A stretch of 64,000 nt of DNA from Ganoderma boninense (lineage: Eukaryota > Basidiomycota > Agaricomycetes > Polyporales > Polyporaceae). A program made the translations under genes and the position numbers. Each line of letters begins with the position of its first letter. The first letter of the stretch is position 1. The stretch covers positions 4,976,134-5,040,133 of the forward strand of contig CM035304.1 in the NCBI GenBank assembly GCA_002900995.3, in the 5' to 3' direction. The notes beneath the pieces were generated by a model that saw nothing but the letters and a program-made list of their open reading frames with translations, did no database searches and had not been told where the DNA came from. Shown here piece by piece: positions 1 through 64,000 of the stretch.

Positions 1-1365
1 GGTTTTTAAACCATTGTGGCGCCTCATAGCCGGAAGGAATAGATTTCTGGAGCTTGATGTTCTTGCCAAGCTCCTGGCAGCACCGATAATAGTATTCGTA
101 CCTGAGGTACGCGGAGTTGACGTTGCCGCCTGCAACGCTGAGGGAACACTGTGTCTTCTTAGCGATGCACCTCCGGCACGACGTGGAGACGAGGCCGCAA
201 TAGTGGCACGGCGATTGTGTCGCCACACACGACTCGCATGGCCGTACCTGAGGTGGACACATGTGAGTATATGCATAGTCCAAGTGTGACAGCACTGAGT
301 CGCCTTACGTGCAATTGCCACTTCCACGGAACCTTATGTTCGTCCATAGCGTATGCCGGGCGTTTTCTCTTTGCCTCCGGGATGTCCTCAACGCCTCCAT
401 CGTCGGCCTGTGCTTTGCGTTTGCCTCGTGTCGCCGGCCGGATATCTTGGCCCTCGGACGGCTTCTGGGACTTCGGGCGGGTGCTCCGTTGCGCCCGAGT
501 CGTCTGACGCTTAGCCCGGGAGCTTCTGCGCTTTGGCGGCGGCGGGTCGTCATCGAGCTCGTCAACCTCGTGCTCATCTTCTGGGTCCTCCGGGCCTTCC
601 GCGACTACTCGGCCGTCTGTCCGAGCTGGCGAGGGAGCGGTTTCCGTATCGGAAGGGCGAACACGGCGAGTGAGGGAACGTCCCCGTCTCGGGACGGGAG
701 CCTCTGGAACGTTTTGCTGAGCTCCGGAAGGTCCAGCCATGGACATCTGTGCATGAGCCGTGGACTGGCCCCGACCATGCGACCCTTGCTGGTCCGCAGG
801 CACTATGTATAGAAAACGTTAGCCCCGGCAGGCAAAATGCTCTCGATATGCATACTTTGCGAATATTCGTCCCACCAGTGCGTCTTGACCTGCCGGAGTT
901 CCAGGAGTCCCAAAGTGGGATCGTCATCGTCGGGCTGGATGTCGCCAAGGACCGCGGGCATCAGCTCAGGAGGGGGGTTAAGACACTGATGACCCTCTGT
1001 CACCGGAGTCACGGACTCAGTGTCGAATGGAGGCTGGTAGAAAAATAAATAAGTACGCAAAAACCGTCCGAGTTCTGGCCACTTACGACGTCTTTCATCT
1101 TGTGAACAACAATGTTGACATTGTTCGCCCAGATGGCCCCCATGGCAAGTCGGGGGAGGCTGGAGATCCGGCCGTGACCCATAGCGTTAATGAGGTGGAC
1201 AGTGACTCGGCGGAAATGGTGGTCCCATCGGGTGCGGACGTCAGTGTTGAGTGCGGGCCTCTGCTGGAAGGCGTAGTGCAGCTCGGAGGCGAATTCCCGA
1301 ACCTCCCGGATGACTTCTAACGTTGCCTCGGGGCGTTTATGCTGAGACTTTCGGGTCTTGGGCAT
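1..1365 (-). CDS. Cys-rich hypothetical protein, 3' end cut by window edge
   Basis: Four exons read cleanly: 1365-1087, 1033-856, 802-309 and 247 to beyond base 1. Junction phases are 0, 1 and 0, all with GT...AG ends (GTAAGT/CTACCAG, GTATGC/ACATAG with a GCTAAC branch site, GTAAGG/CCTCAG). The first ~93 residues are helical and begin MPKTRKSQHK. A long disordered basic/acidic middle follows, with Pro-Lys-Arg rich stretches resembling nuclear localisation signals. The last exon has a tight cysteine cluster (PCESC, PCHYC, SCRRC, TQC), about 7 Cys in 35 residues, which suggests zinc binding; this is inference. I do not recognise the family. The gene diverges from the repeat-bearing gene at 1.4-3.6 kb, so the two may share a promoter. 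The start codon is the first ATG of a clean exon and is fairly secure; the stop is outside the window. Confidence 0.6.
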
Positions 1366-1438
1366 GGCGTAGAGTGCAGCAGTACTTGACGGATTTGCAG
1401 TGGTGGTGTGAGCGGTGTGAGGGTGCGCTGCAGGCTGT

Positions 1439-3557
1439 GTGCTGCAGTTGGCTCTGTGCTGCAGTTGTCCTCAATCATATCAAGATGCCTTATCTGATTG
1501 CGTGCAAAACTGCAGCGACATTAGACGCCGGGAATCCGAGCAGCGTCGAATAGGCGCTTATTGGAAGATTGCGAGGTTGGAACACGACAAGGACATCATT
1601 CGAAGTAAAGGTAGGTGGACTGTGTTTGTGTACAAGGTCAACGCATGCGTAATTGAACATATACACACTGCAGATGCAAGCAGAGGGTTCGAATGCTGCC
1701 AAGAAGCGAGCTCGAGCCGAATCACAAGGTACCCACAATACCGGATGGTCAGACTGTTGTTAACCGTAATGTCTAGCGTCGGAATCCATCCCAACATCCA
1801 AACATGTCCGACTGAAACTGCCTACACCAACGCGAGAGATTCCGACAATGTTATGGCATCAAAGCTCATCTCCGGAACAGATACGACAGTATGCAAGCCA
1901 TGTTACTTGTCTGATTGCGCTCATGGAAGCTACATTTTACTAACCGGGTATATATGGACAGTGATTCAGACAGAGAGATCCCAACACATGGGGGCTCAGA
2001 CGTGGAGGAATGTCGTATGGACATTGAGGATTTTGTGCCGGTGCTATATCGTGCAGGCTCTCAGGACCAAATTTCATCCACATCCGGCGACTACGAAGGC
2101 GTCAACAGGGGGCAGGTAGGCTTATGGTAGTGTTACACAACGTGTGGACCGCTGAGAACTGAGTCTCGTGCACCCATAGAACCTGGAGATGATTGAGAGT
2201 TCATCTTACGCACTTGGCGAGTCCCGGGCGGACGACCTACCATCCGGACAGCCGCCCTACGACCGGCCAGAGTCTCCGAATAGGTATCCGCTGGCCACAG
2301 AGGCGGATGTGGCTGCGTCCGACACATTTCCAGGACTCTATGGTCCAGACGTATCGACATCGGACCGCCCGGTCATGTACGTCGCCAACCCGCAGTCCCC
2401 GCCGACACGCCGGACGTCGAGCCCACGCTCGACATCCTCCACATCTGACCGCCCGGTCATGTACGTCGCCAACCCGCAGTCCCCGCCAACACGCCGGACG
2501 TCGAGCCCACGCTCGACATCCTCCACATCTGACCGCCCGGTCATGTACGTCGCCAACCCGCAGTCCCCGCCAACACGCCGGACGTCGAGCCCACGCTCGA
2601 CATCCTCCACATCTGACCGCCCCGGTCATGTACGTCGCCAACCCGCAGTCCCCGCCAACACGCCGGACGTCGAGCCCACGCTCGACATCCTCCACATCTG
2701 ACCGCCCGGTCATGTACGTCGCCAACCCGCAGTCCCCGCCAACACGCCGGACGTCGAGCCCACGCTCGACATCCTCCACATCTGACCGCCCGGTCATGTA
2801 CGTCGCCAACCCGCAGTCCCCGCCAACATGCCGGACGTCGAGCCCACGCTCGACATCCTCCACATCTGACCGCCCGGTCATGTACGTCGCCAACCCGCAG
2901 TCCCCGCCGACACGCCGGACGTCGAGCCCACGCTCGACATCCTCCACATCTGACCGCCCGGTCATGTATATCCCTAACTCTCCATCTCCACCAACAAATG
3001 CAGGAGCCGCTTACTCCCATCATGACGACATACATCAATCTGGGACTTCAGAGACTACATCCTACGGACAAACCGACATACAAGATGCCGGGGACTTCTC
3101 CGAAGACTTAATTCGACGCCTCCGAGTTGACTCTCCTTCTCCTGAGTTAGCATCTGCCATGTGGCCCATTCCATATGAAGCACATGAGCCGACAGAGGGG
3201 CATACCGTTCAACAGAACACTTTCCATGCTCGCCACCCTGTTCGATTCAGGGACATAGATTCCATGCCCTCCCCTGACGACATTGATAACCCAACAAGCT
3301 CTCCATCTCCATTCGAACTCCGTCCAGACTTAGGTACCGGTGGGTTAGAATGGGTCCGTGAAAGGCTGGTTCAGGAGATACAAGGATTGGAACAGCAGGA
3401 GCACAATCTGCGCATACTTCGTGACGCTCCCGCTTCATTGTTTCCGCCATCCTGGGATGGGTACAACACCGGCCTATTATCATGTTCTGGATATGCAGTA
3501 GCGGTATGGAGTGATAGGGAGTCGGTGGGAGAAACACAGACTGGCGACAATGTGTAG
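1439..3557 (+). CDS. Hypothetical protein with an 84-bp coding minisatellite and a frameshift
   Basis: Supported exons are: up to 1610 (5' limit uncertain), 1684-1728, 1777-1888, 1962-2115 and 2180-3557. The junction before 1962 has a perfect TACTAAC branch site. The protein is disordered and rich in Ser, Pro, Asp and Thr. Its centre is 7 copies of a 28-residue repeat (DRPVMYVANPQSPP...) plus a partial copy. The C-terminal ~200 residues are unique and include a short coiled-coil-like helix (LVQEIQGLEQQEHNLRIL). Copy 4 (2615-2699) has one extra C, so the frame entering the repeat ends at 2701, while the frame leaving it stays open to 3557 and encodes the same repeat peptide. This is either a sequencing or assembly slip in a repeat, or a broken allele. 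No family recognised. The start is a guess; coding evidence is good only from about 1684. Confidence 0.5.
2363..2975 (+). repeat. 84-bp coding minisatellite, 7 full copies plus a partial copy
   Basis: Unit starts are 2363, 2447, 2531, 2615, 2700, 2784 and 2868, with a partial copy from 2952. Copies are nearly identical: one G/A position separates copies 1 and 7 from the rest, and copy 6 has a further C-to-T. Copy 4 is 85 bp because of one extra C in the CCCGG run. Since 84 is divisible by 3, several frames stay open on both strands, which creates false ORFs. High identity implies recent expansion or homogenisation. Confidence 0.95.
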
Positions 3558-4693
3558 AGAATATGATACTAGACATACAAATATAGGTAGTGGAGCGAAT
3601 GACAGCTAGATAGATGGAAATATCATCGGTTGCTGACACCAGTGGGTAGAGTGGATGACGTATGCGGGGTATGCAGTGGCCCAGGCAAGGCAAAAACTTG
3701 ACAATGAGATGTATGGGGCGATCAAGCGGGTGGCGGCCAGCCGGCGAGACCGTGTCTGTAGACGGTGTCCGAGGCCTTACACATTGTGGAGGCCACCGTC
3801 CGAGTACACGGACAGTGCGTCCGGGCGGGCTCCCCCGCTTCGCGCCAGACACGGCCGACCGGTCACCACGCCCGGACACCTGTGCTGTACTAGTACCAGC
3901 ACCGCTGCCACAGGTGACATCCAAGACACCGTGTCCGAGGCCCTACACAGTGTGGAGGCCACCGTCCGAGTACACGGACAGTGCGTCCGGGCGGGCTCCC
4001 CCGCTTCGCGCCAGACACGGCCGACCGGTCACCACGCCCGGACACCTGTGCTGTACTAGTACCAGCACCGCTGCCACAGGTGACATCCAAGACACCGTGT
4101 CCGAGGCCCTACACAGTGTGGAGGCCACCGTCCGAGTACATGGTCTGAGCGTCAGAACATAGGATGCTGTATTTCTTACAAAACTCATCATATATGTATG
4201 GCGTTCCCAGCTATATTGTGTTTCCCATGTCGACAATGACAGTGACTATGGCTCATACAATTGTCTGCATCAGATACTTCAGAAAATGCAAAGTACTGGT
4301 GACCGGCCCTCCTGCCTACCATGGGCGCCAATGAGTTTATAGCCCTGAATCCATCATCCGCCAAGCCGTATGTCCCACAAGGCCTGCCAAAATAGATTCA
4401 CTAACAATATAACAAGAGATGGAACAGATACGCAGCATACAGTGTCCGGTCTGATGGTACAACAGCACATACGATGCTCAGAAGCAGCTACATACCTACA
4501 CTTACTTTGCATACAAGTAAGCGCTTACACACCCTCATACACCGTAAGTTCCCACCGACCGGACGGTTCGTACACATCATCCCCGACCGGACTACACCCC
4601 CCCTCATACATGGTCACACCGACCGGGACCGAGGGAGCAGCACGTCTGGCTAATTACACACCCCGGGTGACTGGTAGTTCCAGTATATAACAG
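3558..4693. other. Gene-poor interval with a 166-bp tandem repeat
   Basis: No gene is supported here. The interval holds the 3' flank of the previous gene, the 166-bp tandem array at 3765-4150, and a short stretch at about 4370-4690. In that stretch an open frame with Tyr/Pro/Ser-rich codons could be an upstream exon of the next gene: a GTAAGT donor near 4543 and an AACAG acceptor at 4693 would join in frame. I could not confirm a start codon. Confidence 0.5.
3765..4150. repeat. 166-bp tandem repeat, about 2.3 copies
   Basis: The block beginning GTGTCCGAGGC recurs at 3765, 3931 and 4097, spaced exactly 166 bp. Copies 1 and 2 are almost identical over their length, and copy 3 is cut short around 4150. 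166 is not a multiple of 3, so the frame changes from copy to copy and the array is unlikely to be coding, although an open frame happens to run through it. The unit is GC-rich. Confidence 0.9.
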
Positions 4694-5104
4694 TGGAACC
4701 ATGTGTCTCCTCACCGTTCGTCGGCTTCTGAGTGTAGCTCATCGGCCCACTCATCGCTCCACCAGGAACTTACTAGCGTGAGAGGGAGTTCTGCCTCTGC
4801 CTCCGTTGCATCCCTCGCCTCCTTTTCGCCAAGCGAAGATCTGCAAATGGAGCAAGGGAGGCGCAATGCTATCAATTGGAGATTGGAGGAGCCGGAGTCT
4901 TTGGTTGCGATGCCGCCGGGCGTGAACAGGATGTTCGCACCTCTGGGAACTGGTAGCCAGTTGCCAAGTCGTGCTCGTGACGAGGCAGCCGGGAACATAG
5001 ACGAGTTGTTCTCGTTCCTCTCTTCTGAGCTAAATCTACGGGCCCTCTCCGAAGCTTGGGTCCGTGGGGTGCAGGTCCGTGGTGAGCCTGCGACGCGAGC
5101 CTAG
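4694..5104 (+). CDS. Small Ser-rich hypothetical ORF (likely the last exon of a gene)
   Basis: One open frame from an AACAG splice acceptor (4693) to a TAG at 5102-5104. The first half is Ser/Ala-rich and disordered; the second half looks folded (RRNAINWRLEEPESL, DELFSFLSSELNLRALSEAW). No ATG opens this frame near its start, so it is probably a 3' exon. A candidate upstream exon is open at about 4370-4543. Family not recognised. A contrary minus-strand frame exists but has poorer composition. Confidence 0.35.
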   Translation, partial: WNHVSPHRSSASECSSSAHSSLHQELTSVRGSSASASVASLASFSPSEDLQMEQGRRNAINWRLEEPESLVAMPPGVNRMFAPLGTGSQLPSRARDEAAGNIDELFSFLSSELNLRALSEAWVRGVQVRGEPATRA

Positions 5105-5697
5105 AACGTTTGTTGTCGGGTGAGTTCCTTTGTCGCCGTGCTGTTTGTATTGGTCATCTCATATCAGTGGTCGTTCGTTCCCAGGTATCTCCACACCGTT
5201 CGCGCGGTCGTCCACTTCACGTCGCAGAGCCTTACTTGTCCCTCCTTGTTCTCGCGATTCAGTCATGATTGATGTAACCCTTTCCCGCGCTACTTCTCTA
5301 TCTTCAATACGTTTCCTCGACGTCCCTTATCGCAGATCCTATGCTCCCTGTGTGTGTATATATATATATATATCTATCTATATACATATGTCAGGAGTGT
5401 GACCTGAGGTCCCTCCCGCTCGTATGGTAATCTTCTTTCTAAATCCATGATCTCCCTGTATGCATCGCTCTTTATGCCAGCGTTTCTCCTCTGTCTGCGC
5501 GCGTCTTCAGGCTATACCACTCTGTACTTAATACATCATTTGGCATAGACGGATTTTTATGATCCCTTCCCCCATGTGCATGACGAAACACTTGTCAAAT
5601 CTATGAATATACTAGCGTTCCGTATGTGGCATCCCAAGCTTGTAGGCTGATTGGCCATGACAAATGGATCGTATTCGGCGTGCGTAAGGGAACTGGA
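5105..5697. other. Intergenic stretch
   Basis: No coding frame looks real. It contains a TA/TATC microsatellite at about 5350-5390 and T-rich sequence consistent with the 3' flanks of the two converging genes. Confidence 0.5.
5350..5390. repeat. TG/TA/TATC microsatellite
   Basis: A short run of alternating GT, then TA, then TATC units, directly visible. Length polymorphism would be expected. Confidence 0.85.
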
Positions 5698-6915
5698 TCA
5701 ATGACGAGACCGTAGGGCGTCGACTACGGCAAGAAACACGGTCCAAGCAGTTGTAAGCGTAATTTTGGGATAACCAAGGTCGGCGTAAGCCCCATCTGCC
5801 TCCGCCTCAAATTCTGGTGTCACAAACTCGTACGCCCCTCGGCGCCCATTTTCACCTCCAATCCCATCGCGAAGCTCACGGATCATGTCTTGACGCACGT
5901 GTACCCGACAATCTCTGGCGGTAGGTCGCACATGGGTAGGACAAGTCCATATGTGGACTGGGGATGTCCCAGACGGAAGGTCTTTCTCCTTCTGGCGGCG
6001 GACGGTATGATTATTCCAGTACTGACGATATTCGTCAAGCCGCTCTTGTAGCAACGGCGGCCATAGCCAGTTGAACACGGCCCTGGTAAACATGAGCATT
6101 AGTCTGGTCGTCATTACGTTGACAAGGTCGGGACCACGCACACATGCAGCGGGTCGTTTGAGTTGAATATGGCTGCGCCGCTCAAGATCATGTCTCGAAC
6201 GTTGTGACCCTCACCTTCCCGCAACCACAGCCAAAATCCCTCAATCGGCGTGTTATGCTTACTCTGCACCTGAACCCACGGCTCGAATTGATCTTCGGGT
6301 ACCTCGGGCGCTGCGTCGCGTCTTGAAGTATCAAGCGTATAGACATGGATGAGGATATGTAGTGGACAAAATGACTCGTAGCGCACCTGAGCAACTTCTG
6401 AAACTCCATCATTAGGCCAGTCTCCGAGCCCTTGTCGCTGACCATAGTAATTGGAATTGCTGTTCGGGTAAGCCTGTGAATATCGTAAAGCCATGACAGG
6501 GCAGTAACGTACCTCCGTATTCCTCAACAAAGTCGAGGTAAAGATGTGCACAAGTCGATGCAAGACGTACATTTGGGAGTACAGTCAGGGTGAAGACAAA
6601 TCCACCCCATAAATCTCGATAGCCATAGATGGGGAGCGTCACGGTGCCAAGACGGAGAGCCTGCGAAGATAGCTTCTCATGACCATCTACATGAACCTGG
6701 TGCATGGGGCCGATGCAGTTAAGAGGGACGCGAGGAATGGCTCGGCGAGACTTTCCTGGAAAACGGAAGTCGAATTCGTGGTCGAAATGATCATGCAAGA
6801 TACCCCTCAGTTCATCACTAGCCGAACGGGAATTAAGGAGCTGTGGTTCAAAATGGTAACGAGATATACCGAGTTATAGCAACACCTTTGTTGGCCAAAT
6901 GTTGCCGTACTTGCG
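5698..6915 (-). pseudogene. Integrase-core-domain gene, 3' part (gene split by the KDZ transposon)
   Basis: Exons on the minus strand are 6915-6870 (continuing the interrupted exon), 6817-6513, 6459-6387, 6321-6142 and 6082-5698. All have GT...AG junctions with compatible phases. The catalytic core of an RNase H-fold integrase is recognisable: first Asp in HQVHVDGHEKL, second Asp in MVSDKGSETG, Glu in KHNTPIEGFW. This matches the integrase core domain family common in Agaricomycetes (I believe Pfam rva_4, from memory). The 5' third lies 10.5 kb away at 17459-17885. Joined at the target site, the CDS would be 1305 nt (434 codons plus stop) with no stop or frameshift, so the break is due to the transposon alone. 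Whether the family is itself transposon-derived or domesticated is unknown. Confidence 0.85.
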
Positions 6916-6923
6916 CAACCCCC
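6916..6923. repeat. Left 8-bp target-site duplication (CAACCCCC)
   Basis: CAACCCCC lies immediately outside the left end of the KDZ element and is repeated exactly at 17459-17466. An 8-bp duplication is what I recall for Zisupton/KDZ elements. The neighbouring C run allows a one-base shift in the boundary. Confidence 0.9.
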
Positions 6924-7603
6924 CACCTGATCATCACATGTATCCCGGCTAACAAGCCTGACCTGCGGGCCGGGATGCCAGCCTAATTAGCCAGGCTTTC
7001 CCTTTTACCCACATACTACCAGTACGCCTGCCCACTCCCCTTCCCCTCCTTCCGCAAATGGTACGTTCTGCAAGCCAAGATATCTGTGTGTTATCAGTGA
7101 GCTGATAAACATAGATCAGCGAGATAACGCGATTGCCGCCACCCGGGCGTTGAGTCATCTCCCATCAGCCGCCCTCGCTACGGACCTCCCGCCTCGCTCC
7201 CGCCGGCGCCCTTCCCCTGCCGTCGGCCGTCTATGCGTCCTCGCCGTTGCCCACGGCGAGGATGGCTATCTCCCTCACTTCTCCACCTTTTCGTCCCGTT
7301 CCTTCGACGATCCTACTTGCATGTGTCAGTATAGTCCATTGAAAACACCTTTGCTGCTTACTTCTCCCGCTGTCTCTCCTCTGACGCGACTGAGCCGGTC
7401 TCCAAGGCGCCCCGTGTGACGTCAGCATGTCCCAATGGGTGCCTGGGCGTTGAGTATAGGTCGCGCGCCCATCAGCCGCCCTCACTACGCCCATCCTCGC
7501 TGGCGCCCTGCTCCCGCCGCCGCCGGCCCATCCGTGCTCGTCGTTGCCTACGATGAGCACAGTGATCTCTCGCATTTCTTCGTCGTTTTGCACCGTTCTT
7601 TCA
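6924..7603 (+). repeat. Left terminal inverted repeat of the KDZ transposon
   Basis: Matches the reverse complement of 16777-17458 along its whole length. Frames translated from both copies give the same peptides, and the only difference found is CCC versus CCCCC near 7209. An outer hairpin (ATCCCGGC...GCCGGGAT) lies within 50 bp of the end. The TIR has an internal 300-bp-period duplication: two related blocks start GCGTTGAGT at 7147 and 7447, each containing CATCAGCCGCCCTC and GGCGCCC. Apparent ORFs inside it are not genes. Confidence 0.93.
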
Positions 7604-8292
7604 ACAATTTATATTCGTAGCACTTGTACGCTCCTGCCCCTCGCTACTGCACAGTCAGTTCGTCAACTAGACTTGCTCCAATCCGAAGATAACCCCATGA
7701 CGTCAGTGGTCCTCACGGTGTTGAAGATTAAGTAGTTGGCTGCGTATCCTCGAAGCTGAAGTAATCCAGCGACCATCGGAGATTCCCTCGGAGAAGTGTT
7801 GCCCGAACTTGCCCGACATCTCGGAGACCGCCCTCATCTTCCCGACAGTCTGGCCGAGTCTCTACCCGAGCACTGTGGCGTTCGGAATGCTGGCTCACTC
7901 GGACCTCTTCAGCTAGGTCGTACTCGCATATCAGAAGGGATGTACCGAACACCACATTGTGGTGGTGGTACATGGCGTCGAGCCTTGGGGATAGCTGACC
8001 GCGGTGGCCCGCCATGCGCCTGATCGCATGTACTGCCCGACGCTCGCGTATTTTCCGAGAGTATCTTCGATGCGTATGAAGCGAAGTGTTTGCCGATGAG
8101 TTATGGGTGCTTGTTGACCGGAGCGCTGAGGAGTGTTCATCAGTGGAGGTGCGCGGTTCCGTCAATGTTCCAGGCGCGTGAGATAACAACAGCTGTCTGT
8201 TAGGCGTGCGAACGTGCCGCCATCGGAGTCAACAAAGGGAGTCACAGCCACACGTCCAGCGCCGCCCTTCGTTTACCCTCTCCCTCATCGCG
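7604..8292. other. Left subterminal region and 5' flank of the transposase gene
   Basis: No gene supported. It holds many short CTCGGA/CCCGA-type motifs at 7800-7900 and one arm (7950-7991) of a subterminal inverted repeat shared with the right end. The region is expected to contain the transposase promoter and transposase-binding sites; that is inference. Confidence 0.5.
7950..7991 (+). repeat. Subterminal inverted repeat, left arm, with palindrome ACCACATTGTGGT
   Basis: These 42 bp recur inverted at 16372-16413 with very few differences. The core is a near-perfect palindrome (ACCACA-T-TGTGGT) followed by GGTGGTACATGGCGTCG. Position inside both TIRs suggests a binding site for an element-encoded protein (inference). 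Confidence 0.8.
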
Positions 8293-11200
8293 ATGGCGAA
8301 GGCCTCACGCCATGTCCACGTTCGTGCCCCGAAGCCTTACGCCTCTAGCCAGGGTCGCCCCCGCACATTCCACTCCAAATCCTACACTACCTCAGACATC
8401 CTCCTTGATCGCCAGCAGAGGGAAGAAAACTTGGCCAACAACCTTGTCGGTGAGCTACGAATCCAATTTATGCTAACTCTCGTTCTTACCTGTCCATAGG
8501 GCTGAATCCCCAGACCATTCGCACAATTGCTTCCATGCGTGGTGGGGATCTCCCATCGCAAGTCAACGACACTGTCCCGATGGATCTCGACGACCTGGGA
8601 GAGGTGGCGGTTGGAGGAGAGGATGAGGATTGGGAGGACATTGAACACAATGAGATTGATGTGCGGGATTTGTTGCGGATAGGGTGAGTGGAGGACCTTC
8701 AAGCTGTGAACTAAGCTGACAATGCTTTGAAGCGCGCGTACCCGCAGGTACCACGACACACGTAGTTGGGGTGAGCGTGTTCGTCGTCTTGAGGCGAATT
8801 GGCAGGCTGCCCTCCCAGACATCATCCACGCATATTTACGCTGGCGTTATGCAACCCCCGTCCCTCCCACTACTCCTCAAAAGCTGTCAGAGTCTACCCT
8901 ACAACCTCTGTGTGCCATGGAGCCCCAGTCTACAGAGCGCGGTCCTGAGTCCTCCTCTGAGATTCCGGCGTCTTCGCGTCCACCAACCTCTGACGAAAAC
9001 TCAGAGGACGCCCCAACCACACCGGAGGTTGGGTCTTTTGACATCGAAGTCCTTGATCTTTTCACCCTTGCTGAGACTGTCTCCATCCCGTTCGGTGACG
9101 CGAAGACGCGCGTTGAAGCCCTCGCACAGAGCGGCTACCTGGCAGTGACACCTTCACGGCCCACTCTGGCAATATCTTTCAGCACGCTTGAACTCATGCG
9201 ACGTATCCGACTCTTCAAGGCTTCATTCAGTACGGAAGCCTTTACCAAGGTTCTCTGCTACTATTACACGGTGCGTATATTGTTATCTCATACTACAAGC
9301 CATGACACTCTCCCCATAGATGCCATACCTACGCACCATCCGCAACCATCTTGCCGACGCTTTTGAGATCTACCTGGGCATCCAACGCGCTGTGAAGAAG
9401 AGCGTCGTGTGCGCTCTTGGGCGTGACACGCCTGACTGGCGCGCTAAGAATTCCTGCCCGGCGTGCTCGTATGAGGTGAGCCAGGCCAGCGTCACTCAAT
9501 CGGCGTGCGCTAACGCTAGTCAGCTGGTGGGCGAGTCGCCGCAGACATTCTCACGGATGTACTGCATGGATGGCAACAGCTCCCTCAAGCGCATGCGACC
9601 CGTCGGTGGTCGCCAGGTTGGTGACGCCCGCGTCTTCACCGACAGCGACTATTACCTCCCCGACGACTTCATAAACAAGTACGCTGACGAGGTGCGGGTC
9701 AGGCCATCCCGTGGTCTCGATAGTGCTGGGAGGAACGAGGTCTCCGATGATCTAGGTAGTAATATTCACGATGACGAGACTGGGGGCGAGGCGCTTGAGA
9801 TGCGCGACCCATGTGCCAGCACCCTTACTGAGGGTTCTCCCAGCCACGTTCCTGCGAACCCCGAGGAGCCCGCACCACCACTGAATTCCGCCACATCCGC
9901 CCCTGCAATTGTTCCGCTTCCCTCAGCACTGACACACGGACCAGTGGATCCCAACGCCCTTGACACCAGCCACGCCAACGACGTATCTGAGTTCTCGACC
10001 ACTGTAGAGGGTGATCCCACGGATGGCGACCCCGACTCTACCTGCACGAAGAACTGGAAGGCGGCGCAGTCAGATGAGAAGAAGAAATCGTGGGATATCT
10101 TCGAGGAGAACGGCGTCTTCGTGAGTGCCTGCCCTCACGGCTTCATTCTCTGGATCATCGACATGGTGCGAAGCGGTGAGGTGTAAGTTGGCTTATTGTT
10201 TTGCCTCATGATTATCCCCACTTACACCTTTTTATCAGCGCAAAACTTCCCTTGGCTACTGTAGCGAAGGCAATGCAAACGTTCGGCCATCGCACCTTAG
10301 CCGCGTACGATGTCGGCTGCAGCCTTGTCAAGACAATTCACAGCAGCAGCTTGGCCGCGGCATTCAAGGAGTCCGGTTCTCGGGTTTGCGTCCCCTCGTT
10401 CCACGGCTATTCTCACGAGTACAGCTGCCAGATAAAATACCACCCGATCAACATCACGGGGACAGGGCTGGAAGACTTCGAAACTATGGAGCGGCTATTC
10501 AGCTGGTCCAATCAGCTGGCCCCCCTTATTCGCTACTCCTCCGCCTACCGTCGCCGCCTTTTCATTGACCTCTTTGCGCAGCAGTGGGATGACGAGAAAT
10601 ACACTAACCTCGCAAAGATGTTATACGACAACTTTCGCCAGGCGTTGAAGATCATCGATGAGACTGGCATTGCGGTCGCGGAGGCTATGGAGGCCCAGAA
10701 TCTCTCTCCCGAGGACCTTGTCCGCTTCGCGCAGGAAGAACGTACGTATCTTGCGACCCTGGGGAAGGAGGACACGAGGGACTTGCGTCATGTCGCGTAT
10801 GTGGAAGCCTTGCAGGAAATACGTTCGATCAGGTGAGTCTGATGCCAGTCATCTTCACATTTTATCATTAACGTACATCCGCAGCGAGAAGCTCCATCTC
10901 ACAACCACGGTGTTCATGGGCACCACCTTCGCACCCACGCAGTCAGGTCCGGTCGACTACGCCGGAGAAACCTCGAAGACTCGCCGTCTCGAAACCAATC
11001 GGCGTTACCTTGACGAGCGCCGCAAGATGCTCCTCCTCGACATCATCCAGATGGAGCGGGGTCTCGGGATTGACCCTGAGAATCGTTGGCAGCCCAGCGA
11101 TCCTGACTACGTCCGCACCGTAGAGTACATCAACGACCGTAAGTATCACGTCGCAGTAGCTCACCTGCAGCGCCTCGTGGTACAGCGGCTGTTTGAGCTG

Positions 11201-11943
11201 CATAAGATGAACCTCGCGCAAACCGGTATGTCCCTGGATTCGAAATGGGGTGCCATGTTGACGTAAGATTTGCAGGTTACAAGCTCCGGCAACAGATTGC
11301 GAAGAATTTGCAGAAGAGATCACGGGCCATTCGAAACGCGATCAACGCATACAACGAGGCCGCTCGCGCGCTGAAGGAGCCTCGTCCGGCGTTAGAATGG
11401 GGGAAGGTATCCCATTACCAATTTCTCCAGCAGTTCAAGCTACTGCGCGGCGCTGATGATGGCGTCTTGGAGAAGGAGTGGGCGCAGCCGGCTGTCCGGG
11501 AGACCATGCGCCAGGCGCGGCGCGTTGTGCGTGCTCACGAGGAGCTTGAGCGGGTCAACATGCAGTCTCGTCGACTGCTTACATCTATTCACGACGAGGA
11601 TCACCTCTTCGCAGACGTTCTCGCTGGCCTGCAGCAGGAGGACAGTATTATCTACGGGGCAGCGCTCGAGTTCGCCACTCGCCGCCGACGAGTGAATGCC
11701 CGCCTCCTCGTGACCCTTGGGAAGCTGCATGCGCACTCGCGGTTCACAGGAGAGACGACACCGGGCCAGCGCGTCGGGACTTCCCTCCCTCCAAACAATT
11801 CAAGAACCATTGGAGACACGGTCCGGGGGGGAATGGGGGCATTACATGAGGATGACGATCATCTAGGCGGTGAAGAAGATGACGAAGAGGTGCAGGCGGA
11901 GATGACGGCATTGACGGACTTCGTTGCTGGATTGCGAATGTAA
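8293..11943 (+). CDS. KDZ transposase
   Basis: Eight exons: 8293-8449, 8500-8683, 8733-9270, 9320-9475, 9524-10182, 10239-10832, 10885-11225 and 11276-11943. They total 3297 nt, 1098 aa. Every junction is GT...AG with matching phase. Expected family features appear in order: an N-terminal region before a cysteine motif (NSCPACSYE, about residues 337-345), first catalytic Asp in YCMDGNSSLKR (about D361), second Asp in LAAYDVGCSL (about D589), a His/Tyr-rich segment (FHGYSHEYSCQIKYHP), and Glu in LEDFETMERLFSW (about 646-649). A helical C-terminal region and an acidic tail follow. A low-complexity Glu/Pro/Ser insert separates the first two Asp residues. It is assumed to cut and paste the element within the nucleus. 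No stop or frameshift breaks it. The start at 8293 is the second in-frame ATG-like site; the first is not ATG. Confidence 0.92.
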
Positions 11944-12392
11944 TCACGTTGTGTTTGGTATTGTGCAATGTCATACTACAGTTTGCGACACTCATCGAGT
12001 TGGATGATTATGTATGGAGTGAGTTGAGCATGTTTAGACTGGTTAGACCTGCCACTACCACACTCGAAAACAGTGTAACTTTATTGGTGGAAACCTCAAA
12101 CTCATGCAAGTGCGTCCGGGAGGATGGATTGTACTTCACCGCCGACCGGAATGTGGCGGAATGCATTGGCTTGTCCCTTCCCTAAAATGAATGTTCTCTC
12201 TAGAACACAAAAGACGGCCATGCGTGCACGCTGCATATCTTCCATACAAACGTGAACATGAGGATGAACATGTGCAGAGAATCTGGTTCTTTCGCAAGGG
12301 AAGGACGCTCGGCATAAATGCCCAGCGTCTGCACCTGAGCTGATCCCTGTCCCTCTTCACCGCCACTGTGTGGCAGGCCCTCCCCGCGCGCG

Positions 12393-13836
12393 ATGCCTGA
12401 CGACACCGACGTCTGCTACATAGTGTTAAGTAAAAAGAAGGGCCATGGTATCTACTTCGAACGGTAAGCCACCTCTTTGCTAATATTAGTCGTCGATTGA
12501 TGCGATTGGGGACGCTGATGGCCTCCTCTGTCAGGCCATCCAAGGAGGGTCAACCCTCCGCCACTTCAGTCCTCCCCATCGTCGTCATCGTTCGGGGGTT
12601 TAAGGTCGCAGGATCTGTGTATGCCCTCCAGCAGGAGATTATCCGGGGCCAGTCCGAGCCCATCAAGGTGGACGAACTTCGGACCGCGTTCACTCAGTCC
12701 TCGACGGTAGCCAACCTCTTCTGTGGTAGGAAGGACATCTATGCGTTTCGGGGCGGCAATTTGGCGGGGATATACATAGGTTTTGACTGGTAGGTCATGG
12801 TGTATTATCCTCTCTCTTCTCACACCATAACTCTGTGCAGGGTCAGAGAAGTCCAGGCCGTAACTCGCCAGGGCGCCGGAAAGGAGTTCAAGAGAATGAA
12901 CACATTTGGTGAGGCCCTTCTTTACATGCTCAGCAAGGAACACCTCGCCCCAGAGTATTCGGCCAAGCCCCCCCCTCTCGCAAGGTTCACGGAGTCTGAC
13001 AATCCGGTGAATGTCGCTCGCGCTGAGGTCTCCCCCGCGTACATCAAAAGCGAGGATCGTTCTTGCCCCCCTTCTCCCATCAAAGCTTCTCCCACACGTC
13101 CGTCATCGCCGTCGAAGGCTGCTATCCCTCGTGAGTCCTGCCACGTCGCCCCGCCGACTTCTCCGGTCAGGGCACCACTCCCCAGCACTCCGACCGTTGA
13201 ACGCGGTTTCCCATCTCATGCGATACAGCGAGGTGCATCACTCCCTCCGGCGTACAGCTCTCCTCCCCGTACCTCCTCTCCACAGCGCTCCCTTCCCTTC
13301 CCATCCAACAGTCATGGTAACTGGTCTACAGAGGTAGATGACGATGTCCTTGCTGATCGCATGCAGTGTAAGTCGGTATTTTAAAGGTGTTGGTCGCCGT
13401 GGCTGATACGATATTGTTAGACTTTGGTTTTGCCAATGACGATGACGAAGACGCACTTGACTACCCGAGCGGGGCTCTAGGTCATGCCCCTGCGGCCTGG
13501 CAACCCCCTCCCGCCGCAACCTCGTCCGTCGTGCGCCCGTATCTCGGGAGCACGAATATCCTTCGGCAATTCCTTCACTCATGCTCTACGCTTGCCGACT
13601 CACCTCCGCTCATCGTCAACTTCGGTCCAGAACTCGACGGGTGGTTCCAAGGCCGGCGGACTTCCCCCGACCACCAGCTGCGCATCCTCCAAGCGTGGGC
13701 CTGGACTGGCACTCTGCAGGAGTTTACAGGCGTCGTCTGCGCGCACCCTATTGAACTCTCGTTGGAGGATGCGAGGAAGTTGTGGGGTTTGTTGTTCGCT
13801 GAGGCTAGGCGTCGTGTAGGCCCGCCGGCTATGTAG
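12393..13836 (+). CDS. Transposon cargo: RNase H1 N-terminal (viroplasmin-like) domain protein
   Basis: Four exons: 12393-12463, 12535-12789, 12841-13367 and 13421-13836, giving 1269 nt, 422 aa; all phases agree. Residues around 95-135 carry the Gly/aromatic pattern of the RNase H1 N-terminal domain: AGIYIGFDWVREVQAVTRQG then GKEFKRMNTFGEALLYML. In that family GIY...W...V...K.F.TF.EA..Y binds RNA-DNA hybrid or dsRNA. A second, weaker half-copy may open the protein (DVCYIVLSKKKGHGIYFER). No RNase H catalytic domain follows. Instead there is a Ser/Pro-rich linker and a compact C-terminal ~140 residues (VNFGPELDGWF...LQAWAWTGTLQEFTG). It lies 450 bp downstream of the transposase in the same orientation, inside the TIRs. 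A nucleic-acid-binding role in transposition is inference. Confidence 0.75.
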
Positions 13837-14109
13837 TTGTGCGAAGTCATATGGCGTCGCACATGCTGCTCGGCTACTAGGTTTTTACGCGACTATTTCT
13901 GCTCTGTAACGCATCGCTGTGTGTCCGAGTCTCGCTGTTCTGTCATCAAATATCATTGTGTTCGAGTGGTTACGTTCTCTGAAACCACGACCACATAAAT
14001 CCCCCCTCTGAAACATCACGCAGCCTATGGTCCATTTCCCCCCATTTCCCTTCCTACTTGTGGCTGTTCCGGCACAGTCCTTCTTTCTCCTGCTTGTGGT
14101 CTTGACGCT

Positions 14110-15930
14110 ATGGTTCGCTCCCGTGATTCTACGACGGGTCTCTGGCTTTCCGCCAACAAATCTAGCGCAAAGCGTGAGATACGAAAACCATGGCGGCATC
14201 GCAACAAGGTCACCCTCACCGACGCTGAGAAGGCTGCTCTGAGCCTGCGTCGGAAGGAGCGCCGCGAGGCCCTTGCCGCTGACCTCGAAGACGCCCATGA
14301 GAGGACTTGGGAGATGGCGAAGGAGATAAGGGCACGCCACCCTCACCACACCCCCGACCACTTCCACCGCGTCATCCTGCAGCAGTCTCGTGTCAACCAG
14401 ACCAGGAGGAAGGTGAACAGGTGGAACACGTACCTTCACGACCGCTTGAAGGCCCTCAATGGAGGTGAGTCCTACATATATTTCTCGCCCATGTTTCTTT
14501 TGCTGATCACCCGCAGATCTATCCCCAGGCTCCGAGCGCGTTCGCGTCAACAACCGCGAAGCCACTCAACAGATCTCTGCTGAGTGGAACGCGATGACGC
14601 GGGAGCAGCAGGAAGAGGTTACGAAGGATGCGGTTGTCGAACTGGAGGCGCGAACCGAGAACAAGAGGACCGCCCTCAATAGCGTCCCAAGGTCGGTGTT
14701 GAACGACGTTCGGTTAACGATGGCCAACATCGAGCGGGAGGTACGCCTCATAGCTGTATTTTCCGTGATTACTACTGACGCAGAATAGCTTGAAGAGCTT
14801 TATAGCCGCACGGGATATGCAACGCTGATTATCGGATGCAGGGAGTCTCTTAACATTCCAAACCAGCCTCACATTTTCTGGACCAACCCCCGTATCCCCG
14901 ACTTCATCATCACGGTCACTCAGCACACCGGCCTCGAGCTCGCGTTGCGTATGGAATCATTCCTCATATGTGGGGTTCAAGGTAAGCCTTATCCATGCTC
15001 ATTGGGTGGGTGAGTAACTGACTCTTCGTTGTAACGCAGGGGCGTCCACCAACTATCTTGAAGCACTCATGAACCTCAAGAAGGAGGCAAGGGCAGTTAT
15101 CAATTCCTGTCTTCGTAAGTCTGCAACTGCGATGCATTTCTGTCAAGAGCTAATGTTGTGTTACAGTCGCGGCGTCCACGCGCGGGCCTGTGCGCATCTC
15201 GTACACCAACTTTGACGAGCATGTCACGTTGTGCGTGGGCATCATCTGCGAAGCGTGGCCTCTCAAGAGGTTTTGCCCGCCTGGCGATATCAACTCCCGG
15301 CCGGAGCTTGAGATCCTTATCCAAGCATTCAAGACTGGCGCTGCAAAGTTCCGGTCCCTCGGCGACGAGGAGTGGATGGCATGGAAGGCTGAATGGTTTA
15401 GATCCAGGGAGCGCCAGGTGGTCAGCGTACCCGAGAGTGAGTCCCCCCCAACGTCGCCCCTTGCACTTCCTCCCAACTTGTCGTCGTCATCAGCCTCTAC
15501 GATCCCTGCGGGATCCGCCTTCGAACCTCCGCCAGCATCATCCCCCTCCACTGTCACAATCACTTCGGCCACCCCCGATGTTTCGTTTTCCCCTGCGCCT
15601 GCTGTTGCCGTCCCCTCGACAACCACCTCTTCTCGCCGGGCTGGGGTGGTATTTATCCAGACGGACGTCGTCACGGGCCCAGGTGGCGAACGTATCGCCA
15701 TTGCTAAGAGGCCGCGCAAGCCTCGTACATCAAAGGCGTCGACAGCGCAGCCCCTGCCTTCCACTTCCACTCAAGATGCACAGCCTCTCCTGTCGATTTC
15801 CAAGACGCACAAACGGTCGTCTGCGGCACGGGACAAACCCGAGAAGCCTCGCAAGAAGCGCGCCCAGGCAGTGGACTCTCCTCAGCCGGCGCCCGCGGCG
15901 ACGTCCTCCACACCGGTGACGAGCGCGTAG
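14110..15930 (+). CDS. Transposon cargo: unknown protein of about 536 aa
   Basis: Five exons: 14110-14464, 14517-14740, 14789-14981, 15040-15114 and 15167-15930; 1611 nt in frame. The N-terminal third is highly charged and helical (DAEKAALSLRRKERREAL, then EEVTKDAVVELEARTENKR). The middle looks folded (GYATLIIGCRESLNIPNQPH, WTNPRIPDFIITVTQHTG, RISYTNFDEHVTLCVGI). The last ~180 residues are Ser/Thr/Pro-rich and end in basic runs (RPRKPRTSK, KPRKKRAQ) like nuclear localisation signals. I do not recognise the family; as far as I recall, similar unnamed proteins occur in Agaricomycetes, but that needs a search. It is inside the KDZ element and codirectional with the transposase. The start at 14110 is the first ATG in frame; an extra upstream exon is possible. 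Confidence 0.7.
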
Positions 15931-16776
15931 GAGACAGGTGGCATGCATAGAGCATTATGCATCACATTCCAGCATATTTACATTATCATTGTTTCTTTCG
16001 TGACATAATATATGCACCTCCCCCCTCTTGTCTAGCCTTGCATTTCTTCGGACCACGTCGGTTTCGCCCCTGAGGTAGAAGTTAATGTTGTCAATATGGC
16101 CTGCGTGTACCTACAACAGTATGATGAGCATATATTGAATCTGCGAGACACTCGGATGGACGCCAACTTTCTGACCCCACGGCTGTGAACGTGCGAGCGT
16201 CTTTGCTGGACTTCCATAAATTTCCGAGTCGTAGTCCATGTGACCGACGTCCCCGGCGGCGTTCAGTATTGTCGGCTAAACAGGTGCGCACCGAAGACCG
16301 TCGGCAAGGTTTCCGTGTGAACGATAGACCTCGCAACTAATACAAAGCCGGTCGCACGCACCTTCAGGCCCTCCCCAAGCCCCGACGCCATGTACCACCA
16401 CCACAATGTGGTGCTGGTACTCCAGATCTTCTTTCGCTGTAGAAAATCGTTCTGGACAGAGGGACTAGCAGAGGTAGACAGCGTCAACCCCTCCATATGA
16501 CAATGTTTGGGTAAAGGCCAGGCCTGGGCAATAGAATCGACTCTCGAGGCAATGTCCGAGGTGTCGGAGGGTGTCGGACATTCGTTCGCTCGCAGCTCCC
16601 ACGGCCGATATCGTGATCCGCAACTTGCGCAGCCGGGCATACTCAACGCCGCCCCAAGCGCTGACGTCACTTCGAGGGCTGATGATCTTCTGAGTGAGTA
16701 GCCCATTACGACGCTCCAGGAGGGCGCGATAAGAGTATTACCATTATGACTATTACAAGAGAATCAGTTACTTTCC
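15931..16776. other. Right subterminal region of the KDZ transposon
   Basis: No gene supported, although a 147-codon minus-strand frame exists. It contains the right arm of the subterminal inverted repeat (16372-16413) and GTCCGAGG/TGTCGGA-type motifs at 16555-16590 that echo the motifs near 7800-7900 in inverted orientation. Confidence 0.5.
16372..16413 (-). repeat. Subterminal inverted repeat, right arm
   Basis: Reverse complement of 7950-7991, including the ACCACATTGTGGT palindrome and GGTACATGGCGTCG. Confidence 0.8.
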
Positions 16777-17458
16777 TGAAAGAACGGTGCAAAACGACGA
16801 AGAAATGCGAGAGATCACTGTGCTCATCGTAGGCAACGACGAGCACGGATGGGCCGGCGGCGGCGGGAGCAGGGCGCCAGCGAGGATGGGCGTAGTGAGG
16901 GCGGCTGATGGGCGCGCGACCTATACTCAACGCCCAGGCACCCATTGGGACATGCTGACGTCACACGGGGCGCCTTGGAGACCGGCTCAGTCGCGTCAGA
17001 GGAGAGACAGCGGGAGAAGTAAGCAGCAAAGGTGTTTTCAATGGACTATACTGACACATGCAAGTAGGATCGTCGAAGGAACGGGACGAAAAGGTGGAGA
17101 AGTGAGGGAGATAGCCATCCTCGCCGTGGGCAACGGCGAGGACGCATAGACGGCCGACGGCAGGGGAAGGGGGCGCCGGCGGGAGCGAGGCGGGAGGTCC
17201 GTAGCGAGGGCGGCTGATGGGAGATGACTCAACGCCCGGGTGGCGGCAATCGCGTTATCTCGCTGATCTATGTTTATCAGCTCACTGATAACACACAGAT
17301 ATCTTGGCTTGCAGAACGTACCATTTGCGGAAGGAGGGGAAGGGGAGTGGGCAGGCGTACTGGTAGTATGTGGGTAAAAGGGAAAGCCTGGCTAATTAGG
17401 CTGGCATCCCGGCCCGCAGGTCAGGCTTGTTAGCCGGGATACATGTGATGATCAGGTG
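16777..17458 (-). repeat. Right terminal inverted repeat of the KDZ transposon
   Basis: Reverse complement of 6924-7603; 2 bp longer owing to a C5 instead of C3 run. Ends ...GATGATCAGGTG, followed directly by the second copy of the 8-bp target duplication. Confidence 0.93.
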
Positions 17459-17466
17459 CAACCCCC
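17459..17466. repeat. Right 8-bp target-site duplication (CAACCCCC)
   Basis: Exact copy of 6916-6923, immediately outside the right TIR. On the gene strand it reads GGGGGTTG inside the codons for Trp-Gly-Val of the interrupted integrase-core gene. Confidence 0.9.
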
Positions 17467-17885
17467 CAGCGACCTTGAACATCGTTTTGCTTGAGATCCA
17501 ACACGGCTTGCAGGCGGTCCGACACATTTCCTTCCTTGACTTTGTTTCGTACAGTGGGCACGCCAAGCCGGGCGCGCAACTTGTACATTGACCCGCGGCT
17601 GCACCGTCTGCGGTGTGAGGACATAGTAAGGCACGGATACAGTTGAACAAAACAAACCTCATTGGACAGCCCAGTGAACGAAGTCTGGCCAACTGTTCAC
17701 CGACCGACAATCCCGCTCCATCCTTCTCACGATTAAACTGTTTGAATAACCGGACTAAGGCCACGTCGTCGAGAGCGAGTGCTTGCCGAACGCATGTTCA
17801 GCCCATGTCCTTCATAAGCGTTGTTGGAAACGAAAGACTCACCAAGCTTTCCTCCATACTGGTTGTGCCCAGCAGAATTGACCAT
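17459..17885 (-). pseudogene. Integrase-core-domain gene, 5' part (split by the KDZ transposon)
   Basis: Exons 17885-17843 and 17781-17658, then 17607-17459, which runs into the transposon. The start is the ATG at 17885-17883 in a good context (GAGACCATGG). The segment encodes a helix-rich N-terminal domain (LARLRSLGCPMRR, YKLRARLGVPTVRNK, VLDLKQNDVQGRWG), plausibly a DNA-binding module ahead of the catalytic core. The partial exon is 149 nt, its remainder on the far side of the element (6915-6870) is 46 nt, and the sum keeps phase with the next exon. The interruption therefore falls inside a coding exon and explains the loss of the full gene. The most 5' exon is less certain than the rest. 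Confidence 0.75.
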
Positions 17886-19643
17886 GGTCTCTGCTTCCAG
17901 TCGCACGAACGAGGTGGAAGGAGGCTGGAAGCGGATAGCGCTACTTCGGCTGCGCACGCGGGATGGGTTACAGAGGAATCCAGCAATGGAGTTACGATGG
18001 ACGAAACGTCGCTGGCAAACGCGATGGATGCGGACGCTGACTTGACCCGCGCTGAGCTTCGCTTGCGTCTGTGGATAGCCATCTCGAAGCAGGGAAGACT
18101 GACGACGAGAATGGCATGCAGAACTCCGGGCCGAGAACAGAGCGCCCATTTTCGATGGAACCATGGCATGTGTGGGAGGCTGGGTAAGGAGCGTCCATGA
18201 TTACTGTAACGAATTTCACACACCGTTGCATCCATGAGAGTATCACGCACCCGCTTTGTCGTTTGTAGGCAAGTACGATACGTAAACACTGTCGTGGTGC
18301 GGCCAGAGCCCATGAGGTGCACGAAGTTCTCCCATGAGAAGGCCGGCGGAGCACGGGATCCTCGAAGCTGATTCCCTTGGCATAGAATGGATGGCAGAGG
18401 CAGGAGCCGCTGGGGGATCGCGCCATATCTAGAACCCACGTGAGTACGGGGATGGGAAGACCTCTACCGACGCAGCTGGGCGGCCTCCGCGAGAGAGCGG
18501 ACGAGGGCGAGAACAGGAAGACTGACAGAACGATGTACTTATACACAGCCACATGTACTTATCATGGGGCGTGTCCTCCGAGCGACTTAGGGTCCGTCGT
18601 GAAAGAGCGGACAAGGGCGAGAAGAGGAAGACTCACAGAACGATGAGCCTACGCACAGCCACATGTACATGGGGCGTGTCCTCCGAGCGGCCTGGGGTCC
18701 TCTGGCACAATCCCTCCAATTTGTTATAGTAACCTGAGAGTCGTGCCGAGTCCTAGATGATTAGGTTCAATGGTCAGCAACGAGGTTTGGGACGCGCGCG
18801 AAGTTCATTGCTGCGTGCGCAGTGTGTGCATGAAACCTACCTCCAAGTGGTGTGTCGTTGGCAAGTTGCAAGACGGAGGGAGGAGGCCGAGTCCCGAACG
18901 CCTGCTGCCAAACGCCGGGATGTCACGACTGTCACAAAGAAGCCACAGGGACTGAGACCCTGCTTTGAGCTCTCCCACAGCCACCATGGGTTCGGCTCGT
19001 TTTCTTTCCCCTCGGCGAGGACCCCGGCTTCCGATCGCGCTGTCCTCCAGTCCACCATTCTCTTCCGTCGGGAAAGGTCTGGGACAGATGAAGGGGAAGT
19101 CGCGTCTCAGCCGACCCTCGGTCTACGCGTGCGCGCCTGCGGCCCAGTTCGCCGTTTGCTTGCCATTGACCGCCTGACCGCCCGCCAGGATACAACGGCG
19201 CGACATCGCCCCCCGCCTCTGGCAGGCAGGTTTTCGATCTTCTCGCGGGCCCCTCGGTACGTCTTTAACTCTCTGGTGGCGGTGACCCGAGTGCTGAACT
19301 CCTCAAGCACGACGACCACGATCGGCACTTTCATTACAGCACCCACCCGTCTCTAGCGGCTTTCTGTCCCTTTCCACGAGGGGACGGCGATTTGGCAAAC
19401 ATGGCATAAGGGAGCAACCACCAATTTGCCGAAGACGCAGTGCTGCCTTTGGGTACCCAGGAAATCGGGTCCCCTCGCTTCGCCCCCAGAGTCACTGCAA
19501 AGCGAATTCATGTTTTACGTCGTCTCGTTTATGTTGCTTTACGTCCATTGCCCCATTGCAGCCACCCTGACCGTCGCTAACCGCCGCGGCCGAGGGATAC
19601 TACTAAAGTGATGCTCCCTAGGCCCGTTCACATACCCCTCACC
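17886..19643. other. Gene-poor interval upstream of the 19.6-kb gene
   Basis: Several frames are open on both strands at 17.9-18.6 kb and 18.75-19.36 kb, but none shows splice-consistent, well-composed coding. It contains a ~110-bp tandem duplication (18491-18709). 18.7-19.6 kb probably includes the promoter and leader of the next gene. Confidence 0.4.
18491..18709. repeat. About 110-bp direct duplication, two copies
   Basis: The block GAGAGAGCGGACGAGGGCGAG ... GGGGCGTGTCCTCCGAGCG at 18491 recurs at about 18601 (GAAAGAGCGGACAAGGG...) with scattered differences and a small deletion. Divergence shows it is older than the other arrays here. Confidence 0.75.
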
Positions 19644-21660
19644 ATGGCCTCCATGTCCTTCTACAACCTCGGCTCAAACCACTACGTCCCTCTGGGGAAT
19701 GCATCGTCGCAGACCTCTCGTGAGTCGAAATTCCTGTCCTTCTAGTTTTCCGAGTAGTGACGTGGTCGCGCTCGAATAGGTGCTTCCACCTCCCGTGGTC
19801 GCGACGGCCCCTTCACCCCTAACCCCGCTTCACCTGTACCCGTGAACGAGACTGGCCCTGGACAGGCACCCGTCTTCTCGCGGGAAGTAGTGGCCGCGTT
19901 CAGGGAGGCTACGAACATTATGTTTGCTGCCTCGGGTCGTGCCTTCCAGGAGGTAGAGGTTTCTCTTCCTAGGAGCGGGACGGCCAAGGAGATTCGAACG
20001 TATCGCGACTTGTGTAGGGAGTTCTTAGCACTCCCCGAATACCTCAGGAGGGAGGTCATCGTCCAACACAACAGTTCTCTCCCTCTCCATGTCGTCCCCT
20101 CGGTAGCCATCATCGCCCTCCTCCTCTTCGGAATCCCATCGTCGAAAGCTGCCAGGTTCGAGGCCATGTCACTTGTGGGCGAACTTTTTCGTGGGTGCGT
20201 TGGCCTTCACGTTATCTCAATCCTACCGTAGCTTTCAATTTAATTGGGAAATACAGCATGATCCAGCGATTTCGCGGCTGGCAGGAGACTTGGATGAACC
20301 AGTACCGTCACAATCCTGTCTTGTCCTCGGAGGCCACTGCCATGCGTTTGAACGATATCGGACGTAAGTCGCTCATCTGTTCATGTGATGGCGCGCACTC
20401 AGTTTGTACGGATAGGAGCTGCAATCGGACAAAGAACAGACATAGAAGCGGACTGGCTTGATATCATGCTCATGGCATTCGGGGATGTTCCCGAATTTTG
20501 GGGGTTCCCCAGCTCGCCGTCGTCGACGTACTGTTCAGCACCGGATCCGTTGTGGGAAGCGGCTTCGGATGTCCCCACCAATCAGTCGTCTGCCCCCCAG
20601 CTCGCGGGTATGTTGCAACATTTGGTTCTGTTGTTGGTATCTGATCTAGTGTCTCTGTCAGGTCATCCCACGACCCAAAACGCGTCGGCGTCGGCGGCTC
20701 AAGACTCACGCGCAGGTGGCCAGTCCGGCCACCAATCCATGGGTGTGTCTCAAACGTTTGTCCTCCGCTGGTGTCTGACAAGAGTTCCGCCTCTATGTAG
20801 GCATCTATGCCCCCACGCCGGTGGCCGTTTCCCAGACCCATCATTTGAACGCGACCCCGGGCCCTAGCACGGTCTATGATGGCGCCACTTCGTATGGACG
20901 CCTCGGTCGCCTCGGTTCCAACGTTCCGTCTCATCCCACCTACACCGGCACTGCGTATGGGGAGCCCAGCCTTGATTCAACCACAGGCTACGGCAATGTC
21001 GCTTGGTCAGGCATGGACGGCTACAACCGCGCTAATCCCTCTGGCTGGAATACGGTTGGAGAAACTAACCGCGGTGGTCAGTCTTGACTATTCCAGTGCA
21101 TCCGCAACTTCGCTTACCACCCGTATGATCTAGCCACCCCGGCTCTACCTACGGTCCCACATGTCGGAGCATTTTCTGGGGGCGTTTCGGCTTCCCCCCG
21201 GTCGTCGAACGCCGCGAGCGCTGGCACCGTCAACCCATCTGAGTTAGCCGCTCCGCGCATGCTGCCCGTTGTAGAGGGTAGCGGTGTAGAGCCTTCTACC
21301 GGGGCTCAACGCGTCCTGCATCGCCGAAGCCTCGCTTCAGCGTCGATATCGTCGCGAGGCTCAAGGAACTCGACCGCGCCGTCCGACATCCAAGAAATGC
21401 TTGCGCTGGAGCAGACCAAGGTGGCGACGCTCTCTGCTAAGCTCCAGCTCAAGCGTCAACAAACGATTCAATTGACGGCACTGACGCGCTTCGGCACCTC
21501 CCAAGTTGACATGTTCTTCGGCGGGATGCATGCCGCCTTAAGTGGAAGCACCATAGGGTTGCCGATTCCAAAGGGGCATTTGCAAGCGATCAAGAGTATG
21601 CCTGACGACATGAACATTACCTCGCGTTGCATCTCCATGGTGGTCAACGAAGAGTTCTAG
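19644..21660 (+). CDS. Hypothetical protein, about 556 aa
   Basis: Seven exons: 19644-19719, 19780-20194, 20257-20363, 20416-20607, 20662-20742, 20801-21073 and 21134-21660; 1671 nt with every junction in phase. The folded part is residues ~25-260, with helices such as FSREVVAAFREATNIMFAAS, YRDLCREFLALPEYLRREV and a hydrophobic stretch VVPSVAIIALLLFGIP. A second conserved-looking block is RFRGWQETWMNQYRHNP. The middle is Gly/Tyr/Ser-rich and probably disordered. The C-terminus has a coiled coil (IQEMLALEQTKVATLSAKLQ) and a short folded end (GMHAALSGSTIGLPIPKGHL). Family not recognised. It lies ~2 kb from the KDZ element but outside its TIRs, so it is not cargo of that copy. Confidence 0.65.
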
Positions 21661-22911
21661 TGCGGTCATGGATCTTTTTGACCTAGCCTACGTAAATAGG
21701 ACAGCATCTCCGTTGCAGTTGCCATGTATCCTGGGTCCCGATAGTCTATCTCGTTCCTTTGCTTCTGATGAACTGACGTGCACACTCCTCTAGCTAGTGC
21801 TGTCTAGCCATGGACGCTGCTTCACTGCTTTGATGTCTACCTCTGTACTGTCTTGAAGTGTCTTCGCTCTGCTATAATATAAAGCTGCTGACTCTCGTTT
21901 CCTTGCCCCCTGTCTGTGACCTTGTCGGCCTATCAACCTGCCTTTGCTATTCCTCGAACGATGGTGTGTTGGGTCTGCGCGGTGCACGATGCCTTCAAGT
22001 TCGTTCGTGCCTCCGGAAGTTCTACACACTCATTGCGATGACTAGTATACACGACGGGCATTGAACAGTACCACCCTTCGGAATAGGTTTGTAACTAGCA
22101 GTGCGACTGGTCTCCTGTCACAATCACGTCTACAAGATATTCGAAATCTGATATGTTTAAATCGTTCTAGTGATATTCAGGGCGGCGTCCGGGCGGTGAA
22201 TCGGGGTTCCGGACCCAAGATCTGTCTAGACAAGCGGCGAGACATGAATCATGTGGCGCCAATGCTCAGGTCTGGGAAGCTTTGTTGTGGACATGCATTC
22301 CAGCCACAAGCCTTTTCCGACCCAGAAAATCATTGCGGCAGGAAGGCTGTCACGAGCGTGCACAGCACTGGGACTGCCACCTAGTCTCCTGATGCCTGGT
22401 CCAAGAAAGAACATGACGCATGTCCACCCGCCACACTAAGTATCACCCTCAGGCTTTGCCAGGCGAGCAGGCGCGGTGTCGCAGTGGATGAAGGCGGGCT
22501 CGTCGAGTGCAAGTGGCGGAGCATGGGAGCATGTCGGACGCGGAAGAGCACAGCGGATGAGGGAGCACGGAGGGGACCGGAGGGCACAGCGGACGGGGGC
22601 ACGAGGAAGCAGTTCGAACGAGGGGCGGGCGCAGAGGACCACGACGAGCGCGCAGAACCAAGCGGTCGAGAGCGCTAGGAAGCAGCGCGGGAGCAGGTAC
22701 CGGAGCATGCGAGCATATCGGACTCGGAGGAGCACAGTAGGCGGGGGAGCATGTCGGACGGGACGAACATGCGCAGCCTTCACAGTTCGCGTCTTCAGCA
22801 GCTATCGCATCCTAGGGAGAGAGGAGGCATCAAGATAGTAGATCAGTCATGAAACTGAATCACGACGGAACAAACGTACTTACTGCCTAACGCCACGACC
22901 AGTTTCCAGAC
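21661..22911. other. Gene-poor interval with degenerate GC-rich repeats
   Basis: No gene supported. At about 22490-22790 loosely repeated GAGCATGTCGGAC / GGGAGCACGGAGG words make several false open frames on both strands (Pro/Arg/Ser-rich translations). Confidence 0.5.
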
Positions 22912-24792
22912 ATGAGGTTTCCGAAGCAACGCTCTCCACCTCTCCCGCAATCGTGCGCCGCAGATGCTAATGCCAACCTAGACTTCAGTGCGCCCACTGT
23001 CGCATCTGACCAAGCCCCTGGCAAGTCTGGGTGGAAGAAAGTTCAGCCCGGTCGTGTCCGTAGGATTACTCGCGCAGACGTTGATGCTCACCGTGAGGGA
23101 GAACGGTTGCCAGGACAGGAACCTAGCAGTCGCGGTCCTGCGAACGAGAACATCTCACCACACCGGCTACGCACGAGCACAGCACGGCGAGTAGTGGGAC
23201 CAGCCGAGACAAGAAACGCAAGGCTGACAACGGCGGGGAGACCAGGTGAGGGTAGTGGTTCGAAGTGGAACTAGGAGACAAGTAGCGCTCACCTCAGCCG
23301 TACAGTGCTGCCAAAAAGGGTAGGCCCCGGCCCGGCAGCGACCTTTGCCAGTGCCTTGGAGCTGCCGCCGCGTTCCCATCCTATCTTCCCTCTCCCCCAA
23401 CACCTCAGTCCGCTCCCGGTCTCAGCGTCGCCCTAATCTCAGTCTTTGCTTCTTCTGCGGCGCAGTCTCAGCTACCTCAAGGCGTGTACACCCAGTCCAC
23501 CGACGCATTCGACCTCGACGAGTTCGAAGAATCCCAAACCGTGGACTGCACCCATCAAGACAACAGCACTTCCGGCGAGAAGAAGAGTGTAAGTCCAAGT
23601 CATGACTCTCACCTACTTTCGGCTTGTCCGAGTCACTACTGCAATACTCATCGCACGCTATATCATCTTAGGACATCAGTTGTCGATGTGAAGGCTTACG
23701 ATCATGTCAACTTCGGCTTGCAAGGGCCAAACACTGGCACGACTACCGCGCTCCCCCTGCTGCCCTGCGGCTGCCGACCACGGCCCTTGCGGTCGCTCCG
23801 GTTGCTCGGACTAGACGAGTGACGTGGACGATGGCTGACCTCGAGCCTATTCTGGGCCCCTTCACGGGCAATTTTACTCGTACTTTGGTACCCAAGCTGA
23901 TCAGTATCGTCGACAACCAAGCCAGCGGACCATGGAGACTTCAGAGCCTTGACTTGAAGTGTATCCTTGAAGATATCGCAGCCGAGGTATGTCCCGTGCT
24001 CACCACCCATATAATTCCCTCGGCAACCGTCCTTCGACATGATGAGCATCCCACCGTTCTATACTCATACGCTTTTCACATCTGCGTTCCAGGCCAAGCA
24101 AAAGCCACGGGGCTATCGTAGTGGCATGAGCAACGGGGCGGTCAACGGCGTCACGTACATGATGTCCAGGCGCTTTGAAACCGCTGAACAACGTGCGGAA
24201 TACAGCAACTGGGCACTGTCAGAGAAGGACAATTGGCCTTCCGTTACGAACGGGTCATGGAGATCGAAGCCAACACTATTGTAAGTAGTTGTTATCGCTC
24301 ACAAGATTACACCAACGATGGCAAACAGAAGTATTGTGGCGCATGTCAGGGCACAATTGTGTACCGCGTTTACCACATCAAGCGCATTGGCGTTCTCGCC
24401 GACCGGATCCGCGACCAATGCCGCTGACCATCCATGCAATGCTCTCGCTCTCGCTACGACAACCGTGAGATTTCACCGACATCTTATGATATCCTGTGAT
24501 ACGTGCTCACTTCTCTCTGTAGGCTGGACGTGCCCTAGGGATGTGGTCCACTGGGACTCTCCAGCGTCCTCGTGGCCGCTCTGAAGAGACGAAGTTCAGC
24601 GAACGCCTATGGGACCAGACCGTCGACGAGTATATGGGCAGTATCATCGATCTAACCGAGCAATGGGACAAGATCCTCGCCAAGACTGATGGCTACGTGC
24701 AAGGCGTGTATCACGAATCCGATGTCGAGGACGACGAGGAGTTTGGGCGTGCCGAACTGCCAACCACCGGGCGGACGGGCGGACGGTGCTGA
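22912..24792 (+). CDS. Hypothetical protein with a possible 5' frameshift
   Basis: Well-supported exons are 23306-23588, 23672-23986, 24093-24280, 24329-24464 and 24523-24792, all in phase, encoding an apparently folded C-terminal half (MADLEPILGPFTGNF, LISIVDNQASGPWRLQSLDL, FSERLWDQTVDEYMGSI) and an acidic tail. The 5' part is unclear. A frame from ATG 22912 encodes a plausible basic N-terminus (GWKKVQPGRVRRITRADVDA), but the frame joining in phase to exon 23306 is a different one at 23130-23245 (TSRDKKRKADNGGET). A single-base shift around 23.13-23.2 kb would reconcile them. Alternatively there is an unseen short intron, or the gene is decaying. Family not recognised. Confidence 0.5.
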
Positions 24793-27773
24793 TGAACGCT
24801 GAGGTCGAGGGGATTCGAGTCGTGAAGGGGCTATGCCGCGACCCATGAGCAGAGCAAGATATCGGCATCTACATAGGTGAGTGGTGCTATGTTCTTAAGC
24901 CACATCGCCCGCCTCAAGGTGCACCCCAGACTCTTCTCCTGCCATGTCCTCCCTGCGCCATGGGCGACCCCCTTCATTCCTCCCTCAATCTGTCGCCACA
25001 TAGATCCCCGTCCTGTCTTCTATCAGCATCTACCATTTTACATGCGCCGGCCACCACTCCTTTCACAGATGTCCCTCTGAGCATCAAGTTGTTCGTCTCA
25101 TCTTTCCTCCAGGCCTGCTCCTTGCTTAGCCATTCCATACTAGTTTAGCATGCGCTTGCCCCTCCGCCCTTCCTGTGACCCCGGTATTTCTTGGTGTACT
25201 CCCCCAAGCCTTCGCTGTCCTCAGCGCGGCATGCGACATCCGTTCGTTCCCAGTTGTCCAAGTATTACGTAATCTACATGCTATAATGCTATATCCATTC
25301 TCGATCCCTATTCATACACATTACACCCGTTGTGAACCCCCTTCACTATGATACCGCGATCCTTTTGCGCTCGGTCTTTGTTATTCCTTCCCAGTGCCGT
25401 CGGGGCCTTGCCCGTTTTTCCCTCTGCTCGTCATGTCTGTCACCTCGACGTAACCTCCCCTGTACTACTTATACGTACCTGGCAGCCAACTAGACCGGAC
25501 TTTAGCACCCACTTGCTGACTGAATGCGACTTGACGGCGCCCTGGGTCACTTGACGACATCCTAGATTAAATAATGAACCTAATTATCCCAGTGATTCCG
25601 AGACGATTGGAATCTACTGAGATGTAACGAGAAGGTCAGATAAGTGGTTTCAGTCCGACTCCGAGACCGGACGGATTCCTAATGACCTTCACGGCCAGCC
25701 ACCCGAGGCCTCAGGGCAGAGAGCACGAGACGAAAGTCCTGCAGGCTGCTGCTGACGACACCTTTGTGGGAGATCCTCCGGCGCGAGTGTAATGCGGTCA
25801 AATGAGCCTAGATTAATTGTCGCGCTCTCCAGTGCTCGGAAGCGTGCGAGACAGAAGAGGCTGGAGAGCGCGGATAGACCTCCTGCGGCGGTCAGCCTCA
25901 TTCCAGCGACTCGTAATATTCGCAGCTCGCGAAAGTGATGAAAGCAAGCTCCTGGACGATCCCCGATGAGCTGCAGTCTAACCCACCTCCCGCGACATTG
26001 AAATGACAATCTACTCCCGGAAAGGGGAAGACCCACACAGTGGCGCGGACGTTCGAGCTGGAGGTCAGCTAGCAACGCGGCAATGCCCATCACACAGAGG
26101 AGAGTCGCGGCGCACAGAACTCGTTGGCTGAGGTTTCGGGGGCTACTGCTGGGAGGACGTGTTGATAGATTGGTCCACGGGGATGGACTGTTCAGACGTG
26201 AACAAGAATAGCTGCGGCGGGTAGACAATGGCAGAATAATTCGAGAGCGAGGGGAACAAGAGGAGGCGGGGTCAGCCGTGTGTGCAGGATAATGGGACAC
26301 TGGTTTGCCAATGCCGAAAGGAGCAAGGGAGGGGGGGACTGTTGAGTTAGACAGCTCTCTTACGGGTCAATGAGCTTCCAGACAATTTGGACGCAGTTGG
26401 GCCTTGATGACGAGGCCAGCGAAATCCACGCCGAGTGCCAGCAGAAGCGTGGAGAGCTCGGCGGCCATGAAGGCCGAGTCCGCGATCTGCCCTTGGATAT
26501 ACAGCATATATTCATACAGGCGCAGGGTAGCACTGACATGTTGGATTTAGCTGTTAAAAGTAACCGAAACGTGTAGTATGTGGCGAGGGAGGTATAGTGG
26601 GGCAGGTGTTCGGGCGGCGTGGGTATGGATCGCACCTCAGTGCCTGCCTCGAACTCGGCCTGGTGATTGTGCTGACCCTGGAGTCGATATTCACTCTTGC
26701 AGATTGAACTCTGGATTCGGTCCAAAGCATGTACTCATTATAGGAGTGTGAGAGGCGCTGATATAGAGAGAAAGAAAGGTGGCGTACGCACTAGTCCGGC
26801 ATCATAGCACAACAACGGTAACCTTGCGAGAGGTTCAAGTTGGCCCAGTTGGGGGAAGTCTCCGACTCCCGTGTCTAGCCAATGCGCAGCGACGGCTACG
26901 CACAACGCTGGTGTGTCGGCAGCGCTCCCACACCTCTCATCGAAGGCTTCGCTTAGCAATGGAAGATGTCATCTTCCCTTGATGGATGTACATAAAAGTA
27001 CAGCCACTTCTTCGAAATGACATCATCCGAATCACAAGTCACTTCTGCGGCCGGGAATTCGCCTGGAAGATTTGATGGTAGTATGCATTGCGACGTACAG
27101 TACAGTTCTTGAAAGGGAAAAAATATATTTTCTTTGGTATAGGGTACAGGGACTCTACTACTGGGTATGATAGCGACGTAGGGGGGTGTAACGTAGGAAA
27201 TAGCAATCTGCTAGTCTAAACTCCAGCACAGTCCGATCTAGTAAGCTGGGGCATTACAGATGAGCATGTAAGTGGTGGCCACCATGGTAGAGTCGGGTTT
27301 TTAGGTATGGTGAGGGTGGAACACAGTGAAGGGCATTGCCCTCAAAGACACAGGGACAGGTCGGCGAAATATATAGCGCGGGAGCAGGAATAGTTCAGGT
27401 ATGAAGCAACTGAGAAGGGGACATAGAGGAACGGAAGACCGAGGCACGGGACAAGTACAAAAGAAAGAAATCTAAAAACCACGTTCATCTCGTTAACATG
27501 CCTGTGAGAAGAAAACGTTAGTGCCGAGGTTAAAACAATATCAAGGTTAACTTACGTGCTCCGGACGTGACTATGTTGATGCATGCTAGATGGGTGACGA
27601 AGCCAACCAAGGACAAAGGGGGGGGGGGTAAGCATTGACAGTGTAGGATAGTATGAAACGTTTCTGCGAACCGAGCATCCGCCTTGGGCATGAGACGGGA
27701 GACTGACGACGAGCTTGTATGAGCCTCGCTGCAGTCATACAAACCGGGAAAGCTCACCGTGATCGCTGCGGCC
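24793..27773. other. Long stretch without a supported gene
   Basis: The best frame is on the minus strand at 25689-26300: about 200 codons, with a leucine-rich C-terminal half (LRILRVAGMRLTAAGGLSAL) that could be an LRR/F-box type gene, but I see no consistent exon set. On the plus strand 26370-26575 encodes RVRDLPLDIQHIFIQ, faintly F-box-like. A G10 run lies near 27620-27630. 26.96-27.5 kb is AT-richer with nothing visible. Confidence 0.35.
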
Positions 27774-28007
27774 TCAATCCGAGGCATCCGCGACGTCGGA
27801 AGCGTCGACCGTGTCGCTGTTCACAAGGGCGCCGACGACCTCCATCGCGATCGCCTGAGGATCGGCCTCGGCAGTGCGCCGGAGGCGGCGCCGGATAGCG
27901 ACTGCAGCTCCCCCTCCTCCAAAGACGACGAGGAGGATCACGGCGACCCCAGTGAGGTTGACGTTGACGTTGTTGTTGGTGGTGGTGGTGGTAGTGGTGG
28001 TGGACAT
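27774..28007 (-). CDS. Small predicted membrane protein, 77 aa
   Basis: ATG at 28007-28005, stop at 27774. It opens with Met-Ser and a run of Thr then Asn residues (low complexity), followed by one clear transmembrane segment (LTGVAVILLVVFGGGGAAVA), a basic stop-transfer patch (IRRRLRRT) and a short acidic tail. Orientation by the positive-inside rule: N-terminus out, C-terminus in. Single-pass microproteins of this type are common and unnamed in basidiomycetes. The frame is open upstream of the chosen ATG, so a longer form cannot be excluded. Confidence 0.45.
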   Translation of the reverse strand: MSTTTTTTTTNNNVNVNLTGVAVILLVVFGGGGAAVAIRRRLRRTAEADPQAIAMEVVGALVNSDTVDASDVADASD

Positions 28008-29327
28008 CGCGGTACGAGGGCTGAGCGCAAGGGGAGGGCGCGAGATGGTGGTGGATGGGGGGAGAGAGCGAAAGGAGTGTTCTCCCTCGCTGTCAAAAAC
28101 CAAATACAGCTATTCGAGCTCCGCTGAATCTCGTGTTTCATAAATAAACGGTTCAACTGAGAGGTGACCGTGCGCCTACCATCGGATCTCAGATCTGGAG
28201 CAATGAGATTAGTGAAGTCCCATATGATTACCATTTTTGGGCAAGTAGATTTACCTCCATTTGCCCCCGATCGCTGCCAGGGGAATATATGCGGAGAGCG
28301 AAAAGCCGGCGGGTCCCGGTGGGCTAGGTTGACCGGGACACCGGAACGACGGAAAGCCGACTTTGAGCGCTCGTCCTACCGCAATGATTATGTCAGTGTC
28401 CGATTCCTCACGGACAAATCACGGTCCTTTCTGGTGCACTAGGGAACACCTCTCATTTTGCATACAGTACATACATATGGAAGAGCAAAGTCATCATTCG
28501 CCGTGAGGATAAAATTCGCTCCTATACGCCATGAAGGACCTGGATGGAGGGGAGAGGCTACATGGGCGGGTGAGTCCTGCCGCTGCGGGCCGGCAAAGAC
28601 CGGACGGGGCCGGAACAACCGGTCCAGACGCCAATGGTCGTGGCATCATTCCTTGATTTCATCCATGTACACTTCGCCAGCCGTATACTATAGGGAAGTT
28701 TGCTTGCAATTGTTGCTGTGGTTTGAACCTCAATAGTAGCCATATCGGATGGCTGCCTGTTGGCGGAACCATTCTAACAACCATTGGGAGTGAGGTTCTC
28801 GGCATGAACAGTTGAGGCTGTCATGTGCCGCAGACTTCTTGATCAACGCTGAAAGCGTTGAGCAATGAGCACATGTCGGCCCCTGCCACCCTCTCCGAAT
28901 GAGCCAGGTTTGTGTTGTTGTGAGAAAGAATTGACGACGTCGGACATGAGCCAGCTGATCTTCACCGCAGCCTCGGGTCATTCATGGACTTGACAGCCAA
29001 TTTGAAGTGCATTTACTCACTGTCCCGATCACTAGCACTCCTGACTGCATGGCACACGACTCGATGCTGATGGAGAGGAGAAAGGGGTCAGACTTGTCGA
29101 ACGCACAGCTTCGCCAAGGATAATCCCCCGATCGGATGGTGATCGGGGCGAACCACGGCGCGCCGAGGAGGATTCAGGAAGCGCGTCATCCGTGTTCACG
29201 CCATCCCTCCCCGACCTCTCCTTCTCCTCATCCTCCATCCACACACACCGGGCGTCCCCGCCATTACCACCTCTCCTCATCCGCGAAGCTTTGTGGACGC
29301 ACGTCCTCACTCACACGACGCCCGAGC
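28008..29327. other. Intergenic stretch
   Basis: Short frames on both strands (for example 28164-28442 and 28730-28981) lack coding composition or splice support. Contains the upstream regions of the small membrane protein (minus) and the Ser/Pro-rich protein (plus). Confidence 0.4.
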
Positions 29328-31175
29328 ATGTCCGCAGGACCCAGCAGGTCTCGTGCCCGGGTCACGAGAATCGAGCTCACCGCCGATCAGCTCCTCGGTG
29401 CAGACCTCACCCCCGCTCGCCCACACAAAGCCCCCAAGCACGCCCCGAAGGTCATAACCGTCGAGCAGCTGCTTGGTTCAAGCCTCACCATCGCCCCCGC
29501 CGCCCGAGGCGGGTCGGGCTCGAGCAGTGCCGTCTCGCCGTCGTCCTCTCGGAGCGCCTCGAGGACCGCTGCGCAGCCCAATTCGGTGCGATCTGCGGCG
29601 CCACGCTCGCCCTCCCCGCACCGCGCGCCGGTGGTCCCACTTCGGGAGCGCGTCACCGCAGACGAGGTCCTCAGGACGGGTGTGCCCTTGCGCACACTCC
29701 AGGCGGCCAAGCAGCGCGCACGGAGCGGCCAAGCGTTGGTGCTCACGGCCGAGCAACTCCTCGGCTCCGGTGCCGGCTCCAGCCGCAGCCACCTCTCGAG
29801 CTCCAGCAGCGGCACGCGAGGGCTTGCGGCCGAAAACAGTCGCCGGCCAAACACTGCTGGTGACCGGGCCTCTGCTGGGACTACTCCGTCTATTGCCTCG
29901 CGTTCTGGCCGGATCACTCGCCCGTCTACTGCTGGGGCTACCATTGGGGGAGATGGCTCTGCGAGCACTGCTCGAGGGCGGGAGAACCGGCCTAGGCAGG
30001 TACGACGCAGCAGTAGCTTGGGGTCGACACACACGCTCCCCATCTACACCAAGGAGCCTGGGGAGTCCGAGGTTGTTATCGATCGGTGCGTGTCTACTCA
30101 ATTATCTCTCGTGAGTTCTCTCGGGAGGGCCGTATCCTGTGGCCCTTTCGCGCGTTTGCTATTGGGCAGCTGCTATTGCGTACGCATTCATCATCGATTA
30201 TGAACCCTTTCGAGGCTACCCCGCGAGAGCTACCCCACTTTGTGGGGCTTCGGGGCTAGCACCTTCTCACCGAACCGCGACAAATTTGTAGTGCATTCAC
30301 TTTGTCCTTGTAAGCGCTAAGATACCAGAGAATCGCACCGCATCATCGTTGCACTCATCACATGTCCTTGCAATGACTGACATATTCTATCACTTTGCAG
30401 TGGGACCGAGGATCTTGAGGACGAAGCTCCGACCACGGTGATGACTCCCGTAGAGGAAGATGGCCCAAGTCTCGCTAGCGGGCTGCAAAATCCTATCCCC
30501 AGCCCACCTGCGAGTCCCGACCTCACGCAACCCCTCAGCCCCACGGCGAGTCCGACGGCCAGCAGTTTCGCACCCAATCCCACCGAGAGCCGTGTAATCA
30601 ACCCCATTCATGTGTTCCCGTCGGCACCCATCTCTATTCCTGCCATTGAGCGCACGCGACATCATCCAGCAATCCGATTGGCACGTTTCCCGGACGAAAT
30701 ACCGTCTTACGAAGCAGTCATGTCCATGAGCACGCCAGACCTCCACGGGTTTCCTGCGAACATTCCCCTTCCCGCCTCCCCTCCTTTGAGCGACCTTGGC
30801 TCGCCACGTGCACTCAGCCCATCGACCGGCACTCCTTCAACGCCCGCAAGCCCCATCAGCCGCCCCGACTCGTCGAGCCCGCCAAGTCCCGACGGCGCAG
30901 AGTCTCCCCGCAGGCGATTTGGGTTCATGTCGCTATTCCACACGCACTCACATCATTCGCATTCACACGTGAGCACGACGCGCAATCGGGGTCGCTCAGT
31001 GTCTGGCTTGCCGTCGCAGATCCCGGAAGGCACCGCGTCTGAAGCATTATCAGCGATGCCCCCGGTGGAGTGTCCGCGGCCACGACTGCGCACATCGCGC
31101 TCGGTGCTGGACATGCTGTCGCGCTCGTGGTCGGACAACCATGTAGCACGCTCTCGAGGGCCCGGAGGAGCGTAA
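29328..31175 (+). CDS. Ser/Pro-rich hypothetical protein with repeated LTAEQLLG motif, 510 aa
   Basis: Two exons, 29328-30085 and 30401-31175 (758 + 775 nt), joined in phase across a 315-bp intron (GTGCGT...TTTGCAG), long for this genome. The N-terminal half has four variants of one short motif: LTADQLLGADLTP, VITVEQLLGSSLT, VTADEVLRTGVPL and VLTAEQLLGSGAG. The second half is disordered with a PSYEAV-like segment (DEIPSYEAVMSM, resembling a WW-domain ligand), many SP/TP sites and a His/Ser patch (FHTHSHHSHSH), ending in a basic tail. This looks like a scaffold or signalling protein, but I recognise no family. ATG 29328 is chosen over an upstream in-frame ATG at 29136 because the 5' portion is low complexity. 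Confidence 0.6.
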
Positions 31176-32660
31176 CGTTTGCGTTGATATTACTACTGCT
31201 CTCGCATTTGCATGCCCACGTTGGAGACGTTCTCTGTATGCTTATATTTTTGGGATATTCGGGACTTTGGGGTTTTCGCATGTAATTGTGCCTTCGCTCG
31301 GACGGCCGTACTCACCACTCTATTGTATGCTTTCCTTTCGGGTGGCTCAACCCACAATGTACATCACACCTACATCGCATTTCGAACATGGGGTGCAAAG
31401 CCCACTTGGAGGAGGGTTTGTTAGTTGGTTAATACATTCCTGCCTAAAAGCTACGTAGGAACTCGCAGAACTCAGCGCGGCAGAAGCGCTTCGAGTGATG
31501 ACGTACCGAGGCCTACGCACGCGATCGGGCCTGTGCATCTTCTATTCGTCTCTCTCTCGCGTGCATATATTGTATACCCAGAGCCACCCTCCTCGTCTTT
31601 CTTTCCCTCCTACCATCAGCGGTCTTCAACGTTCCTCAACGTCGAGCCCTGGCTACCCTCTCAGTGAGCGAAAATTCAGACTCCTTGGCAGGTGGTAGCA
31701 GTAGTTGGATGGTCGGGAGGTATAGGTCATATTCTCAGTCCTCTCTCTGGCTTCTCGTGTCTGATTGCCTTCCAGCTGGCAAAATGGAATGCCACGTTTT
31801 AGTTTGCACATTAGGCCATGTGCGATGCGCAGCAAGACAACTGAAAATCTTTGCAACTCGACGAAGAGAACGCGCGCAATGGCCATCCAGCGTACCAGAA
31901 TCGAGATGACGTTGCACACCTACATGATGCAGATAAGGTAAGGTGTTTGGTGCGTCACCGTTGTGTTGATACCATCATCTGACCACACCGTCAACATCAA
32001 TGTTCGACAAGGAGTGTGCAGGACATGCATTGTGCACCGCCCTTGCATATACATCGCACGACGCACAGCCTCTACAGGCTCGGACTTGCCAGCATCGGAT
32101 CGTGCGTACTCTAGTAACAGGCGTAATCACCCAAGATTTTGTACTCAGGATGCTCCTCATCACCATGTCAACCCATAAATCTTTTGCGCAATCCCAAGCC
32201 CATCGCAACGTTAACGAGAATCACTGCCATTGCAAGGTGAAACAGCACAGCACGGATAACCCAAGGACGATGGGCCGACTCCACCCATTCGTCGACATGA
32301 TGCATGCATGCATCATGTCCCACAAGTTTTCATAATCCCAACCCGGTCTCTCCCACGTGGTGCTGTCATCCCAGCTCAACAGCGGCGTTGTGCCATCACG
32401 CCATTCTTACTCGTCCGTCGCTGCACTTGGTCTTCAGCTGTCTGCCACTGCAACGTACTTAGGCGACCGGCGAGTCGGCGATTTTGCCCAGCGACGCGAT
32501 GATGGTGCGTCGGGCCGGAGTCTCCTTTGCTCCGTCGCCGCGTTCAGTTACTTAAATGGCGGCAGACGAGCAAGCATGCTCGACGTCCTCTTCTCCCCGC
32601 TCGACTCGACCCTCTAGGCTCTCCCGTCTGTCTATAGTCGGACTCGGCCAAGCGCGCACC
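31176..32660. other. Intergenic stretch
   Basis: No supported gene. Ends in the promoter and leader of the first S41 peptidase. Short open frames at 32556-32650 run into the real start but precede its signal peptide. Confidence 0.45.
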
Positions 32661-35600
32661 ATGGTCCCCTTCACTGGTCGCTTCGCCGCTCTGGTGGCAC
32701 TACTCGGTTATGGCGGTGTCGGGCTTGCGGCGCCCAGCTCTGCGTCTGACCCGTGCGTCAAGGTCGCGGGGAAGACGTTCGTACCCCCAGCCGACGCCCT
32801 GGCATGCTACAAATCTTTCCCGTTCAACGAAACCCTCCGGCAGAACGTGCTCACCGTCGTCGACCGCGTATTCAACTTCTACACGTTCGAGGACTATTAC
32901 TTGAATTCGCCCCCTCCGTTCCAGGATTCGACGGTGAACATCCGGGCTCAGCTCAAGCGGATCGGTTCCACTAAGTACAAGGTGAGTCTTGTGGTCCGAC
33001 ATTCGATCCCGCCTTCTATCAATGTTTGATTTGAATCTGATGAATATGATTGGCGCAGACGGACTTTGACTTCAACTATGATTTGTACAACGTCGTGAAC
33101 CAGCTGAATGACGGACACACGCGTATGTTCACATTTGGTCCCAAACGTGTCCTTCAATGCTCAGTGTTAACATCGCATACGTGTTATTTTTGTTTCCAGT
33201 CTGGATTACCAACTGTTATGGTGTCTACGAGAACTTGCTTCCCGCGCCCCTCGTCACGCTCGAGCAGAACGGTGCAGAGGGCATGTACGTTGTGCCCGAT
33301 CTCGACCAGTTTATTCCCCTCCTCGGCACCAACTTCACCGACTACTTTGCTTCCGCCCAGTTCGACTGGAAGCGCCTTGCTGGCGCGCGCGTGCTCGAGA
33401 TCGAGGGCGAAGAGCCCTACGCCTACGCCGAGCGCATCGCCCACACCCAATCCGGCAACTACCTAGACCACGGTGTACGCGTGAACAGCGTGTTCAGCAG
33501 CTACCGGATCTCTGGCACCTCGTACTCGCAGCGCTTTGGCGACATCGCGGGCTCGGCGTTCCCGGATAAGGACACGTTGACGATGAGAGTGCATGCGGTG
33601 AACGCGTCGAAGGCTGAGACGGTCAAGGTTCCGTTCCTCGCCAGCTTCGCCGGCACCCCGTTCACCAACGGCGCGGACTTGTGAGTGTAACGTAATTCAT
33701 TCTAGGTTCGCATGCTGATCGGGTGTGGAACTGCAGCTGGGCGAAGAACTGCGCTCCGAACGCGCAGACGAACGGCGTCGATTACAAGGACATGGGGGAG
33801 ATGGAGAAGCTCGTGAAGCGGACGCCGGAGAGAGCCCGCAAGATGGCCAAGGCGAGCATCATTGATAAGCAGAAGGTCGCGGTCGGCCTCCCTACCCAGT
33901 TCGAGCCGACCTCCCCCAAGCTCAACGGCAGCGAGGGTGTCATCAAGTCGTACATCCTCCCCGACGGCAAGACTGGTGTGGTACGTGCGCGCAGATGCCG
34001 TGGAGGGCCTCTGAACCTGAGTTCTGGATGCGTTGTCTCCAGATGTTCGTGAGCTCGTTCGAGCCGGACGATGCCAACGCGTTCATGACCGACGTTCAGA
34101 CCATCTTTAAGCAATTCAAAGCCAAAGGCGTTTCTCAGCTCCTCGTTGACCTAACGAACAACGGTGGTGCGTGTACTTGTGGATGGGTCCTTTTTTGGGT
34201 GGATACTGATGTCCCAACAGGCGGTTATGTCTGTCTCGGCCAATTCCTTCACGCGTTCCTCGTCGGTAAGAAGAATCTCGGTGACTTCAAGAACCCGTAA
34301 GTATCCCCTCTTTTACATGTGAAATCTTATCAACCATTTTGTACTATGCAGCGGATTCCAGTCAACCATGCGTGCCAGCCCCCTCGCGCAGAAGATCCTT
34401 GCCTCGGTCATCTCTCTGGGTCTCAACGACACGATCTCGTTTTACACTCCGGATAACTGTGCGTATCTTTCACTTGTCCCACTCACCGGCGGAGCTGATG
34501 ACATTGACGGTTCTACAGGGGCGTTCTTGAACGATACCGCCATGCCATTAAACCACAACTACATGACACCAACGACCACGAGGAATCTTAATGGCAAGGC
34601 ATTCACGGAGTCCCAGCGTTTCGCTGTACGTTGTTTCCTGTTGTTTCGACGTGATTTATTGAGAAGACCTTCCACAGGATGCTTGCGAATCCACTTTCAA
34701 CGTCGACATTCCGGAGGAGCCTTACTTCGCTCTCGAGTGCGTGACTTTGCTCGTCGAACGGCCTCTAATGAAGCTCATGGGTTTTAATTGACAGCAAGAT
34801 CGCCATCGGTGAGCACGACCGTCTCCAATTCCGACCTTTTGATCTGATCCATTCGGTTTAGTCGGTAACGCCAACTGTGCATCGACCTGTGCGATGTTCT
34901 CCACCCTCATGAACGAGCGCCACAACACGGCCATCGCTAACTTCGGTGGCAAGCCTGGGTCGAAGTTCGAGTACAAGGGTATGTGCTGTGCCTCCGATAG
35001 CAGACGGATATACAGCATCTCATCATGCATTGCTGTTGCCTAGGTATGGCTGGTAACCAGGTTCTAGAATGGTTCGACCTAGACTCGGAGATCAAGACAG
35101 CGAACCTCAAGGATGTATGTAACCTGCCCATTTTTCCGGAACTGAGGCGCTGACATGAAACGCATAGGATCCTCTTGCTCCTCCAGACCTGTGAGTGTCC
35201 GTACTTAAAAGAAGGACAGGGAGTTCCTAACCTTCTTGCTCGCAGCCTCGTCAACGCGAACATCCGGTGAGTCTATATTCACAAACTCCGTATTGCTTTG
35301 CCTGACTGATGCTTGTTTAATCAGCCATAACTGGCGCATTGGTATGATGACATTTTAAGAGATCCTTTTGGAAACTTACAGTCTTTTTTGTGCAGCGTAC
35401 AGCTTCCTCGATGAGAAGACGCCAATCGGTAAGTCTGCCCATAGAGTCTTGTGGGCATCATTAGCTGACCGGCTCCGCCAGAGTACAAGTCCGAACATGC
35501 TCGCTGTAAGTCACGACGCGACGTTTCCTTGGTACTAATCGAAATCGAGACTGACATCTACGCTAGTTAGGTTCCCGTACACGCTGGAGACCTACAACAA

Positions 35601-35731
35601 CCCGCAGAACCTCTGGACATTCGCGTACGTATTCCTCTTTGCACAGTTATCCTCTCTCTCCAGCTGATCGCGACTGTTCATGCAGGGCATCCAAGCTGTT
35701 CCCTTCGGACAGCTACTCTTACTCCTCATAG
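32661..35731 (+). CDS. Secreted S41-family peptidase, copy 1 (668 aa)
   Basis: Nineteen exons, all GT...AG and in phase: 32661-32981, 33059-33122, 33200-33680, 33737-33980, 34043-34166, 34221-34296, 34352-34458, 34519-34625, 34678-34736, 34795-34808, 34862-34978, 35044-35114, 35168-35190, 35246-35266, 35325-35341, 35396-35428, 35482-35505, 35567-35624 and 35686-35731. The total is 2007 nt. A signal peptide is clear (MVPFTGRFAALVALLGYGGV, cleavage near AAP). The C-terminal half carries the tail-specific-protease core: GVMFVSSFEPDD, LLVDLTNNGGG, and IAIVGNANCASTC, where the Ser is the likely nucleophile. Many N-glycosylation sequons (NET, NFT, NAS, NGS) fit secretion. The 10 small 3' exons (14-117 nt) are unusual. 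Its neighbour at 37343 is a paralogue. Substrate unknown. Confidence 0.88.
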
Positions 35732-37342
35732 CAGGGGGACGCTCTTATGTTCCTCGAGGATAAAACTGGTGATATTCTGGCGGGCAGTCACGCCAAAGAC
35801 TCCTCCGCTCCTTTTGAGACCTACTACTCCGAAGGTCTTCTTCGTCCACTCCTTTCGGTACTTCAATAATCACTCGGTTATGACTGGGCAGCTGCTCCTC
35901 TCGGCCTTATGTTCCACTCTGAGTCCATAATGGCGCTAGCCATCATTCCTCGCAGGTACGCCGTTGACCACTCCACAGTCGATGGTGAATACTTTGTAGG
36001 CGCTGCAGACTTCTCGTCATGATTGTATTGAAGCCGAGCGATAGTGCGGTTCCGACAAATTTTGACGTTGTGCTGGACCCGTTGCCAACGCTAATGCCGA
36101 AAGAAAAGAGGGCCTCTCCCTTATTTACCACTCTCTTGAGACCAGAGTATGCCTGTTGCTCTTTCTTCTATTGAAAGTCATGCTTGGCAAGCTCTTCCAC
36201 CTTCGTTCCCATCTCTGCTTACATTTGACTCCTTTACGAGCATCAACGTCTCAGAACTCCTTGACAGATCTCCGCAAACCCCGCACACCCTGGAAGACGG
36301 ACATACATCCTTGGCGACATGCCCCAGTCCAACAAGGAAGCATTTCTCCCTCAGATGTAGGAAGCCCGGCGGGGCGCGGCGATATGTCGACTCATACTCA
36401 CCTGACAGATGCCTTGTCAGAAGGAAGCGAAGATATGAAGGCAGCGGTGAGAACAGACTCCACGGTACAAGGCTCCGTGTTTATGGAGACGCAGGCGTTT
36501 GCGCGGACTCCTTCTTCATGGACGGCCCCGATAAAGTTTACCTGAGTTAATGATAGAAACAATACAAACGGGTACAAAGGCAGTGGAAGCACCATGGTAA
36601 GAATGGGAAAGACGGCATATGATACCGTTCGCGATCATGCCGGCGGATTAGAGAAGCTTTTGGTAGAAGCCCCTCAAAAGCGCTGGGACGATAACGGCTT
36701 GTGTTGCTCTGTTACCATCATCCCCTCACAGCCACCAGGTCCAGCGGTGAGCACGCCAATATTTCTCTGCTGGTCAGGTTTACTGACGAGACCTCGAATA
36801 ACGTCGGCATGCCCGATTCATATGGCTTGAAGACGAAGGCGGCGCAACTCATCACTTATCGCGCAACCCACGAGCTCACCCAGGAATGAGAAAACGCCTG
36901 AAAGCAGCACACAGTTCAGCATGCACAGGGACCTCGGCCCACACCGCTCGTTCATAAAGCCGTCCGTCCCGTTTTCTCATCCCGCCCCTACTCCACATGG
37001 TTCTATCGCTCCAGAGACGCTGCTTCTCGAGAGCGATGCGACGCAGTCCATCTATTCCTGCCCGTCATCCCCGCTTTGGAGCAGGTGATCATACCCAGGA
37101 ACTTCGCCAGCCCGAGCCGAGGCAGTTGATGATGATGTTCGAAATCGCCGGGGTAATGCCCCCTTTCGCTCCGTCCGAGCGCACAGATAAATGACCGGCC
37201 CTCGGGTGCGCACGTCCCCTCGTCGGTCCTTCTCCTTGACTTGACTCTCGAGGCTACGGCGTGTCCTCTGCGACGCTAGGACCGGTTAACTGGGCTCTAC
37301 CGTCTCTGCATACGCGGACTCCGATTCGACCAACCTCACATT
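35732..37342. other. Interval between the two S41 peptidase genes
   Basis: No gene firmly supported. Plus-strand frames at 36156-36545 and 36594-36889 have passable composition (for example SLLVRFTDETSNNVGMPD near 36755) and might be remnants or exons of a small gene, but no in-phase splice set was found. Confidence 0.35.
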
Positions 37343-40300
37343 ATGGTCTCCTTGACTAGCCGCTTCACCGCTCTCGCGGCGCTCCTCAGTGCTCTCGGTG
37401 GTAGCGGGGTCGTATTCGCGGCGCCCGCCGCCGCGGCCGACCCGTGCGTCAAGGTCGCGGGGAAGACGTTTGTCCCGCCAGCGGACGCGCTTGCATGCCT
37501 CAAGTCCTTCCCGTTCAACGAGACCCTCCGGCAGAACGTGCTCACCGTCGTCGACCGCGTATTCAACTTCTACACGTTCGAGGACTATTATTTGAATTCG
37601 CCCCCTCCGTTCCAGGATTCGACGGTGAACATCCGGGCCCAGCTCAAGCGGATCAACACGACCAAGTACGCGGTGAGTCTTGAGTGCTCGCTGGAGTGTA
37701 CTGTGGGGCTGCGCGTCGACGGAGATTGATGTGACCGGCGAGCGCAGACAGACTACGACTTCAACCACGATTTATTCGTGTTCACGAACCAGCTGAACGA
37801 TGGTCACACCCGTACGTCTGTCTTACACACCTGTATGCGCGTAGCTCCTTGGTATTCATTGTGCTCACACGCGCGATATCCTCAGGCTGGCTCCCGTCTT
37901 GCTACGAGACTTTCCAGAACTTGCTCCCTGCGCCAGTTGTCACGCTCGAGAAGAACGGCGTCGAGGGCGTCTTCGTCGTCCCCGACCTGGCAGAGTTCAT
38001 CCCTCTCCTCGGCAGCAACTTCACTGACTTCTTCAAGTCCAAGAACTTCGATTGGGAGCGCCTCGCCGGCGCGCGCGTGCTCAAGATCGAAGGCCAGGAT
38101 CCCTATGTGTACGCGGAGATGATCGCGCACACCCAGTCTGGCAACTACCTCGACCACGGCGTGCGCGTGAACAGCGTGTTCAGCAGCTACCGGATCTCTG
38201 GCACCGACTTCTCCCAGCGCTTCGGCGATATTGCAGGGCCTGTGTTCCCAGATCTGGAGTCGCTCACCATGACGGTCCAGGTCGTCAACGCGTCCCGGCC
38301 CGAGACGGTCAAAATCCCCTTCCTTGCCAGCTACGCTGGCGCAGACTTCACGAACGGCGCAGACTTGTGAGTAGCGCGCAATCAGTCGAGAACATGGGGA
38401 GAGAGCTGACTGGTCCCGTGCGCGCGCGCAGCTGGGCGAACAATTGCGCGGCGAATTCGGGAACGAACGGGATCGACTTCAAAAACTCCGCGCAGGTGGC
38501 GAAGCTTACCTCTGACGCACCGCTCAGGGCGCGGAAGCTCGCAAAGGCGAGCATCGTGGATCTCAGCCAGAAGGTTTCGGTCGGCCTCCCGTCGCAATTC
38601 GAGCCGACGGTCCCAACCGTCAATGGCAGCGAGGGCGTCATCAAGTCGTACGTTCTGCCTGATGGCAAGACTGGTGTGGTGCGTACTCGCATGCCGATCG
38701 AAACGAGACGCCTTTTGTCGGCTGCTTTCGTGTGCTGAACATGGGCTGCCATTCACGCTTCCGGTAGATGTTCGTTGGCTCATTCGAGCCGGACGACTTC
38801 TCTGGCTTCCAGACCGACGTCCAGGGCTCATTCGCCGATTTCAAGTCAAAGGGCGTGTCACAGCTCATCGTTGACCTATCCAACAACGGTGGCACGTGTA
38901 TTTCTGGCGTAGTTCTTCAGGCGCGTTTGTGCTGATGCACGCATAGGTGGATTTGTATGTCTCGGCCAGTTCCTTCATGCGTTCCTCGTTGGCACAAAGA
39001 GCCTTGGCACCTTCCAGAACCCGTCAGTACAATTTTAACCCTTTATCTCAGCCCAAGTCGAATCAGTTCCACATGACGCAGTGGCTTCCAATCGACAATG
39101 CGCGCGAACCCTCTCGCACAGAAGATTGTCGCCTCGGATATTGCGCTGGGCCTCGACGATAACGTCTCGTTCTATACCCCGGACAACTGTGCGCTCTCTA
39201 TCTGTGCTACACCGCCTTGATGATGGATAGACTGACCATAATCACTTTACAGGGTCGTTCTTGAACGACACGGAAATGCCGTTAACTCACAACTACATAA
39301 CACCCGCCAGCACCAGGACCATCAATGGCCAGCAATTCGTGGAGTCCCAGCGCTTTGGCGTGAGTCGCCCCGCGTTACTATGAGACACGAGTTACTCAAT
39401 TCAATTTATTCAGGACGTCTGTGAGACCACCTTCGTCGTCGACATTCCGGAGGAGCCGTTCTTTGCACCCGAGTACGTAGCCTTGCTCATTGTAGACAAC
39501 ATGGAATGAGACTAGACTCACTGTGTCCGAACTCTAGCAAGATCGCCATCGGTAAGCACGATCACTTCTGGAAATTTCGTGATCTTATTTAATTTCATGA
39601 CTTCAGTCGGCAATGCCAACTGCGCGTCGACTTGCGCGATGTTCAGCACATTGATGAACGAGCGCCACAACACGACCATTGCCAACTTCGGTGGCATGCC
39701 GGGAACTCAGTTCGAGTTCAAGGGTACGTCCCGTGCCGCTGTTATCGCGTCAGTGCTCCTTTTCTCATCTCATCTCATCTCTGAATAGGTATGGCTGGCA
39801 ACCAAGTTCTGGAGTGGTTCGACATCGACTCGGAGATCAAGACCGCGAACCTCAAGGATGTATGTACCCCTGCTGAGCGCCTTCTCGAGATCGAACAGTG
39901 CTCATACCTCTTGTAGGACCCTCTCGCTCCTCCTGATCTGTGAGTGTCCACGCTGGCTGGCAGAGTAGAAGTGGAGTGCTGACCTTTGTTCTTGCAGTCT
40001 CGTGAACGCAGATTTCCGGTAAGCCTACGTCCTCGGGTTCAGCATAAGGAATTATCCAACTAACCGTTTTTAACCCAGCCACAACTGGCGTATCGGTACA
40101 CCTTTCTCAACGTACAATTTCCGCTCAAAACTGACAACTCGTTCTTGCAGCATACAGTTTCCTCGATGAGACGACACCGATCGGTGAGCCCTATGCCTTT
40201 ATCACCGAGAATGACTTGCTAACATAGTTGCCCCAGAGTACCGTTCCGAGCGTTCACGCGGTGCGTACTGATGCAACGTGCCCTTTGCCATACTCTGACC

Positions 40301-40459
40301 ACTCCATGAATTACAGTCAGGTTTGCCTACACGGCCGAGACCTACAACAACCCGCAAAGCCTCTGGACGTTCGCGTATGTATTTTCTTGCAAACCCTATG
40401 TAGATTTGCCCTTCGACTGACTTTGGCTGGTTTCCAGGGCTTCCAAGTTGTTCTCTTAG
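37343..40459 (+). CDS. Secreted S41-family peptidase, copy 2 (664 aa)
   Basis: Tandem paralogue of the gene at 32661, with the same 19-exon plan: 37343-37672, 37748-37811, 37886-38366, 38432-38678, 38768-38891, 38947-39022, 39082-39188, 39253-39359, 39414-39472, 39538-39551, 39607-39723, 39789-39859, 39917-39939, 39998-40018, 40079-40095, 40151-40183, 40237-40260, 40317-40374 and 40438-40459. Sixteen of 19 exons have the same length as in copy 1; only exons 1, 4 and 19 differ. Signal peptide MVSLTSRFTALAALLSALGG. Conserved active-site segment IAIVGNANCASTC. Intron 5 (38892-38946) begins GC rather than GT, the only non-canonical donor in the pair. The C-terminus is 8 codons shorter. Most divergence lies in introns and the signal region. 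Confidence 0.88.
38892..38946 (+). other. GC-AG intron in S41 copy 2
   Basis: Frame and comparison with copy 1 (GT donor at 34167) require the donor GCACGT at 38892. The GT five bases later (GTGTAT) would shift the frame. The acceptor is CGCATAG. Confidence 0.75.
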
Positions 40460-41035
40460 CTGGAGATCCCGTGGAGTAATGTCAGCGGAGAAAATCGGTT
40501 GGAGTCTGTACTGCCAGTGTATTGTCGAATATACCTCGGTTTGCTTTGGGGTTTGTCATGAATCATTGAGTTTTCATCGAGTTCCCTGTTCTTGTAGGTA
40601 AGCAACGCAACGTTCCAGCTCACTACAAGAGCAGCCATGGCACTTGGAAGATACCTATCACCTAATGTCAAAACTGGCTTTCAACATGCACTAGCCAGCA
40701 CTTAGGCTCTTGCGGTAAAGGATGGACCTCCCCTTCCCCCCACACTATCCTGGCACGGTTGTTGACTCTGCTCGATGTTATAAACATATATATGATCATG
40801 CAGTCACCAGTGCTAGGCTGAGAGGGGGGCCGAGGTGGTCGGCTTTACGAGTCCCGGCTAGAGCGCGCTCATCTCCGGGAAGACCGGACTTGTAGTTTCC
40901 ACTGACTCGTCCGAGTCCGCTGCTCGACCACGACGTTGCCAGCCTCTCGCCATCCTCTTTGTCGACTTGCACTCTACCCATTAGTGTTGTACATGCTACC
41001 ATTGGTATCTCTCAACGCGTCGATCTTGAGCTAGA
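40460..41035. other. Intergenic stretch
   Basis: 3' flank of the peptidase and promoter of the DUF1308 gene; a TATAAA lies near 40778. No coding seen. Confidence 0.5.
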
Positions 41036-43067
41036 ATGACCCCGCATCCGGAGTTGCAAGATCTCCGTCGCCGACTCCGCAACATATATGCTGCAATGGC
41101 TACGTTCGGATCTGCTCAACTTGCAGCAAAACCCCCCATCCTGGACTTATCCATGGACCTCAGCGGCGATACGAGCGAGGAGTTTCACTCCCATCAAGAC
41201 GCGGTCCAGGGGCTACGCGCCTTGAGGGATGCTGTTCGGCGAGACTTGGATGTTCTGGAGAAGGTGAGTTCTCTCGGGATCACATTCACGAACATGGCGT
41301 ACTATCTCGCACAATCACCGCTAGTAGTTCCTCAACGACCCGGCATGCGTGACCGCTCCCCCTCTGTCTACGAACGCACCCTACTTGATCTCGGTCTGGA
41401 ACGAAGTATTGCACGCGCAACCCCCAATCGTCACGATATGGCGCACATTTATGGAGGGCGATCAGCCATCTCATGTTCCCCGTCGCGGCTCCCGAAAGCC
41501 ACCTGGTGTGAAGGTAGATGTCGTCGCAGAGGGAGGCAGGCGATGGGTACGAGTCAACACGTACGTCGTTTAATTGTCCCATTGTTTATATATACGCTAA
41601 CTTTCTGTACCTAGCACCAAGAATTCTCGCCTTCTTGCAGAGTTTCGTGAAATTGATTCCTATCAGACCGAGTCTGAGGACGAAGACGACGATGCAGAGA
41701 TTGGACGCCCCAGTCTCGCGCAGAAGGAACTCGACAACTCCATACTCCGTGCTGGCCGCTCTCTCCTCGATGCTGCGCGCCGAAACCCACTAGCGGGCAC
41801 CAACGCTACGCCATCTGTCACGCTCCGTTTGACACGACTAGATCCTTCACCATCCGATTCTAGGGAACATGACTCGCGAATAGCGCATACAATAAATCTA
41901 CTGCGCGGCATGGGCATCAACGTCGAGCTCGGAGAGCGCGACCCCACACTTCTGCCCAAAGTAGCAGCCCCGCCGATCCGCCACTTGGAGCCTACCATCC
42001 GGCTTAACCTGGACCTCTCTATCCTCATCGCGCTCGTATCCGACCTCACACATTCGCCCCTTCCAACCTCGGCCGCGGAGGCTGACGCACGTTACGTCCC
42101 ATCCGCGCAGTACCGCGAGTGGAAGCGCAAGCGCCTAGAAGCGGCGAAGGGCCTCGACGAGGAGATCGATGAAAGCCGTCTGAGCGAGAACGGCCTCGGG
42201 AAACATTCGCGCGCCCTCGCGAACCAGGCGCTACAGGAGATGAACCGCGGGCTGCTGCACGAGGTGCGCGACCGGCTCGCCGCCGTCGCTTCCCCTTGCC
42301 TCGCGGACGTCGAGTTCTGGACGACCCCGGAGGCGCGCGACCGCTGCCTGCGCATCGTCCTATCGAAGATCGGCGGCCGCAACGAGAAGCGTCGCGCCGC
42401 TGCGCTCTTCCCGGGGAAGGACACTCCGTTATCCGAAGCCGAGGAGCAGTATTGGGCGGGCTCGCGCTACCCATGCGGGTTCCTCCCATTGATCCCCATC
42501 CGGGTGTTCGAGGCGTCGGTGCCAGGGGCAACTGTCGAGCCCCAGGCGCGGCCGGACGACAAACGCGCGCTTTCGCCCTTCTTCGGGGTGCTCGCGCGGA
42601 CGTGCCATGACATCCTCGCACAGGAGACGATCCCCGACCCGCGCACGCTATCCAGCCCTCATTCGTCTCGGCCGCCCTCCACCTCTGGGACCCCGACGCC
42701 TGACGAGGACGTGACAGCGGAAAGCGAGATCGAGCGCGCCGCCGTGACGAAGGCAAATCCACGCCTCACGGCGCACACGGTGCAGAGCATGCTGTGGGGT
42801 GCGACCCGCGGGTGGACGACGCTGACGGCCAACAAATCGAGCGTGAAGGCGATCCTGCGCGACATCCGCGCTGGGGAGGGCGGGGGTGGTATGGGTGGGA
42901 CCGCGAGGCGCATGACGCCAGCCACACGAATGGCCCGGGGGAGGGCGGGGCGGTGGTGGAGAAGGCGGCGATGTGGGTCGTCGATCCGAGAAGTCTTGCG
43001 GAAGGCATGCGGTCGGACTACGAGGAATGATACTAGGAACACGGTCCAGCACGTCGTCTGTGGATAG
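41036..43067 (+). CDS. DUF1308 (C7orf25-like) protein, apparent frameshift near the 3' end
   Basis: Exons 41036-41263, 41328-41560 and 41615-43067, in phase. The N-terminal part is helical. The middle carries a segment I associate with DUF1308/UPF0415 proteins (PYLISVWNEVLHAQPPIVT, KVDVVAEGGRRWVRVNT, TKNSRLLAEF). The C-terminal domain has the family's WTTLTANKSSVKAILRDI. After about 42885 the frame turns into Arg-rich nonsense up to the stop at 43067. The frame one base back encodes a family-like end (AAMWVVDPRSLAEGMRSDYE) stopping at 43030. No GT...AG intron joins the two in phase, so a single-base indel in the G-rich run at about 42880-42905 (sequencing error or real mutation) is the simplest explanation. 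Function unknown; some relatives are described as nuclease-fold proteins. Confidence 0.75.
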
Positions 43068-43692
43068 TCGCGGGGGTGATTGACAATGGAAGGGCAAGGA
43101 GCGATGAGCCGGTGGTCGTTAGATCTGTCTGTCGACATGTGGGAGAAATTCGAACATGCGCCGAACGATGACTTTACGATTGCGACCCGAGACGAGACGG
43201 GCACCTGGGAGGAGGTGGCGAAATGTGAGGGTGGACACGGAAATGATGGATAACCCACTCAATAGCTTCCAAACGAAGCCGCAATGGGTCTATAGAGACA
43301 AGCTCTGCGTGTAGAGGCAACCGGGTGAAGGAGAATAACAGCAACAGTTCGTCGCCGCGTACTGTCAAGAGTCTCACGTCTACATGATCCATAAACCTTG
43401 GATATGCAGACAGAACATGGCCCCCAAGAGGGCGTTATGATTAAGTGCAGGCATGTCGTCTATACTTACCTCAGACGAATCGAGAGCGCGACAACACAGA
43501 CAGAGCACCTCCTCAGTAGTCTCTCGCCTATATCACGGCTGAGCGCTGAAAGGTTACGGGGCTACATGTAGAAACTGAAACTCAAATAGCAAAGCTGTGG
43601 GCGGTGCCATCTACAAGTCGCTGGATTCATAATATCAGACATTAAACGGGAGGAGAGGACGCGTCACGCACGAATACAATAAGCGGGCAGGC
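43068..43692. other. Convergent 3' region
   Basis: 3' flanks of two converging genes. No coding potential seen. Confidence 0.5.
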
Positions 43693-45107
43693 CTAGAGAC
43701 TCGAGCCTCTACTTCGTCCTTCAATGATGTTCTTGACCAGCGGTGCCGTCACCTTGCGCGTCGCATCCACGTTCTTCTGTCGCCATATCCTCGCACGAAA
43801 CTCCTCCCCAAACCCGTTGTGTACGCCATACTCAGGGAACTTGACCCTCTTCAGCTTCAGCTCCTCGCTCTCGACGACCGCGTCGAACAGCGCATCGGCG
43901 AGCTCGGCGCCCTTCCGCACCACGTACATCTGCTCCCTCCTGTGCTTGCCCCTTCCGCTTTTCCCATGCTTCTCGTGTCCGTGTTCGTGTCCGTGTTCGT
44001 GTTCGTGGAATGACGTCAGGATGCCAAGGACCTCAAGCCCGTGCTCCCCCATGAACCGCTCGGTCTCCGTGAAGAACTCCGCCTGGCGCGGCAGCCACTC
44101 CGTGAACCCGACCGGGACGGACGACAGCCCGACCCGGACCTCCCGCCCCGCACGCTGCATCGCGTACTCCTTGTAGTCCCGCCTGAGCAGGTCCTGCGTC
44201 CCGAGGTGAGCGACGGACGTCTTCTTCTCCTGCAGCGTGTGGTGCAGCTCCCTCAGCCCTGCGGTCTCGTGCGGGGCCGCCTCGTCGACGTGCACGCCGG
44301 ACGGCGCATGGGCGCTGGGGTCGGGGTTCGCGGCTGCAGGTGGAGAGTCGGACGCGACGAAGAGGCTCGCATTTGATGCGTGCGCGCACAGTGCAGCGGC
44401 CTGGGCGCGCGGGACGAGCAGCCGCGCCGCCTGATGGTCTGCTGCCTCAGCTTTCCCTCCCGGCTTCAGCCCGCCGGTGTCGATGAGGATGCTGCACAGG
44501 AGGAGAGTAGCGAGCTCTGGAGGGATCTCGTCGAGGCTGCCTTGGTGCTCCGCAAACAGCTGCGTGACGAGGGACGTGCAGCTGCCGGTGGGGACGGCGA
44601 TGAGGCGCGGGGCCGCAGTGTCGCGGTAGAGCCCCTCGTCCTCATGGTGGTCGATGACGGCGACGACGCGCGCAGCGGGGTTGTCCTGAGTGAACCGCGC
44701 CCCGAGGCGGTTGTGGTCAACGAGTGCGAAATCGGTCGAGGGAAAGGGGGCCGAAGAGGTGCGCGGAACGTCGTTGACGCAGAGGATGTCAGCGTCGGGG
44801 TCGAGGTGGGCGAGCGTGAATGCGTGCAGGTTCTCGGCGCGCAGGCGGAGTTCTGCACGTGGTGTCTGGGTGAGAGAGACGGCCAGGATGCCCTGCACCT
44901 TCGTCGCATACCAGGCATAGGCGATCGAGCTAGCGATGGAGTCCAGATCTGGTTTGCGCAAATATCAGCGTGAGGTGGGGTGTCACGGTCCCTCCACCTA
45001 CCGCCTGCCTCGTTTCCCATCACCACCGTCCACTCGGATCCCCTCCCTGCCTTTACGGCATCGAGGTACGAGGCCTTCTTCTCCCTGAGGAATGCAGCAA
45101 GCGCCAT
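43693..45107 (-). CDS. PPX1: Exopolyphosphatase, DHH/DHHA2 family (453 aa)
   Basis: Two exons, 45107-45002 and 44948-43693 (106 + 1256 nt), joined in phase 1 to give the first metal-binding motif, VVMGNEAGDLDSIASS, as in yeast Ppx1. Then: VNDVPRTSS...DFALVDHN (second Asp motif), VAVIDHHEDEG (the DHH motif) and LLCSILIDTGGLK (third motif). A DHHA2-type C-terminal domain ends KVTAPLVKNIIEG. The enzyme would release phosphate from the ends of inorganic polyphosphate, probably in cytosol or mitochondrial matrix. Odd feature: a His/Glu/Gly run (EHEHGHEHGHEKHGK) inserted before RREQMYVVRKG in DHHA2, absent from what I recall of the yeast enzyme. Start: the first true ATG; the longer frame opens with GTG. 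Confidence 0.9.
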
Positions 45108-45661
45108 CCGCCTGGAAGGACTGGAATTTTGTTCCACTTGGACTGGTCGAGTGACCGCAGAAAACCTTCGCTATGAACCCATTTTGAGCACCTGTACGCC
45201 CTTGTTCGACATCGACCTCATCTTACAGAGGCTTTTGTGCTGCCAAAGAGTACAATTTGGTGTGAACTGAAAGAGAAGAGGAGAGCAGGTCGAATACAAC
45301 CTTGAAGTTGGAGCCCAAGGTGCATGCAGAATTTAGCGCGCGCGATTAGTATGGAGCTCCACTGCGGCAGACCAAACTTAGATTGGACAAGACGGAATAC
45401 AGGGGCACACACAAATGCACAAAAACAAACAATACACGACAGCGCGATACACAACACGAGTGTTTATGAGTTTACGGTAAGTACGAGCACCAAGTCTGGC
45501 GCAATAATCGGAGGTACGTTAAATAAGAGCGTCAAGTATGCTATGCGAGGAATCAGAACAAATGTGAGTAGAGTGGGGGGCACAGCAAATACGACAACGA
45601 TACAACGTTCAGCAGAGTGCAAACATTCAAAAATACAAATCAGATAATGACAACACCACCA
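45108..45661. other. Intergenic stretch
   Basis: Promoter side of the exopolyphosphatase gene and 3' flank of the kinase gene; A-rich around 45.4-45.65 kb. No gene seen. Confidence 0.5.
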
Positions 45662-47706
45662 TCAAAAACGGTGGCCGGGCAGGCACCGACTCATGTGGGC
45701 GTGTTGGCTGACCACGTCGTACGAGTCGTCCACTTCGAGGTCCAGATCGTGTGCTCGCAGCTCCTCGAAGAAGTCGGCCGTGGAATCCTGCGACTTGTGC
45801 GCCACCGGGGTGGGGAACTCCCGGCCGTGCGCGTCGCACACAAGATCTCGGATGGAGATCACTGGCCGCGCCAGGCTCTCCACGTCCGCCCAGTCCCTAT
45901 ATGCATACACAATCCAGACATCGGTCAGTTAAACGGAAAGCACGCTAGAGAAAGAGAGATAACGCACAGATGCTGGAACAGCGGCTGCTTCGTGATCGCA
46001 GGATACCCGCATCTCTCCTCAGGATCCATGCAGAGCAGCTGGAAGAAGCGACCTGAGCTGAGAGTCCCAACCTAAGCGAAACGGCGACGACTTACATCCA
46101 TGACGAACGCCTGCAGCTCCGCTGGAACGCCAGTAGCCCGCATTTCTTGCCTGATTTTGCCGACTCGGAAAGCCATGAGGGCCCGATCCGTCGTGCCGGG
46201 GAGGAACGCCTATAGCATAACCCCGACTGTCAGCCGATGGGCTTCCCTTACTAGCTGTCGTACGAAACCTCCCACCTCATGCATGAACAAGGCAGCTACC
46301 GTTAGCCCTAAGGACCAGTAGTCCGCAGCTTCGTCATACTCCAGCAGCTCTCCGTCTTCAAGAGGGATCAGGACCTCGGGTGCCGCGAACGAAGTCGTCA
46401 TTACAACGGGTGTACGGTTTCCACGAATGAGTTTCCCCTCGTCGTTAAGGAACCGCGCGCCACCATAGTCCGCGATGACACAATGTCCGTCGCCGTTGAC
46501 CAAAACGTTTTGTGGCTTAAGGTCGTGGTGAACGATGCCATGCTTGTGCAGCCAATGGAGCCCCGAAATCTACGGCGATGGAAATATCGGTAAGGACGCG
46601 GCAGTTGCGGGGTGATGTACAGGACAGGATCAGACACCTACAATTTCTGCCGTGATCGCCACCAGCGTGTCATAGCTGATCCGGAACTTGTACCCTGCCA
46701 AAGAGCCGCCCTTGCAGACCTCCGTGAGAATGTGCAAGTTCCCCCTCGAAGACTGCCACGCCCAAAGCCAGTCCGCGAGACACGGTTGCAGCAGGAACGG
46801 CGAGGGACTCTCCTCCTCCGCCAGGATAGACAGGACCTTGAGCTCGTTGATGATGCCCGCGCACGCCGACCCTGACATTTTCTGCCCGACACGCACTACC
46901 TTTAGGGCACACTCCTCCTGGATCGCGGCGTTGAACACCCGATACACTCGCGCGAATCCACCATAGCCTAGGACGCCGCCCGTAGTCCACTTGCCCTCTT
47001 CCAACGGGGGAACGAGGATGTTGTTCCGCTGAATGACAGACCATTGGCGAGCTTCCGACGGGGCATGAACAGGTCCCCTGGGGTTGACTCCGATCTTCTC
47101 TACCCGAGACACGGGCAGCGAATACGCATAGCCGGACGACGCAGAGGACCGCGACGTGGCGCCCAAAGACGCATGAGGCGATGGCGAATCCGACACGGGC
47201 GGGGAGGTGGCCGTGGAGAAGTGCAACCCTGAAGTGCCGAGCGCAGGAGAGGGTGAAAAGGCTGTGAGTTGCACAGGCAGAGGGCCCGCACGGCAAGGAG
47301 AATCCAGGGCTTGGGCTGAGTAGAACTTGCCGTCAGGCATCTCCCTACCCGCATCTCGATAGGCCGATTCCAAAGAGATACCTCTCGGCCTGAGCGGACG
47401 TTCCGGAATGGCACAACGCAAGTGGGGAGGACAGGGAGGTGGTGGTTGCGCATCTATGGAGGGCACGGACGCACGCTTCGTGAGCCAAACCAACCCCTTC
47501 TGAAAAAAACGCCCAGTCCCCTTGAAGATCCGTGGTCCTTTCCGCGGTGGTTTGGGTTCGTATAGGTCCTCATCGTTGTCGGTCTGCACGCCGACGTCGC
47601 GATACTTGCGGACGGGAATGTCGGGCGCGGCCAAAGCCGGGGGCTTTTGGGAGATTCCTGTCGTGTGCATATCCAAGAAACTGCGCGGAATCGGTGGGCC
47701 AGCCAT
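45662..47706 (-). CDS. Serine/threonine protein kinase with a long disordered N-terminus (592 aa)
   Basis: Five exons: 47706-46642, 46569-46276, 46209-46096, 46038-45968 and 45896-45662; 1779 nt, all in phase. The first ~235 residues are Pro/Ser-rich. The kinase domain follows: Gly loop GVLGYGGFARVYRV, VAIK-type ECALKVVRV, catalytic loop IVHHDLKPQNVL (His-His-Asp rather than His-Arg-Asp), DYG in place of DFG, activation-segment end SFAAPEVL, and AADYWSLGLTVAAL. The C-terminus includes MDPEERCGYPAITKQPLF, typical of kinase subdomain XI. The catalytic Lys, Asp and Asn are present, so activity is plausible despite the HHD and DYG variants. The disordered N-terminus resembles AGC-like fungal kinases, but the subfamily is uncertain. 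The 5' leader is long and faces the divergent ISD11 gene. Confidence 0.87.
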
Positions 47707-48568
47707 CTAGGAGGGGAGAGGACACTGCGGGATGACGAACGGTTCACTTGACAGAGCCGAGGCAGGATCCAACAAGCTCAAAGACTCCCAAGTCTGGTTA
47801 GGACTGTCGGATTTGTACGAACCGCGAGTCAACGGGTTCAAGAGCGACAATTTCCTGGGCAGAGAGGCGAACGAGGGTCGGTCCAACCGAGAGTGCCTGA
47901 GGACATAATTAAGGGATATGGTGGTTACGAGATTGCGTGTGAGACTCACGATACGAGGGTCTTGTGTGGTCGTCGTCTGCGTTACGCGTGGAGAGAGGTC
48001 GACAATGGTAGGAAAGGGGGGTTTGAGGTGGACGGACAGCGGAAAGACGAGACGAGGGTTGGGAGTTGATATAGCTGGCGGACCACCGACTCGCGTGCCG
48101 TCTGAGCCACATTTGGCCAGGCAAAGCGGTGGCCATGACAAAAGGAGGGTGGTAGAGTCTCAAGCGGGTCCTCTCAAAGGGAGTTTGAAAACTACACGTG
48201 GAGACAAAGCATGAGCGAGCTGGGGCTTCGTCACTGGGCTGGCACTGTGTTGCGCACCTGTACTAAGCGTCAACGCTTTAGCCATAGGCGAAGCGAGGCA
48301 TGGCAGCTCCAGTGGCACATTTCAGGATCCAGCGAGAAAAGCATCGGAGAGGGAAGAGAGAGGGGAAAGTCAACATCACGACAGCAGGCACTGGGCGATG
48401 CCAGCAGCAGGGCAAGGGATATAGACGCTCGTACAGACGCTGCATCTGAAGCTGATGACGTAATATGGCGTGCCTTGCCGTGGAGATGAGTGAGCTCGTC
48501 GTCGGTGTCGGCGACGCCCAGCTTCAACTCTGTTCAACTTGGCCTTCGTCCATCCTCTCACTCAAGTC
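47707..48568. other. Divergent promoter region (kinase / ISD11)
   Basis: An 862-bp shared upstream region. A 144-codon minus-strand frame at 47707-48141 ends just before the kinase ATG and has leader-like rather than coding composition. Confidence 0.5.
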
Positions 48569-48921
48569 ATGGCGGCCGCACCTCCAACAAAGCAATCACT
48601 CCTGCACCTCTACCACTCCATGCTGCGGACGTCCCAGTCCTTCAGTTCGTATAACTTCAGGAATTACTTTGTCCGGAGGACCAAGACCACCTTTCGTGAG
48701 ATTCAGGTATGTCGGCGCGCATTGCTGTGACCCCCAGCTGTGAAACTTAACGCTTTCGTCACTAGGATGAGACAGATCCTACGAAACTGACCGCTTTTTA
48801 TAACGAGAAAGCGAAGGAGCTGGCCGTGTTGAAGCGGAGTGCAATCGTGAATCAACTCTACGGTGGATGGCGGCTAGTTGTCGAGGACCAGATGCCATTG
48901 CGCGATCGTGGGGTCAACTAA
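48569..48921 (+). CDS. ISD11: ISD11/LYRM4-like LYR-motif protein, mitochondrial Fe-S assembly (97 aa)
   Basis: Exons 48569-48706 and 48766-48921 (138 + 156 nt) join in phase. The protein opens with the LYR-type motif (LLHLYHSMLRTSQSFSSYNF) with His in place of Arg after Leu-Tyr, then FRNYFVRRTKTTFREIQ, then the second helix KAKELAVLKRSAIVNQLYG. Length and the FSSYNFRNYF signature match Isd11, the essential partner of the cysteine desulfurase Nfs1 in the mitochondrial matrix. It binds Nfs1 and acyl-ACP. No separate targeting peptide is obvious, as for most Isd11 proteins. The LYH variation is worth noting but position and context fit. Confidence 0.88.
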
Positions 48922-49322
48922 CATACCCGCCTCCCCCGCTTTGTATGTCCCCCACGTTTCGTTCCACTCATGCTCGGTCAATCTGAGTAGAAGGTATGTC
49001 GCACAACTTGGCGCAACGTCGGGGGACTCACGGCATCTCTCAGCATTGCGCAAGAGTCTCCCCAAATATTGTACTTACATGCTGCGCACATGTCCTTCGC
49101 TCAGACCCTAGAACGTTCTGCATTTCTATGTATGGGAACACTTCAACCTATGAATAAGACTTCTGGTACGTTCTCTGAACCCCGTTCAAGTGCTAGATGC
49201 AGTCAAAGCGCATAGAGCCCTCCCTAACCCGTGCCCATCGCCACATACTGACAGAGAGAGCGCGCTGGGGCGTCGATGCCTAGGTCGAAGTCACCAAGTG
49301 TGAAGACAGCACAGCTCAGATG
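48922..49322. other. Intergenic stretch
   Basis: 3' flank of ISD11; no gene seen before the FunK1 relic. Confidence 0.5.
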
Positions 49323-50215
49323 TCAGTCGCCTCGGCCGCGGTCGCCGACGCAGGAGGACCATCGCTCATCTCCTCCTCTGCTTCCATCTTCCTCCAACAG
49401 GCTCTTCCTGATCATTGCCCCTGCGCTTGACCGCTGCCTCCTGTGCTTGCGAGACTTGCCACTGGCAGCACCTCCTTTTCGGTGCCAGAAGATGTGCTTG
49501 CAACAAGTTCTGCGTTGCGCTGGCTTCCGTCCCGAGCTGCTGACGGAGCCATCCGCGCGGGAGCCTTCCCGCTTGGACATCCGGTGGCCGGGCGGCCGGG
49601 TAGTAGAAGCGTTAGGGCCGGGCGCCGCGCATTCGGAGGACGACGTTTATCAACCGATCCCTTCTTGCGCGCGGGATCCAGGGCGATGTCGCCTGGATGG
49701 TCGACGAGGTACCGCAAGATGATACGCTGCACGGCTTCGTGCAAACGGTCGGGTTTCGGCTCACGAGTGGACGCACTCCCACAGCGCGTACTCGGTGCAG
49801 ACGTGCCTCGAGACCTCGAACAGCGGATCGCCGACGTCGCGCATGGCGGGTAAGGGTGCGAACGCCTCCCTCTAGTCTCGCCTAATGAGCCCGAAGACGC
49901 GTAAGTCCCGTTTGTCTGCCGTGTCGGTGAGGTCCGAAGTGATCTCGTGCGCTTCGAAGGCGTGCCACAACTCTGCAGGCACCTACATAGTCCTCCTGAG
50001 GGCCAGTCGCGGGTTGGGCGCGCGCGAGGGCAGCGAACATCGTCCAGAAGATGGACTCGACGTCGTGCTGAGAGTTCAGGCATCCGCGCCCCAAGGGTTG
50101 AGCCACTAAAGATGAAGACGCGACCGAGACCGACTGCGCGCGCGATGTACATCGGACTGTCCTGAAGGGTATGTCAGCCGATGCGGTCGCGCAACGTCTG
50201 GAGTACGACACACCG
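49323..50215 (-). pseudogene. FunK1 kinase relic (C-terminal part)
   Basis: Translated in shifting minus-strand frames, this matches the C-terminal half of the intact FunK1 gene at 52042-54819. It starts at a retained splice acceptor (CTTCAG) followed by SPMYIARAV, equivalent to TPMYIARSV. HDVESIFWTMFAALAR matches HDVESVYWSMVSALLR, and PDRLHEAVQRIILRYLVDH matches PDHLHEAVQRLILQYLVDH. The tail is Ser/Lys-rich (LVASTSSGTEKE; SLLEEDGS). At least two frameshifts separate these blocks and the kinase catalytic core is missing, so it is non-functional. Orientation is opposite to the intact copy 2-5 kb away, suggesting an old inverted duplication followed by decay. Confidence 0.85.
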
Positions 50216-50239
50216 TCGTACTAGTGGTCAGTTGGTGAT

Positions 50240-50470
50240 GTGTGTCCTCACCTAGGCCTCATCCTCGACTTCGGGAGCGGGAAAGTCTTCAGCATCGGCG
50301 AAGAGCGGCTGCCGGAGGGCTGGGAGCCGCGCACGCGCCACCGGATGGGGCTCACGATGACGGAAATCAACTTGAAGATCGCGCACGTCGAGCTCGGGGT
50401 GAAGGAGGAGGTCGACGGCACGATGGCGGCGCCGCGGGGACCGCTGGTGGCTGCGAAGAAGGCGGATTGA
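50240..50470 (+). pseudogene. C-terminal fragment of a chloroperoxidase-like gene
   Basis: The frame encodes a peptide very close to the last exon of the intact gene at 60395-61593: EERLPEGWEPRTRHRMGLT versus EERLPDGWESRIRHRMGLT, then ELGVKEEVDGTM versus ELGIPEEVDGSF, with a stop at the equivalent point. A splice acceptor (CACCTAG, about 50256) precedes it, but no Cys ligand or EHD exon is found upstream; instead the FunK1 relic begins within 30 bp on the other strand. Only one exon of the gene survives. Confidence 0.8.
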
Positions 50471-52041
50471 TACGGTGCATGCGCTCAGACTTGCGGCTGT
50501 CGGCGCTTTGTGGTCATCGGCTACTGTGCTTGCTTGACAACGTTTGGGTTGGCCCTTGGATCCGTGTTGAATTACTATGGAACCGGCAATGCTTGCTTGA
50601 CGGTTCACGACTTGTCACAAAACTATCACTGTAGGATTTTTTTGCGTTCACCACCTAGCTCAGCTTGTTTGGAATGATCACCCTCATACTTTCCGTGCCC
50701 AGTTCGTGAGTGCTGTGTGATATCTACTGGGTCTGTCCGGTTCTGAAGATCTGACGGCTGGACTTGCAATGCGGAGACCGGTTTGCTCCCACTGTAATTG
50801 AGTCGACTCTATTGGTCGGGTTGAGAGGGTAATGCAAACGCCGATCAATAAGGCGCTTTGATTGACGCACAAGGCTAAGTTGAGTTTTACGACCATAACC
50901 ACCTCCATTCTTCCCGCCTCGACAGTAAACTGCGAGACCTCAAGACACAAATGCTCTGGAATACAGGCCAATAGACAGGATTTATTGTTCTGAACGCACA
51001 GTTCTCTGTCGTCATCCGCCAAGCATTTGGCATGGGACCGGAGTCGAGAGCTTCAAGTCCCGCTTTGCAGTCGACAGCCGTCGGTCTCGCTCTCTCAGTT
51101 CGAGCTCTCAATGCAGTCTCTAGTTGAATGTGACGTCGACGCAAGTTCCAGACCGTCTCCTTTCTTTATGGAGAAACCGAAGCACTCGACAGGACGATGA
51201 TGGATGCGGAGATGGGCAGTGGCATGGGGACCCCGGACCGCGGCAGGTAGAGACACTGCTGTCTCGTTGGTAAGTGCGATAATTGGTCAGATGCAGCGGG
51301 ACACGTAGGAATGGCCCGTCCGAACGATGCGATCGCTGCGTCGAAGGAAAATGGTTCAACATCGATAGGAGGTAATAACTAATGCTGGAAGGTCGAGTCC
51401 CGTGCAAGGCAGTCTGGGGGTTGGGGGGAAGAAATTACTCGGCTGACTCGTTCGGATGTACGGCTTCCTACTCTGTGTGGTTGAGACCGGCCAGAAGATG
51501 GTCGGGCTCAAGCGGTGCCTTCTTCGCCGGAACGATTTTCCCGGTGAAATAAGTCATTGTGCTGAGTATTAGCCATTTCAATATTAATCAAGTCCCATGA
51601 AGGAAGGAGTTGAACATTTGCATCGAATATTGGCAGTTATGTTTACCTCCCAATTTGCAAGTGATCGAGCGGACCCTCCGATCAACCTCCTGGCCGGGCT
51701 GCGGTAGCCTCGAGGGCAGGACGAGAACAATGAACGACGTGTGGGATAAAGCTGTCAGGCTATTGTCCGCCTCGCAACGTGGCCAAACGTACCTCCGAAG
51801 GTGCGATTGGTTGGCGGAGCGGACGTGGCCAAGGTCGCCGCCGGCCAACGAACAAAGGAATGCTTAGCGCCCGAGTGCACCGCGTGCCCAAATTAAGCAG
51901 GAGTCGATGTTGAAGTTGAACATCGACCTTGGCCACCTCCCCCACCTCGCCTCCGCGTCCAGCCACCCCCGCAGCACCTCAAGGACGTATATAAAGCCCG
52001 CAAGTATGACTGTTGTGTTCCCCGTCCGCTCACACAGTCCA
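50471..52041. other. Gene-poor interval upstream of FunK1
   Basis: No gene supported; open frames on both strands around 50.7-51.1 and 51.6-51.87 kb have poor composition. The last 60 bp carry a TATA box for the FunK1 gene. Confidence 0.4.
51988..51996 (+). promoter_or_regulatory. TATA box of the FunK1 gene
   Basis: TATATAAAG, about 54 bp before the ATG at 52042. A transcription start ~30 bp downstream (near 52020) would fall after the in-frame ATGs at 51907 and 52006, which is why 52042 is chosen as the start. Not tested. Confidence 0.5.
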
Positions 52042-54819
52042 ATGTCGTCCATCGAGCATCCGAGTGCCCCCCGAACCCCTCCGCCGCCGGCGGAGGCTTC
52101 TGAGGTCCACGACGATAATCGTGGGCAGCCTTCGGCTGACGAGAGCTCTCGTACGTTCAACAACTTTACCTCCTCTCCTCTCAAACACTCTATCGCGAAG
52201 CCCACTAATCGCAAGGGCATAGAAACGCACGACGTCGTCAAGGACACCGACGTTTGCCCGGATTTCCTCACTGAACACCTCCGCGCCCCCCCTTCTCCAC
52301 TCGAGCTCACCGCCGCCATGAATAACTGTATCACCAAGATCCAGAGTGCTGGTACATATGAGCCGAAGATGTACGCGCCAGCTGCGTCCCTCCTGACGGC
52401 GATCAGTAAAGTGTTGTATGGTATGTTGCTTATGTTCATGGACGCCGCAGAACCACTTCACAGCTGGCCCTTTGACAGGGCGTCTCCCCGAGGACCAGCA
52501 GCAAGCACATCGTGATCGCTACCGTCTCAATGACACCGACGTCTGCTACCTCACGTTTATCGACCACCATGCATCTGCACCCACATGCTTCCCCAACGAC
52601 GCCCTTTCCAACGTCGACGACAAGCCTGACCTTCTTGGAGTCTACGACATCGCAGATCTTGAGGACCAAAAGGGCAAAGACGGCGTCTACAAAGGGATAC
52701 CTCACCATCGCGTCGAGGCGCTTGTCGAGGCGAAGTCTGAGAAGAACGGGGGAGGTCGCCAACAAGCCGCAGCCTACGCCTACCGCCACCACCAGGCTCG
52801 CCCGGATCGTCCTGGGTTTTACGTCCTCGTCATCAAGCCCCAGTGGTACCAGGTCCTCTACTCTGACCCAACCGGTATCTTCGCCTCCCCTCAGACCTTC
52901 TGGCCTGAGACAGACCTTCTTGTCGCGTACCTCTACTCCCACTACCTCCCACCTGCTCGGCACTTCCTCTGGGACGATACCATTCGATGGAGTGAGCCGG
53001 ACGGTCCATTAACTCACCCTGTGTGGGAGATCACCTGCGATGGGAAGACCTACACGAAGGGCCAGTTCATCTTCATCGGAGAGCCCTGGGGCCGGCTGAC
53101 CACCGCCCTCACCATCGAGGATCCCAGCGGTAGGCGCGTCATCATCAAGGACAGCTACCGCGGCACCGGTCGCCGCTTCAAGGAGGAAGACATCTTGAAC
53201 CACATCCATGCAGAGGGCGACTTCCTTGGGGTCGTATGCATGAAGGTTCACGAGTCTGTCATGGTCGGAGACGACTATCTCGTGTTCGATCTGAAGGGCG
53301 AGGAGGAGGAGAGAACCAGAGAACGCTGGGTTCTCCTAGACACTGGTTTTCGTTTCCTGAAGGCCAGAACCGTTCAGGACCTCCTGATGGCTGTATATGA
53401 CACCCTCGAAGGTATGTGTAGAAGCGCTCTTGCCAGTATTGATCCCATTCTGAATTCCGCTGTAGTTCACCGCAGCCAACTCCAACTACGGAGCGTCCTC
53501 CACCGTGATATGAGCAGCTACAACATTCTTATGTACCCAATCTGGGGAGATGCGGACGCGCGCAAAGTTAACCCAAATCTGCCACCAACCATTCAAGACG
53601 TGCTCGCTGGGAGCATCCGGTGCGTCCCTCCATCTCCTCATCTGGTGACGTCTGTTGACCACCCTCTGTTAGGCCTGTGGAGAAGCGGTTCCCTTTATGC
53701 CTGTCCATTGACTACGATAACGCTGCGCTGTTGGACAGCAAGGATGTCAGCCCTGAGGACCTGAAGCATCGCACTGTACGTACGTCTTTGATTACCGCTA
53801 GATCAGTGGTATACGTTGACCTCTGTTTATAGGGCACGCCCATGTACATTGCTCGCAGCGTCTGCTTCGGTGCTGTCTTTACCGATATCTCGTTCCGCAT
53901 GGGACCGCCTATGCCAGAACTTTCTGACGAAGCTCGGGCCCTCTACGTCAGGGTATACGGAGAACAACGTTACGAACAATACAACGACACTGAGGAAATA
54001 CTACACGGTGCCATCCCACCCAGTCTTCGACAAGAGTTCGATCCACGACCAGTGTTCCGCCATCGGCCCGAACACGACGTCGAGTCCGTGTATTGGTCTA
54101 TGGTGTCCGCGCTTCTACGCCTGCATCCCAAGAACGTCGACAGGGAAGCACAGGCAGATGAGGACATGATTCAAATCTGGAAAACCCTCCTCTCGCACGT
54201 AATCCCCCGCAAACGCTCTAGAAACCACGATGGACGCCATTCCATCATCTCGCAGCCACGGGATACATGGGTAGCGTGCTTCCTTGGCGATATGGAGGAT
54301 GTAGGTTCCTTGCTCTGGCGTATTTCTCAGCAAGTACTTCCTGAGTATGCATTGTGGAATGTCGGCCTGCAGCCCGACCACCTACACGAGGCCGTACAAC
54401 GGCTTATCCTCCAGTACCTTGTCGACCACAAAGAGCCCATCGAGCTGGAAACAGACTACCTTCGCCCCATCCAGGAGAAGCGGGACACGAAACAGCAGCG
54501 CTCGCAACCGATTTCGACCATGGCCACGGGGTCTGGTGTGGTGTCTCCCGAGCAAAGGCGGACCAGAGCCTCGACCAGGTCCAGCAAGACGCGCGTGGAC
54601 GCGGAGTCGGCGACGGGCAGCGCGAGCAAGCGCAAATCCGTGGACGTCGACATTGCCCAGTCAACTTCTTCTGGGACTCGTGTCTCAGGCGTCTCTGGCG
54701 CAGTCATCGTCGACCCGAAGCGCAAGGGCTCTAGCCACGCTGGACGGAGCTCAAAGCGCATGAGGGACAATGCGGGTCGTCCACAGTCCATCGAGGAGGA
54801 CTCAGAGGACGAGGCGTAG
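52042..54819 (+). CDS. FunK1-family protein kinase (851 aa)
   Basis: Five exons: 52042-52420, 52479-53411, 53466-53619, 53673-53775 and 53833-54819; 2556 nt, all in phase. FunK1 is a kinase family expanded in Agaricomycetes. Features in order: an N-terminal domain with HHRVEALVEAKS and RQQAAAYAYRHHQARPDR, before the kinase core; a VAIK-type Lys in RRVIIKDSYRG; catalytic loop SVLHRDMSSYNILM (HRD and Asn present); IDYDNAALL in place of DFG; GTPMYIARSV in place of the APE region; and HDVESVYWSM. The C-terminal ~130 residues are Ser/Lys/Arg-rich and acidic at the end, with RKSVD and SSKRMRD basic patches suggesting nuclear location. Catalytic residues are intact. A decayed inverted relative lies at 49323-50215. 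Biological role in these fungi is unknown. Confidence 0.92.
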
Positions 54820-55855
54820 TGTCTGGGTTTCGTCACTCAATTCTTACGCGGCACTCCCCACCTCCTGTTTTCCGCTTCGAATGCTGCTCTTGTCCCCGTA
54901 TCTCGTCCTCGCATCGTTGATGTCGTCATCCCCAGTTCCTCACTGCTCCCTGCTCCGTTTGGACGAAGTCTGCACGTGCGATTCGACAAATAATCTGCTC
55001 TGCTATCGCTCACGCCTGTATGCTCTCCACTTGTTCGTACATATTTTTGGCTACTCTGGCTAAGGCTTATCCCCATTGACTGGCCTCTCATGTATGTAAT
55101 GGTCCCGCTCGATGATTTGTATGAACATTATCTCGATTGCGCGCTTATGGAGTCGAAGCCGCTTGTCGAACATGGTCCACTAGAATCTAAGTGACCCTTG
55201 ATTTTCGAGGATAATGAAAAACTCGTTTTGATGTACACTGGCTGGTGCCCCCATGGCGCTCCTAGTAGTGGGTTAGTGGCTGTGGAACTTGAATGAAAGA
55301 TTTATTGTCAAAGTCGATAATAAGACACCTTGGTGTCGACACCGCATCGCCCGTGGGCGAATATTTCGGTCTGGAACGAACATCAGATGGTTCCGCTGAT
55401 TCCTTGAATGATGGATAAGTACCTGTGGCCTTGTAGCATGTCGTCGATGAATGAAAGTGTGGTCCTTCGAAGCAGATCTGTCGTGGTTGGACGCAACCAC
55501 TCTCACAAAATATCGGACTGCCGCCAACCTCTGCCATGCATGTGGATATACTCTATATATGGCTACACAAGACCGGCACAACTCAAATGTCTGGAGCCTC
55601 CTCCTGTGGTGATAATTCTGTTGCAATACCGCAGTACTCCACATGATGCATGCGAAGAGCTAAATACGTGCTCCTCACACAAACCACCGAACCACTGCTG
55701 GGCGACTCAGAAATCACAAGTCCACTCTCTGGTGGAAAGCACAAAGACCACATCCACCTAACTTACACGATGGACGACCAGTGACACAAACCATTTGAAA
55801 GAAAATGGAGAGCGGACCGACAAGTCAGAGGATTTTATCGCAGAAACTAAGGCTT
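54820..55855. other. Intergenic stretch
   Basis: 3' flank of FunK1 and of the EEP gene (opposite strand). No gene supported; short frames at 55.26-55.76 kb on both strands look non-coding. Confidence 0.45.
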
Positions 55856-56119
55856 TCAAGACTTGTCTTCCCCAGACCCCCGCAGCGCGACCGTAGTCTG
55901 TATCGCATAGTGGTCGCTCGCCCACTCTCCCCGCTCCGTCTTCAGCCCCTTCCCGACTACCTCCACCGGCTCCACAACGAGCCCCGGGGTGGGTGTATAG
56001 AACACGCGGTCCAGCCTCTTGGCCTGCCAGGCACGCTTCCTGGACTGGTACCCCCAGGTGTTCGCCTGGGGGCCGTCCGTGCCCGCATCACGCAGCCCAG
56101 CGCCGACATGTATGCGCTG

Positions 56120-56138
56120 CATCAGGAAAAACCTCATT
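56120..56138 (+). repeat. Left TIR of the 1.3-kb element
   Basis: CATCAGGAAAAACCTCATT; inverted at 57425-57443 with one mismatch. Confidence 0.85.
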
Positions 56139-57424
56139 CACTAATGAGCGCTCAGTGAGTGATAACCTAGATCATGGTCATCTAATTTGAATGACCTCTA
56201 CTAATAGAAACCCGTTGGCCTTCCAGAGATCAGGAGGGGTGGTTTGTCTGTGTTAGAAATGGTTCTGTGAGCATATACCGCTAATGGAATCCGGAGGACC
56301 GTTGGATAGTATAGCTGGACTTCAGCGAAACCGCACGCGTTTGTTCAAGTCCCTTCGGGCCGGCCCTAAACATGGGCGGCAACCTTTCGGAAGAGTACGG
56401 GTCAAGCTGCGCGCACTTGGCAAACGCATCTTCCCTTTGTCTTTCATCCTCCACCACCACCTCGCTTTCATGTTGGCGACTCTAGGCGAACCTCATAGTC
56501 CCTCTTTCTGCCGGTGCTCTTCTTCCATGTCCACTCACACCTCACCCAACGTCGTCAAGGGTCGGTGTCCGCTCTCTCTAGCGTCCTGTGGTCGGTACGG
56601 TGTACGTGACGTGGCGAGTCATCCCGCATCGGTGGGTCAGGTCATTACAAGTCGATTTGTGCCCCGTGAGTGGTCATTTTTAGGTCATCCTCTCTCTTTC
56701 TGTATATATGAATTCCTCCCCGTTTTCTGCTTGTTGAGGACATTGCTATGTGAGTGTGCCGACCTGGCTGCCCATCCCGTTGTGACCGATGCGCAGTCCC
56801 CGCTGTCCGAGAAGCTGTGTTAATCAGGTAAGTACGTTTTCTACTGCCGCATGTTTATCCACGCCCTTTTATTAGTTCTTGTGTCGCTTTTTGCTCGCGA
56901 CGGTTGCTGGGTACCGGTGCTTGTCGTGGAGTTGTCTCTGTCTAATTTCCGATGCTCCTCGGTACCGAAGGCTCAGTAGAACTTGGTTGGACCAACGCAC
57001 TGTGTCCATTTATGCCGTCAGCCTACGTGGAGGCAGCATTGGTGAGTCTTTTCCATTCAATTCTGGGTTTGCTCGCTGATCGAGGCTTTCAGTGGTTCAT
57101 GTCATTGGCACGCGAAGGATGGCAAATGCTTCTAGATAGCGGTATTTGAGTGTAGGGCACGAAACAAGGTATGGTACTATTGTCACAAGTAGTGTACCAA
57201 TGTATTTGGTAGCGCAGGTTGTTTATATATGATTTGCGATTGACCTGACTGTGCATATGTGAACAGTGGAGTGTGCATAAGCTGGGTCCGATATCTTTTC
57301 AAGAGCTCATTTCGACTAATTGAGTACTCCGTGTGTTCTCGTTATATCCGGACCTTGATAACGAGACGTATTAGTACTAACGACATAATTCTGCTCGTTG
57401 AGATTTAATTAGTACTCGTTATCA

Positions 57425-57443
57425 AATGAGGTTTTCCCTGATG
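57425..57443 (-). repeat. Right TIR of the 1.3-kb element
   Basis: Reverse complement reads CATCAGGGAAAACCTCATT, 18 of 19 bases matching the left TIR. Confidence 0.85.
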
Positions 57444-58492
57444 TGGTCGGCGGGGAGGATCGTGTTCATGTCGCCGCCCACGACCCCGGCGTGGATGCCC
57501 CGCTGCCGGAGCATCGCGGCGATCGCGCTGAGCTGCACGGGCCGCACGTGCTCGCCCTCGCCGAGCGACTCGAGGTGCGTGTTGGCGATGCGGATGGTCT
57601 GCGGTGGCCCGGGCTCGCCATGGGCAGCCGTTGTCTGCAGCAGGACGTCGACGAAGAGGGCCGCGCGGCCCATCCTCGTCTGGCGGAATTGCAGCATCTG
57701 CGCCTTCACGATAGGGATGTGGCGCGAGACGAGGGTGGCGAGGCCGTAGCTGCCCGACCAGTACCCGGTGTTCGGGGGGACGACGGCGAAGTGCTCGCGC
57801 ACCCAGCTGTTCTCGAGGACCGCGCCGAAGCTTTCATACTCGAGTTCTTGCAGCAGGAGCACGGACGGTTGCGAGTCGTTGGTAAGGATGGCGGTTTGGA
57901 GGTGGTTTAGGATGCAGGATACACGAGTGGCAGCGTCGGGCGCCATGAAGTCCACGTTCCAGGATACGATCTTGACGTCCGAGACGGGAAGAGACGGCTG
58001 CTCGTATTCTGGAGTCCAATGAGAGCCTTTTGGATAATGCACATTGGCAAGGAGATCACGAATAGTACCAGTATCGTGAGATGTCTTGCCAAAATCCGAG
58101 GCTTTTGACCCCAAGAGTTTACGAGCCCATGAAGGGCAGAAGGGAGCTGCATTTCCACCGAGCTTCATGTGTGTGCTATAAAGTGCATGCGTCAACATAT
58201 GGAATGGGAGACCAAAAGTGCTCACTCACCACGGCGAGTTTAATTTGGTGTAGTGAGGACTTCCGAGTCCATGGTATCCTGCAGAGCAGATATTCCCATT
58301 TCCCGCACTGGAACGTGCGCTGATAACGTGAAGACCGACGGCAAACTGTCTAATTAACATCGTTTCGGTCAATCTGACTCGACTCTTGGAAGTTTTGACA
58401 ATAAAGTACCGTGGATGTCCGACGACGTACGTCCTGGACATAGGGGTGACGTTTCCAAAGAGCCCAGGTCGTAGATTGCCCAAGGACACCAT

Positions 58493-58890
58493 CTCGTAGC
58501 ACAGCGAGTGGTTGTAGTAATGTATAGGGTTGCCAAAGAGGTTAATGCTGCCTGATAGGTATGCGTATGCAACCTGGAGAGGGGTGTGAACAAGGTCGGA
58601 TATGGAGCTTTGGGGAGGAAGAGGCTATGGTGAGCGCTGAGAACGCGCGAGCAGAGAGAAGCCAGGGCCCAGGGGACGGAAAGGGTCCTAAATATGTATG
58701 CCCACGTGCGCCTTATTTGATGTCGCACGGCCCTGCTAGCCTCACTTTCAATCAGTTCTCAACTAGTAAACTTCCCTGCGACCATCCCCAAAGACATGGA
58801 TCCATGCGCAATACGAGTGACCCATGTTGCCCAAAACATATCATATGCGACTGTACACCGTAACGAGGGGCGGTGGGGGAGACGGGCGCA
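58493..58890. other. 5' side of the EEP gene
   Basis: The minus-strand frame of the first EEP exon stays open upstream to about 58575 (VAYAYLSGSINLFGNP, HYYNHSLCYE), so an earlier exon boundary near 58585 (CTCTCCAG) is possible. No start codon was found before the convergent SFM1 3' end. Confidence 0.4.
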
Positions 58891-59976
58891 TCAGAAGTCG
58901 AAACTTTTGTCCAAGTCAGCTTTCAGGTGCTCGCGCATTCCTGGTGGTAGAATCGGCTCCTTTCCGTCCGCGATGTAGCCTAGTATAATCGTCAGCGTGT
59001 CGAGAAAAGGGCAAAAACGTAAACATTAGTATCGACTGACGGAACGGCATCTCGACGCTCTCTTTCGCGTTGAATGTGATCGTCGGGAACTCCTGGCGCA
59101 AAACGATGCCACAGTCAGTCTCCCCAGAAACTAGACAACTCTCACATGGAGCGGACGTACGATGAACGGAACCTTCGAGAGTGGCGCTGGCGGGACGTCA
59201 GCATGGACCGCTCGATAGACCAATATATACTCACTCTGGTCCTGTACCACGATCTTTGTAACCCCAAGGGCGGTGTCAGTTGTCATCTGCACCGCGCCTA
59301 GATGTCTTCCCGGAAACCCCAGCGCGCGCAGCTCTGATGTCCTGTCTCGTGGTGGGTCGTCCCCTGTCGTCCAAAGCATCATGATCCTGGTGGCTTTTGA
59401 GCTCCGGTAGATGCATGGCGCCCTCACACACCTAGGATTCCCTGCGATCTTGCCGTAAGTCTAGCTCTTGCGATCCTAATAATAAAGAACCTACCCCAAA
59501 CAAGAACCACTCGAATCGCCCGTCCCCGTCCTCCGGGGCGAGCTCCTTCTCCGCCTTTGGGTCTAGCAAGCAGACCTTCTCCAGCGGCACGCCCTTCTCC
59601 TCCATCAGCTCCAGCACAGTTTTGTCATGCGCATAAGCGGCCGCGCCCGCCTGGGCGGCACCCGCCCCGACCGCAAATAGCGACGACAGCGTACCAGCGG
59701 ACCCCTCCGAGAGATGGGTGAAGTGCACCGTTGCGCCCGCGCCCGCAAGCGTTCGCATGTGCTACACAACATGAATCAAAACCAAACAACGAGTTCAGCG
59801 ACGGAAAATTAAAGACAGACAACGGCTATGCACACCATGTATTCGAGCTCAACCCATCTTGGCAAGGCTTTTGGGGTGTTCTCGTCCTCCTCCATGTGCT
59901 CTACAGGTTAGGTTGATTAAATCTGAGCCCATCTGGGCTTCATATCAGGCGCACCTATGACGTATGAGAATGTCAT
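58891..59976 (-). CDS. SFM1: SPOUT-family protein arginine methyltransferase SFM1 (219 aa)
   Basis: Eight exons: 59976-59955, 59900-59836, 59761-59495, 59441-59432 (a 10-nt microexon), 59363-59235, 59186-59161, 59092-59041 and 58979-58891; 660 nt in phase. Family motifs run the length: MTFSYVIEHMEE start, RWVELEYMHMR, CLLDPKAEKELAPEDG, FLFGGILGDDPPRDRTSELR, GFPGRHLGAVQMTTDTA, and the end KESVEMPFRYIADGKEPILP. In yeast Sfm1 methylates a single arginine of ribosomal protein Rps3. The microexon supplies exactly the Gly-Ile-Leu-Gly of FGGILGD, the cofactor-loop motif; without it the motif is lost. Length is close to yeast Sfm1 (about 213 aa). Likely cytosolic. Confidence 0.92.
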
Positions 59977-60394
59977 TTTGTTTTCTGGGCCTGAAACGGG
60001 CACGATCTTGCTTAGTGGTGATTCAGGCTGATCCCTGAAAAACGAGCCCCCAGTGCCAATAGGCGCTAATACACGGGGCCAACGGCCCGGAGGATTTTCG
60101 GCGTCTGAGTTGCCTATTCCGAAATATCGAGCAATCCGCCCAAATCCGAGTCGCAGCAGTGAGAGCGTCTAGAAGGGTTCGACATGACACGTAACCATCT
60201 GACAATTTGCATTCAAAGGTGACAGAAAAAACTAAGCTAACCAACTTAAGTCATAGAAGAAGTAAAGTCGTAGAAGAAGTACTTAGGCAGACTCGGATAT
60301 AGTACACATAGATCAGCACACCATGGCAAACATTTAGGAAACCCCTTGCCAACATCGCACCCTTCCCGGCCTCGAGCTCCGAAAACGAGGCCGT
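59977..60394. other. Intergenic stretch
   Basis: SFM1 promoter and the 3' flank of the peroxidase gene. Contains a near-duplicate AAGTCATAGAAGAAGTA / AAGTCGTAGAAGAAGTA pair at 60246-60280. No gene. Confidence 0.5.
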
Positions 60395-61593
60395 TCACGC
60401 CTTTTTCTTGCCTTGCGCGACCGGAGGGTAGCGATCGCGCCCCGCTGCCTCGAACGAGCCATCGACCTCCTCCGGGATGCCGAGCTCGACCGGGAGGACG
60501 GTCGTGTTGAACTCGAATATGGTCAGCCCCATCCGGTGGCGGATGCGCGACTCCCAGCCGTCGGGCAGGCGCTCCTCCGTCAGGAACGGGCGCAAGTCGT
60601 CCATCCGCCCGCCGAAGATGGTCAGCATCGTCGACGCGCTAGGGATCGCTCGTCAGCGCGCTCGCAGTGGAGGAAAGATGGGCAGCGGAAGCGGACGCAC
60701 TTGGACGAGCCGAACATGCGGTGCACGGTCGCGAGACTGAACTTGGGGTTGTTCTGCTTGGACTCGACTCGCCGCTCGCCGAGGAGGCGCGAGAGGTCCT
60801 TCTTCGTCAGGTTGCCGTTCTTGCCCGTGCCCGCGGCGAGCACGCGCTGGACGAGGTGCTGCGCGATCAAGCCTTGGTCCGGATTTTCATTCGCGTCGAC
60901 GCCTGAACGGAAACGACAACGCGCACGTCAGCCGCGGGCACTCAACACGGAGCCTCATAGAGATCTGGATCTTCCATGACAAGGGCGCTGTCACGAGCGG
61001 GCCCATGTGCGGCGCGAGAGGATCCGAAAAGGCCGCAGATAAGACGAGAAGAAAGGGTACGCACGGACGAGCGAGGCATCGTGCTCGATGCAGTTGTGCG
61101 CATCGAGGTCTGCGAGGTCAAACGAGTCCTTCCAGTAGCTGCGGTTGAGCATGTTCGCCGCGTAGTTCGGCACAAAGAAGCAGAACGTCGGCGCGAAGTT
61201 GTACGTCTCGCGCACAAGCCGCCCGAGCTCGCGGAAGGGAATGTTGCGCCCCGAATGCGGCAGGATGCCTAACAGGTGCCACAGACGAACAGGAAGTCAG
61301 TCGCGTGACGATGAGCTCCGACGCGCGAGGGACGGCGCACCGTGGTTCGCCATGGCGTTGAGCGCGGGGCACGAGCATCTGCTGTCGCCGTCGCCTGGTG
61401 GGACGTACTCAGGCCACTTGCCGCCGAAGCCGGGGTGTCCCTCTGGAATAAGATGGCCTGCCTTGTGGTCCGGGGTGAAGAGGTTGAAAAGGAAGAGAAC
61501 GAGGTCTACGGGGAAGAGGACGCCATTGATGAGAAACCCTCCGATTGAAGATCCAAGGCCTTGATATATGCGCTTAAGTGCGACGACGGCCAT
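60395..61593 (-). CDS. Chloroperoxidase/peroxygenase-family heme-thiolate protein (300 aa)
   Basis: Four exons: 61593-61341, 61268-61065, 60902-60701 and 60638-60395; 903 nt in phase. The heme-thiolate signature is present with a change: the usual Pro-Cys-Pro reads Ser-Cys-Pro (CSCPALNAMANHGILPHSG); the Cys would be the axial ligand. The acid-base motif is HNCIEHDASL (Glu-His-Asp). Later family segments are ENPDQGLIAQHLVQRVL, NNPKFSLATVHRMFGS, and the last exon from TMLTIFGG through GWESRIRHRMGLT to a Lys-rich end. The N-terminus has a hydrophobic stretch (GVLFPVDLVLFLFNLF) after a basic start, a signal anchor or non-standard signal peptide. A 300-aa size puts it with short peroxygenase relatives. 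Substrate unknown; oxygenation or halogenation with H2O2 is the family's chemistry. A fragment of a sister gene is at 50240. Confidence 0.9.
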
Positions 61594-62442
61594 TGTCAGA
61601 GAGGAGAGGGAGGGAAGAGGAGAGGAGGAAGGAGATAAGAGACTGGGCGACACTCGTACGAGGGGAAGTCAAACGTTGAAGTTTAAAAGCGATCCTTGGC
61701 GGGTAGATGACGTGCATACAGTGCTTAGACCAGAAGAGTCGCTGGCACGGTCGGAGAAAGATTGCACGACAGGATGCATGGAAGAGAACCCATCATTGCC
61801 CCCGACACTCCGGGCCTCACACGCCCAAAGTCTGTATGTATGAAAGTGGACTCCCACAGGCGTCGGCCTCAAGTAGACGAACGCAGCGATCGTATTGGAA
61901 TACTGTACAGAGTGGTACTTTGTGGCCGACGCCCGCATTCTCCAGATCAGCGGAAGGCCCTTGGAAGTTGGGGCAAGGCCAACTCACCAATAACGCCTGT
62001 GGAAATTGTCAAGTTGCGGAAGCGCGGGCCTGAAAGTATGAGCGCTGAGCACAGCATGACTGGCACAGTGCCCGGCGTTTGACAACTCCCAAGTCTCCAA
62101 CGCCCGTTTGACACCCAGACGTACTCTATATTCCGCAGACTCGACTGATGTCGCTCATCATGTCAATGGCATATCAACATACGGTTGCTCGTTGTATCGT
62201 TTCCTGGAGTCTTGGAATTGGGCGATGGTGCGGTCACGGACGAATTTCCCAACTAGGTTTGCTACCTTCCTTCGATTCGGAATTTGAAGTGTCTTACACT
62301 GCATGCATATCGCATGTATTCGTGCATCTAAATTGAACGCTGACCGCACTAGACGTTAGCATTCACGGTCCATGTCCAGCACCCACTTACAGCGATGTGA
62401 TCTAATATCTAGAAGCACTCGCACACGTCATTACACACCCAA
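61594..62442. other. Intergenic stretch
   Basis: Promoter of the peroxidase gene and 3' flank of the Nudix gene. Short frames only. Confidence 0.5.
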
Positions 62443-63792
62443 TTATTGCAAGTTCGCCGTCCACCTGTCATGCTCGAATCGCCCATGGAGTCGGGTGACG
62501 ATCTCCTGGTAGTCTGGCTCGTTCTCAGGCGTGATGATGCTCTTCCTCACCATGAAATCTAGGAGCACTACAGATGCATACAGAAGCGTAAGAAGAAGTA
62601 GAAGAAATAATGAAGCGATACACAACGCACCCGGAGCACAGTTATACTTGAAGAGTCCAGACCGGATGTGCTCGACCACCTTCGCGAGCGGGAGCAGCTA
62701 GTACAAAGTACATGTGAGGCAACTGAAACCGCGGACGTTCGGCGGGCAGAAGTACCTCGAATGACTCGACCTCCCCGTCCATTGGCTGAGGCTTTACGCC
62801 CCATTCGGGTCGCAGACAAAGATCATAGGCATATCTGACGATGCACGTCTTCAGCACAACATTCAAAAGAACAGGGTCAGAGTACATACTCAATTTCCGG
62901 TTGCAACCAACCCTTTGGAGTCCTAGTAATCCATCATCCGTCAGTTACCTCACTTTTGGCGCGCGCACAAGAGATCCACTCGCCTGAAGAAGTAACTGAT
63001 AACTCCCACCGCCTTCGCGTGCGGCCTGGCCACCTCCGGCGGGATACTCGCCTCTTCCCCAGACTCCTTGACCACGCAGTCCAGAACGCCAAGCCCGGCC
63101 TCAAGCCCGCCAGCGACGCTGTTGTCCAGATATCCCGGCCACGTCTGCTTCGTCGCCGCGCGCCGCGGGACCCACACGTTGTAGTCCGCGAGCTCCCCAT
63201 CGGGCCCACGCACCTCCTCGTACACCGTCATGTGGACGCCAAACGTCACGATCCCGAACAGCCCGCTGGCCGCGCGCTCCATCGCGAACGCGTAGTTCAG
63301 CTCGTCCTTGTCCCCCTCCCCCTCGCCGCGGGGGTAGTCGCGCGGGCCGAAGGGGTTGCGGTAGACGGGGTAGAGCTCGCCGCGCCACTTGCGCGGGCCG
63401 ACCTCGTCGGGCCAGAGCCCGGTGTCGCGCCAGCGCTCGCAGAGCTCCTTCATGACGCGCGAGCGCACGGCGGGCGTGTCGATGCCCTGCGCGAAGCTCA
63501 CCCAGCCCCGCGCGTCCGAGGTCCGCGTCGCGTCGCGATCGGAGGAGGGGGCAGAGAACTGCCAGGCTGGGGACGAAGACGCGGCGTTCTCGGCGCGGAG
63601 CTGGGCGACGATCTCGGGACGGAGAAGGCCGACAGCGGGAGAGGTGGGGGTAGGGAAGAGCAGCCAAGGAACCAGGTGCTCGGTGTCTCCAGATGCGGGT
63701 GCTGGGATGGGGTTAGACGGGAGCCGAAAGTTGTCGCAGTTTGCGAGGATTTGGAGGAAGGATTGGGGCGCGGTCGGCGTTGGGCCTGGCAT
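62443..63792 (-). CDS. Nudix hydrolase with DUF4743 domain, Tnr3-like (370 aa)
   Basis: Five exons: 63792-62984, 62922-62890, 62834-62756, 62697-62631 and 62567-62443; 1113 nt in phase. The N-terminal DUF4743-like part includes FGIVTFGVHMTVYEE. It is followed by NVWVPRRAATKQTWPGYLDN and the Nudix box AGGLEAGLGVLDCVVKESGE (with KESGEEA where REUxEE is usual), then GVKPQPMDGEVESFE and the end ITPENEPDYQEIVTRLH. It resembles the N-terminal half of S. pombe Tnr3, in which a Nudix domain sits beside thiamine pyrophosphokinase; no kinase domain is present here. Plant and fungal relatives hydrolyse damaged thiamine diphosphate derivatives. Intron 1 has a GC donor (GCGAGT, 62983). The frame is open upstream to 63864, so a longer N-terminus is possible. 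Confidence 0.87.
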
Positions 63793-64000
63793 GGTGATTC
63801 TGGTTCCACCTGATTGGTAAGCAGATCGCAGACTGTGTTGGGTACGAGGAAGTGCGGAAAACACAGGTATTGTATGGAGGTATATGTATGGCGGGTGAAC
63901 TGGACGAGGTCATGAACGTTCAAGAGAACAGTCGGGCGTATCGGATGACAGACTCGACTCATTTGTGTCGTCGGCCGGCTAGATATGCGAGTAAGCGCCA

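Follow-up and report, generated by a model that had tools for sequence, protein, structure and literature searches.

A putatively autonomous KDZ-superfamily DNA transposon with long terminal inverted repeats and two accessory genes in the nuclear genome of Ganoderma boninense

Cryptococcus KDZ1 is described as an element of ~11 kb with a 241-bp terminal inverted repeat (TIR) and an 8-bp target-site duplication (TSD), KDZ2 as ~9.2 kb with a 139-bp TIR and KDZ3 as ~10 kb with a 169-bp TIR, the TSDs of KDZ2 and KDZ3 being 4–8 bp (PMC12810828). Kyakuja elements of Agaricomycetes are characterized by a 7-bp TSD, lack of a TIR, carriage of TET/JBP and CA..TG ends, and Dileera is given an 8-bp TSD there too (PMC12730594). 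Accessory genes are frequent in fungal KDZ elements according to a passage of PMC12477816 that cites Iyer and colleagues. The single long copy of the Pleurotus Helitron helpo1.3 is presented in PMC4289320 as having an extra stretch of 10.7 kb in which capD, capE (viroplasmin, PF01693) and capF (RNase H-fold, putative transposase), described as Helitron-captured virus-like genes, stand between inverted repeats. Galileo/Foldback elements of Drosophila combine a P-superfamily transposase with long, internally repeated TIRs (PMC3573991).

The locus described here lies in a stretch of 64,000 nucleotides (the window), in whose numbering its outer features are as follows.

6924-17458, the element, the span between the two 8-bp duplications
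6916..6923, no strand, left 8-bp TSD CAACCCCC
6924..7603, plus strand, left TIR of 680 bp with terminus CACCTGATCATCAC (BLASTN)
7942..7991, plus strand, subterminal inverted repeat arm lying inward of the TIR, pairing with 16372-16420
16372..16420, minus strand, second subterminal inverted repeat arm, pairing with 7942-7991
16777..17458, minus strand, right TIR of 682 bp (BLASTN)
17459..17466, no strand, right 8-bp TSD CAACCCCC

When 6924-7603 was aligned by BLASTN with the reverse complement of 16777-17458, identity was observed at 680 of 682 columns, the sole difference being a run of CCC versus CCCCC for which sequencing error is also possible. The length and identity of this match exclude a chance origin. 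A reading of the locus made from the letters alone (the sequence-only reading) had described inverted copies differing by one C-run between identical 8-bp flanks, and base-by-base alignment agrees with it: CAACCCCC lies directly outside both arms and the arm match halts at these borders rather than extending past the TSD. The exact termini of the element are CACCTGATCATCAC...GTGATGATCAGGTG, and the subterminal arms share 92% identity over 50 columns. The left TIR contains two modules ~300 bp apart, with GCGTTGAGT at TIR positions 224 and 524 and CGTTCYTTC at positions 374 and 671. A search of the genome (55.6 Mb, 74 contigs; very common words skipped by the tool) with the left TIR arm matched this element's two arms only. 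Elsewhere in the window, tandem repeats with periods of ~84 and 166 bp are present at 2354-2996 and 3762-4153, and two ~3-kb neighbours in direct orientation (32614-35633 and 37290-40383) share 69% identity.

Immediately to the right of the element, the following feature was identified.

17467..17797, minus strand, part of an exon of a multigene-family member, interrupted, the frame going on in the left flank below 6923

When the two flanks were joined through a single copy of the duplication, a minus-strand frame of 126 codons resulted, with a stop 16 codons beyond the junction; the end of the joined frame was taken as a splice site and 123 residues were used for comparison. The joined peptide gave no match in a Pfam search. 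It gave 30 matches in the genome, two of which were the window's own halves, and 17 of the 28 others cross the junction; the remaining 11 stop short of it, most being upstream pieces for which the downstream piece is listed separately. The restored exon frame and the 17 matches across the join indicate that a 10.5-kb piece was inserted in a coding exon, and restoration of the exon frame of a multigene family by the empty-site join is independent evidence of this insertion.

Between the arms, three genes were modelled at GT-AG borders from reading frames and relatives.

8293..11943, plus strand, KDZ transposase gene (spliced reading frames, PF18758), exons 8293-8449, 8500-8683, 8748-9270, 9320-9475, 9524-10182, 10239-10832, 10885-11225 and 11276-11943
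12393..13836, plus strand, gene 2, four exons (12393-12463, 12535-12789, 12841-13367, 13421-13836), 422 aa
14110..15930, plus strand, gene 3, five exons (14110-14464, 14517-14740, 14789-14981, 15040-15114, 15167-15930), 536 aa

The unbroken 8-exon KDZ gene that had been read between the arms does assemble stop-free once seven GT-AG introns, each 48-64 nt long, are removed, giving a product of 1093 aa in which the KDZ transposase domain PF18758 scores 235.7 bits against a cut-off of 26.6. The picture of a one-gene element, however, had to be abandoned, as two more genes are present at 12393-13836 and 14110-15930. Among relatives covering the respective columns, D356 is invariant in 13/13, as are C334 and C337, and D584, E641 and E644 are invariant in 14/14. 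For the cysteine cluster (CxC) that accompanies KDZ transposases on the N-terminal side of the core, a CxC1 match reached 13.4 bits in the spliced transposase and 17.1 bits in one exon, below the cut-off of 26.9, which was exceeded in the relative C4 (29.1 bits) and not in C24a (24.9 bits). Pfam reported no P-type transposase family for this transposase.

A Pfam search of the genome for KDZ, in which 150 of 154 candidates were scored, gave 152 matches, with at least 100 KDZ places among the matches listed. The present element is a deep single branch among its relatives, the nearest being 57% identical over the whole exon, with values as high as 60% where only part of the exon is compared. An exact 8-bp TSD together with a CACC terminus was observed at 13 of 13 insertions, comprising this element and 12 resolved at both ends (C3, C16, C6, C4, C1b, C2, C1a, C8b, the C11 pair counted as one unit, C24a, C7 and C8a); at C7 (41 kb), C8a (44 kb), C24a and C11 the outermost bases alone were compared, and C5, C14 and C24b were excluded because their ends were not both resolved. 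Base counts at the 13 target sites revealed no obvious consensus. A search for further genomic copies had been proposed with the sequence-only reading; at the sensitivity used, nothing outside the element matched the TIR arm, and the 12 related insertions are alike in the kind of terminus. The terminus CACCTGATCATCAC occurs 17 times exactly in the genome and 45 times with at most one mismatch, versus 12 for a reversed control.

In the nine elements for which both arms were read, TIR length ranged from 401 to 1299 bp. TIRs of 680 bp, which had been called unusually long, are thus ordinary for this genome's group (9/9 measured), and the description does hold against the 139-241 bp of Cryptococcus KDZ1-3 given in PMC12810828. 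A direct repeat at an offset of 291-321 bp was present in six of the nine TIRs, C6, C4 and C1b having none. The motif CGTTCYTTC was seen 10 times against 0.15 expected and GCGTTGAGT nine times against 0.03 expected, both expectations being flattering as the motifs were picked after the TIRs had been seen. Since both recur in a single orientation within TIRs, TIR length appears to track module number in part, although C4 (853 bp) does not fit this relation. A third candidate, CCCATCAGCC, was discarded as a common TIR motif, being present among the nine elements in the TIR of this element only. Long, internally repeated TIRs might also be expected of a foldback-type structure or an inverted segmental duplication that is no KDZ transposon at all, but the 8-bp TSD at 13/13 insertions, the conserved termini and the KDZ transposase make such an origin extremely improbable, and the locus is treated below as a KDZ transposon.

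Several of the related loci have unusual structures. At G000:C11:336904-353527 (L064, L065, L089, L090), two related KDZ elements stand head to head in inverted orientation; the 8-bp duplication ATTTTCCT is common to the outer ends and the inner TIR at 344465 has an unrelated flank, as if two ends of the same kind had been used and the pair had moved, or arisen, as a single unit. The insertions at G000:C7:387143-428464 and G000:C8:232364-276221 (L085-L088) span 41 and 44 kb, have matching TSDs (GAAGAGGC and GGTGTCAG) and were presumably stretched by nested insertions. At G000:C4:3328760 the terminal 14-mer occurs in exact form but without a partner. At C8b a 259-bp inverted match (L077 425-683, L078 1418-1676) lies outside the duplication-bounded unit, which has to be set against the interpretation given below.

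Gene 2 encodes a putative, divergent domain of the RNase H1 N-terminal (hybrid-binding) type, a linker rich in S/T-P-x-K/R and a conserved C-terminal domain of unknown fold. In this copy the linker has six S/T-P-x-K/R motifs versus 0.63 expected from shuffles. Apart from this element, sequence search alone detected gene 2 at C3, C5 (as two pieces), C24 (as two copies) and C7 and nowhere else; inspection of the interval separating the transposase gene from gene 3, however, revealed a gene 2 member in seven of seven readable elements (window, C3, C5, C7, C24a, C6 and C4). The C5 copy is interrupted by a retroelement-like insert, and the piece upstream of this insert alone was used in alignments. 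PF01693 (RNase H1 N-terminal / viroplasmin) scored above cut-off in C5 and C7 but fell short of it in C3 and C4, and PF01693 gave no match for the window's own gene 2, C24a or C6, and the window's gene 2 had no match to any Pfam family. With a profile of the seven members, the three top-ranked PDB matches were all RNase H1 chains, 1qhk leading at E 2.9e-4 and the next two following at E 0.0056 and 0.07; 1qhk is yeast RNase H1 and 3bsu human RNase H1. With a five-member profile an unrelated region of the kinase SIK3 had ranked above RNase H1, which came first with seven. A protein-database search with gene 2 gave nothing at E 0.01 or 0.001 (~8000 candidates scored), and an AlphaFold model of the C-terminal exon alone (mean pLDDT 50.9) was too poor for use.

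A lax genome-wide search with PF01693 (E up to 10) produced 25 matches grouped to 21 places, many of them weak. For eleven of the 21, versus 0.6 expected, a listed KDZ place is no more than 8 kb away, a limit of the analyst's choice, and five of the 11 include an above-cut-off match. Each of the 11 has a possible partner in a KDZ match downstream on the same strand, that for C8 being the KDZ at 248506, which is not the nearest, and at 10 of the 11 there was no TET/JBP match within 15 kb. RNase H1 N-terminal matches upstream of other KDZ transposases include G000:C26:42278, C24:26834, C15:54163 and C11:191435, among others. L053 (G000:C24:19474-22686) is a rearranged partial near-copy of the C24a gene 2 region with an AT-rich short-repeat array. 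In the open-licence literature no report was found of a hybrid-binding-domain gene as a KDZ accessory (one in print elsewhere is possible), of an RNase H1 hybrid binding domain tied to fungal transposons or of viroplasmin as a dsRNA-binding suppressor linked to RNase H1, nor, among the best-matching items of that literature, of viroplasmin together with KDZ.

The predicted product of gene 3 has a divergent HMG-like region followed by a proline/serine-rich C-terminal tail. At approximately residues 96-157, sub-threshold matches to HMG_box or HMG_box_2 were observed in six of six pieces scanned, in none of which was the curated cut-off of HMG_box reached. A PDB profile search with the HMG region was not significant, an HMG protein appearing at E 0.79 behind unrelated proteins, and a protein-database search gave nothing at E 0.01 or 0.001 (~8000 candidates scored). 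Iyer and colleagues (2014) reportedly found a divergent HMG protein to be encoded by KDZ elements, and if so gene 3 is a known accessory; no direct description of an HMG protein in KDZ elements was found in the open-licence literature, only a reference title.

Matches to gene 3 (48 in all) fall into 16 places in the genome by the analyst's grouping, and 13 of the 16 have a listed KDZ place no more than 8 kb away; the order and orientation KDZ-gene 2-gene 3 recur in other elements of the genome. Transposons do pick up genes, and on that general ground genes 2 and 3 could be passengers that contribute neither to transposition nor to silencing. Against this, gene 2 is present in 7/7 readable elements (the C5 copy being split) and gene 3 lies near KDZ at 13/16 places, which argues for a long-standing association of both genes with the transposase; we regard passengers as improbable and genes 2 and 3 as accessory genes of the element.

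A genome search with PF12851 (TET/JBP) gave 29 matches, 27 of which lie within 6 kb of a listed KDZ place; the element itself contains none of the 29, and around each of the 16 places with gene 3 there is none within 15 kb. One TET/JBP-bearing KDZ transposase is located ~7 kb before the window (G000:C1:4966082-4968834). Among the 100 listed KDZ places, TET is found near 28 and gene 3 near 13, with no place having both; chance would give this outcome at ~1%, although the loci, being related, are not independent. In a tree restricted to this genome (21 of 30 loci retrieved), elements with gene 3 group with C14 and with L009, L010 and L028, which have long branches and no known gene 3, whilst L006, L007 and L030 fall outside the gene 3 group, the inner forks being partly open; no TET-labelled locus matched well enough for entry in the tree.

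The two arms of this element have no substitutions in 680 TIR positions, whereas those of eight relatives have 48 in 6293 compared positions, a pooled rate from which ~5.2 would be expected in 680 bp (Poisson P ~0.006). Substitutions are present in the arms of seven of the eight relatives, C4 having none (0 in 851). The 48 comprise 45 transitions, and 28 lie at CpG, with 28% of C/G positions lying in CpG; this is the pattern of methylated-CpG decay. These data support, without proving, an element younger than the pooled relatives and no more than that, and the recent insertion proposed in the sequence-only reading has the same standing, since gene conversion would also keep the arms identical.

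An old insertion whose arms look young through conversion between them would be consistent with arm identities of ~97-99.7% in all nine measured elements despite transposases of the relatives only ~45-60% identical to that of this element (exon compared), and with a TIR that matches nothing else in the genome, which is odd for a recently multiplying element. Conversion evidently does not wipe everything, given the substituted arms of 7/8 relatives, and the three intact frames and the otherwise unbroken interrupted exon point to recency, so that we consider an old insertion rather unlikely. Slightly less doubtful, but still unlikely, is a relic that no longer moves, structurally complete yet either silenced or devoid of active transposase; the single match set for the TIR would agree with it, as would changes in related TIRs that are mostly transitions and over half at CpG, as expected under methylation. 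All three frames of the present element are intact, however, and its CpG observed/expected ratios of ~1.05 in the TIRs and 0.99 over the element show no sign of methylation decay. A complete and probably young transposon is the preferred reading.

Taken together, the TIRs, 8-bp TSD, intact transposase, two further intact frames, restored exon and relatives in the same genome indicate that 6924-17458 is very probably a complete cut-and-paste DNA transposon of the KDZ superfamily in a fungal nuclear genome, and it is predicted to be autonomous. This accords with the sequence-only reading, in which a KDZ transposon of complete structure and an 8-bp duplication had been proposed. In the proposed mechanism the transposase would bind the ~300-bp TIR modules, cut at the CACC/GGTG ends and insert with an 8-bp stagger. 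Judged from its domain, the HMG-like protein of gene 3 may bend or bridge the long TIRs, and that of gene 2 may bind RNA:DNA hybrids or dsRNA through its hybrid-binding-type domain and so shield the element or its transcripts from silencing. On a broader and distinctly speculative proposal, to which we assign a low probability, KDZ transposons would carry alternative anti-silencing modules, either TET/JBP or hybrid-binding, with this element of the second type and the Pleurotus 'viroplasmin' genes representing such an element. If so, TET/JBP dioxygenases would undo cytosine methylation and hybrid-binding proteins would capture RNA:DNA hybrids or dsRNA, blunting RNA-guided silencing.

The transposon class is known and ordinary, and accessory gene 2 is the interesting part. 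New are the hybrid-binding-type gene, the group-wide occurrence of long TIRs of partly modular build, and a division of the KDZ elements in this genome into a TET type and a gene 3 type. The locus provides a fully delimited, possibly autonomous example of a three-gene, long-TIR KDZ group, and 13 exact insertion sites in one genome are useful for defining ends and target duplications. The KDZ accessory repertoire gains a putative hybrid-binding-domain gene, and alternative counter-silencing modules become testable.

The long, internally repeated TIRs resemble those of Galileo/Foldback (PMC3573991) in anatomy only, the transposase here being KDZ and not P-superfamily. With TET/JBP-bearing Kyakuja the element shares a KDZ transposase and CA..TG ends, but it differs in its 8-bp TSD, its 680-bp TIR and in having no TET/JBP match. 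By TSD and TIR it would be Zisupton-like and not Kyakuja as characterized in PMC12730594, Dileera being an alternative that the 8-bp TSD fits. The helpo1.3 stretch is similar in size, in having three genes with a PF01693 gene named between the others, in its RNase H-fold putative transposase and in its inverted repeats; likened by published description alone (PMC4289320), it may be a nested KDZ element of this group, which would offer a simpler reading of that case of 'Helitron-captured viral genes'. In common with Cryptococcus KDZ elements, the present element has a KDZ transposase, TIRs, an 8-bp TSD (as KDZ1) and a length of ~10 kb, and unlike them it has 680-bp, partly modular TIRs (401-1299 bp in its group), two accessory genes and CxC1 only at sub-threshold level. 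By size and TSD, Cryptococcus KDZ1, as described in PMC12810828, is the nearest described mobile element found.
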